35,666 nt of DNA. Source: an uncultured Erysipelotrichaceae bacterium. GTDB taxonomy: Bacteria; Bacillota_I; Bacilli_A; Erysipelotrichales; Erysipelotrichaceae. This document shows, one piece after another, positions 1 through 35,666 of this stretch. Position 1 is the stretch's first letter. Each line of letters begins with the position of its first letter. A model generated the notes under the pieces. That model was not told the DNA's origin and did no database searches. It saw only the letters and a list, made by a program, of their open reading frames with translations. The DNA lies in the NCBI GenBank assembly GCA_944325935.1, contig CALVCF010000055.1, forward strand, positions 1 to 35,666. Direction: 5' to 3'. The translations under genes were made by a program, and so were the position numbers.

Positions 1-221
1 TTACTGTCTTGGTTTTACGTTTACCTTTTGGACTTCGGTTTGTTAAGCAACCTTATCCACCATTTAGCCTTGTATCCGGTTTCTGTTCGTACGCTCGAAA
101 GAATCGCTACACCACTTCCTTCATCCTAGACATCACTGTCAACGACTTGTGGTTCACTACACTTGGCGGTAAATACCTGTGATCGGTCTATCTCCGACTG
201 AATTCGTGCCATGCCCGGCAC
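1..221 (-). mobile_element. Group II intron, 5' end (domain I region), IIC-like, cut by window edge
   Basis: Read on the minus strand from 221, the sequence opens with GTGCCGGGCATGGCAC, a group II intron 5' end (GUGYG-like) followed by a domain I-like series. Recognisable blocks are GATGAAGGAAGTGG, GAACAGAAACCGGATAC, AAGGCTAAATGG and TTGCTTAACAAACCGAAGTCC. From memory these resemble the Oceanobacillus iheyensis IIC intron (CCCGGCAUGG, CUGAAGGAAGCGG, AUGAGGCUAGG, UGCAUAACAAAACAAAGUCC). The upstream exon is a perfect terminator hairpin with its T-run, which is the known insertion site of class C introns. The reverse transcriptase ORF and domains V-VI would lie left of position 1 and cannot be seen, so completeness and mobility are unknown. 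Confidence 0.85.
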
Positions 222-225
222 ACCT

Positions 226-254
226 AAAAAGATGAGCCGAGGGCTCATCTTTTG
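226..254 (-). terminator. Intrinsic terminator of the tldD-tldE operon
   Basis: AAAAGATGAGCC and GGCTCATCTTTT form a perfect 12-bp inverted repeat around a 3-nt loop, followed on the minus strand by TTTTT. It lies 21 bp beyond the tldE stop. The group II intron boundary falls 4 nt past the T-run. Confidence 0.92.
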
Positions 255-274
255 ATCACTATGATATAGCTTAT

Positions 275-1535
275 TTAAGCAATTTTAACATTCTTTAAGC
301 GCAAATATTTGGGTCCGCAATAACACTCGTCAGTTTCCTGCTCTTTGGAATACAAGGCATCTTTGATTGCTTCATAGATATTACAAGAAATACTGAAAGA
401 TGTTAATGGGATAATCTCATCCTGACTCTTGTGCAAAAGACCCAATCTGACTTCTCCCCCGCAATAACCGCTGTTTTCTTCAAGCTGTGGCGAAGAGAAA
501 TTGACGATCTCTAAATAAGGGAAAGCCAAGGCCTTATCAGAAGACGCGCAGTCTACTTTGACAAGATTGGCGTTTCCTGAGATGTGACTGACTTTTAAAT
601 ATTGTCCAAAACGTATATCGCCCCAGTTTTGAACTACTTTACCGTTTCTAACGATCGTCGTATCCTTTATGAGCGAACCATGGGCATCAAATGGTGCGCT
701 ATGACTTGCTCCATCAAGGCAGCCGACGACACTTAAATTTAAATCGTAAGGCACAAGCTCATCGTTTAACTCATAATGGTTCATCTTCATATATTTCGAA
801 GCGAAGTTCAAATCGCCAGCTAAAGACGAGAAGATTAAATCACGCATCTCCCCGCTTAAGACGACGTCAACATCTAATGAATCGCATTTTTGGGCAATCG
901 AGCGATAGTAAGCCTCTTTCAGGACCTGCTCTACCCTTTGAGTGATCTTGGCATAATCTTCATCCATCATCTCAAAATGCAAGTAAAGTTCAATCTCTTC
1001 TATTTCGCCTTTAAAAGTCGGAATAACTTCGGCTTCTAAAGTAGTCTTTTCAAAAGAACGTTTAACTCCATATGAATTTAAAAGCTCGACCTGCTTTTTT
1101 TGCGCGAATACTTCGATCGAATTGAGCCAACCGTTTTCAAAATGATCGGCCTTGATGATCGCATCCGCTGCCTTTAAGGCAATATCTGATAGATCTCTAT
1201 TATCGATCGACTTGACTTTCTTAGTGGAGCTGTCGACGTCTTTTTCTAACTCAAAGGGTTCATTATCTACTTTTTGAGCTGTATCGATCGCTTCTTTGAT
1301 TTTTTTCTTGATACTGCTAAGATCATCGGCAGCATTTAAGACCAAAGTCGAACTCCCTAATTTATCATCATGTTCAACATAAATTGTGACACTTAGATCA
1401 TCATTATCTGTGTAGCGATTCGTCTCGAGTTTATTTAAAACGTAAAAGAGCTGAACGCTTTGAGTGTGTTTTTAAGATTTCAAAAGAGCTGATCGCTGTC
1501 TCTTCCTTTAAGATACTAATCAAATTATCCATCAT
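275..1535 (-). pseudogene. tldE: TldE/PmbA-family metalloprotease subunit, frameshifted near the N-terminus
   Basis: TldE is the partner of TldD in a heterodimeric protease that degrades or matures small peptides in the cytosol. The C-terminal part matches the family: a GG(E/N)-type segment, the SFSISCNIYEAIKDAL block and the closing LKNVKIA. The natural start is ATG at 1535, overlapping the tldD stop (ATGA). That frame runs only about 34 codons and stops at TAA; the family-like sequence resumes in the next frame (HTQSVQLFYVLNKLETNRY...). The shift lies in a run of five A (sense) at 1469-1473; removing one A restores a continuous ORF of about 419 aa. An internal TTG at 1345 gives a 356-aa frame but would drop a conserved beta-rich N-terminal region. 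It is either a recent frameshift or a sequencing error. The gene ends at the terminator next to the intron. Confidence 0.85.
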
Positions 1536-2923
1536 CCTAGTTTTACCTTCGCTTTCAAATAGGGTCCTCCATCTGCTACATAGACCCATTCTTTATGGCC
1601 TTTGCCACACATACCACTGCCAGTGACCTCGCACTTATCCGAGACCATCGAAATTGAGTTTAAGAGATCTGGCACATAGCCGCTCATCACAACGGGCGCA
1701 AAGATATGATCGGTAATCTTGCCATCGACGATCTCATAAGCATATTGAGCTGTACATTGAATCTGCCAGTTCTTGGGATCCTCCATTCCATTGGAAGTTT
1801 GGCATAAGTAAAAACCATGTTTGATTGATTTAATCATATCTTCAAGCTTGTCATTGCCCGCCAAAAAGAAAGTGTTAGTCATACGGGTATAAGCCTTGCG
1901 ACGCGAGGACTCTCTTCGCGAATTGCCGGTTGGTTCAGTTTTTAACTCTAGAGCTGACAAGACATCGCTGATCCCGTTTTTGAGGATACCTTTTTCAATG
2001 ATCGTCGTGTCATGAGCTAAAACGCCATCATCATCAAAGAAATAAGATGCTGCGCTCAAAGTCGCACTGGCACCATCGTGCATATTGACAAGATCAGAAG
2101 CAACTCTTTTACCGACATAATCTTTCGCTTTAGCTCTATTCTTAACAAACATATCCATCTCAACTCCATGTCCGAAGGCCTCATGGGCAATAAGTCCCGA
2201 GATCGAAGGATGTGTGATGACATCGTAATAACCCGCAGGAATAGTTTTCGCCTTTAATAGATCAACAGCTAATTTGGCATTAAAGGCAATTTTGGCTCCG
2301 AGTTCCTCTAAAACTGTCTTTGAATTAACACCGTAACTTACATCATAACTTGACTGGATCTTTGAATCTTGATTTGCCACGATCATCACGATACCGTTAT
2401 TGTAAGTATAGTATTGATCTAATTGACGATTTTTGCTGACAAAGATGTTTGAGATCTCTCTTTTTGTAAAGACCATTTGCGCTTCCACGATTCTTTGATC
2501 ATAAGCCATAGCTTCGTCTTTATATTTTCGCAAATAATCTAAGATTTCGTTTTCGCTTAAGACTTCTTCATCCTCTCTTACAAAAGATTTGACTAGCGGC
2601 TCATCTTTTAAGACACCTACCTCGACACAAGGAACACTTCTTGTAAGAGCTAGAGCTTCTTTGATATCTTCTGTTGCAAGGCCTTTAATATCATCACAAG
2701 AGTACTCGCTATAATGATCTTCATTATAGACTTTGATGACAAAACCCGCATCGGAAGATGTCAAACTAGTAGCATCGCCTGCTCTGACTTGTTTTGAAGT
2801 TACAACATATTGTCTTCCTTTGGCATGGCGCCCAAAAATCGAAACATAAGCATAATCTTTAGATAATTCATCAACTAAAGACCTAGCAATCGCAATCCGA
2901 TCTTTTAAAAACTGACTTAACAT
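1532..2923 (-). CDS. tldD: TldD-family zinc metalloprotease
   Basis: This is the catalytic subunit of the TldD/TldE protease (M103 family). The 463 aa carry the zinc-binding HEAFGH motif at residues 247-252 followed by GVEMD, and near the C-terminus the conserved SGMCGKG segment and a family-typical VADGGPYLKAKVKLG end. The length is usual for TldD. The start ATG at 2923 has AGGAGTG upstream. The stop overlaps the start of tldE by an ATGA junction, which implies translational coupling of the two subunits. A TATAAT lies at 2949-2954, between the tRNA-Ser gene and this start. Because tldE is frameshifted, the partner of this otherwise intact enzyme may be missing. Confidence 0.95.
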   Translation of the reverse strand: MLSQFLKDRIAIARSLVDELSKDYAYVSIFGRHAKGRQYVVTSKQVRAGDATSLTSSDAGFVIKVYNEDHYSEYSCDDIKGLATEDIKEALALTRSVPCVEVGVLKDEPLVKSFVREDEEVLSENEILDYLRKYKDEAMAYDQRIVEAQMVFTKREISNIFVSKNRQLDQYYTYNNGIVMIVANQDSKIQSSYDVSYGVNSKTVLEELGAKIAFNAKLAVDLLKAKTIPAGYYDVITHPSISGLIAHEAFGHGVEMDMFVKNRAKAKDYVGKRVASDLVNMHDGASATLSAASYFFDDDGVLAHDTTIIEKGILKNGISDVLSALELKTEPTGNSRRESSRRKAYTRMTNTFFLAGNDKLEDMIKSIKHGFYLCQTSNGMEDPKNWQIQCTAQYAYEIVDGKITDHIFAPVVMSGYVPDLLNSISMVSDKCEVTGSGMCGKGHKEWVYVADGGPYLKAKVKLG

Positions 2924-2948
2924 ATTTTCACTCCTATCTATGCCAATT

Positions 2949-2954
2949 ATTATA
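2949..2954 (-). promoter_or_regulatory. tldD: Probable -10 element (TATAAT) for tldD
   Basis: A perfect TATAAT sits 25 nt upstream of the tldD start codon, with AGGAGTG in between. I see no good -35 hexamer; the region expected to hold it is the 3' end of tRNA-Ser and its T-run. Confidence 0.5.
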
Positions 2955-2973
2955 CACCTAAACTATAAAAAAA

Positions 2974-3064
2974 TGGCGTTCGCTGGGGGATTCGAACCCC
3001 CGGTACGGCAAAACCGTACACCAGCTTTCCAAGCTGGCTCCTTCAGCCTCTCGGACAAACGAAC
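2974..3064 (-). tRNA. tRNA-Ser (anticodon GGA)
   Basis: The acceptor stem pairs GTTCGTT with AGCGAAC (one G-U). The anticodon stem CCAGC/GCTGG encloses loop TTGGAAA, giving anticodon GGA, which reads UCC and UCU. A long variable arm (GTACGG/CCGTAC) is present, as expected for class II tRNA-Ser. The T arm is GGGGG-TTCGAAT-CCCCC and the CCA end is encoded. CCA is followed at once by seven T. A promoter lies just upstream. Confidence 0.97.
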
Positions 3065-3075
3065 AGCGCCATTTT

Positions 3076-3103
3076 ATTTTAACAAATTTTATTATTTGTG
3101 CAA
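3076..3103 (-). promoter_or_regulatory. Promoter of tRNA-Ser
   Basis: TTGCAC (3098-3103), a 16-nt spacer ending in an extended TG, and TAAAAT (3076-3081). The predicted transcript starts about 5 nt before the mature tRNA. The spacer also contains a weak ACAAAT/ATTTGT hairpin that may help end the upstream ABC operon. Confidence 0.65.
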
Positions 3104-3106
3104 GCT

Positions 3107-3895
3107 TTATCCAAATAACATGACATCACTAAGTCCCGCATCCTCTTCATCGTATAAACGCAGAAGGTCTTGGACCTCAAGTTTAGCCTTTTCCTCACCT
3201 TTTACGTCGTAGACAATCTTACCATGATTCATCATGATCAAACGATTGCCGATTGTGATCGCATCTTTAAGATTGTGCGTGATCATAATCGTAGTAAGCT
3301 TGTTTTCTTCAACGATCTTCTCTGTAAGATCTAAGACTGTTTTTGCGGTTTTAGGGTCAAGCGCCGCTGTATGTTCATCTAATAAAAGCAATTCCGGTTT
3401 GACAAGCGTGGCCATAAGAAGCGTCAAAGCTTGCCTTTGTCCACCTGATAAAAGACCGACTTTAGCCTCCAAACGTTTCTCAAGACCTAAATTTAAAGAT
3501 ACTAACTTTTTTTGATAGTCTTCTTTTTCTTTTTTGTAGATGCCTTTTTTAAGGGAACGGATCTTACCTCTTCTTTGAGCAATTGACATATTTTCGGCAA
3601 TCGTCAGATCTTTGCAAGTACCACTTTGTGGATCTTGGAAAACCCTGGCAATATATTTAGCCCGTCTATTCTCAGGCATTTTAGTGATGTTTTTATCGCC
3701 GATCAAGATCTCGCCGCTGTCAAGAGTCAAAGAACCAGCAAGCAGATTCAACAAGGTCGATTTTCCTGCACCATTCCCCCCGATAACAGTTACAAAATCT
3801 CCATCATCGATCTTTAATGACAGATCATTGATCACACGATTCTCATTGATCGTTCCGGCATGGAAAGTCTTGTATATATTTTTAATTTCAATCAT
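3107..3895 (-). CDS. ABC transporter ATP-binding protein (TrpZ-like)
   Basis: This is the cytosolic ATPase of an amino-acid-type uptake system. Visible motifs are the Walker A GGNGAGKST (39-47), a Q-loop near residue 87 (RVFQDP), the signature LLSGGQ (148-153), the Walker B LLLLDEH (169-175) and a switch His in MITHN. The 262 aa length is normal. The start overlaps the end of the permease gene by 8 nt, and the gene closes the order binding protein, permease, ATPase. This composition (PF04392-type binding protein with a LivH-like permease) matches the TrpXYZ family, proposed to carry aromatic amino acids. The operon's T-box points to tyrosine; substrate assignment is inference. Confidence 0.88.
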   Translation of the reverse strand: MIEIKNIYKTFHAGTINENRVINDLSLKIDDGDFVTVIGGNGAGKSTLLNLLAGSLTLDSGEILIGDKNITKMPENRRAKYIARVFQDPQSGTCKDLTIAENMSIAQRRGKIRSLKKGIYKKEKEDYQKKLVSLNLGLEKRLEAKVGLLSGGQRQALTLLMATLVKPELLLLDEHTAALDPKTAKTVLDLTEKIVEENKLTTIMITHNLKDAITIGNRLIMMNHGKIVYDVKGEEKAKLEVQDLLRLYDEEDAGLSDVMLFG

Positions 3896-4775
3896 GGGTC
3901 TTCATCCTTTTTGGTTTTTTAAGGTTTGTGATCGAAATGGCCACCGCCACTATGATCGCTGTAAACAAGCGCATGTCATTGGCACTTATAAAGTCAAGAT
4001 TGATCACAAGTGCTACGATCAGGCGATATATGACCGATCCTGCTATAATACCGATCAGAGTAATAAATAAATTTTTGTTTTTGAAGATGACTTCGCCGAT
4101 AATGACGCTAGCAAGCCCGACGACAATTGCGCCGATCCCCTGTCCGACATCAGCATAGCCGTTATATTGCGATACTAAGGCTCCGCTTAAGGCGATGAGC
4201 GCATTTGACAACATCAACCCAGCGATAATAGTCAAATCGGAATTTACGCCGTTAGCTCTGATCATTTGATCATTAGACCCAGTCGCTACGATCGAAAAGC
4301 CGAATTCTGTATTAAAAAACCAGATAAGTAAGATCACAATGATGATCGAAACAACGATACCTAACAAGATCGCTGCATCACGATCTCTGGCAAAACCTAA
4401 TAATTCACTAAGATTAGTAAGAATGGTGTCAGACATATTCAATGGAATATTAGCCTTGCCCATGATTCTGAGGTTGACAGAATAAAGACCTGTCATTGAA
4501 AGAATACCTGCCAGCAGCGAAGGAATATGCAACTTGGTATGTAAGAAACCAGTCACAAAACCAGCTAAAGCCCCAGAGACCGTGGCTAGTAAAGTAGCCA
4601 AAATAGGATCGACGCCCGCGACAATTGCCGTTGCAACTACCGCTCCCCCTAAGGCAAAAGCACTTTCGCTTGTTAAGTCAGAAATATTTAAGATACGATA
4701 AGTAACATGAATACCGATAGCCATAATGGCCCAAAGCATACCCTGTGCCAGGGCAGAAATCAGAATTGCAGACAT
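3888..4775 (-). CDS. ABC transporter permease (TrpY-like)
   Basis: A 295-aa integral membrane protein with about eight hydrophobic segments, starting with a long N-terminal helix that contains LAQGMLWAIMAIGIHVTYR. It resembles the branched-chain-type permease family and the TrpY component of TrpXYZ systems, and would form the membrane channel as a homodimer, since only one permease gene is present. The start at 4775 lies 8 bp downstream of the binding-protein stop, with a CCTCC complement (GGAGG) just upstream. It is co-transcribed with the flanking binding protein and ATPase under the tyrosine-type T-box at 5764-6022. Confidence 0.88.
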   Translation of the reverse strand: MSAILISALAQGMLWAIMAIGIHVTYRILNISDLTSESAFALGGAVVATAIVAGVDPILATLLATVSGALAGFVTGFLHTKLHIPSLLAGILSMTGLYSVNLRIMGKANIPLNMSDTILTNLSELLGFARDRDAAILLGIVVSIIIVILLIWFFNTEFGFSIVATGSNDQMIRANGVNSDLTIIAGLMLSNALIALSGALVSQYNGYADVGQGIGAIVVGLASVIIGEVIFKNKNLFITLIGIIAGSVIYRLIVALVINLDFISANDMRLFTAIIVAVAISITNLKKPKRMKTHD

Positions 4776-4783
4776 TTATCCTC

Positions 4784-5743
4784 CTATTTAGCGACGTCAC
4801 TACCTTCGTTTAAAATGCGCTCAGGCAAGGTGATGCCGATCTTTTGCGCCGTGTTGGAATTGTAGAAGACATCGATCTTTTCTTGATGGCCAACAGGAAG
4901 CTCTTTGATGCTGACGCCATCATTGATGATTTTAAGAGCCATTTCACCCGTTTGATAGCCGATTGTGTAGTAATCGACACCAAGCGAAGCCAAACCGCCG
5001 TTAGCAACGGCATTAGACTCCCCACAGATAACTGGTAAACTGTTTTCACTTGCGAAGATATCGACACTGCCCATCGCTGATGCGATATTGTTGTCGGTAG
5101 GAACATATAGAGCTTCAATGTTACCGCTAAAGCTCTGTAAAGTCTCAGCAATAACCGTCTTATCAGAAACCGTCTTGATATCGACTGCGATCCCCTTTTC
5201 TTGGCAGACCTCTTCCATCTGTTTAGCCTGAATTTCGGAATTTGGTTCACTCGATGTATAAATAATGCCTAAGGTCTTTAGATCCGGGACGATCTCTAAG
5301 ATCAGATCGAGCTGGTCATCCATAGGACATCCATCACTAACGCCTGTGATCAAACCTTCAGGTGCATCTTCATTTTCAACAAGACCTGCCCCCTTAAAGT
5401 CCGTGATCGCAGTTGCCAAGATCGGCGTATCAATACTTGCCTGTTGAAGGGCTAAAGCCGGATTAGTACCGATCGCTAAAATTACATCATTACCCCCTTG
5501 AACAAGGCTATCTGCCATTGTCAAAAGATTAGATTGATCAGACTCTGGATTTTGATAATCGACTTCCAGATTCTCACCCTCGACAAGGCCTCCATCTTCA
5601 AGGGCATCAAGAAAACCCTGTCTGGAAAGATCTAAAGCGTCGTGAGTCATCAATTGCAAAATGCCTACCTTAACGACATCGTCATTACTAGAACAGGCTG
5701 CTAAAGAAATAAGTAAGGCGAAAACTAATAACAATTTTTTCAT
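4784..5743 (-). CDS. ABC transporter substrate-binding lipoprotein (TrpX-like), Tyr T-box controlled
   Basis: A 319-aa extracytoplasmic binding protein with a lipoprotein signal: positively charged MKK, a hydrophobic core, and lipobox LAAC with Cys at about residue 17. The rest is a periplasmic-binding fold of the PF04392 type (VGILQLMTHDALD, ILAIGTNPALALQQ, TAITDFKGAGLV, YTSSEPNSEIQ, ALYVPTDNNIASAMGS). It is paralogous to the protein at 6062-7039, with which it shares these blocks. It heads the three-gene ABC operon, with a T-box leader whose specifier reads UAC. Tyrosine is therefore the likely regulatory signal and probable ligand, although PF04392 proteins are usually annotated for tryptophan. 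Confidence 0.88.
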   Translation of the reverse strand: MKKLLLVFALLISLAACSSNDDVVKVGILQLMTHDALDLSRQGFLDALEDGGLVEGENLEVDYQNPESDQSNLLTMADSLVQGGNDVILAIGTNPALALQQASIDTPILATAITDFKGAGLVENEDAPEGLITGVSDGCPMDDQLDLILEIVPDLKTLGIIYTSSEPNSEIQAKQMEEVCQEKGIAVDIKTVSDKTVIAETLQSFSGNIEALYVPTDNNIASAMGSVDIFASENSLPVICGESNAVANGGLASLGVDYYTIGYQTGEMALKIINDGVSIKELPVGHQEKIDVFYNSNTAQKIGITLPERILNEGSDVAK

Positions 5744-5763
5744 AAAAATCTCCTATCTAAGAA

Positions 5764-6022
5764 ATAAAAAGCCGTCCCGACAAAGGACGACTAGCTCGCG
5801 TTACCACCTTATTTTACCTGCTTGTTGCCAAGCAAGCCTCAAAAACCACCAACATGGTCTAACACTTTAACGGGTGTTAAGCGTGATACTCTACTTTGCA
5901 AATTTCAAGTTCCCACTAGCTGATGTATTCAGTATGACTCACTGACCGTTTGCACCAAACACGATCTCGCTGTAAGTTGAGGCTCATACCTACTATTTCA
6001 GGTCATTGCGTTTTTATTTCTT
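5764..6022 (-). promoter_or_regulatory. T-box riboswitch, specifier UAC (tyrosine)
   Basis: The leader has the T-box sequence AAGGTGGTAACGCG (5797-5810), whose UGGU can pair with an ACCA-3' tRNA end. A terminator follows: GTCGTCC/GGACGGC plus TTTTT (5766-5791). In stem I the helix GTATGA/TCATAC closes the specifier loop, which has the loop-E AGTA on its 5' side and GAA followed by TAC (5925-5927) on its 3' side; CTGA/TCAG forms the helix below. UAC is a tyrosine codon. Uncharged tRNA-Tyr should favour antitermination and expression of the ABC operon. Alignment with the second T-box places both specifiers at the same position. Confidence 0.88.
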
Positions 6023-6028
6023 GGGTTT

Positions 6029-6057
6029 ATAGTAAAACTTAGTTGTGTCTTTGTCAA
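6029..6057 (-). promoter_or_regulatory. Promoter of the Tyr T-box / ABC operon
   Basis: A consensus -35 TTGACA (6052-6057), 17-nt spacer and TACTAT (6029-6034). The -35 begins only 5 bp after the stop codon of the upstream binding-protein gene. No terminator separates them, so read-through from the Phe T-box unit into this leader is possible. Confidence 0.85.
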
Positions 6058-6061
6058 TAAT

Positions 6062-7039
6062 TTATTGTGCCATATCGATACCATTTTCAAGGATCTCAGC
6101 GGGAAGTTCATAGCCCATTCTCTCAGCGATCAATGAATTATAGTAAATCGTAGCTGTTTCAGATGTCATAAAATATATTGGCAATTCACTGATGTTGACT
6201 TCCCCTTCGATGACTTTGATCGCATTAAGACCGGTTTGATAACCAAGATCATAGTAGTTGACGCCGATCGAAGCTAAACCGCCATCTTCAACCATCGTAT
6301 CGCAACCGACGATCGTTGGGATCTTATTTTCCGATGCGATCGTTTCAACCGAAGCCATAGATGACGCCAGCGGATTATCAGTTGGAATGTAAAGTGCATC
6401 AATATCGCCTATAAAAGCCGTCATAGCATCGTTGACCATCGTGAGATCTGAGATTGTCTTTTCTACAACTTCCCATCCACGTCTTTCGCACTCGGCCTTC
6501 ATCTGCTCGGCTTGAACGATCGAATTTTGTTCGCTGGATGTATAAAGTAGACCCACCCTTTTGACATCAGGCACCAAAGTCTCGACCAGATCCATCTGAA
6601 CATCCATATCGCAATAATCCGAGGAGCCGGAAATATTGGCACCTGGCTCATCGTTAGAAGCAACAAGCCCTACTTCAACATAATCGGTAATAGCAGTACC
6701 AAGGATCGGTATCTCGCTTGTCTCCTGTTGTAAAGCCTGGGCGCTGCCGGTTCCGATCGCTAAGATCAAATCCGGCGATGAACTAACCAGTTGCTGCGCC
6801 ATTGTCGGAAGCGACGATTTATCGTTGTTGGGATTTTGAAATTCTATCTCAAGATTCTCGCCTTCTACATAACCATTGTCATTTAAAGCTGCTATAAAGC
6901 CATCATAGGCATTATTAAGTGCCTCATGGTCCATTAACTGCAATACACCGATTTTAGTAACATCTTCATCGCTTGTACTGTCATTAGCACTACAGCCCAC
7001 TAAGGTCAAAACCAAAAACAAAACCAATAACTTTTTCAT
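6062..7039 (-). CDS. Second ABC substrate-binding lipoprotein (TrpX paralogue), Phe T-box controlled
   Basis: A 325-aa binding lipoprotein of the same PF04392-type family as the one at 4784-5743. The start is ATG at 7039, chosen because AGGAGG lies 8 nt upstream and the protein then opens with a signal peptide (MKKLLVLFLVLTLVGCS, lipobox Cys about residue 16). The longer frame from 7066 would extend into the T-box terminator. Shared blocks include GVLQLMDHEAL, ILAIGTGSAQALQQ, TAITDYVEVGLV, YTSSEQNSIVQ and LYIPTDNPLASSM. No permease or ATPase accompanies it directly, so it probably feeds the transporter core encoded just downstream. Its own T-box reads UUC, which suggests phenylalanine as signal and likely ligand. 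Confidence 0.88.
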   Translation of the reverse strand: MKKLLVLFLVLTLVGCSANDSTSDEDVTKIGVLQLMDHEALNNAYDGFIAALNDNGYVEGENLEIEFQNPNNDKSSLPTMAQQLVSSSPDLILAIGTGSAQALQQETSEIPILGTAITDYVEVGLVASNDEPGANISGSSDYCDMDVQMDLVETLVPDVKRVGLLYTSSEQNSIVQAEQMKAECERRGWEVVEKTISDLTMVNDAMTAFIGDIDALYIPTDNPLASSMASVETIASENKIPTIVGCDTMVEDGGLASIGVNYYDLGYQTGLNAIKVIEGEVNISELPIYFMTSETATIYYNSLIAERMGYELPAEILENGIDMAQ

Positions 7040-7065
7040 ATCCTTTTCCTCCTGTCTTCTATACA

Positions 7066-7327
7066 AATAAAAAATCGCCCCCTAAAGGGCGATTAGATCG
7101 CGTTACCACCTTTATTCATCACCTGATTGCTCAAGTGACCTCATTTACCTACCAACATAGGTAAGATCTTTTAACGATGATCAATCGTGGTATCCTACTT
7201 ACTTCAGTACCCTACTCCACGAGGAATTCCATATCTTTTACACTGATCGTTTGCACCAACCACGACTTCTCTTGAGTGTAAATCTAGAAATGTACTAGTT
7301 CGTATCGCTGTATTTTTTTATTTGTAC
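7066..7327 (-). promoter_or_regulatory. T-box riboswitch, specifier UUC (phenylalanine)
   Basis: T-box sequence AAGGTGGTAACGCG at 7099-7112 and terminator ATCGCCC/GGGCGAT plus a T-run (7066-7094). Stem I aligns with the first T-box: ACGA then ACTAGTA on the 5' side, and GAA-TTC-C followed by TCGT on the 3' side. The intervening helix pairs CATTTCT and TTTACAC with GTGTAAA and AGATATG, with one U-U mismatch and a 3-nt bulge. The specifier TTC is at 7224-7226, a phenylalanine codon. A nearby TAT in the same strand was considered, but it falls inside the helix in this fold. Confidence 0.85.
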
Positions 7328-7333
7328 ACGAAT

Positions 7334-7362
7334 ATCTTAAAACGCTTACATTCAAAATGCAA
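7334..7362 (-). promoter_or_regulatory. Promoter of the Phe T-box unit
   Basis: TTGCAT (7357-7362), a 17-nt spacer and TAAGAT (7334-7339), placed right after the stop codon of the upstream membrane-protein gene. The predicted transcript start is about 7327. Confidence 0.65.
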
Positions 7363-7370
7363 GAATATTT

Positions 7371-7871
7371 TTACTTTTTCTTTGAAAATTTTTTCTTAAG
7401 GCGCATGTACCACCCGTTGGGATTGATGCGAGCCTGTTTTTGTTTTTCATAAGTCTCTTTGTCCAAAAGGTTTCTCGTCAAACATGTGCGAACCTTCTCG
7501 ATCTGAAAGGTCACGACTTTGATCATCTGCTGATTCGTCAAACGTACAATCAAAGATCCAGGGCCATTGTTGTTGGCGTTACAAGCCCATTCATCAATTT
7601 CATCAAACGAAATCTTTTCGATCGACCCATCTTCCATATAGAGATATAAGGCATCTTTTGCAATAGACAAAACATGGCGATCTTTGACAAGAAGTATTGA
7701 AAGCAGTGCAACGACGATCAAAACGATCCCGAAGATCCGTATCCATAACAAATTTACTAACAACAGCAAAATCCCGATCACAAAAACAGCAATAATCTCG
7801 ACTTTCGGCCGATAGTTTATCTCTTTTAAAACCTTCGACTGATCAATATCACTTAAATTAACTTTTTGCAT
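7371..7871 (-). CDS. Small membrane protein of unknown function
   Basis: I do not recognise this 166-aa protein. It has two adjacent hydrophobic segments at about residues 25-42 and 44-61 (VEIIAVFVIGILLLLVNLLW, then IVLIVVALLSILLV) and a soluble C-terminal part of about 100 residues that ends in a very basic tail (RLKKKFSKKK). The domain after the membrane hairpin (YLYMEDGSIEKISFDEIDEW) resembles a PH-like beta sandwich in style, but this is only an impression. It starts 42 bp after the corA stop with a GGTGA ribosome site. No clear terminator lies between, so it may be co-transcribed with corA. Confidence 0.75.
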   Translation of the reverse strand: MQKVNLSDIDQSKVLKEINYRPKVEIIAVFVIGILLLLVNLLWIRIFGIVLIVVALLSILLVKDRHVLSIAKDALYLYMEDGSIEKISFDEIDEWACNANNNGPGSLIVRLTNQQMIKVVTFQIEKVRTCLTRNLLDKETYEKQKQARINPNGWYMRLKKKFSKKK

Positions 7872-7913
7872 ATAATCACCGTTCTTTATTTTATTACAAC
7901 TTAATCCCTAAGT

Positions 7914-8867
7914 CTAATGAAACATATTTTTTTTCTTGAATATGAAGATAGCGATCAGACAGGCCACCAAAGCCAAAACAGTGGGGAACCAGACCTGAGC
8001 AAAGGGCATTCCTTCTACATTCATACCATAAAAAGAGAAGATGATATTGGGAATGGACATAACGATCGTAATAACGGTCAGGACTTTCATTACGATATTT
8101 AGATTATTGGAGATAACAGAGGCAAAGGCATCCATTGTACCGCTTAGGATATTGGAATAAATATTACACATTTCAATAGCCTGCTTGACCTCAATGATGA
8201 CGTCTTCCAGAAGATCCTCGTCATCTTCATATAATCGGATAAACTTGCCCCTCATGATTTTATTGAGGGTGATCTCATCAGCTTTCAAGGAAGTCGAAAA
8301 GAAGACGAGCGACTTCTCTAGACCTAACATTTGAATCAGCTCTTTGTTCTGCATCGATTGGTATAAACGAGTCTCTGTTTTAGTTGAAATACGGTCGATT
8401 TGTCGCAAATAAACCAGGTATTGTTGCGAGATCCTAAGCAATAATAAAAGTAAAAAGCGCGTCTTTAAACGGGTATCCATTCCTTTGATGCGGCCCAAAG
8501 CCATATCGCGGATAGACCAGTTATCATAAAGAGAGATCGTAACGATATAACCGTCTAAAATTACAATACCCATTGGATTGGTCTTATATTGCAAAGTTAT
8601 GAACTCATCGTTATTTGATTTGGTATCATCGCAATCCGGATAGTCGACGATCACAAGAGTCTGATTATAGTCATCATCATAATCGATATGAGAGCTTTCT
8701 TCATCATCTAATGAAGATTTTAAGAACTCAGGCAAGACGCCGATCTCATTGATTAAAAAATCTTTCTCTTCTTCACTTGGAGAGACACAATTGATCCAAG
8801 CTCCCCTTTCGACCTTATCGATATGATGGGTCGTACCATTTTCTAAAGTCTTGAAAAATTCTAACAT
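7914..8867 (-). CDS. corA: CorA-family divalent cation (Mg2+) transporter
   Basis: CorA proteins form pentameric inner-membrane channels for Mg2+ and sometimes Co2+ or Ni2+. This 317-aa protein has the expected large acidic N-terminal domain, a long helical stalk region and two C-terminal membrane segments. The first ends in the signature YGMN (GMN motif) and a short loop leads to the second. The start ATG at 8867 is chosen because AGGAGG (8874-8879) lies 6 nt upstream; the longer open frame from 8912 runs through the leader ORF and its hairpin. An upstream 26-codon ORF ends exactly at this ribosome site. No M-box riboswitch is visible. Confidence 0.93.
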   Translation of the reverse strand: MLEFFKTLENGTTHHIDKVERGAWINCVSPSEEEKDFLINEIGVLPEFLKSSLDDEESSHIDYDDDYNQTLVIVDYPDCDDTKSNNDEFITLQYKTNPMGIVILDGYIVTISLYDNWSIRDMALGRIKGMDTRLKTRFLLLLLLRISQQYLVYLRQIDRISTKTETRLYQSMQNKELIQMLGLEKSLVFFSTSLKADEITLNKIMRGKFIRLYEDDEDLLEDVIIEVKQAIEMCNIYSNILSGTMDAFASVISNNLNIVMKVLTVITIVMSIPNIIFSFYGMNVEGMPFAQVWFPTVLALVACLIAIFIFKKKNMFH

Positions 8868-8878
8868 ACTAGTCCTCC

Positions 8879-8959
8879 TTACAAAGCGAAGACCATCTTT
8901 ATGTCTTCGCACTTTTGATCATTTTTTAAAAAACATATTCCTATAGGGTCCGAAGACAT
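8879..8959 (-). CDS. 26-aa leader peptide ORF upstream of corA
   Basis: An ATG at 8959 is preceded by GAGGTG at 6-nt spacing, a good ribosome site. The ORF reads MSSDPIGICF... and ends ...KMVFAL, with its TAA overlapping the first base of the corA AGGAGG. The frame differs from corA. The N-terminus carries Asp-Pro, which recalls MgtL (Glu-Pro-Asp-Pro), the enterobacterial leader whose translation aborts at low Mg2+. Its DNA contains three related segments, A (8951-8960), B (8900-8910) and C (8886-8893). B can pair with A over 10 bp or with C over 8 bp, but not both. It looks like a translated regulatory leader; function is inferred, not shown. Confidence 0.62.
   Translation of the reverse strand: MSSDPIGICFLKNDQKCEDIKMVFAL
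8886..8910 (-). promoter_or_regulatory. corA: Alternative hairpin B-C before the corA ribosome site
   Basis: GCGAAGAC (8903-8910) pairs perfectly with GTCTTCGC (8886-8893) around a 9-nt loop; the stem ends 6 nt before AGGAGG. The competing structure pairs CGAAGACATA (8900-8909) with TATGTCTTCG (8951-8960), which covers the leader ORF start codon. There is no T-run, so control at the level of translation, or via Rho, is more likely than intrinsic termination. Confidence 0.6.
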
Positions 8960-8986
8960 AAATTCCACCTCTTTTCAAACGATACT

Positions 8987-8995
8987 ATTTTACCA
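8987..8995 (-). promoter_or_regulatory. corA: Extended -10 promoter of the corA leader
   Basis: TGGTAAAAT is an extended -10 element 27 nt upstream of the leader ORF start. No convincing -35 is seen at the right spacing. The tRNA-Lys terminator lies about 50 bp further upstream, so this region should start its own transcript. Confidence 0.55.
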
Positions 8996-9042
8996 TAAAA
9001 TCAAAGCAAGATTTGAATATAACTCAAATCATACAAAGATTT

Positions 9043-9066
9043 AAAAAACTTCCCTTAAAGGGAAGT
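9043..9066 (-). terminator. Terminator after tRNA-Lys
   Basis: ACTTCCC/GGGAAGT hairpin with a short TTTAA-containing centre, followed by TTTTTTAAA on the minus strand, 15 bp after the tRNA end. Confidence 0.85.
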
Positions 9067-9080
9067 AAATATTAAATAAA

Positions 9081-9156
9081 TGGTGATCCCCTAGGGATTC
9101 GAACCCTAGACCCACTGATTAAGAGTCAGTTGCTCTGCCAGCTGAGCTAGGGGATC
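9081..9156 (-). tRNA. tRNA-Lys (anticodon CTT)
   Basis: A 76-nt cloverleaf: acceptor GATCCCC/GGGGATC, D arm with AGCTCAGCTGG, anticodon stem ACTGA/TCAGT around CTCTTAA (anticodon CTT, reads AAG), T arm CTAGG-GTTCGAAT-CCCTAG and encoded CCA. It has its own promoter and terminator. Confidence 0.97.
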
Positions 9157-9167
9157 AGCGCTCGATT

Positions 9168-9196
9168 ATTATAGCAAGCTCTTAAAAAGAATTCAA
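9168..9196 (-). promoter_or_regulatory. Promoter of tRNA-Lys
   Basis: TTGAAT (9191-9196), 17-nt spacer, perfect TATAAT (9168-9173), 11 bp before the mature tRNA. Confidence 0.88.
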
Positions 9197-9202
9197 TAGG
9201 AT

Positions 9203-9231
9203 TTGCGAAAAAGATTTGTTTGTGTTAGTAT
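9203..9231 (+). promoter_or_regulatory. Promoter of tRNA-Leu
   Basis: TTGCGA (9203-9208), 17-nt spacer, TAGTAT (9226-9231), 12 bp before the mature tRNA on the plus strand. It is back to back with the tRNA-Lys promoter. Confidence 0.75.
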
Positions 9232-9243
9232 CAAAAGGATGAT

Positions 9244-9328
9244 GCGTCCGTGACGAAATTGGTAAACGTAACGGTCTCAGAAGCCGTGGCAGCAATGCTT
9301 GGGAGTTCAAGTCTCCTCGGGCGCACCA
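9244..9328 (+). tRNA. tRNA-Leu (anticodon CAG)
   Basis: An 85-nt class II tRNA: acceptor GCGTCCG/CGGGCGC, anticodon stem ACGGT/GCCGT around CTCAGAA (anticodon CAG, reads CUG), a medium-length variable arm (TGGCAGCAATGCTT), T arm GGGAG-TTCAAGT-CTCCT and encoded CCA. It is one of only four plus-strand genes here and has its own promoter and terminator. Confidence 0.95.
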
Positions 9329-9340
9329 GATTTGTTCTTT

Positions 9341-9377
9341 AAAAACCACTAATCAATCTAGTGGTTTTTTCATTTTT
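9341..9377 (+). terminator. Terminator after tRNA-Leu
   Basis: AAAAACCACTA and TAGTGGTTTTT form an 11-bp stem around a 7-nt loop, followed by TTTTTTC and a further T-run. Confidence 0.92.
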
Positions 9378-9436
9378 TTATAAATTTCATGCCTGATATG
9401 ATCAAGATATGGTCTAATGTGTCCTAAAGATAAGCG

Positions 9437-9537
9437 ATTAGTTCAACAAACAGCTAATATCTGATCGTGAAAAAGTCGATATTTATCTCTCAAATGAACG
9501 AAATACATTTCTATAATTAGTTCGAAAAACAGCAATT
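9437..9537. repeat. Two copies of a small imperfect palindrome with a conserved loop
   Basis: ATTAGTTCAACAAACAGCTA at 9437 and AATTAGTTCGAAAAACAGCA at 9515 are related units about 78 bp apart, sharing AGTTC-A-AAACAGC. Each is flanked by complementary ends (ATTAG/CTAAT; AATT/AATT), so each can form a short hairpin. I see no gene in 9378-9573; this pair is the only structure I can point to there. Confidence 0.4.
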
Positions 9538-9573
9538 AAGTCCATCTTTAAAAACCGAAATAAATAAAGCTCA

Positions 9574-9622
9574 TATAAAAAATTAGGTCTTTCTAAACAA
9601 TGTTTAAGAAGGACCTAATTTA
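9574..9622 (-). terminator. Terminator of the infC-rpmI-rplT-tRNA-Glu unit
   Basis: AAATTAGGTC and GACCTAATTT arms with inner TTCT.AAACA/TGTTTAGAA pairing give a long hairpin, followed on the minus strand by TTTTTTATA. It lies 14 bp after tRNA-Glu. Confidence 0.88.
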
Positions 9623-9635
9623 CAAATATACAACT

Positions 9636-9711
9636 TGGTGACCCGTACGGGATTTGAACCCGTGAATGTCGCCTTGAGAGGGCGATGTGTTAACCGTTTC
9701 ACCAACGGGCC
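9636..9711 (-). tRNA. tRNA-Glu (anticodon CTC)
   Basis: A 76-nt cloverleaf: acceptor GGCCCGT/ACGGGTC, anticodon loop CTCTCAA (anticodon CTC, reads GAG), T arm ACGGG-TTCAAAT-CCCGT and encoded CCA. It lies 19 bp after rplT with no terminator between, so it is probably the last member of the infC operon transcript. Confidence 0.96.
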
Positions 9712-9730
9712 AAGAAAGGAGCTATGCTCC

Positions 9731-10087
9731 TTATTTTGCTAAAGCCTTAGTGGCTGTTTCGCAGATGTTCTTAAAAGCACTTTCGTCGTGAATAGCAACC
9801 TCTGAAAGCATTTTACGATTAATGCTGACATTAGCCAACTTTAATCCATGCATAAGCTTAGAATAACTAAGACCATTCATACGGGCAGCTGCATTAATAC
9901 GAGCGATCCAAAGCTTGCGCATCTCACGTTTAGTCTGTTTGCGACCGATGTAAGAATAACGCAATGAACGCATTACTTGTTCATGAGCTGTACGATATAA
10001 TAAATGCTTAGAACCAAAATAACCTTTGGCTAGTTTTAATACTCTCTTACGACGATTTCTTGTGGGAGTAGAACCTTTTACGCGCAT
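9731..10087 (-). CDS. rplT: 50S ribosomal protein L20
   Basis: A 118-aa basic protein with the L20 pattern ([23 protein letters not shown], then [20 protein letters not shown] and [20 protein letters not shown]). L20 binds 23S rRNA early in 50S assembly and in Bacillota represses its own operon by binding the infC leader, which fits the leader at 10831-10968. It lies 13 bp downstream of rpmI with a GGAGG site, in the canonical infC-rpmI-rplT order. Length and sequence are normal. Confidence 0.97.
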
Positions 10088-10100
10088 GCTGTTTTACCTC

Positions 10101-10295
10101 CTAACCTTGTAACAAGCCCTTTGTACGGCTTACATCTGTCGAATCTAAAAGACCTGCTTTACGTAATTGAACTTTTTGCTTGTGAGTCTTGTTGGCAGCA
10201 AAGTGAGATGTATAAGCGTGATGACGCTTGATCTTGCCAGAGCCAGTAACTTTAACACGCTTAGCGAAAGTTCGTTTTGTTTTCATCTTTGGCAT
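10101..10295 (-). CDS. rpmI: 50S ribosomal protein L35
   Basis: A 64-aa basic protein opening [20 protein letters not shown] and continuing [21 protein letters not shown], typical of L35. GGAGG lies upstream of the ATG at 10295, 12 bp after the infC stop. It is co-transcribed between infC and rplT. Confidence 0.97.
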
Positions 10296-10307
10296 TTGAA
10301 TTTCCTC

Positions 10308-10826
10308 CTATTTCTTTTTAGGTGCTCGTACGCAAGACATGACATTGCCCTCGAGTTTTGGTTTTTTCTCAATATTGGCAATCTCTGCTAGTTGATCAGT
10401 GAAATCATTCATGATCTTCATCCCTACCTCTTGGCGGGTGATAAAACGACCTCTAAAGCGCATATCGATTTTGACCTTCATCCCACCTTCGATCCACTTA
10501 GTTGCCTGTTTAAGCTTCGTATTGAAATCGTGGACATCGATGACAGGTGAAAGACGCAGGGGTTTAACTTCCGTAACATGTTGGTTACGTTTAGCTTCCT
10601 TCGCCTTTTTTTTTTTTTTTAACCGATAATTACCACAGTCGAGGATCTTACAAACCGGTGTTTTTGCATTGGGAGCGACACATAGAAGGTCAAGATCGAG
10701 ATCAGCCGCCGCATCTAAAGCAGCATTTCTTGACATTACGCCTAGTTGTTCGCCATTTGGCCCAATGACCAGCACTTCCCTGAATCTAATGTTATCATTG
10801 ACCAGGTCATCTTGTTTTCTTGCGAT
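10308..10826 (-). CDS. infC: Translation initiation factor IF-3, apparent AUC start
   Basis: IF-3 binds the 30S subunit, keeps it free of 50S and checks start-codon pairing. The protein shows IF3 blocks: LVNDNIRFREVLVIGPNGEQLGV, then a lysine-rich linker (KKKKKAKEAKRNQ) and the C-terminal domain with RFRGR. An internal GTG gives a shorter frame, but the homologous N-terminus begins further up. The only codons between the in-frame TAA and that region are ACT ACT ATC GCA AGA, and GGAGG (10836-10840) sits 9 nt before ATC (10824-10826). An AUC start giving 172 aa fits the family habit of rare AUU/AUC-type infC starts, which IF-3 itself discriminates against, allowing autoregulation. Confidence 0.92.
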   Translation of the reverse strand: MARKQDDLVNDNIRFREVLVIGPNGEQLGVMSRNAALDAAADLDLDLLCVAPNAKTPVCKILDCGNYRLKKKKKAKEAKRNQHVTEVKPLRLSPVIDVHDFNTKLKQATKWIEGGMKVKIDMRFRGRFITRQEVGMKIMNDFTDQLAEIANIEKKPKLEGNVMSCVRAPKKK

Positions 10827-10830
10827 AGTA

Positions 10831-10968
10831 GTTTACCTCCATTAAAATAAAAAGCGAGTCAAAGCCCACTTAAATAATCACTATGTTGTAGCAACTATTC
10901 CTTGAACCTACATCCATTGGACATCAGGTGAGAAGTGGCCTTCTTCTTTCTACATACTTTTTATTGCT
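10831..10968 (-). promoter_or_regulatory. L20-type autoregulatory leader of infC-rpmI-rplT
   Basis: The leader ends in a hairpin AGTGGG-CTTTGA-CTCGCT (10853-10870) followed by TTTTTATTTT, an intrinsic terminator just before the infC ribosome site. An upstream CCACTT (10933-10938) can pair with AAGTGG (10866-10871), inside the terminator stem, giving a competing antiterminator. This is the layout of the Bacillota L20 leader, in which L20 binding favours termination. Family assignment rests on context and this switch, not on a covariance search. Confidence 0.75.
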
Positions 10969-10973
10969 CACAT

Positions 10974-11003
10974 ATAATACCATATACCCTCTAGCTATTT
11001 CAA
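10974..11003 (-). promoter_or_regulatory. Promoter of the infC operon
   Basis: TTGAAA (10998-11003), an 18-nt spacer ending in TGG, and TATTAT (10974-10979), so an extended -10. The -35 overlaps the end of the upstream phosphoesterase gene. Confidence 0.7.
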
Positions 11004-11480
11004 GGGGTCAAAAGGATATTTTATATGATAAAAATGTACATCAAGCTTGTCTTTTTCAACTCTAGCAATAATATAGCTGGGTGATGACCCATCGCGATTA
11101 TAAGAAAGCGATCCCGGATTGATCAGGCGAATTCCTTTATGGATCTCATCATAAGGAACATGAGTGTGGCCAAATAAAACAACTTGGCAATTCTGTTCTT
11201 TTGCTTTGCTGATCAGGCCATCCTTATTCCCGCTTAATGTATAATAATGACCATGGACCATTAAAAAATGGAGATCCTCGATCTTAAGTACCTTTAAACT
11301 GGGAAAAGTTAGATCATAGTCATTATTGCCTCTCACGCTCAAAAAAGGTGCGATCTCATCCTGATACAATTCTGAATCGCCTAAATGCAGATAATAATCC
11401 ATCGCCGGATATTTTTGACTTAGATCTTTTAAAATGCGATGGTTATGGTGTGAGTCTGAAACGATCAACAAGTTCTTCAT
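10995..11480 (-). CDS. YfcE/MJ0936-family metallophosphoesterase
   Basis: A 161-aa calcineurin-like phosphodiesterase. The metal-binding motifs appear in order: SDSHHN (near residue 8), LGDSE, GNNDYD, VHGHYY and FGHTHVP. The start at MKNLLIVSDSH (ATG 11480) is preferred over the longer frame because the family begins with the strand before SDSH. It overlaps murI by 38 nt, and the rdgB-...-murI neighbourhood matches the usual place of the ysnB-type gene beside rdgB in Bacillota. Substrate unknown; homologues hydrolyse model phosphodiesters. Confidence 0.88.
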   Translation of the reverse strand: MKNLLIVSDSHHNHRILKDLSQKYPAMDYYLHLGDSELYQDEIAPFLSVRGNNDYDLTFPSLKVLKIEDLHFLMVHGHYYTLSGNKDGLISKAKEQNCQVVLFGHTHVPYDEIHKGIRLINPGSLSYNRDGSSPSYIIARVEKDKLDVHFYHIKYPFDPLK

Positions 11481-12189
11481 AAGAAACAAACTCATAAGGG
11501 AAAGCGACATATTTTTTTAAAAACTGCGCGTTTTTTAAACTTTCCTTCATCAGTACATATATTTTAGCACATTCCTTGTCATTGAGCGCTAAATTAAAGT
11601 TAAGATGGCGGGAATCATAAATTGGTACATGAAAATATTGCTCAAAGAGCTCATTGACTATCGGATAGTGCGTACATGCCAAAACAATGGCATCAGCTTC
11701 AAAAGTTATCATTTGAAAGATCTTGTCAAGATAGTTTTGGATGATCTTTGGATCGATAAAATTCTCTAACATATAAGCTAGATCATCAAGACTCACTGCT
11801 TGCACGATGTGCCCTCTTTTTTCTAAGATCCTTTGATATCGTCCTATTTTAACAGTCTGCTTGGTCCCAAAGACCAAGACTTTTTTCATGCAAGGATCTA
11901 CACTTAGACATGTGTTCTCAATAAGGTCATAGATCTTAAGACCATGATCTTTTTTAAGATCGACCACCGAACATAGTGTATTGCAAGCTAAGATCAAATT
12001 ATCGATCTTTAGCTTTTGGAATTTGGCAAGATTCGCATCGAAGATCCTTAAAAGTTCAGCTTGCTCCTTATTACCATAAGGCGCGTTTTCCTGATCGCCT
12101 AAATAGATAATGGTGCTGTAAGGATTGTCTTGACGAATCTTATTGAGCTCTAAGATACCGCCTAAACCCGAATCGTAAACGCCGATCAT
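11443..12189 (-). CDS. murI: Glutamate racemase
   Basis: Converts L-glutamate to D-glutamate for peptidoglycan. From the ATG at 12189 the protein has 248 aa, with GVYDSGLGG at the N-terminus (Asp6), the catalytic Cys in LACNT (Cys69) and the second catalytic Cys in LACTHYP (Cys172). This start is chosen because it forms an ATGA overlap with the trmL stop and fits the family N-terminus; a TTG at 12201 would add four residues. A few family positions are loose (GILELNKIRQ in place of the usual LTV-type helix), but both cysteines are intact. Confidence 0.92.
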   Translation of the reverse strand: MIGVYDSGLGGILELNKIRQDNPYSTIIYLGDQENAPYGNKEQAELLRIFDANLAKFQKLKIDNLILACNTLCSVVDLKKDHGLKIYDLIENTCLSVDPCMKKVLVFGTKQTVKIGRYQRILEKRGHIVQAVSLDDLAYMLENFIDPKIIQNYLDKIFQMITFEADAIVLACTHYPIVNELFEQYFHVPIYDSRHLNFNLALNDKECAKIYVLMKESLKNAQFLKKYVAFPYEFVSYEELVDRFRLTP

Positions 12190-12695
12190 TTTAAAATCCA
12201 ATCCTTTCCCTTAATGACTTCAAAAGAAGATAAATGAGGGAAGCCATTTTGTTTAACGAGCTCATAAGAGGCAATTGCCACGCAATTTGAAAGGTTTAAA
12301 CTGCGAGCTGCATCGATCATAGGCAAGCGGTAAGTATCATCTAAATAATCGCGCAGAATGGTTTTAGGGATACCGGTCGACTCCTTGCCAAATAATAAAT
12401 AGATCTCTTCATCTTCCTTGACTCTTAGATCGCAATCACCAAAACTATTAAGGCCGTAGCGGGAAAAACAAACATAACGGCCCTGATTAGTCTTTTTAAA
12501 CGAGGCAAAATCAGGATAAGTTTTATAATCCAGAAATTGTACATAATCCATCCGTGAGCGCTTTAAATGCTTTTCGTCAAGTTGGAAGCCAAGCGGTTCG
12601 ATCAGGTGTAGCTTTAAGTCAAAAGCGGCGCAAGTCCGCATGATATTGCCTGTATTTTGGGGAATCTCAGGCTCGTATAAGACAACATTAAACAT
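12186..12695 (-). CDS. trmL: tRNA (cytidine/uridine-34 2'-O)-methyltransferase
   Basis: A 169-aa SPOUT methyltransferase that 2'-O-methylates the wobble base of tRNA-Leu isoacceptors. Motifs: VVLYEPEIPQNTGNIMRTC at the N-terminus, LIEPLGF, LLFGKESTGIP and the knot-forming RLPMIDAARSLNLSNCVAI. Length is normal. It overlaps the DUF1461-like gene by 8 nt and murI by 4 nt, so it is translationally coupled within a compact operon. Confidence 0.95.
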   Translation of the reverse strand: MFNVVLYEPEIPQNTGNIMRTCAAFDLKLHLIEPLGFQLDEKHLKRSRMDYVQFLDYKTYPDFASFKKTNQGRYVCFSRYGLNSFGDCDLRVKEDEEIYLLFGKESTGIPKTILRDYLDDTYRLPMIDAARSLNLSNCVAIASYELVKQNGFPHLSSFEVIKGKDWILK

Positions 12696-13365
12696 GTTCT
12701 GTCCTCCTTTTCAAAAGATACAACAAGATATAGTACAAAATAAGCAAGGTCACAAAAATAGTGACGATCGCCAAGATGAGATCGCTGAAAAAGGAACTTG
12801 GCACCATCTGAATTAAAATATCGGTGCTAGGATCTAGAAGCCAGAGATCATTGGAAAAGAAAATATGATGGAACTGGGTCCAAAAAGCATTAAAATCTAA
12901 GAAATAATAAAAGATAATCGCCATAAGAAGCGCACCTATCATCAACAAGACCTTTTGATAGGCTTTTTGTAAATCTTTAAACGAAAGTTTTAACACAAAA
13001 GAACTGATGACAGAAATGCCAAAAAGTCCGATCGCAACATAGTAGACTAGATTGAAACTTTGGTATAGCTTAAGGACATCGACCATATGAGCTTGTTCTT
13101 TATCATTAAAAACTTCACGCTTGACCCCATTGATCTCTACTTCGATATTTAGATCTTCCTTTTTGCCTTCTAAGTAACCTAACAAAACTTCAGTTGTATC
13201 CTGAAGAGCTTCCTTTGACATCCCGATGCTTTCGCTTGTGTTTAAACGAGTGTATTCATAATTGTAAAATGCTCGATTGAAACACATGAAATTGAGACTG
13301 AAACCAAATGCGACGACAATAAGAGAAAGACTCAGGCTATAAGATATGATTTTCTTGAATGTCAT
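12688..13365 (-). CDS. DUF1461/TIGR01906-like integral membrane protein
   Basis: A protein of about 225 aa with an N-terminal signal-anchor, an extracytoplasmic domain (about residues 30-95, with NREVFNDKEQAHMVDV-like character), and three further membrane segments around 105-125, 140-160 and 195-218. The fold and HMVDVLKLYQ region resemble the TIGR01906 family found next to trmL or murI-type genes in lactobacilli and clostridia; function unknown. The start at ATG 13365 is preferred because AGGAG is 7 nt upstream. It overlaps rdgB by 29 nt. Confidence 0.75.
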   Translation of the reverse strand: MTFKKIISYSLSLSLIVVAFGFSLNFMCFNRAFYNYEYTRLNTSESIGMSKEALQDTTEVLLGYLEGKKEDLNIEVEINGVKREVFNDKEQAHMVDVLKLYQSFNLVYYVAIGLFGISVISSFVLKLSFKDLQKAYQKVLLMIGALLMAIIFYYFLDFNAFWTQFHHIFFSNDLWLLDPSTDILIQMVPSSFFSDLILAIVTIFVTLLILYYILLYLLKRRTEHV

Positions 13366-13924
13366 GAACAAACTCCTTTAAAGCCAATGCACGATGCGAA
13401 ACATGATTTTTTTCATCTTCGCTTAGTTCAGCCATCGTCTTTTTAATATTCGGCAGATAAAAGATCGGATCATAGCCAAAGCCGTGATCCCCTTTCACGC
13501 CAGAGGCGATTTCCCCTTCAACAACGCCTTCATAGTCAAAACGTTCGCCATTTTTAAGGAAAGTGAGATGAGCAATAAAAAAAGCTCTTCGATCTTTGAT
13601 ATCCTTCATGATATCTAGTATCAACCGGTTGCGTCTTGGATAATCTAAGTGATCCATAAAGCGTGCGCTTAAGATATCGGGATAGTCATTGAAATAAGCG
13701 ATCTGGATCCCGCTGTCATCGGCAATCACCGGCATCTGATAGCGTTTGTAGTAATAGTTAGCTTTAAGAAAGGCATTTTCCTTAAAACTCTGTCCATTTT
13801 CCCGGACCTCGCTTTGATCACTTAGATCTTTCAAACTTAAGACCTTGATCATGAAAGGTTCTAAGATCTTTGAAAATTCCTGTACTTTATTTTGGTTAGA
13901 GGTAGCTAATAATATTTCTTTCAT
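13337..13924 (-). CDS. rdgB: XTP/dITP pyrophosphatase
   Basis: Hydrolyses non-canonical purine triphosphates (XTP, dITP, ITP) to keep them out of nucleic acids. The 195 aa have the family motifs LLATSNQNKVQEF, a SFKENAFLKA segment, VIADDSGIQI, FGYDPIFYLP, the TMAEL segment and the closing SHRALAL. It heads the operon rdgB-DUF1461-trmL-murI-phosphoesterase. No Shine-Dalgarno is visible before the ATG at 13924, and only 17 bp separate it from the divergent start at 13942. Confidence 0.95.
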   Translation of the reverse strand: MKEILLATSNQNKVQEFSKILEPFMIKVLSLKDLSDQSEVRENGQSFKENAFLKANYYYKRYQMPVIADDSGIQIAYFNDYPDILSARFMDHLDYPRRNRLILDIMKDIKDRRAFFIAHLTFLKNGERFDYEGVVEGEIASGVKGDHGFGYDPIFYLPNIKKTMAELSEDEKNHVSHRALALKEFVHDIQENHIL

Positions 13925-13929
13925 AAGTG

Positions 13930-13935
13930 TATAAT
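13930..13935 (+). promoter_or_regulatory. TATAAT -10 element 6 nt before the start of the kinase-like gene
   Basis: A perfect TATAAT ends 6 nt before ATG 13942, so transcription would begin at or within a base or two of the start codon. No -35 is obvious. Read on the other strand, CATTAT ends 6 nt before the rdgB ATG. Confidence 0.5.
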
Positions 13936-13941
13936 GGAACT

Positions 13942-14778
13942 ATGAATATCGATTCATTGTTCACAGAATTATACCACAAAAAACCACTGCTGACGAAGAC
14001 TAACTTAGGTCTTACTAATGATATCTATACATTCGAAGTCGATGGACAAAAATATGCATTGCGCATTCCGATCGATGATATCAACGATCTTTTGCCTAGA
14101 TCTGAAAAGGAGGTTTTGTGCAAGGTCCGTCAACTTGATCTTGACTTTGAAGAAGTCTATTACGACCAACATAGTCGCATCCGGATCACAAAGTGGGTCG
14201 ATGACCTTGTGGAATTTAAGGATTTTAAAGATCCAAGTCGCTATCTGAGAACAGTCCAGATGATCAAAAAACTGCACTCTTTAAACGAGCGCGTAACGGA
14301 AGACTTTAAACTCGATCTGATTTATCATTCCTATCTCGACCATATCAAAAATCCGCTCTTTGATTATGCTAAACACGATAAGATCATCACCGATTTCTTG
14401 CAGCTTGAAGACAGCTATGAATTATCACATAACGATCTTGTCTCAGGAAACATACTATTTGCAAAAGACCGCTCTTACCTCATAGATTATGAGTACGGCG
14501 CCAATAACCATCCTTATTTTGACCTGATGAGCTTTATTTCTGAAAATGAGATCGATGACCCTCAGATCCGCACATTGATCTTTAAAGCCTATTTTGGCGA
14601 TTCTTTAAATGTAAATATCATGCGAAAATTAGAAATAATCGAGAGATGTCAAAATCTTTTGTGGGCAAGCTGGGCCAATATGTTGTATGATTCAAGGGGG
14701 GCAGATGTTTATCTTGATATCTTTAAATCAAAAATCCAACATCTGAATATGAGAAATGAAACATATTTTTATTATTAA
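13942..14778 (+). CDS. Choline/ethanolamine kinase-like phosphotransferase (LicA/APH fold)
   Basis: A 278-aa aminoglycoside-phosphotransferase-fold kinase. The Brenner motif LSHNDLVSGNILF provides the catalytic Asp and Asn, and LIDYEYGANNHPYFDL supplies the metal-binding Asp. The N-terminal segment GLTNDIYTFEVDGQKYALRIP is the nucleotide-binding lobe. This pattern fits LicA-type choline kinases or small-molecule (thiamine-like) kinases; the substrate cannot be fixed. The ATG at 13942 is chosen over GTG 13927 because it starts the conserved region. It overlaps the lipid-kinase gene downstream by 23 nt. Both are on the plus strand, surrounded by minus-strand genes, which suggests a shared role, perhaps in head-group or teichoic-acid chemistry. 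Confidence 0.75.
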   Translation: MNIDSLFTELYHKKPLLTKTNLGLTNDIYTFEVDGQKYALRIPIDDINDLLPRSEKEVLCKVRQLDLDFEEVYYDQHSRIRITKWVDDLVEFKDFKDPSRYLRTVQMIKKLHSLNERVTEDFKLDLIYHSYLDHIKNPLFDYAKHDKIITDFLQLEDSYELSHNDLVSGNILFAKDRSYLIDYEYGANNHPYFDLMSFISENEIDDPQIRTLIFKAYFGDSLNVNIMRKLEIIERCQNLLWASWANMLYDSRGADVYLDIFKSKIQHLNMRNETYFYY

Positions 14779-15658
14779 CACTTATACAAATAAAAACATT
14801 GCAACATTAGAGGAATTGATCCATAAGGTTGCCCGTAAATATCAACTGGACTATGCCATCTATAAGACTATGTATGCCCATCACGCCTATGAATTGGCTC
14901 AAACATATGCCGATCGATACAGCATCGTCTATGCAGTAGGCGGGGATGGCACGATTTTTGAGGTCTTAAATGGAATGGACCTCAATTCAACTCTAGCAAT
15001 CATACCTTTTGGAAGCGGAAACGATTTTTATCGCATGATCTGTAAAAAAAGACCTCTTGAGAAAGTGATCGAAGATACGATCAATGGCACGGTTGCTCAA
15101 ATCGATTACGGCACGATAAACGACCGACGTTTTTTGAACACGTCTTCGATCGGTATCGATTCAATGATCAATTATGAGGCTTCGCGACTCATTCATCAAA
15201 AGAAGATCAATAAGAGCTTTGCTTATACACTATCGATTATAAAAAACGCAATCGACCTCAAACCCTTCAGCTTAAGACTCATCATTGATGATGAAGTACG
15301 TCTTGACAAAGAATTTTACATCTGTTCGATCATGAATGGGGCCTATTATGGAAACGGGGCCTATGCTGCGCCTTTAGCCAAACTTGACGACGGCTTTTTT
15401 GATGTTGTCTTAGCCTATGACATAAAAACGCACAATCTGATTCCTGCCCTGATCAAATATCTAAAAGGTCATCATTTAAACGATCAGCGCTTTAAAATGA
15501 TCAAAGCGAAAAAAATCACCATCATCGCCCAAAGCAACACCCTGGGGCAATCAGATGGTGAGAGTGAATATGAAATTAGGCGCGAGATAATCTGCCATCA
15601 TAAGGGCTTAAAACTTTTAGTTCCCAAAAATGCCTATTTCTTGAGATCTTCTTCATAG
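14756..15658 (+). CDS. Diacylglycerol/lipid kinase family protein (DgkB/YegS-like)
   Basis: A 300-aa soluble lipid kinase. The DAGK catalytic motif AVGGDGTIFEVLNG is at residues 60-73, followed by IPFGSGNDFYR (nucleotide binding) and, in the C-terminal domain, NGAYYGNGAYAAPLAKLDDGFFDV, all typical of the YegS/DgkB/BmrU group. In Bacillota, DgkB recycles diacylglycerol released by lipoteichoic acid synthesis. The start overlaps the choline-kinase-like gene. The stop overlaps the converging phoH gene by 25 bp, with no terminator between. Which lipid it phosphorylates is not decided by sequence alone. Confidence 0.88.
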   Translation: MKHIFIINTYTNKNIATLEELIHKVARKYQLDYAIYKTMYAHHAYELAQTYADRYSIVYAVGGDGTIFEVLNGMDLNSTLAIIPFGSGNDFYRMICKKRPLEKVIEDTINGTVAQIDYGTINDRRFLNTSSIGIDSMINYEASRLIHQKKINKSFAYTLSIIKNAIDLKPFSLRLIIDDEVRLDKEFYICSIMNGAYYGNGAYAAPLAKLDDGFFDVVLAYDIKTHNLIPALIKYLKGHHLNDQRFKMIKAKKITIIAQSNTLGQSDGESEYEIRREIICHHKGLKLLVPKNAYFLRSSS

Positions 15659-16587
15659 CGCTTAGTGATCAAAGTCACTAGATGATGCCTTACGATATCT
15701 TCATTTTGCATATATACGATCCCGATCCCCTCGATATCTTTAAGGATCTTAGCGGCATGGATCAGCCCGCTTTGACCGTTTTTAAGCGCTAAATCGATCT
15801 GTGAGGGATCACCTGTAATAACCATTTTAGCATTGGCGCCTAAGCGCGTTAAAAACATCCGCATTTGGGTGATCGTAGTATTTTGCGCTTCATCCAGGAT
15901 GATAAAGGCATCATGCAAGGTCCTGCCGCGCATATAAGCTAAAGGGATAATTTCGATCACGCCCTTTTCAATTAAATTATTGGTCTTTTCAAGACCGAGC
16001 ATTTCATAAAGCGCGTCATATAAAGGCATAAGATAAGGATCGACCTTTTCTTTCAGATCACCCGGCAAAAAGCCTAAGGACTCACCTGCCTCAACCGCTG
16101 GACGCGTTAAAACCACCCGTTTGACCAAATCGCTTTTAAGCATACTAATAGCTAATACGACCGCCAAATAGGTCTTACCCGTCCCAGCTGGCCCTAGCAC
16201 TAGAGATATATCATTTTGTTTAATGGTCTTTACAAGTTTTGCTTGATTATAAGTCTTAGGACGGATCGCCTTATTTTGAGCATTATAATAAATAACTTCT
16301 TTTAGACTAGTGAAATTTTCATCTAGATCAGCTTCCTTTAATGAATGATAGGTCTCATAGATTTTTTGAGCGCTTAATTCCTCTTTGTCAACGAGCTCCA
16401 TCAAAAGTTTAAGATGATCTTTGAAATAAGCTTCTTTCTTTTTGTCAAGTGCGTTTATCTCAAGATCATCACGGGCATGGATCTTACAGTCATATAATTT
16501 TTCAAGGATCTTTAGATTTTCATCTTTGACCCCAAAGAGATTCTTTCTATCCTCTAGTTTTAAATCTTCTAAATTGATCTTTAACAT
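15634..16587 (-). CDS. phoH: PhoH-like ATPase
   Basis: A 317-aa cytosolic P-loop ATPase of the PhoH/YbeZ group, often linked to YbeY and rRNA processing. It has an N-terminal KH-like region (about 1-100), Walker A GPAGTGKT (132-139), the RPAVEAGESLGFLPGD segment, Walker B AFIILDEAQN and TGDPSQID. The length fits the family. The start lies 12 bp after the rpsU terminator, with AAGGG close to the ATG, so expression probably relies on read-through of that terminator. Its 3' end overlaps the converging lipid-kinase gene. Confidence 0.94.
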   Translation of the reverse strand: MLKINLEDLKLEDRKNLFGVKDENLKILEKLYDCKIHARDDLEINALDKKKEAYFKDHLKLLMELVDKEELSAQKIYETYHSLKEADLDENFTSLKEVIYYNAQNKAIRPKTYNQAKLVKTIKQNDISLVLGPAGTGKTYLAVVLAISMLKSDLVKRVVLTRPAVEAGESLGFLPGDLKEKVDPYLMPLYDALYEMLGLEKTNNLIEKGVIEIIPLAYMRGRTLHDAFIILDEAQNTTITQMRMFLTRLGANAKMVITGDPSQIDLALKNGQSGLIHAAKILKDIEGIGIVYMQNEDIVRHHLVTLITKRYEEDLKK

Positions 16588-16598
16588 AAAATACCCTT

Positions 16599-16631
16599 AA
16601 AAAAATAGTAAAGCCAGTGGCCTTACTATTT
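16599..16631 (-). terminator. Terminator between rpsU and phoH
   Basis: AAATAGTAA.GGCC and GGC.TTTACTATTT arms around ACT, followed by a T-run on the minus strand. The stem begins in the rpsU stop codon and the T-run ends 12 bp before the phoH ATG, so it can serve as a partial terminator that lowers phoH relative to rpsU. Confidence 0.88.
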
Positions 16632-16805
16632 ACCTCTTCTAACCTTACGTGCTGCTTCAGACTTCAGTTTGCGCTTGACACCAGGCTTAACATAATATTC
16701 GCGTTTGCGAGCTTCAAGGAGGGTCCCATTGCGCGATACTTGTCTTTTAAAACGACGTAAAGCATCATCTAGAGCTTCATTCTCTTTAACTACGACTTTG
16801 GCCAT
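16626..16805 (-). CDS. rpsU: 30S ribosomal protein S21
   Basis: A 59-aa basic protein with the S21 sequence [19 protein letters not shown], then [20 protein letters not shown], ending in a basic tail rich in Lys and Arg. S21 is a late 30S protein needed for initiation on many mRNAs. GGGGGTG lies 7 nt before the ATG at 16805. It has its own promoter and is followed at once by a terminator. Its place between mtaB/deoC and phoH matches the usual Bacillota order mtaB-rpsU-...-phoH. Confidence 0.97.
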
Positions 16806-16838
16806 GACTACACCCCCTTCTAATTCGACGTCTTTTAT

Positions 16839-16867
16839 ATTATAGTGATTTGATTCAAGCTTGTAAA
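16839..16867 (-). promoter_or_regulatory. rpsU: Promoter of rpsU
   Basis: TTTACA (16862-16867), 17-nt spacer, TATAAT (16839-16844). The -35 lies inside a dyad, TTGTAAAG-TT-CTTTACAA (16861-16878, plus strand), which overlaps the deoC stop codon and could be an operator or chance. Confidence 0.8.
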
Positions 16868-16872
16868 GTTCT

Positions 16873-17508
16873 TTACAACAACTTGACTCCGCTAGAAGTG
16901 CCGATCCTTTCAGCCCCCGCCTCGATCATTGCCAAAAGATCTTCATGTGTCCGCACACCGCCGGCAGCCTTGACCTTTAAAGTATCCCCGGCTTCTTCTT
17001 TTAAGATTTTGACATCCTCGATCGTGGCACCATGCAAGCTGAAACCCGTCGATGTCTTGACAAAATCGGCCTTCGCTGCCTTTACAAGAGCAGTTGCTCT
17101 TCTTTTTTCTTCTTCATTTAAAAGACAGGTCTCGATGATCACTTTTAAAACATGGCCTTTACTAGCCTCGCGGATCGCTTTTAGCTCATCCAAGACATAA
17201 CTGTCATCACGATCTTTAAGACGACCAATATTAATTACCATGTCGATCTCATCGGCCCCTTTTAAAAGCGCATCTTTGGTCTCAAAAACTTTCGCCTCTT
17301 TTGTCATCATTCCCAAAGGAAAGCCGACAACTGTACAAACCAAGACATCGCTATCAGCCAGTTCTTTTTTGGCTAGTTCGATATACGATGGATTAATGCA
17401 GACTGACATAAAATCATGTTCTTTAGCTTCTTTACACAATTTGATGATCTCGTCTTTTGTTGCATCAGCTTTCAAAAGCGTATGATCGATATACTTAGCT
17501 AATTTCAT
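16873..17508 (-). CDS. deoC: Deoxyribose-phosphate aldolase
   Basis: Splits 2-deoxyribose 5-phosphate into glyceraldehyde 3-phosphate and acetaldehyde in deoxynucleoside salvage. From ATG 17508 the protein has 211 aa. The Schiff-base lysine is in VKTSTGF (Lys151), the proton-relay lysine in VKAAGG (Lys180), and DEIDMVIN (Asp89) completes the TIM-barrel site. This start is chosen because GGAGG lies a few bases upstream and the family opens [12 protein letters not shown]; the longer frame reads back into the MurE-like gene. It overlaps that gene by 14 nt. No other deo genes are in the window. Confidence 0.95.
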
Positions 17509-18928
17509 TCTCTTCCTCCATTCTTTTCTTAATGAAATTACGGACAATATTGGCATCGCCCTGGTAGTTCTCTTTACCAAAACTACGGTACATATAATTC
17601 TCTTCGCCCTTGCCTAAGATCAAGAGTGTATCTTGCGAATTCATTAGAGCCACACCATCTTCGATTGCATTTAGGCGTGATTGAACTATCACGTATTCTT
17701 TATTCTTGATATGACCAGCTAGTTTTTCACAAAGCAGAATTGGATCTTCTTGACGCGGATCCTCTTCCGTCAAAATAATCTTATCACAATAATTATCCGC
17801 CAGACCAGCAATGCTTGCCATCTTCTTTTCATCCTTAAACCCCGCTATGCCAAAGATGGCAACCAGCGAGCAATGCGACGAGGTGATCGTACTAGCATAG
17901 CGATAAAGATCTTTTAAGGCAGTCGGATTTTGTCCGCGGTCGACGATGACTTCGTATGATTGTCCAGCATCGATCCTTTGCCCTCGGCCGTTTAACGACC
18001 ACATATTTTTTAAAAGCGGAAGTATGCTTTCAAAATCATAATGTGCAAGAATGAGACAAGATAGAGCAGCAACTAGATTATAGACATTGAAACGCGAAAT
18101 AAGGTTTGCGACGATCTGATAGGTCTTGTCTTGATAGCGCAAACTAAAATAACTAAGGCCCTTTTTAAAGCTTAGATCAAAGATCTCTAGATCGCTATCC
18201 TTTGAAAAACCATAGCTAAAGATCTGGGCGTGTGCATCTTCGATCAGGGTTTCAGTATATGGATCATCTTTGTTGACGATCGCAAAACTCGTAAAATCCA
18301 AGGCATCGATCATCTTTTTGTAGGCGACTAGTTCCTCTTCGCTGCCCTCTTCGCTATGTCCGGCATATATTAGAAACTTGGTATTAAAAATATCAAAAGG
18401 AGCTTCATTGATAAAATATGGGTCTAATTCCACAATAGCCTCTTCGATTTTTTCGTCTCTCATTTTAGCAAGTATATCTAGATATTCGATCACATCTGTA
18501 TTTAAATGCATCTGATAATGAAAGTCATGATACATTACCCCAAAAGAGCCCAAAGTCCCAACACTTGTATAATTCAACATCAGCTGTCTTAGATACGAAA
18601 TGATCGTACTTTTGCCATAGTCACCCATAACAGCGCTGATCCTAATATCTTTAGAAGGCTCATGATAGAATTTGAGGGCAATTTTATTCATCACTTTGGC
18701 TACATCATCAACCCGAATATAGATAGCTTCATTTTTCAATTCGATTTCCCGCGAATAAACAATGACTCTAGCTCCATTTTTAATTGCTTCCTCAATATGG
18801 TTATGGCCATCGTGCCTGCGGCCCTCAAGACAAAAGAAGATCCCATCCTCATTTTTTAAACGTGAATCACAAGAAAGAGACTTGATCTCAATGTCGCGAG
18901 CTTTTGAAAATAATTCCCTCAAGCGCAT
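17495..18928 (-). CDS. MurE-like Mur ligase with altered catalytic motifs
   Basis: A 477-aa protein with the three-domain plan of UDP-MurNAc-tripeptide ligases: an N-terminal CDSRLKNEDGIFFCLEG..DGH domain, a central ATPase domain, and a C-terminal domain with NGRGQR and ILGKGEE. Key sites differ from typical MurE. The P-loop is GDYGKST (102-108) instead of GTNGKTT. The usual MEVSSHAL region reads VELDPYFINE, the VDYAHTPD motif reads VDRGQNPTAL, and the DNPR-type motif reads EEDPRQEDP. It is either a divergent MurE or a paralogue with a changed role. It overlaps mtaB by 10 nt upstream and deoC by 14 nt downstream. The frame is intact, so it is probably expressed. Confidence 0.8.
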   Translation of the reverse strand: MRLRELFSKARDIEIKSLSCDSRLKNEDGIFFCLEGRRHDGHNHIEEAIKNGARVIVYSREIELKNEAIYIRVDDVAKVMNKIALKFYHEPSKDIRISAVMGDYGKSTIISYLRQLMLNYTSVGTLGSFGVMYHDFHYQMHLNTDVIEYLDILAKMRDEKIEEAIVELDPYFINEAPFDIFNTKFLIYAGHSEEGSEEELVAYKKMIDALDFTSFAIVNKDDPYTETLIEDAHAQIFSYGFSKDSDLEIFDLSFKKGLSYFSLRYQDKTYQIVANLISRFNVYNLVAALSCLILAHYDFESILPLLKNMWSLNGRGQRIDAGQSYEVIVDRGQNPTALKDLYRYASTITSSHCSLVAIFGIAGFKDEKKMASIAGLADNYCDKIILTEEDPRQEDPILLCEKLAGHIKNKEYVIVQSRLNAIEDGVALMNSQDTLLILGKGEENYMYRSFGKENYQGDANIVRNFIKKRMEEENEIS

Positions 18929-20187
18929 ACGATTTCTCCTAAAAGGCCATCGCGATAAAGGTTTATAAATCTAACTTGGTAAAGTTCATTTGTCAGCAGT
19001 TCTTGTTTTAGATAAACCTTTACATATTCAAAACTGTGCCCAAAACTCATGCCGTTTTGACTCTTTTCAATTAAGACACGGCTTGTTTTATTTAAAAGCG
19101 ATCTCAAATAACGATCGGTCAATGACTTCTGTGCCTCCATAACGGCATGGACCCGCTCCTTTTTTATAGCGGAAGAAAGCTGATTCGCCATCTTGGCGGC
19201 GACAGTGCCGTTTTTAACAGCGTAGGGAAAGACATGGACAAAAGAAAAATTAATCATCTTTAAAACTTCAAGCGTCTTTTGAAAATCAGCTTCCGACTCA
19301 TCTGGGAATCCGACGATGAGATCGGTCGAAATCGAGATATCTTCAACTTTACTGCGAATATAAAAAACCCGGTCAATATAATCTTCGATCAGATAAGGAC
19401 GGTGCATTGCCTTTAGGGTTTTATTGACTAAAGCCTGGACCGGAATATGCAAATGAGGGGCTAGGACTTTTTTCTTGCTTAAAAGATCGATCATCTCATC
19501 ACTTACCTCATTGATCTCGATCGATGATAAGCGAAGATTCTTAAGATCTTCGATCTCTACTAATTCTTTCAAAAGATCGATCAAGTAATGTTGCCCATCA
19601 AAATAGCGCCCAGTATGGATACCGGTTAAAACGATCTCTTTTGAATGTTTGACAAGCTTGTGCGCTTCTAAAAGGACCTTATCCATCGCAAGGCTTCGCT
19701 CGCGGCCTCTGGCATAGGGTATGATACAATAGCTGCAATACTGATTGCATCCATCCTGGATCTTCAAAAATGCACGTGTCTGGCCTTTATATTGACTTAA
19801 GGGCAACTCCTCAAATTCTGCCTTTGCAAGGTCATGAACATAAGAACCTTGCATATGATCGTCGATATATTGCTTGATCTTATCTTTATCCTGGCTGCCA
19901 ATCAAAAGATCAGCATCCTTAAATAGGCTCTGATCTTTACTAACTTGTACATAACAACCGACTAAGACAATATAGGCTTTTGGGTTATTGCGTCTTGCCA
20001 TATGTAAATATTTGCGGGTCTTGCTTTCAGCAGTATTGGTTACACAGCATGAAAAAATCAAATAGATATCCGCTTTTTCATTAAAAGCTACTTGTTCATA
20101 ATCTTGATCGAGCTCTTCAACGATCGCGTGAGCTTCATAATTATTGACTTTGCAACCCAAGATCATGGTCGCATAAGTTTTTCTCAT
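18919..20187 (-). CDS. mtaB: tRNA t6A37 methylthiotransferase
   Basis: A 422-aa radical-SAM enzyme of the MtaB (YqeV) type, which adds a methylthio group to N6-threonylcarbamoyladenosine at tRNA position 37. It has an N-terminal UPF0004 domain with LGCKVNNYEA, FSCCVTNTAESK and LVGCY cysteines for the auxiliary cluster. The radical-SAM CNQYCSYC motif follows (about 147-154) with IPYARGRERS, and a C-terminal TRAM-like domain. It overlaps rsmE by an ATGA junction, matching the common rsmE-mtaB pair in Bacillota. Confidence 0.94.
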   Translation of the reverse strand: MRKTYATMILGCKVNNYEAHAIVEELDQDYEQVAFNEKADIYLIFSCCVTNTAESKTRKYLHMARRNNPKAYIVLVGCYVQVSKDQSLFKDADLLIGSQDKDKIKQYIDDHMQGSYVHDLAKAEFEELPLSQYKGQTRAFLKIQDGCNQYCSYCIIPYARGRERSLAMDKVLLEAHKLVKHSKEIVLTGIHTGRYFDGQHYLIDLLKELVEIEDLKNLRLSSIEINEVSDEMIDLLSKKKVLAPHLHIPVQALVNKTLKAMHRPYLIEDYIDRVFYIRSKVEDISISTDLIVGFPDESEADFQKTLEVLKMINFSFVHVFPYAVKNGTVAAKMANQLSSAIKKERVHAVMEAQKSLTDRYLRSLLNKTSRVLIEKSQNGMSFGHSFEYVKVYLKQELLTNELYQVRFINLYRDGLLGEIVCA

Positions 20188-20876
20188 TCTCGATGACCTC
20201 CAATATTTGCCAAAACATATAAAGCGGCAGTTTCAGCCCGCAGAATTCTCTTGCCTAAGGTAATAGGCTCATAGCCCATCTTTATCATTTCATCGATCTC
20301 ATTACTTGTAAGACCGCCCTCAGGCCCGATCACATAAGTAATATCGCGGTCAATCTTATCATAGTCAAGGTGTAGGGAATCCTCTTTTTCATAAGCGACA
20401 AAATTATAGCTGCTCTTATATCTATCAAGATCTTCAAGTCTTGAAAATTCCATTATTTCAGGAACATACAAGCGTCTTGATTGCTCACTGGCTTCCGTGA
20501 CGATTTTATGATAGCGCAGCAGTTTTTTTTGAGGGTCTTTTATTTTGATGATCGAACGTTCAGCCATATAAGGAACAATTCTTTTAACACCAAGTTCCGT
20601 CAATTTTTGTAAACAAAAATCAAAGCGCTCATTCTTAAACAAACTCAAAATGACGGTTACATCAATATCCAGTTCACTATCTTGTCTGATCATCGCAATG
20701 ATCTCAGCAGAATCCTTTAATAATTTTGCTCGATATGCTTGATGATCTTGATCGACTAGACATATTTCATAACCGTCATTCGCTCTTAAAACTGTCCTGA
20801 GATGATATAAGATATCTGCACGCAGTTTTACGCTCGTTTTTTTACTAAGGGACTCATCTAAAAAATATTGTTGCAC
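20184..20876 (-). CDS. rsmE: 16S rRNA (uracil-1498-N3)-methyltransferase
   Basis: A 230-aa SPOUT methyltransferase. Motifs: MQQYFLDES at the N-terminus (PUA-like domain), LTELGVKRIVPYMAERSI, VTEASEQSRRLYVPEI and the knot region VIGPEGGLTSNEIDEM with LGKRILRAETAAL at the end. The start codon is GTG at 20876, supported by the family N-terminus. There is no normally spaced ribosome site; TATAAT ends only 6 nt before the GTG, so the mRNA may be leaderless. It is the first gene of the rsmE-mtaB-murE-like-deoC run. Confidence 0.94.
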   Translation of the reverse strand: MQQYFLDESLSKKTSVKLRADILYHLRTVLRANDGYEICLVDQDHQAYRAKLLKDSAEIIAMIRQDSELDIDVTVILSLFKNERFDFCLQKLTELGVKRIVPYMAERSIIKIKDPQKKLLRYHKIVTEASEQSRRLYVPEIMEFSRLEDLDRYKSSYNFVAYEKEDSLHLDYDKIDRDITYVIGPEGGLTSNEIDEMIKMGYEPITLGKRILRAETAALYVLANIGGHRE

Positions 20877-20882
20877 CCTTAG

Positions 20883-20891
20883 ATTATATCA
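20883..20891 (-). promoter_or_regulatory. rsmE: Extended -10 promoter directly before rsmE
   Basis: TGATATAAT: a perfect TATAAT (20883-20888) with an upstream TG. It ends 6 nt before the GTG start. Confidence 0.6.
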
Positions 20892-20905
20892 TAATGTTGC
20901 AATAT

Positions 20906-22198
20906 TTAGTTTGATTTGCGTGGCAAGATCAGATTTAGAATTACACCAACTAACGCACTCAAAGCAGTACCTGATAAAGAGATGATATCACCAATTGGAA
21001 GGATAGCTCCGCCAAGACCGATCACTAGCATCGCCGAAGCAATAATAAGATTGCGTTGTGAGTTAAAATCTACTTGATTATCAATCAGTACCTTTAAACC
21101 ATTAGAAGCAATGACTCCATAAAGAATGATCGACATGCCACCTAAAACGCAGTTGGGTATAGTTTCAATTACTGCCGAGACAATGGGGAATAAGGAGATT
21201 ATGATCGCGATACAGGCCGCGCCAAAAGTGACATAGACGGAAGCAACCTTCGTCATACCAATGACGCCGGTGTTTTCACCATAAGTCGTATTGGCCGGTC
21301 CACCCAGCAAAGCGCTGACGCTGGTGGCGATACCATCACCCATCAGCGTTTTATCAAGACCAGGTTCTTTTAGGAAATTGCGACCGCAGATCCTTGATAA
21401 GACGCTATGATCACCAATATGTTCCGAAATTGTAACAAAGGCGATAGGCAACATGGCAAGAGCGGCTGGTAATGTTGGATTGAAACTGTATTCATCAAAC
21501 ATCCCGCCAGTTGAAAAAGGCAACATGAAATCCGGTAAACCGATCAGACGGCCGCTGTTAATCACTTCTGTTACCGGCGAGAAATCAACTAAGCCCAAAA
21601 TACAAGACAAAATGTAGCCAAAGACGATTCCACATAAGAAAGGAATGATCTTAAAGAAGCCCTTCGCTTTGGTCGAGACTAAAGCCGTAAATAAGAAGGT
21701 CAATAAAGCGACGACAATGTGCTTAAGATCGCCACCCTGGACTAATCCAGCATTAGATACGGCGCTTGAAGCAAGGCCTAAACCGATAACAATGATCATC
21801 GGACCGATAACAACCGGCGGCAAGAGCTTTTCAACCCAATCCTTGCCGATAAATTTAATAATGATCGCAACAACAGCATAGATGACGCCGATCATAATTA
21901 AGCCGCTTTGAGCCCCCGATACGTCTCCGTTCATCGCTGTAACCGCCGTTGTGGTCGCTGTGATATAGGCAAAAGATGAACCAAGATAGACCGGAACCTT
22001 GAAACCAGTGCATAGGCAATAAATAATCGTCCCCACACCCGATGCAAATAAAGCAACCGATACGGGGTAACCGGTCATAATCGGTACTAAGACCGTCGCA
22101 CCAAACATGGCAAAAACATGTTGGAATGACAACAAGACGCCCATGCCTAATTTAGGCTTGTCACTGACGTCTAAGAGTAGCTTTACTTTCTCACTCAT
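20906..22198 (-). CDS. uraA: Uracil permease (NCS2 family)
   Basis: A 430-aa membrane protein of the uracil/xanthine permease family, expected to take up uracil by proton symport. It has about 14 membrane segments and the family signatures: QHVFAMFGATVLVP in helix 1, SSFAYI, FVTISEHIGDHSVLS with the substrate-binding Glu, and GGPANTTYGENTGVIG. The last two favour uracil permease over xanthine transporters. The ATG at 22198 has GAGG 8 nt upstream. The leader has a PyrR-like hairpin, which also supports a pyrimidine role. Confidence 0.93.
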   Translation of the reverse strand: MSEKVKLLLDVSDKPKLGMGVLLSFQHVFAMFGATVLVPIMTGYPVSVALFASGVGTIIYCLCTGFKVPVYLGSSFAYITATTTAVTAMNGDVSGAQSGLIMIGVIYAVVAIIIKFIGKDWVEKLLPPVVIGPMIIVIGLGLASSAVSNAGLVQGGDLKHIVVALLTFLFTALVSTKAKGFFKIIPFLCGIVFGYILSCILGLVDFSPVTEVINSGRLIGLPDFMLPFSTGGMFDEYSFNPTLPAALAMLPIAFVTISEHIGDHSVLSRICGRNFLKEPGLDKTLMGDGIATSVSALLGGPANTTYGENTGVIGMTKVASVYVTFGAACIAIIISLFPIVSAVIETIPNCVLGGMSIILYGVIASNGLKVLIDNQVDFNSQRNLIIASAMLVIGLGGAILPIGDIISLSGTALSALVGVILNLILPRKSN

Positions 22199-22251
22199 GA
22201 AATATCCTCATTTCTAAGTGATTCCTTTGAATGATATTTAGCTATCACCTT

Positions 22252-22271
22252 ATCGATCTCTCTGGATCGAT
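22252..22271 (-). promoter_or_regulatory. uraA: PyrR-binding-like RNA hairpin in the uraA leader
   Basis: ATCGATC-CAGAGA-GATCGAT is a 7-bp hairpin whose apex matches the PyrR binding consensus core (UCCNGNGAG). I see no terminator or antiterminator in the leader. If PyrR binds here it may act on translation or on a structure I did not find. Confidence 0.6.
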
Positions 22272-22293
22272 TTAAAGGACCTCACTGACCAGT

Positions 22294-22302
22294 ATAATAG
22301 CA
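22294..22302 (-). promoter_or_regulatory. uraA: Extended -10 promoter of uraA
   Basis: TGCTATTAT: TATTAT (22294-22299) with upstream TG, giving a leader of about 90 nt that contains the PyrR-like hairpin. Confidence 0.55.
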
Positions 22303-22337
22303 TAAAAAGTTAGCTTGTGAAATATTTTTTAAATAAT

Positions 22338-22796
22338 TTAAATGATCTTCTCTTTGATATATGAACGATTCCTATAACCCATCTTATCGTAAAAGGCTAA
22401 GCCCTCTTGGTTTAGATCCCAAACCATGAGCTCGATCGTTTGGATTTTGAGCATTTGAGCTTTGTCTTCGATCTTTTTCAGCAACATTTTAGCTATGCCC
22501 TTTTGACGAGCTTTCTTTTTTACATAGAGGTCTTCGATATAAATGATCTTAGCTTTGCGATAGATACCGCTTCTTTCGAAGACTTTTGCGATAATCAAAG
22601 CCAAAATCTCAGCATTTTCAACAAAAACATATTTTAGATAGTCCTGATCATTGATCATTTCTTCAAAAGAATTCTGATCATAATCCTCATAAGCAGCATC
22701 AAAGACATCTGGTCTTGCCTGGACATGCATTTTTGACAATTCTTCAATAAGGACAATGACCTCTTTGAAATCGCTATTCATCATTTCTCTAATCAT
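22338..22796 (-). CDS. GNAT-family N-acetyltransferase
   Basis: A 152-aa GNAT protein. The acetyl-CoA-binding motif is KARQKGIAKMLLKKIEDKA (Q/RxxGxA type) after strand IIYIEDLYV, followed by IELMVWDLNQEGLAFYDKMGY, the usual C-terminal region. The substrate is unknown. It starts 4 bp after the methyltransferase stop and probably shares its transcript. No strong terminator is visible before the uraA promoter. Confidence 0.88.
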   Translation of the reverse strand: MIREMMNSDFKEVIVLIEELSKMHVQARPDVFDAAYEDYDQNSFEEMINDQDYLKYVFVENAEILALIIAKVFERSGIYRKAKIIYIEDLYVKKKARQKGIAKMLLKKIEDKAQMLKIQTIELMVWDLNQEGLAFYDKMGYRNRSYIKEKII

Positions 22797-22800
22797 AAAA

Positions 22801-23382
22801 CTACCTCTCTATAATTGCGACAAGCTCACGATAATTATTCTCATTTTCATAATGATCTAATTCCCAGCGATCTATTTTAAAGCCCAGTTCTTCTATGTAA
22901 GATCTCAACTTTATTTCCTCAAAGCCGTAATATATAAACTCATTTTTAAACATCTCACCTTTAATGACGCCGTAGCTTTTGCCATGCGTAAATAGACATC
23001 GTCCTCCCTCATTCAACATCAAATAGATCTCTTGCAAAAGTTTTAGTTGATCCTGGTGTGGGAAGTGCCATAAAACATCATGCAGGATGATGGCATCATA
23101 CATTTCATTCGATTTTAATTTCAAAATATCGGCGACCTTAAAAGTTACATTATCAAGTTGGAGATTTTGGGCATAATTGATAAAATCGGCGCACTCATCG
23201 ATCGCCGAAACTTCAAACCCGCGCTTGCTTAAATAGCGATCGATCGGTTCGCCACTTCCACATCCAAGATCTAAGATATGGGCGCCGGGCTTTATGCATC
23301 TGCAAAAATCTTCGAGATAGGAATTGATATTTAATTTATGGTTATAATCAATCCACTCACGAAAGATCTTTTGGTAGCTCAT
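22801..23382 (-). CDS. Class I SAM-dependent methyltransferase
   Basis: A protein of about 193 aa with a Rossmann methyltransferase core: motif I ILDLGCGSGEPIDRYL, then an acidic residue at the end of strand 2 (SAIDECADF), FKVADILKL, and motif IV-like YDAIILHDVLWHFPH. It resembles small-molecule methyltransferases of the UbiE/Methyltransf_11/25 type; substrate unknown. The ATG at 23382 is used rather than a TTG at 23394; both lie within the end of the CNNM/CorC gene, which it overlaps by 26 nt. Confidence 0.85.
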   Translation of the reverse strand: MSYQKIFREWIDYNHKLNINSYLEDFCRCIKPGAHILDLGCGSGEPIDRYLSKRGFEVSAIDECADFINYAQNLQLDNVTFKVADILKLKSNEMYDAIILHDVLWHFPHQDQLKLLQEIYLMLNEGGRCLFTHGKSYGVIKGEMFKNEFIYYGFEEIKLRSYIEELGFKIDRWELDHYENENNYRELVAIIER

Positions 23383-24619
23383 CTTTGATCTCAACTTTGA
23401 TCACATTGACCTTTTTAGCATCGGCATCAGTTACTGTGACATGAAGATTCATAAAATCAAAAGCCATCCCGACCTTCGGCATACAATCTAAGTTATGGAT
23501 GACCCAGCCAGAAGTCGTGACAAAATCGTATTCTTCTTTGACGCTTAAATGAAAATATTGAAACATATCATCAATATCGCAATCGCCCTTGACAAGGTAG
23601 GTCTTATCGTCGATCTTCTTATAGTATTCCTCGATGACGTCGTGTTCATCATATATTTCGCCAACGAGTTCTTCCAAGATATCTTCCATTGTGATGATGC
23701 CTGCTGTACCACCAAACTCATCGATGACAATGGCCATGTGTGATTTATTCATCTGCAACTGTCTTAACAACAGGGAGACCTTGACTTGGGGCGAAGTATA
23801 GACGAGATTGCCCAAGACCTGTCTTAATGAAGTTTTTGTATTGTTGTAGAAAATGTAATAAAAATCTTTTTCGTGCAAGACCCCGATAATATTGTCGATA
23901 TTGCCTTCATAAATTGGAAGACGGGAATACCCGTTCTCGCGATACATTTTTTCGATCTCCTGATATGGCATGTTGATCTCGGCAGCCACTACATCGACAC
24001 GCGGCGTCAAGATCTCTTTCACCTCTAGATCGTTGAATTCGATCGCATTCGTCAATAAAGAAGCTTCATGTTCGTCCATGTCACCTTCATTATGGGCTTC
24101 TTCAACGATCGTAATAAACTCGTCGGAAGAATAGGAATCCGTATTTTCACCCTTGAAAAAGTGCGTGAAAAGATTAGTAATGCTGTTGAAAAACCAGTTT
24201 AACGGCCGAAAGATCGTCACTAGCAAAGAAATGACAGGTGCTACAGCCATAGCGTATTTTTCCGGAAAATACTTAGCGATCGATTTAGGCGATATCTCCC
24301 CAAAGATCAAAACAATGATCGTCATAATAATGGTTGAATAGGTTACGCCAAGCTCCTGTCCCAAAAGATTGACAAATAGGACAGTTGCCAAAGAGGAAGC
24401 ACTAATATTGACGATGTTATTGCCGATCAGAATAGTCGAGATAAGTTTTGCATAATTCTCCGAAAGCGCCAAAGCCCGTGCCGCCCTTTTGTTGCCATCA
24501 TTAGCCAAATTTTTAAGCTTGATCTTATTGAATGAAGAAAAAGCGGTCTCGGTCGCACTAAAAAAAGCCGACAGCGAAACAAGGATCACCAAAACAATTA
24601 TGATCACATTATTATCCAT
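23357..24619 (-). CDS. CNNM/CorC (HlyC)-family transporter, likely Mg2+ export
   Basis: A 420-aa membrane protein with an N-terminal CNNM (DUF21) domain of three to four membrane segments. It holds SAFFSATETAFSS, NNIVNISASSLAT and IFGEISPKSIAK, the residues that bind Mg2+ in CorB/CorC homologues. Two CBS domains follow (about 205-330, with TPRVDVVAAE and IDEFGGTAGIITMEDILEELVGEI), then a C-terminal CorC_HlyC domain. Bacterial members (YhdP/MpfA/CorC) are linked to Mg2+ efflux and tolerance. The ATG at 24619 has AAGGTG 7 nt upstream. A 20-codon ORF overlaps this start. Confidence 0.93.
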   Translation of the reverse strand: MDNNVIIIVLVILVSLSAFFSATETAFSSFNKIKLKNLANDGNKRAARALALSENYAKLISTILIGNNIVNISASSLATVLFVNLLGQELGVTYSTIIMTIIVLIFGEISPKSIAKYFPEKYAMAVAPVISLLVTIFRPLNWFFNSITNLFTHFFKGENTDSYSSDEFITIVEEAHNEGDMDEHEASLLTNAIEFNDLEVKEILTPRVDVVAAEINMPYQEIEKMYRENGYSRLPIYEGNIDNIIGVLHEKDFYYIFYNNTKTSLRQVLGNLVYTSPQVKVSLLLRQLQMNKSHMAIVIDEFGGTAGIITMEDILEELVGEIYDEHDVIEEYYKKIDDKTYLVKGDCDIDDMFQYFHLSVKEEYDFVTTSGWVIHNLDCMPKVGMAFDFMNLHVTVTDADAKKVNVIKVEIKDELPKDLS

Positions 24620-24674
24620 GATAGATCACCTTCTTTATCGTATTAAAGCTACACGAGTAAGGGTTATCATCCAT
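24612..24674 (-). CDS. 20-aa leader peptide ORF overlapping the CNNM/CorC gene start
   Basis: ATG 24674 has GGAGG 7 nt upstream, a stronger site than the main gene's. The ORF reads MDDNPYSCSF... and ends ...KKVIYHG with its TAA 5 nt inside the downstream gene, in a different frame. A ribosome finishing it would end on the CNNM start codon, which suits termination-reinitiation coupling. The N-terminus is acidic with a proline (Asp-Asp-Asn-Pro), like the corA leader (Asp-Pro). That both Mg2+-type transporter genes have such leaders is the reason to take it seriously; on its own it could be chance. Confidence 0.6.
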   Translation of the reverse strand: MDDNPYSCSFNTIKKVIYHG

Positions 24675-24703
24675 AAAAAATCCTCCAAATAAATACGTCA
24701 TGC

Positions 24704-24712
24704 ATTATAACA
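24704..24712 (-). promoter_or_regulatory. Extended -10 promoter of the CNNM/CorC leader
   Basis: TGTTATAAT: TATAAT at 24704-24709 with an upstream TG, 29 nt before the leader ORF start. It lies just after the ftsZ terminator, so no normal -35 is available. Confidence 0.6.
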
Positions 24713-24725
24713 TCATTTATAAAAT

Positions 24726-24749
24726 AAAAAAAGAGGCATAAATGCCTCG
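24726..24749 (-). terminator. Terminator of ftsA-ftsZ
   Basis: GAGGCAT/ATGCCTC hairpin with loop TT, followed on the minus strand by TTTTTTT; it begins 3 bp after the ftsZ stop. Confidence 0.93.
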
Positions 24750-24752
24750 ATA

Positions 24753-25838
24753 TTAGCGTGATTTGAAGAAAGATGGGATCTCGTTATTGTCGTCAACCTC
24801 GTTGATGATCACTTCACTTCCATAATCATCAGATCTTGAAGATAGCGAATTATCACTGACCTGCGATAAAACCGGCTGGACGCGACGGGTCTTTGGTAGA
24901 TCAAATCCTGTCGCAATAACAGTCACGATAATGTTTTCACCAATGGCCTCATTGATCGCCACACCATAAATGATGTTGAGGTCAGAACCAGCTGCTTCAC
25001 GGATATAATCGACAGCGATCGCGGAATCGGCGATTGTGATCGCAGGACCGCCCGTAATATTGACGATAGCGTTTTTAGCTCCGGAGATCTGAGCTTCAAG
25101 AAGCGGTGAATGAATGGCTTTTTGGGCAGCTTCTTTAGCTTTGTTCTCACCCTGAGCCATACCGATACCGATCAGGGCACTGCCTTGACCCTCCATTACT
25201 GTCCTAATGTCCGCAAAATCGAGATTAATGAAAGCCGGAACAGCAATAAGATCAGTGATCGTCTGCACACCCTGTCTTAGAATATTATCAGCTTCACGGA
25301 AAGAGTCTTGGAACGAGATCTTACCAGTGACTTGTAATAACTGATTATTAGAAACAATGATCAGAGAGTCGATATATTCTTTCAACTGCTCAAGACCGAT
25401 ATTGGCCTGGTCAGTCCTTTTGCGGCCCTCAAAATCAAAAGGCTTAGTGACAATGCCAACTGTTAGAGCACCAGCCTCTTTGGCAACTTTGGCAAAGATC
25501 GGCGCAGCACCTGTACCAGTACCGCCACCCATGCCGGCCGCAATAAAGACCATATCAGCACCAGCGATCGCCTTTTTAATCTCCTCTTGAGATTCTTCGG
25601 CAGCCTTGCGGCCAACTTCAGGATTAGAACCCGCGCCCAAACCCTTAGTGGTCTCACGCCCTAAGATGATCTTGTTTTTGCAGGCTGAAAGATTCAAGCT
25701 TTGCACATCAGTGTTGCAGACATAAAATTCTACGCCCCTGACATTTTCGTCAACCATTCGATTGACGGCATTGCATCCAGCCCCGCCAATTCCGAAGACT
25801 TTTATTTTAGCGATTTGATCGTACTTAAGTTCACTCAT
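24753..25838 (-). CDS. ftsZ: Cell division GTPase FtsZ
   Basis: A tubulin-like GTPase that polymerises into the division ring. The 361 aa have FGIGGAGCNAVNRM, the tubulin signature GGGTGTG (104-110), the T7-loop region (NLDFADIRTVM) and a C-terminal tail ending DDNNEIPSFFKSR, the conserved peptide that binds FtsA or SepF. GGAGGAATAAGAC precedes the ATG. The gene overlaps ftsA by 8 nt and closes the pair with a strong terminator. Nothing unusual except a short C-terminal linker. Confidence 0.97.
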   Translation of the reverse strand: MSELKYDQIAKIKVFGIGGAGCNAVNRMVDENVRGVEFYVCNTDVQSLNLSACKNKIILGRETTKGLGAGSNPEVGRKAAEESQEEIKKAIAGADMVFIAAGMGGGTGTGAAPIFAKVAKEAGALTVGIVTKPFDFEGRKRTDQANIGLEQLKEYIDSLIIVSNNQLLQVTGKISFQDSFREADNILRQGVQTITDLIAVPAFINLDFADIRTVMEGQGSALIGIGMAQGENKAKEAAQKAIHSPLLEAQISGAKNAIVNITGGPAITIADSAIAVDYIREAAGSDLNIIYGVAINEAIGENIIVTVIATGFDLPKTRRVQPVLSQVSDNSLSSRSDDYGSEVIINEVDDNNEIPSFFKSR

Positions 25839-27105
25839 GTCTTATTCCTCCCTTTTTTGGATCAAATAAATTTCTTATCCTTGTCGTCAGCGTCTCCCCT
25901 TCGTGGTCTTGACTCTTGCGTTGCAAAATATCATTTAGTTCTAAAAGATTGATGCTGGAGTCAAAATCGCCGGTGATCATTAAATGATCGCGATAACCAT
26001 AAACTGCACCCAGAAGTGCTGTATAGGAGCTGCTCCTGACCCCGATCGTCTCAGGGAAATAGGCCTTTGTCTCAACCTTAGAAACTTCTTCGATCGCTGT
26101 TACAAGAGCCTTTAGCTTAGCGCCCTCCCCTGTGATGACAAGATCGGTCTTGGCCGTTTTAAAAATCTCTTGACAGGCATCTTTGATTTTAGCAGCAAGT
26201 TCATAGATGCTGTCTTTGACAAGAAGGCTCAAATCAGCCTGAGTTATGTATTTAGAATCGCCTTTAGAATTGCGCCAGGCAAAGATCGCTGAATGTGAAT
26301 TATCGTTAGCTAAGAAGTTCGTATTATATTTAACTAAGCGATCATTTACGCCAAAAGGCAAATGATACCGGTTTTCAAGGGTGTCGATGATTTTACCAAG
26401 CCCCTCGTATAGGATATCGCAAGTCAATAATTTGCCTTTTGAAACAAGCGCTAAGGAACAAGTGTCATAATCGATCTTAACTAAGACGATGTTTTGGTTG
26501 ACTGTCTGTTCAAATAGTGCAGCTTCTTTACAGATCGCATACATATCTAACATAATATCCAAGATCTCGAGCCCGCTTTCTTCGACGATCGAAACATAGT
26601 CATAAGCTAAACTCTTATCAGCACACAACAAGTCGATATCGACAATCAGGCTATCGGCACGTTCATTTTCGGGCAAACGGCGATAAGAGATACCGTTGCA
26701 GGTATACTTGATGCAGACGGCATTGATGATCAAAAGATTATGATCGATCGCGGTATGCAAGGCATTATGCAAAGCTCTTTCGATATCGCTTTTTTTAACG
26801 CTGCCATCTTTAGGATGGACACTGACTTTTAAGGGATAACGTTTAAAGTTGACACTAGGAATCAAGAGAATGACTTTCTTTAATTTAGCGCCAATTTTTT
26901 CATCACAATTAGCGACCATCTCTTTGATCGTAGTCACTAAAGTTTCTTTATCAAGGATATTAAAATCCTCTAGAGCTTTGATTTCCTTATGTTCAACTCT
27001 GATAATATTAAATCGCGTATTAAAATATTCTCCAACTATCAATCTGACATAGCGATCACTGATCTCTAAGGCAGCATAGATCTCTTTTTTTGAATTCTCT
27101 TTCAT
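25831..27105 (-). CDS. ftsA: Cell division protein FtsA, divergent
   Basis: An actin-like protein that tethers FtsZ to the membrane. Of 424 aa, the N-terminus (IYAALEISDRYVRLIVGEY) is the phosphate-1 strand region, VILLIPSVNFKRYP marks the SHS2/1C domain, SLIVDIDLLCADKSLAY is the phosphate-2 region, and LVITGEGAKLKAL the adenosine motif. The C-terminus TTRIRNLFDPKKGG looks like the amphipathic membrane helix. Several nucleotide-site residues differ from the usual DLGTS..., so it is a divergent member, supported by its place directly before ftsZ. No FtsQ/DivIB precedes it. The start codon lies 8 nt after a TATCAT element, so the mRNA may be leaderless. Confidence 0.9.
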   Translation of the reverse strand: MKENSKKEIYAALEISDRYVRLIVGEYFNTRFNIIRVEHKEIKALEDFNILDKETLVTTIKEMVANCDEKIGAKLKKVILLIPSVNFKRYPLKVSVHPKDGSVKKSDIERALHNALHTAIDHNLLIINAVCIKYTCNGISYRRLPENERADSLIVDIDLLCADKSLAYDYVSIVEESGLEILDIMLDMYAICKEAALFEQTVNQNIVLVKIDYDTCSLALVSKGKLLTCDILYEGLGKIIDTLENRYHLPFGVNDRLVKYNTNFLANDNSHSAIFAWRNSKGDSKYITQADLSLLVKDSIYELAAKIKDACQEIFKTAKTDLVITGEGAKLKALVTAIEEVSKVETKAYFPETIGVRSSSYTALLGAVYGYRDHLMITGDFDSSINLLELNDILQRKSQDHEGETLTTRIRNLFDPKKGGIRHE

Positions 27106-27113
27106 ACCTTTTT

Positions 27114-27122
27114 ATGATACCA
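27114..27122 (-). promoter_or_regulatory. ftsA: Extended -10 promoter directly before ftsA
   Basis: TGGTATCAT: extended -10 with TATCAT at 27114-27119, ending 8 nt before the ftsA ATG. The only ribosome-site-like bases (AAGG) lie 1 nt from the ATG. Confidence 0.5.
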
Positions 27123-27154
27123 CAAACTTTAATATATTTATGATAATTTCGCGC

Positions 27155-27183
27155 TTGCGTCGATATTTTTTTTATGGTACATT
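27155..27183 (+). promoter_or_regulatory. rpmB: Promoter of rpmB
   Basis: TTGCGT (27155-27160), 17-nt spacer ending in TGG, TACATT (27178-27183). It is divergent from the ftsA promoter in the same 118-bp gap. Confidence 0.55.
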
Positions 27184-27223
27184 ATATAAGCACTAAACGC
27201 AAAAGAAAGGAGGTTTTTAAAAA

Positions 27224-27418
27224 ATGTCTCGAGTTTGTGAAATTACTGGTAAGAAAGCTTTATCGGGTAATCGACGCTCCCACTCCTTACGTGCGACTCG
27301 TCGTAAGTGGAATGTCAACCTCCAAAAAGTTACGGTCATGGTCGATGGTAAGCCCGTTAAGATGCGTATATCAGCGCGCGCTCTTAAGACTTTAAAGGCC
27401 CAAGCCAATAAAGCTTAG
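27224..27418 (+). CDS. rpmB: 50S ribosomal protein L28
   Basis: A 64-aa basic protein, [20 protein letters not shown] followed by [13 protein letters not shown], typical of L28, ending [18 protein letters not shown] lies about 10 nt before the ATG. It is a single-gene unit with its own promoter and terminator, opposite the rpe end of the priA operon, an arrangement common in Bacillota. Confidence 0.97.
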
Positions 27419-27424
27419 TAAAAT

Positions 27425-27447
27425 GACGCAACAGCGTCTTTTTATTT
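27425..27447 (+). terminator. Terminator of rpmB, shared with rpe from the other side
   Basis: GACGC-AACA-GCGTC followed by TTTTTATTTT on the plus strand. The rpe gene converges and its stop codon lies inside the T-run; on the minus strand the hairpin is followed only by ATTTTA. Confidence 0.85.
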
Positions 27448-28083
27448 TAGCCTTGCGATGTTTTCTTTGATATCGCCTTTCATAATATAGGAACCCGACA
27501 CTAAAACTTCGGCTCCTTTTTCTTTTAAACTTGGCGCATTTTGATCATTGACCCCGCCATCTACTTCAATTAAGTAATTCAAGTTATGTGCTTTTTTATA
27601 GGTAGACAAGAAAGCGACCTTGTCCAAAGCTTCAGGCATGAATTTTTGCCCGCCAAAACCAGGTTCAACACTCATGACCAAAACTAAATCAAGCTCGTTT
27701 AAAAACGCCAGAATGTCCTTTGGTTGGGTCTTAGGCTTAATACTGAGCCCAGCTTTAAGACCTAAAGCTTTGATTTTTTTGATCAGACTTAAAATATCAT
27801 CATCGCTTTCATAAGCCTCGTAGTGAAAAGTGATCAGATCTGCCCCTGCCTTCATAAAAGCGTCGATATATAAATGTGGTTCATATATCATGAGATGGAC
27901 ATCTTTATAAAGCGCAGATTGTTTGCTTACATCCTGTAAGACCTGCGGACCAAAACTGATATTGGGCACGAAATGACCATCCATTACATCGAAATGGAGC
28001 CAGTCGACTTGATCTTCCACCTCTTCTAACTGTTTACTAAGATAGAGAAAATCAAAAGCCAAAAGCGAAACGGCAACTTGCAT
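27442..28083 (-). CDS. rpe: Ribulose-phosphate 3-epimerase
   Basis: Interconverts ribulose 5-phosphate and xylulose 5-phosphate in the pentose phosphate pathway. A 213-aa TIM barrel with SLLAFDFLYL, LHFDVMDGHFVPNISFGP (metal His and Asp), DVHLMI, MSVEPGFGGQKF and EVDGGVN, all in place. It lies 12 bp after rsgA and is the last gene of the priA-rsmB-rlmN-stp-pknB-rsgA-rpe run, the standard order in Bacillota. Confidence 0.96.
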   Translation of the reverse strand: MQVAVSLLAFDFLYLSKQLEEVEDQVDWLHFDVMDGHFVPNISFGPQVLQDVSKQSALYKDVHLMIYEPHLYIDAFMKAGADLITFHYEAYESDDDILSLIKKIKALGLKAGLSIKPKTQPKDILAFLNELDLVLVMSVEPGFGGQKFMPEALDKVAFLSTYKKAHNLNYLIEVDGGVNDQNAPSLKEKGAEVLVSGSYIMKGDIKENIARLK

Positions 28084-28095
28084 ATAAAAAACCTC

Positions 28096-28980
28096 CTACT
28101 TAAGACGGCGATGGCGATCGCCGCGGTAATTATTAGTCTTGATAAATTCAACGATCCGCAGATAAGTCTCATAAAAGGTACGCGGGATCTCCCCTTTATC
28201 GACTGCTTCTCTTATTGCGCAACAGGGCTCAGCTTCATGGCTGCAATCAAGGAAACGGCATTGATTTTGATATGCATGAAAAGCTTTGATATTCTTTTTA
28301 AAAAGATCCAGATCGATTCCTTCAAGATCAATGCTAGAAAAACCTGGGCTATCATCGATATAAGCATCTCGATAACGATATAGACAATTGGTGCGTGTTG
28401 TATGCTTACCACGATTGAGGACAAAAGATATCTGATCTGTTTTAAGATCGAGATCAGGTCTTAGACGATTGATAAAGGAAGACTTGCCGACCCCGCTTTG
28501 GCCGCACAAGACAACGATCTTTTTATTTAAGTATTTAATAAGTTCATTGCTAAGTTCTTCATTATAACCGCTGAAAAAAACTTTATAACCCATCTTTGCA
28601 TAGTAATCATGGATCTTGTCCTTGGCATTTTGATCGATAAGATCAGCTTTAGTCGCCAAGATCAAGGCCTCGATCCCAAAATAATCGACCTGCATGATCA
28701 AGCGGTTGACAAGTTCATAAGAAAAATCAGGTTCGCGGCAAGACATAAGCACCAAAGCCAAATCGACGTTGGCTACTTTCGGTCTGATCAAAATATTCTT
28801 GCGCTCATAAAGACTAGTAATGAGATAGTGCTCAGCTATTTTTTCACATTCCACATAATCGCCAACTACAAGTTCGCGCCGGCCTCTTAATTTACTGGCG
28901 ACCTTAGCATAAAGGCGCTCGCCCTTTTCGTTTTCTAGTAGAAAACGATCGGCAATGATGCTAATTAGAAGGCACTTCAT
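28096..28980 (-). CDS. rsgA: Ribosome small-subunit-dependent GTPase A
   Basis: A late 30S maturation factor. From ATG 28980 it has 294 aa: an N-terminal OB fold (residues about 1-60, GERLYAKVASKLRG), then a circularly permuted GTPase domain with G4 ATKADLID before G1 CGQSGVGKSS and G3 DDSPGFSS, and a C-terminal zinc knuckle (CRFLDCSHEAEPCCA). The longer upstream frame is rejected because it reads into pknB in another frame; the family starts at the OB fold. It overlaps pknB by 20 nt. Confidence 0.95.
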   Translation of the reverse strand: MKCLLISIIADRFLLENEKGERLYAKVASKLRGRRELVVGDYVECEKIAEHYLITSLYERKNILIRPKVANVDLALVLMSCREPDFSYELVNRLIMQVDYFGIEALILATKADLIDQNAKDKIHDYYAKMGYKVFFSGYNEELSNELIKYLNKKIVVLCGQSGVGKSSFINRLRPDLDLKTDQISFVLNRGKHTTRTNCLYRYRDAYIDDSPGFSSIDLEGIDLDLFKKNIKAFHAYQNQCRFLDCSHEAEPCCAIREAVDKGEIPRTFYETYLRIVEFIKTNNYRGDRHRRLK

Positions 28981-30697
28981 TATTGGGTCCTTCTTGTGAT
29001 CCCTCAGCTGCCAGTTCATTCTTGCAAGCTGTGATTTGGGCTTCCGAAATATAGTAAAGGGTGATCTCACCTGATCCCTTTTGAAAGGAAGTCCCTGTTT
29101 TAGGATCGGTATCAAAGACTATCGGTTCATTTAAAGAAGCGACATATGAAGTGGAAAGATCATAGGCGGCTAGATCGATCTCTTCAAGTTTATAATCAAT
29201 TTCCAACTCTTTTAAAGTCGCTTCCGCAAAACTAAGCGATGCATCTAAAAGAGAATTCGGAATGATAATTGAAACATATTCACTATAGATCAGTCTCAGC
29301 GTGATATTGGCATTGGGGTCGAATTTCTCATCTGGCGCAATACCCTCTTGAGACAAGATCGTCCCTGATGTTTCATCAGAACTTTGAGCTTCTAAAATGA
29401 TCGTTAAATTGGGATATTTGGCTTTTAACTCTTCGCGAACCGTCTCCACATTCAAACCCCTAAGGTCCTCCATTATGGCATACTTGCCTGAAGAGACGAC
29501 CGCACTGATCCGGGTTCCCTTTTCAACGCTTGTACCGATTTCTGGGTCAAGCCTAATCACTAGTCCCGCTTCGACATCATCGGTCAATTCTCTTTTGATC
29601 GATGCACGGTCTAAGATAAGTCCGTTTTCACTTAGGATATCCGAAGCTTCAAGAATGCTCTTGTTTAAGACATCTGGGACAGTCACATACGTTGTAGGAG
29701 CCAATGTTCCATTTAAATAGAGTAGAACAACTAAGGAAATAACTAAGACAAGGGCAATCAAAACCGAAGAGATGATAATAAGCGGTTTTTTGGACTTCTT
29801 TTTATTGTTGTCGTCCTTGGTCTTTTTTTGGTAGAGATCTTCGCTATAGTTAAAAACGACCGGCAAATCATTTACATGATCGTCATTTAAACAGACATTG
29901 AGATCTTTAAGCATTTCGGCGACATTAGAATAACGATTAAATCGATTTTTAGCCGTTGCTTTAGCTAAGATATTAACAAGCGCTTGCGGAATGCGCTTAT
30001 CAAAATGGCGCACATCGGGCAAGGGCTTACGACAGGCCTCTAAAACCACATTGACGGCATTATCGCCTTTAAAGGGCACATCGCCGGTTAAAAGTTCATA
30101 AAAGACAATGCCCAGGGAATATATATCGCTTTGCATATTTGCAACTTCACCTTTGGCATGTTCAGGGGCCATGTAATGGACCGAGCCGACGATTGCATCT
30201 TCAGAGGTTATATCCTTGACATTATTTGCTAACGCAATCCCAAAATCCACAACTTTTGCTGTTCCATCGTCTTTGACTAAGATATTTTGGGATTTAATGT
30301 CGCGGTGGATGATACCGTTGCGATGGGCTTCCATGATCGCGCTGCATAATTGCTTCATGATGAAAACGGCTTCTGGATAATAAAGAGCCCCTCTTTTTTT
30401 GATCAAGGCTTTCAAAGTCTGCCCTTTGATATATTCCATGACGATAAAGTGTTTATCGCCATCATCGCCTACATCATAGATATCGACGATGTTGGGGTGT
30501 GAAAGACAGGTCGAGGCATTAGCTTCACGACGAAAGCGTTCCAAGGAGACAGGATCATTTGAAAGTTCTTCTTTTAATATCTTGATCGCTACTTCTCTTT
30601 TTAAGATGGTATCAAAGGCACAATAGACATCTGCCATGCCTCCCTTGCCAATATGCTTAAGGATCATGTAACGCGAGGCAATCAGGTTATTTTCCAT
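28961..30697 (-). CDS. pknB: PASTA-domain Ser/Thr protein kinase (PrkC/StkP type)
   Basis: A membrane kinase that senses cell-wall fragments or lipid II and controls wall growth and division. Of 578 aa, the kinase domain spans about 10-270, with GKGGMADVY loop, catalytic Lys39, HRD (131-133), DFG (151-153) and APE (178-180). A lysine-rich juxtamembrane stretch and one membrane helix (304-328) lead to three extracellular PASTA repeats (about 338-403, 407-472 and 475-551) and a polar tail. It overlaps the PP2C phosphatase gene by 11 nt and rsgA by 20 nt; the kinase-phosphatase pair is the usual arrangement. Confidence 0.96.
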   Translation of the reverse strand: MENNLIASRYMILKHIGKGGMADVYCAFDTILKREVAIKILKEELSNDPVSLERFRREANASTCLSHPNIVDIYDVGDDGDKHFIVMEYIKGQTLKALIKKRGALYYPEAVFIMKQLCSAIMEAHRNGIIHRDIKSQNILVKDDGTAKVVDFGIALANNVKDITSEDAIVGSVHYMAPEHAKGEVANMQSDIYSLGIVFYELLTGDVPFKGDNAVNVVLEACRKPLPDVRHFDKRIPQALVNILAKATAKNRFNRYSNVAEMLKDLNVCLNDDHVNDLPVVFNYSEDLYQKKTKDDNNKKKSKKPLIIISSVLIALVLVISLVVLLYLNGTLAPTTYVTVPDVLNKSILEASDILSENGLILDRASIKRELTDDVEAGLVIRLDPEIGTSVEKGTRISAVVSSGKYAIMEDLRGLNVETVREELKAKYPNLTIILEAQSSDETSGTILSQEGIAPDEKFDPNANITLRLIYSEYVSIIIPNSLLDASLSFAEATLKELEIDYKLEEIDLAAYDLSTSYVASLNEPIVFDTDPKTGTSFQKGSGEITLYYISEAQITACKNELAAEGSQEGPNNEVPSN

Positions 30698-31430
30698 CTT
30701 GGCCTCCTTTATCGATCAAAACAACTGTTATATTATCAAAGCCACCAGCTTTTAAAGCTAGTTCGACTAATTCCTTGCATTTGGAGGAAAGATCTTCTTG
30801 TTTAAGGAGGACCTTTTCGATCATTTTATGGTCGACATAACCATGCAAGCCATCAGATGATAGTAAATAGAGATCGTATTCATCTTTAAGTTCATAAAGA
30901 TCGGCGTAACCGTCATCATATACTCCTAAAAACCGCGTCAAATAATGTTTTTTGGGATGGATCTTAGCTTCAAAAGGCGTGATCATATGTCTTTGGATCA
31001 ACTCATTGACATAGGTGTGATCGCTTGTCAGCAGGGTCAGTTTTTGATCTTTGAGACCATAGACCCGCGAATCGCCCGCATTGATGACAAGATCGCCATG
31101 CTTGCTGAAGCAGACCCCTGTAATTGTTGTGCCCATTCCTTCGTAATCCGTGTTTTGATAAGACAGCTCATACAAAAGATGTGAAGCTTGGCGTATATGA
31201 TATTCCAAAAAGGACTTCAGCTGGGCGAGGTCACTAAAGCCATCGTTTGAAGCAAACAGCTTTTGAAAATAGTGAGTCACCTCAAATGAAGCAATCTCAC
31301 CTGCCTTATTCCCGCCGATTCCATCACAAACCAAAGCTAAAAAATCTTGGTCCTTGTTGGAAACTACTAAATAATTATCCTGATTTTTCTCACGCAATTT
31401 GCCTTTGTCACTTAAACAATAATATTCCAT
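30687..31430 (-). CDS. stp: PP2C-type Ser/Thr protein phosphatase
   Basis: A 247-aa metal-dependent phosphatase that opposes the neighbouring PASTA kinase. Motifs are SDKGKLREKNQDNY at the N-terminus, LVCDGIGGNKAGEIAS (metal Asp), VINAGDSRVYGL, LLSSDGLHGYVD and the final GGFDNITVVLI. It overlaps the kinase start and begins 3 bp after rlmN, so rlmN, phosphatase and kinase are transcribed together. Length is normal. Confidence 0.96.
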   Translation of the reverse strand: MEYYCLSDKGKLREKNQDNYLVVSNKDQDFLALVCDGIGGNKAGEIASFEVTHYFQKLFASNDGFSDLAQLKSFLEYHIRQASHLLYELSYQNTDYEGMGTTITGVCFSKHGDLVINAGDSRVYGLKDQKLTLLTSDHTYVNELIQRHMITPFEAKIHPKKHYLTRFLGVYDDGYADLYELKDEYDLYLLSSDGLHGYVDHKMIEKVLLKQEDLSSKCKELVELALKAGGFDNITVVLIDKGGQDGK

Positions 31431-31433
31431 AAG

Positions 31434-32468
31434 CTACCCCTTATATTCATTAGCCCTGAGCTGCCCGCAGGCGGCATCAATATCGACACCTCTTCTTTGT
31501 CTCAAAGTCACGGCGACCCCTCTTTTCTTAAGCATATCATAAAAACCAAGAGCCTTGAGATCGCTCGTGCCGCGATAGGAATTTTCACTTACATTATTAT
31601 AGGGGATGAGATTGATATAGGCATTAAGACCCTTTAATAAAGCAGCCAGCTCATCAGCTTCTTTGCTAGAATCATTGACCCCTTCTAATAATAGATATTC
31701 AAAAGTCAAACGACGATTGTGATATGCGCTGTATTCTCTTAAGGCCGCAAATAGATCTTTTAAAGGATAGGCCTTATTGATGGGCATTAACTTGGAACGC
31801 AATTCGTCATTAGGCGCATGTAAAGATATAGCCAGATTAAATGGCTTTTCTTCTTTGGCAAAACGTCGGATCCCATCGACCAGTCCACAGGTCGAGATCG
31901 AAATATGACGTGCTCCGATTTCAATAGCCTTAGGGTCATTGATGATATATAAGGCCTTCATAAGCTCGTCATAATTATCGAAAGGCTCTCCCGTTCCCAT
32001 AACAACAATATTAGATAGACGTTTATCTTCTTTATTCAAATACCGTTTGGACCATAAGACTTGGGCAATGATCTCGCCTGATGTGAGGTTACGCTGTTTC
32101 TTTAAAAGACCGCTGGCACAAAAACTGCAGCCCATGTTGCAGCCGACCTGGGTTGAGATACAAACACTATAGCCATAATCAAAGGCCATTAAAACTGTCT
32201 CGATCAAAGCGCCGTCAAATAGCTCAAACAAAAACTTGACGGTACCGTCGCTAGAGATTTGCTGTTTTTTGAGTTTTAAGGGATCGATCACAAAATCAGC
32301 TTCCAATTCTTGGATCAATTCCTTATTGAGATTATGCATCGCGGCAAAACAGTCAACTTCTTTACGATAAAGCCATTCGTAAATTTGTTTGGCCTTAAAA
32401 GGCTTATAGGATTTTGCTAAAACATAGGAAGTTAATTCTTCTAAACTGAGATCATAAATTGTTTGCAT
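31434..32468 (-). CDS. rlmN: Dual-specificity 23S rRNA/tRNA adenine-C2 methyltransferase
   Basis: A radical-SAM enzyme that methylates A2503 of 23S rRNA and A37 of some tRNAs. The 344 aa have the N-terminal helical domain with KAKQIYEWLYRK, the radical-SAM CNMGCSFC motif (Cys110, 114, 117), VVMGTGEPFDNYD, and the second catalytic Cys in DAACGQL (Cys334). The start ATG is 32468, 21 bp after the true rsmB stop. It follows rsmB as in other Bacillota. Confidence 0.95.
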   Translation of the reverse strand: MQTIYDLSLEELTSYVLAKSYKPFKAKQIYEWLYRKEVDCFAAMHNLNKELIQELEADFVIDPLKLKKQQISSDGTVKFLFELFDGALIETVLMAFDYGYSVCISTQVGCNMGCSFCASGLLKKQRNLTSGEIIAQVLWSKRYLNKEDKRLSNIVVMGTGEPFDNYDELMKALYIINDPKAIEIGARHISISTCGLVDGIRRFAKEEKPFNLAISLHAPNDELRSKLMPINKAYPLKDLFAALREYSAYHNRRLTFEYLLLEGVNDSSKEADELAALLKGLNAYINLIPYNNVSENSYRGTSDLKALGFYDMLKKRGVAVTLRQRRGVDIDAACGQLRANEYKG

Positions 32469-32489
32469 GCATCTATCTTAGCATAAGGT

Positions 32490-33670
32490 CTAAGCTTTAT
32501 AAAGAACTGCCACATAGAAAAAATCCGCATCTTCCCGCTCGATCAAAAGATGATCTTCTAAAAGCGCAAAGTCATTATGTCTTTTTAAAAAGGAAGCAAT
32601 TTGTTTTTCATTTTCCTTGCGATTGAGTGTGCAGGTCGCATAAACAAGTCGACCCCTTTTTTGAGGGCGATAGCCGCCGAATCTAAAAGAGCAGTTTGAA
32701 CCTTGATGATATCATCCAGATCAGCGCTGGTCAGATGATACTTCAGATCGCTCTTGCGCTTTAAAACGCCAAGACCGCTACATGGAGCATCCAGCAAAAT
32801 CTTATCGAAGGTTTCAGGATATAGATCAGCGATCTTAACAGCGTCGATATTCATATATTCGATATCTAAAAAGCCGAGGTGCTTGGCTCCCTTTTTTACT
32901 AATTCAAGGCGATGAGCGTGAATGTCGTTGGCAAAAGCTTTGATCTTAAGACCTTGATCAAGGCAATTAAAAAGTTTAGTACCGGGAGCACTACACATAT
33001 CTAATAAACTGTCATTGTCTTGAAGATCAAGATAGTGATAGATTAAGGCGCTATGAAAGTCTTGCACATAATAGTAGCCTTTTTTGAATTCGCTTGTATT
33101 GATCAAGCTTTTTTGCGCACAAAAACTATCTTCATTCAAAACGGTAATGTCTTTAAGATCATCATAGCTGCACCTTGAGTGATTGAGGCGATAAAAAACA
33201 CTGGGACGGCATAAAAAATTAGCCAGGATCTTTTCATAGTTTTCAGGGTACTGTGCTTTAAATAGCATATAAAGCCACAAAGGCATGCTGTAATTGATAT
33301 GGGGTTCAATGCTGAAACTAAGCTCATCGCTCATCTTCTTGAGCATCGCGATCACAAAATCTGCTTGACCTTTTTTGACAAGTTTCGGATATTCGCTGCC
33401 CAAAATATAATTATCGTGTTTCAGGTAATACTTTTCATAAGCCATCATCGCCAAGACAATGCGCATTTCCATCGCCGGTCTTTTAGAATAAAAGCCTTTA
33501 AATTGAAATTCGAGCAGATCAAAGTTGCGCAGACAACCATTAACAAGTTCGGTAACAAAAAAACGATCTACTTCTTTTAGCGTTTTTAATTCTTTTCGCA
33601 ATAACAGATTCGCATACTCTTTCTTAATAAGAGACGCTTTTAAGATATTTAAGGCAACAAGTCGTGACAT
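32490..33670 (-). pseudogene. rsmB: 16S rRNA (cytosine-967-C5)-methyltransferase, frameshifted near the C-terminus
   Basis: RsmB has an N-terminal NusB-like RNA-binding domain (about 1-130) and a C-terminal Rossmann methyltransferase. This copy keeps LLDMCSAPGTK (SAM motif) and DAPCSGLG, but after ALKKG the frame goes off and ends at 32585 with MRPAHSIARKMKNKLLPF. In the next frame the expected sequence continues: RLVYATCTLNRKENEKQ and on to a TAG at 32490. The break is in a run of six A and four G (sense; 32653-32662); one extra G would restore LKKGGRLVYATCTLN and about 393 aa. The lost part holds the catalytic Cys of the TCTLN motif, so the truncated form should be inactive. The cause is a sequencing indel or a true mutation. 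Confidence 0.88.
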
Positions 33671-33676
33671 ACTATT

Positions 33677-35666
33677 TTACTCCAGATACAAGGGATCAAG
33701 ATCGACCTTGAGCGTCGATTGATGATTGAGAACGAAACGGTGGACGAGTTCATTAAGTCCATCCAGCAAAGGTGCTATCTCAGTTGTCTTAATGGTTAGA
33801 CGATAGCGATAATGCAGATACTGCCTGCTCAATTTATAAGGGGCATAGGTTTTAAGACCCAAAGAGGTGAGTTCACTATATAGGTCATCGGCATCCTGTT
33901 TGACCCTTTCTTCACTAGTCGATCTTAAAAATATACAAAGCAAATGCGTATATGGCGGATACTTGCCTCTTTTTCTGAAATTCATCTCACGATTATAGAA
34001 ATAATAATAATCCTGCCTTAATACAGCTTTTAAGACATAATGTTCAGGATTATAAGCAGCGATCAAAACTTGACCCTTCAGATCTTTACGGCCCGAACGT
34101 CCGGAAGCTTGCATCAACAAGTCAAAGGTCGTCTCGCAAGAGTTATAATCTTCTCTTAAAAGACCGGCATCAGCGTTAAGAATACCCACCAATGCTACAT
34201 TAGCGAAATCCAAGCCCTTTGCGACCATTTGGGTTCCGACCAGAATCTGATACTTGCCGCTGGCAAAATCATTCAGAATCATTTCATGGGGATGTTTAAC
34301 GCTGATATTGTCGGCATCCATTCGTACGATCTTAAGTCCTTGTTTGAGCTTGGCCAATTCTTCTACGACCCGCTTAGTGCCAAAACCCAAGCGGACGAGC
34401 TTATAAGAACCGCACTTGGGACAACGTTTTGGCATTTTGTATTCACGACCGCAGACATGACACTTTAGGCGATCGAGATCCTGATGATAGGAAAGAGAAA
34501 CATCGCAATCATGGCACATCAAAACTTCATTGCAATCCTCGCACTTAACAATTGGAGCATAGCCGCGCCGGTTGAGCAGGATGATCGCTTGCTCGCCGCG
34601 GTCTAGCACCTTAAGAAGCTCTGTTTTAAAAAGATCCGGTAAAATTGAAGCTCCCCTTTTGATCTCCTTGTTTAGATCGACGATCTTGATATCCAAGGGC
34701 TTAGGGTTGATCCGCTGCTTAAGCTCATAAAGAGCATAATCCTTTCTCAATGCTCTAGTAAAGTCTTCTAGAGATGGCGTGGCACTGGCCAAAAGGACCT
34801 GTGCTTTTCGATCATACGCAATCTTAAAAGCCACGTTTTTAGCGTTATAACAGGGGGTGGAGTCCTGTTTATAGGAATGGTCGTGTTCTTCATCGATTAT
34901 GATAAGGCCTAAACGTTTAAGCGGTAGAAAGACACTTGATCTAGTCCCGATTACGATATCGACCTTATCATTTAAAACTTTTTGATATTCCTCAAAGCGT
35001 TTGCCATCACTTAAATATGAATGGTAGATCGCAATATTGGAAAAATGTTCCTGAACATTCCTGATCATTTGCGAGGTCAACCCGATCTCTGGCACCAGAA
35101 TAAGCACTTGCTCGCCTTTTTCGATCCGATCTTTCGCCAAATAGTAGTAGACCTCGCTTTTACCACTGCCGGTCACTCCAAATAAAAGCGAAATCATCTT
35201 AGTCTCATTTTTAAGACCTTGATAGACTCGGTCTTGGTCGGCAGTCAATTCTTTAAAAGCCTCGTATTTGATCTTGTTTTGATTGAAATCGTCCTCCTGT
35301 TTTAAAATTAGCGCTCCTTTTTCAATCAGTTTATTGACGATTGCCTGCGAATACTTGCGCGCCGCACTTAATTCCATGCCGTTTTTTAGGGAAGCCAGGA
35401 TCTCTAGCTGGCGCTTAGTCAAAAGCGATTTGTCATATGATGGATCAAGAAAGATAACGTTCTTGGATTTGTGTTCAACTTTTTTCTTCGAGGTCTTAAG
35501 TGCTTTAGGTAGGATCGTGTTCAAGCAGGCAATAAAAGGAGCTAAGGTCACCTTTGCAAGCCATTTAGCTAAGGCATATTGCTCATTGTCAATGATCGAT
35601 TCATGATCGACTATCTCGGCGATCGTCTGAAGCTGGTACCCATATTTATATTCTCTATCCTTTACA
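33677..35666 (-). CDS. priA: Primosomal protein N' (PriA helicase), 5' end beyond window
   Basis: A 3'-5' helicase that restarts stalled replication forks. The frame stays open to the right edge: codons before the internal GTG at 35551 read EYKYGYQLQTIAEIVDHESI and LAKWLAKVTLAPF, matching the DNA-binding domain, so the annotated part is about 660 aa and lacks perhaps 60-90 N-terminal residues. Visible motifs are Walker A GVTGSGKSE, IIDEEHDHSYKQ, LASATPSLE, LLNRRGYAP, the two-zinc cluster CEDCNEVLMCHDC...CHVC...CPKC, VGTQMVAKGLDF and QASGRSGR. rsmB follows 6 bp downstream; the def and fmt genes that usually sit between are absent. Confidence 0.95.
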   Translation of the reverse strand, partial: VKDREYKYGYQLQTIAEIVDHESIIDNEQYALAKWLAKVTLAPFIACLNTILPKALKTSKKKVEHKSKNVIFLDPSYDKSLLTKRQLEILASLKNGMELSAARKYSQAIVNKLIEKGALILKQEDDFNQNKIKYEAFKELTADQDRVYQGLKNETKMISLLFGVTGSGKSEVYYYLAKDRIEKGEQVLILVPEIGLTSQMIRNVQEHFSNIAIYHSYLSDGKRFEEYQKVLNDKVDIVIGTRSSVFLPLKRLGLIIIDEEHDHSYKQDSTPCYNAKNVAFKIAYDRKAQVLLASATPSLEDFTRALRKDYALYELKQRINPKPLDIKIVDLNKEIKRGASILPDLFKTELLKVLDRGEQAIILLNRRGYAPIVKCEDCNEVLMCHDCDVSLSYHQDLDRLKCHVCGREYKMPKRCPKCGSYKLVRLGFGTKRVVEELAKLKQGLKIVRMDADNISVKHPHEMILNDFASGKYQILVGTQMVAKGLDFANVALVGILNADAGLLREDYNSCETTFDLLMQASGRSGRKDLKGQVLIAAYNPEHYVLKAVLRQDYYYFYNREMNFRKRGKYPPYTHLLCIFLRSTSEERVKQDADDLYSELTSLGLKTYAPYKLSRQYLHYRYRLTIKTTEIAPLLDGLNELVHRFVLNHQSTLKVDLDPLYLE

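Follow-up and report, generated by a model that had tools for sequence, protein, structure and literature searches.

Introduction

A few enteric leaders are documented to sense Mg2+ by means of how stable the ribosome is during translation, and early destabilisation of the ribosome is documented mainly in E. coli and Salmonella. The window analysed here, the whole 35,666-nucleotide stretch of contig CALVCF010000055.1 from an uncultured Erysipelotrichaceae bacterium (GCA_944325935.1), contains a corA gene preceded by a short ORF and by segments able to form alternative hairpins, which raises the question of whether translation of the ORF controls corA and, if so, in response to which signal. 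A sequence-only reading of the locus had proposed attenuator-like logic, and that core idea is retained here; since the output appears to be initiation of corA translation and the leader lacks a terminator, however, Salmonella mgtQ, and not the Rho-dependent mgtL or corL leader, is the closest known system. We favour, with a probability of roughly 0.7, a ribosome-operated translational attenuator of corA of the mgtQ kind, in which low Mg2+ would cause ribosomes to abort or pause early at the acidic N-terminus of the leader peptide and thereby turn corA on. In the open-access literature searched we came across no report of a corA leader in Gram-positive bacteria or Firmicutes.

The corA gene and its leader ORF

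The regulated gene, corA, encodes a 317 aa protein from a start at position 8867 (7914–8867, minus strand) that matches the Pfam CorA family (PF01544, E 2e-44). As the match to the narrower TIGR00383 fell below the family cut-off, Mg2+ is a likely rather than a proven substrate and is taken as an assumption. Upstream lies a leader ORF of 26 codons, MSSDPIGICFLKNDQKCEDIKMVFAL (8879–8959, minus strand; ATG 8959–8957, TAA 8881–8879), with a Shine–Dalgarno (SD) sequence, GAGGTGG (about 8965–8971, minus strand), and purine-rich SD sequences are also found 5′ of the leaders of relatives. The ORF terminates directly on the corA SD, GGAGGAC, just as the sequence-only reading had it, giving the arrangement of the mgtL/mgtQ kind, i.e. 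a short ORF that has its own SD and lies immediately 5′ of a Mg2+ transporter gene. The idea that corA is extended N-terminally, from the GTG at 8912, was considered and dropped, the leader frame relative to corA being random across relatives.

An extended −10 promoter element, TGGTAAAAT (8987–8995, minus strand), resembles TGn-TA[TC]AAT, and 26 of 27 Erysipelotrichaceae-type leaders have such a site, between −29 and −37 relative to the leader start. Transcription is thus predicted from these promoter-like sequences to start ~20 nt before the leader start codon, which would leave no room for an upstream aptamer. Neither the window leader nor the loci of 11 relatives matched any Rfam family at the gathering threshold, and relaxing the threshold yielded chance matches only, far below the cut-off. 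The M-box covariance model (RF00380) had no match in the corA 5′ region. The M-box had been named as the usual Mg2+ device of this group, a remark that fails close to home as the element was found neither in the genome itself nor in its genus and occurs in 23 of 192 family genomes. No intrinsic terminator was found within the leader and the sole terminator-like site nearby on the minus strand (9066–9048) lies upstream of it, so that the output is most likely corA translation, to which the hidden corA SD described below also points.

A small membrane protein gene (7371–7871, minus strand) with a weak, below cut-off match to a bacterial PH domain lies directly 3′ of corA and is possibly cotranscribed with it.

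Four segments with alternative pairings

Segment A (UUUAUGUCUUCG; 8951–8962, minus strand) comprises the leader start codon and codons 2–4 and can pair with segment B (GCGAAGACAUAAA; 8898–8910, minus strand) through 12 consecutive pairs (8962–8951 with 8909–8898), two more than the 10 bp originally counted. Alternatively, B can pair with segment C, an anti-SD (8884–8895, minus strand), over the 8 pairs already proposed (8910–8903 with 8893–8886). The sequence-only reading had recognised these two hairpins as switchable and had missed a further pairing, that of C (8895–8884) with segment D (AAGGAGGACUA; 8870–8880, minus strand), which holds the corA SD and is masked by C in the off state. With C:D added, the set consists of four segments and the element becomes a complete switch.

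The predicted fold of the whole leader (111 bases, 8975–8865) has an energy of −26.1 kcal/mol against a mean of −18.2 for 200 dinucleotide shuffles, none of which was as good (z −2.7), and consists of A:B together with C:D, with the corA SD hidden. Removal of the RNA upstream of 8932, mimicking a ribosome near codon 5, gave B:C (−12.0) with the SD open, and removal of that upstream of 8905 brought C:D back (−9.7), i.e. the three states of the window fold as predicted and B:C is the stronger of the two competing stems. The calculated probability of the SD being unpaired was 0.08 in the free leader, 0.83 with a ribosome at codons 6–12 and 0.08 with one at codons 13–18. In these models a ribosome held on codons 5–12 would free B for C and expose the corA SD, and a ribosome over B would restore C:D.

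Conservation of the pairings

CorA relatives were gathered from named genomes and by searches of the genus, family and phylum, and their upstream regions were read for leader ORFs, 62 of which were collected. Across 28 Erysipelotrichaceae-type leaders the A:B helix was 87% paired, with 25 two-sided changes compared with 8.4 in shuffles (0/500 as high), and pairing fell to 35–53% when the helix was shifted by 1–3 columns. Because MAFFT displaces segments C and D by 1–2 columns, C:D and B:C were assessed by partner swapping and folding rather than from alignment columns, each A being paired with the B/C regions of other leaders and each B/C region with other SD regions. Own partners were better than swapped ones in the 28 Erysipelotrichaceae-type leaders (A with B/C, −19.9 vs −15.2 kcal/mol; B/C with D, −12.2 vs −9.8 kcal/mol) and likewise in the Oscillospiraceae (24 leaders; A with B/C, −23.5 vs −17.8 kcal/mol; B/C with D, −15.1 vs −11.8 kcal/mol). 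For both pairings in both lineages none of 5000 permutations was as good as the own partners, although such permutation counts, like those from shuffles, are not true probabilities since the sequences are related. The B..C hairpin on its own was better than shuffles in all 28 Erysipelotrichaceae-type and all 24 Oscillospiraceae leaders. Much of the pairing in Oscillospiraceae lies upstream of the start codon, and the peptide start is the same as in the Erysipelotrichaceae type. Across relatives the ORF frame, the motif described below and the helices are all conserved, to a degree well beyond chance, and the helices covary, where an absence of conservation would have counted against the sequence-only reading.

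Constraint on the start of the leader peptide

Of the 62 leaders, 60 have Asp or Glu as residue 4, 60 have Pro as residue 5 and 43 have Pro as residue 3, giving the motif M-[SNGA]-[P/S/A]-[D/E]-P; the likeness of the window's Asp-Pro start to enteric MgtL that had been pointed out earlier holds. Typical starts are MSPEPE, MAPEPEA, MSPDP and MSSDP in the Erysipelotrichaceae type and MNPDPGS, MSSDPGGS and MGTDPGG in Oscillospiraceae. Beyond about residue 8 the leaders are without conservation, and their lengths vary between 11 and 53 residues. Position 5 is encoded by each of the four Pro codons in one leader or another. Among 18 sister pairs, codons 2–7 carry 23 synonymous and 10 nonsynonymous differences compared with 8 and 108 respectively in codons 9–16, and codons 4–5 carry five synonymous and no nonsynonymous differences. 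Together with the motif these ratios argue that the leader ORF is constrained as a peptide and only at its start, where an acidic/Pro motif of the destabilising kind is conserved at the protein level. Two leaders from the window's own genus (L056 and L057) begin MSLDSDG and MSLDADG; they have no Pro at residues 1–7, and an acid-x-acid arrangement (D4, D6) is kept where Pro is lost.

Ribosome position and predicted exposure of the corA SD

Accessibility of the corA SD was computed in a ribosome simulation in which only the RNA downstream of the ribosome was allowed to fold. Mean accessibility in 34 Erysipelotrichaceae-type leaders was 0.14 in the free RNA, 0.56–0.60 with the P-site at codons 4–11 and 0.13 at codons 15–17, compared with a slow rise from 0.43 to 0.69 without a dip in shuffled controls. 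The Oscillospiraceae set had the same shape in weaker form (0.26 free, about 0.40 at codons 4–9 and 0.20 at codons 15–16). Covering codons 1–5 in a masking test of 60 leaders raised SD accessibility from 0.21 to 0.50, against 0.45 to 0.48 in shuffles. The codons of the acid-Pro motif lie inside the range of ribosome positions that opens the SD, and the SD is also predicted to be free when the ribosome approaches the end of the leader ORF. Mutually exclusive stems selected by ribosome position are thus indicated by prediction and covariation together, and both the covarying segments and the folding with ribosome positions support the earlier idea that translation of the leader decides which hairpin forms.

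Of 53 classified leaders, 33 have their stop codon 5′ of C (before B in 5, in B in 11 and between B and C in 17); in 16 leaders, that of the window included, it falls between C and the SD. With the stop so variable, the property that the leaders share is a finishing ribosome that is usually past, on or beside B, and not termination next to corA.

Distribution of the leader and the CorA tree

A search of 196 family genomes with a DNA pattern combining an SD with MSP[D/E]P gave 16 matches, each of them immediately 5′ of a corA homologue, and the reversed pattern, used as a control on the same genomes, had none. A tree was built from 101 CorA proteins. One supported clade (100/95) has 65 members, 57 of which carry the leader with its conserved motif, and none of the 36 proteins outside the clade does; these counts include as leader-bearing L003 and L006, labelled ‘none’ in the tree but copies of L056 and L057. 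The clade spans Erysipelotrichia and Clostridia, and, with the midpoint root, the Erysipelotrichaceae branch is nested among a series of Oscillospiraceae branches, which suggests that corA and its leader moved together between the classes. The leader has apparently been lost in L011, L026, L080/L081, L082, L104/L105 and L034. The last of these is a basal member of the leader-bearing clade, and the ORF upstream of its corA, MADGVGHDRFISNSL..., starts MADGVGHD, without Asp-Pro, and resembles the MSLD[SA]DGH leaders.

A relaxed pattern gave 11 matches in 197 Oscillospirales genomes, two of which are stand-alone short ORFs before corA (L151 and L159). A third (L150) is an ORF of 35 aa in front of a gene unrelated to corA, and the remaining matches, which lie inside longer frames or before other genes, were rejected with it. 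An element common to the leaderless L080, L081 and L126 was considered as an alternative leader and set aside, since in L081 and L126 it is located at the RNase P RNA end and matched as such by Rfam; in these two, corA adjoins the RNase P RNA without a leader, and L080 has the same upstream sequence. Short ORFs ~100 nt before a more distant CorA type in L096 and L097 (MDAGPYHDQYDTNET and MDSGPYHSSLKEHN) have Asp and Pro early on and may represent a second family of leaders. In L107 an ORF, MSSDINRSTLKQLNNKHISAFFVFL, is situated 145 nt before a CorA from outside the clade, with a start like the window's MSSDP but without Pro.

Proposed mechanism and alternative explanations

In the mechanism that we propose, transcription would start just 5′ of the leader SD and ribosomes would begin on the leader at once. 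Without a ribosome on the leader, A:B would form and C would pair with the corA SD, keeping corA off. With plentiful Mg2+, ribosomes would clear the Asp/Glu-Pro codons and cover B, and C:D would re-form, so that corA expression would be low. Under Mg2+ scarcity, ribosomes would pause or break up early on the acidic N-terminus (codons 3–6, P-[D/E]-P or D-x-D); repeated early ribosomes would keep A covered and leave B unreached, and the free B would pair with C, release D and permit translation of corA. The sequence comparisons lend good support to a switch of four segments that depends on translation of the leader, and to a constrained peptide start, and the folding models predict that a ribosome at codons 4–11 exposes the SD. 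We infer that the leader is actually translated and, by analogy with the enteric systems, that ribosomes abort or pause early at codons 3–6, that Mg2+ is the signal and that low Mg2+ is the on state. The genome itself encodes one bL31, a ribosomal protein reported to counter such ribosome destabilisation.

The same attenuator might answer to another signal, ribosomes slowing at P-[D/E]-P for want of EF-P, an ABC-F factor or charged tRNA-Pro, so that the leader would report translation capacity and not Mg2+. The frequency of Pro at residues 5 and 3 (60 and 43 of 62 leaders) fits such a signal, as does the relief of the MgtL EPDP block by the E. coli ABC-F protein EttA (PMC11282234), and EF-P has been linked to mgtA (PMC6460261). 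L056 and L057, however, dispense with Pro at residues 1–7 and keep D4 and D6, mgtQ depends on its acidic residues and not on Pro (PMC8092293), and the element is tied to corA only, as a Mg2+ signal would predict; we regard this alternative, the main rival, as rather unlikely. Plain translational coupling, in which a leader translated to its stop would open C:D and feed ribosomes to corA with no sensing involved, would account for the predicted freeing of the SD by a ribosome near the ORF end, and the variable stop, which 16 leaders (the window's among them) have between C and the SD, would also allow coupling by re-initiation. Yet a ribosome terminating before C, as in 33 of 53 leaders, would often leave C:D closed, and coupling requires neither B nor the N-terminal motif, both of which are conserved, so that we consider it improbable.

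That the conserved start is kept merely as RNA, i.e. as arm A, and not as peptide is suggested by the overlap of A with the start codon and codons 2–4 in the Erysipelotrichaceae type, but is very hard to reconcile with the use of all four Pro codons at position 5, with the purely synonymous differences at codons 4–5 of sister pairs (5 to 0) and with the Oscillospiraceae leaders, whose pairing is largely upstream of the start codon and whose peptide start is nevertheless the same. Least probable, and only barely credible, is control of corA by an upstream metal-binding riboswitch (M-box or other) with the leader ORF incidental; known Mg2+ riboswitches do occur in the wider family (23/192 genomes), but the predicted transcription start leaves only ~20 nt before the leader codon, no Rfam family matches and neither the genome nor the genus has an M-box.

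Relation to known leaders

Erm-type translational attenuators are triggered by macrolides and use a C-terminal arrest peptide. The corA leader shares with them four segments arranged as 1:2/3:4 versus 2:3 and a downstream SD predicted to be exposed by a ribosome on segment 1, but its conserved part is the first 5–7 residues and its gene is corA, and neither drug-induced arrest nor a C-terminal arrest peptide is indicated. Salmonella mgtQ is an 8-residue uORF with Asp2 and Glu5 in the mgtC–mgtB intergenic region, where stems 1:2 and 3:4 hide the mgtB RBS and stem 2:3 frees it, and loss of its start codon or of its acidic residues lowers mgtB (PMC8092293). A short uORF before a Mg2+ transporter, the same exchange of stems, acidic residues within the first five codons and a translational output are common to both systems. 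The mgtQ ORF, however, has 8 codons and sits within a gammaproteobacterial operon before a P-type ATPase, MgtB, whereas the present ORFs are 5′-leader ORFs of 11–53 codons before corA in Erysipelotrichia and Clostridia; we do not claim common descent.

MgtL, the leader peptide of mgtA in E. coli and Salmonella, likewise has a motif of acidic and Pro residues immediately behind its Met (EPDP, compared with P-[D/E]-P in the present leaders), at which ribosomes drop off at low Mg2+ and which EttA counters (PMC11282234); its translation also selects an RNA fold ahead of a Mg2+ transporter gene, but its output is Rho-dependent transcription termination, whereas in the present leader the corA SD is hidden and there is no intrinsic terminator. 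The corL/corA leader of E. coli and Salmonella, which in E. coli acts through Rho (PMC11552253), and the described corA motif (PMC6429828) resemble the present case in having a leader ORF before corA and alternative structures. They differ from it in Rho dependence and in that the corA motif, with 325 representatives, is confined to Gammaproteobacteria (PMC6429828); Rfam does not match the present leaders.

On balance we lean towards regarding these as Mg2+-sensing leader peptides outside the Proteobacteria, in which ribosome destabilisation at P-[D/E]-P or D-x-D would open the corA start, and which would have evolved independently of enteric MgtL/MgtQ and travel with corA between Clostridia and Erysipelotrichia. 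If so, the enteric logic and a near-identical motif (EPDP in MgtL; here SPEP, SPDP and NPDP) would recur in two gut Firmicutes classes ahead of a Mg2+ transporter that is unrelated, which would suggest that acid-Pro destabilisation of the ribosome is a general, repeatedly evolved Mg2+ sensor. The leaders also supply dozens of natural variants with which the destabilising residues could be identified and the behaviour of Gram-positive ribosomes compared.

Other features of the window

Two tandem T-box leaders (5780–6015 and 7082–7317, minus strand) each precede their own copy of an ABC substrate-binding lipoprotein gene (PF04392; 4784–5743 and 6062–7066), T-box and lipoprotein gene apparently forming a duplicated unit. 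A partial group II intron RNA (RF02001) occupies positions 1–142 of the window on the minus strand and runs off the contig end.
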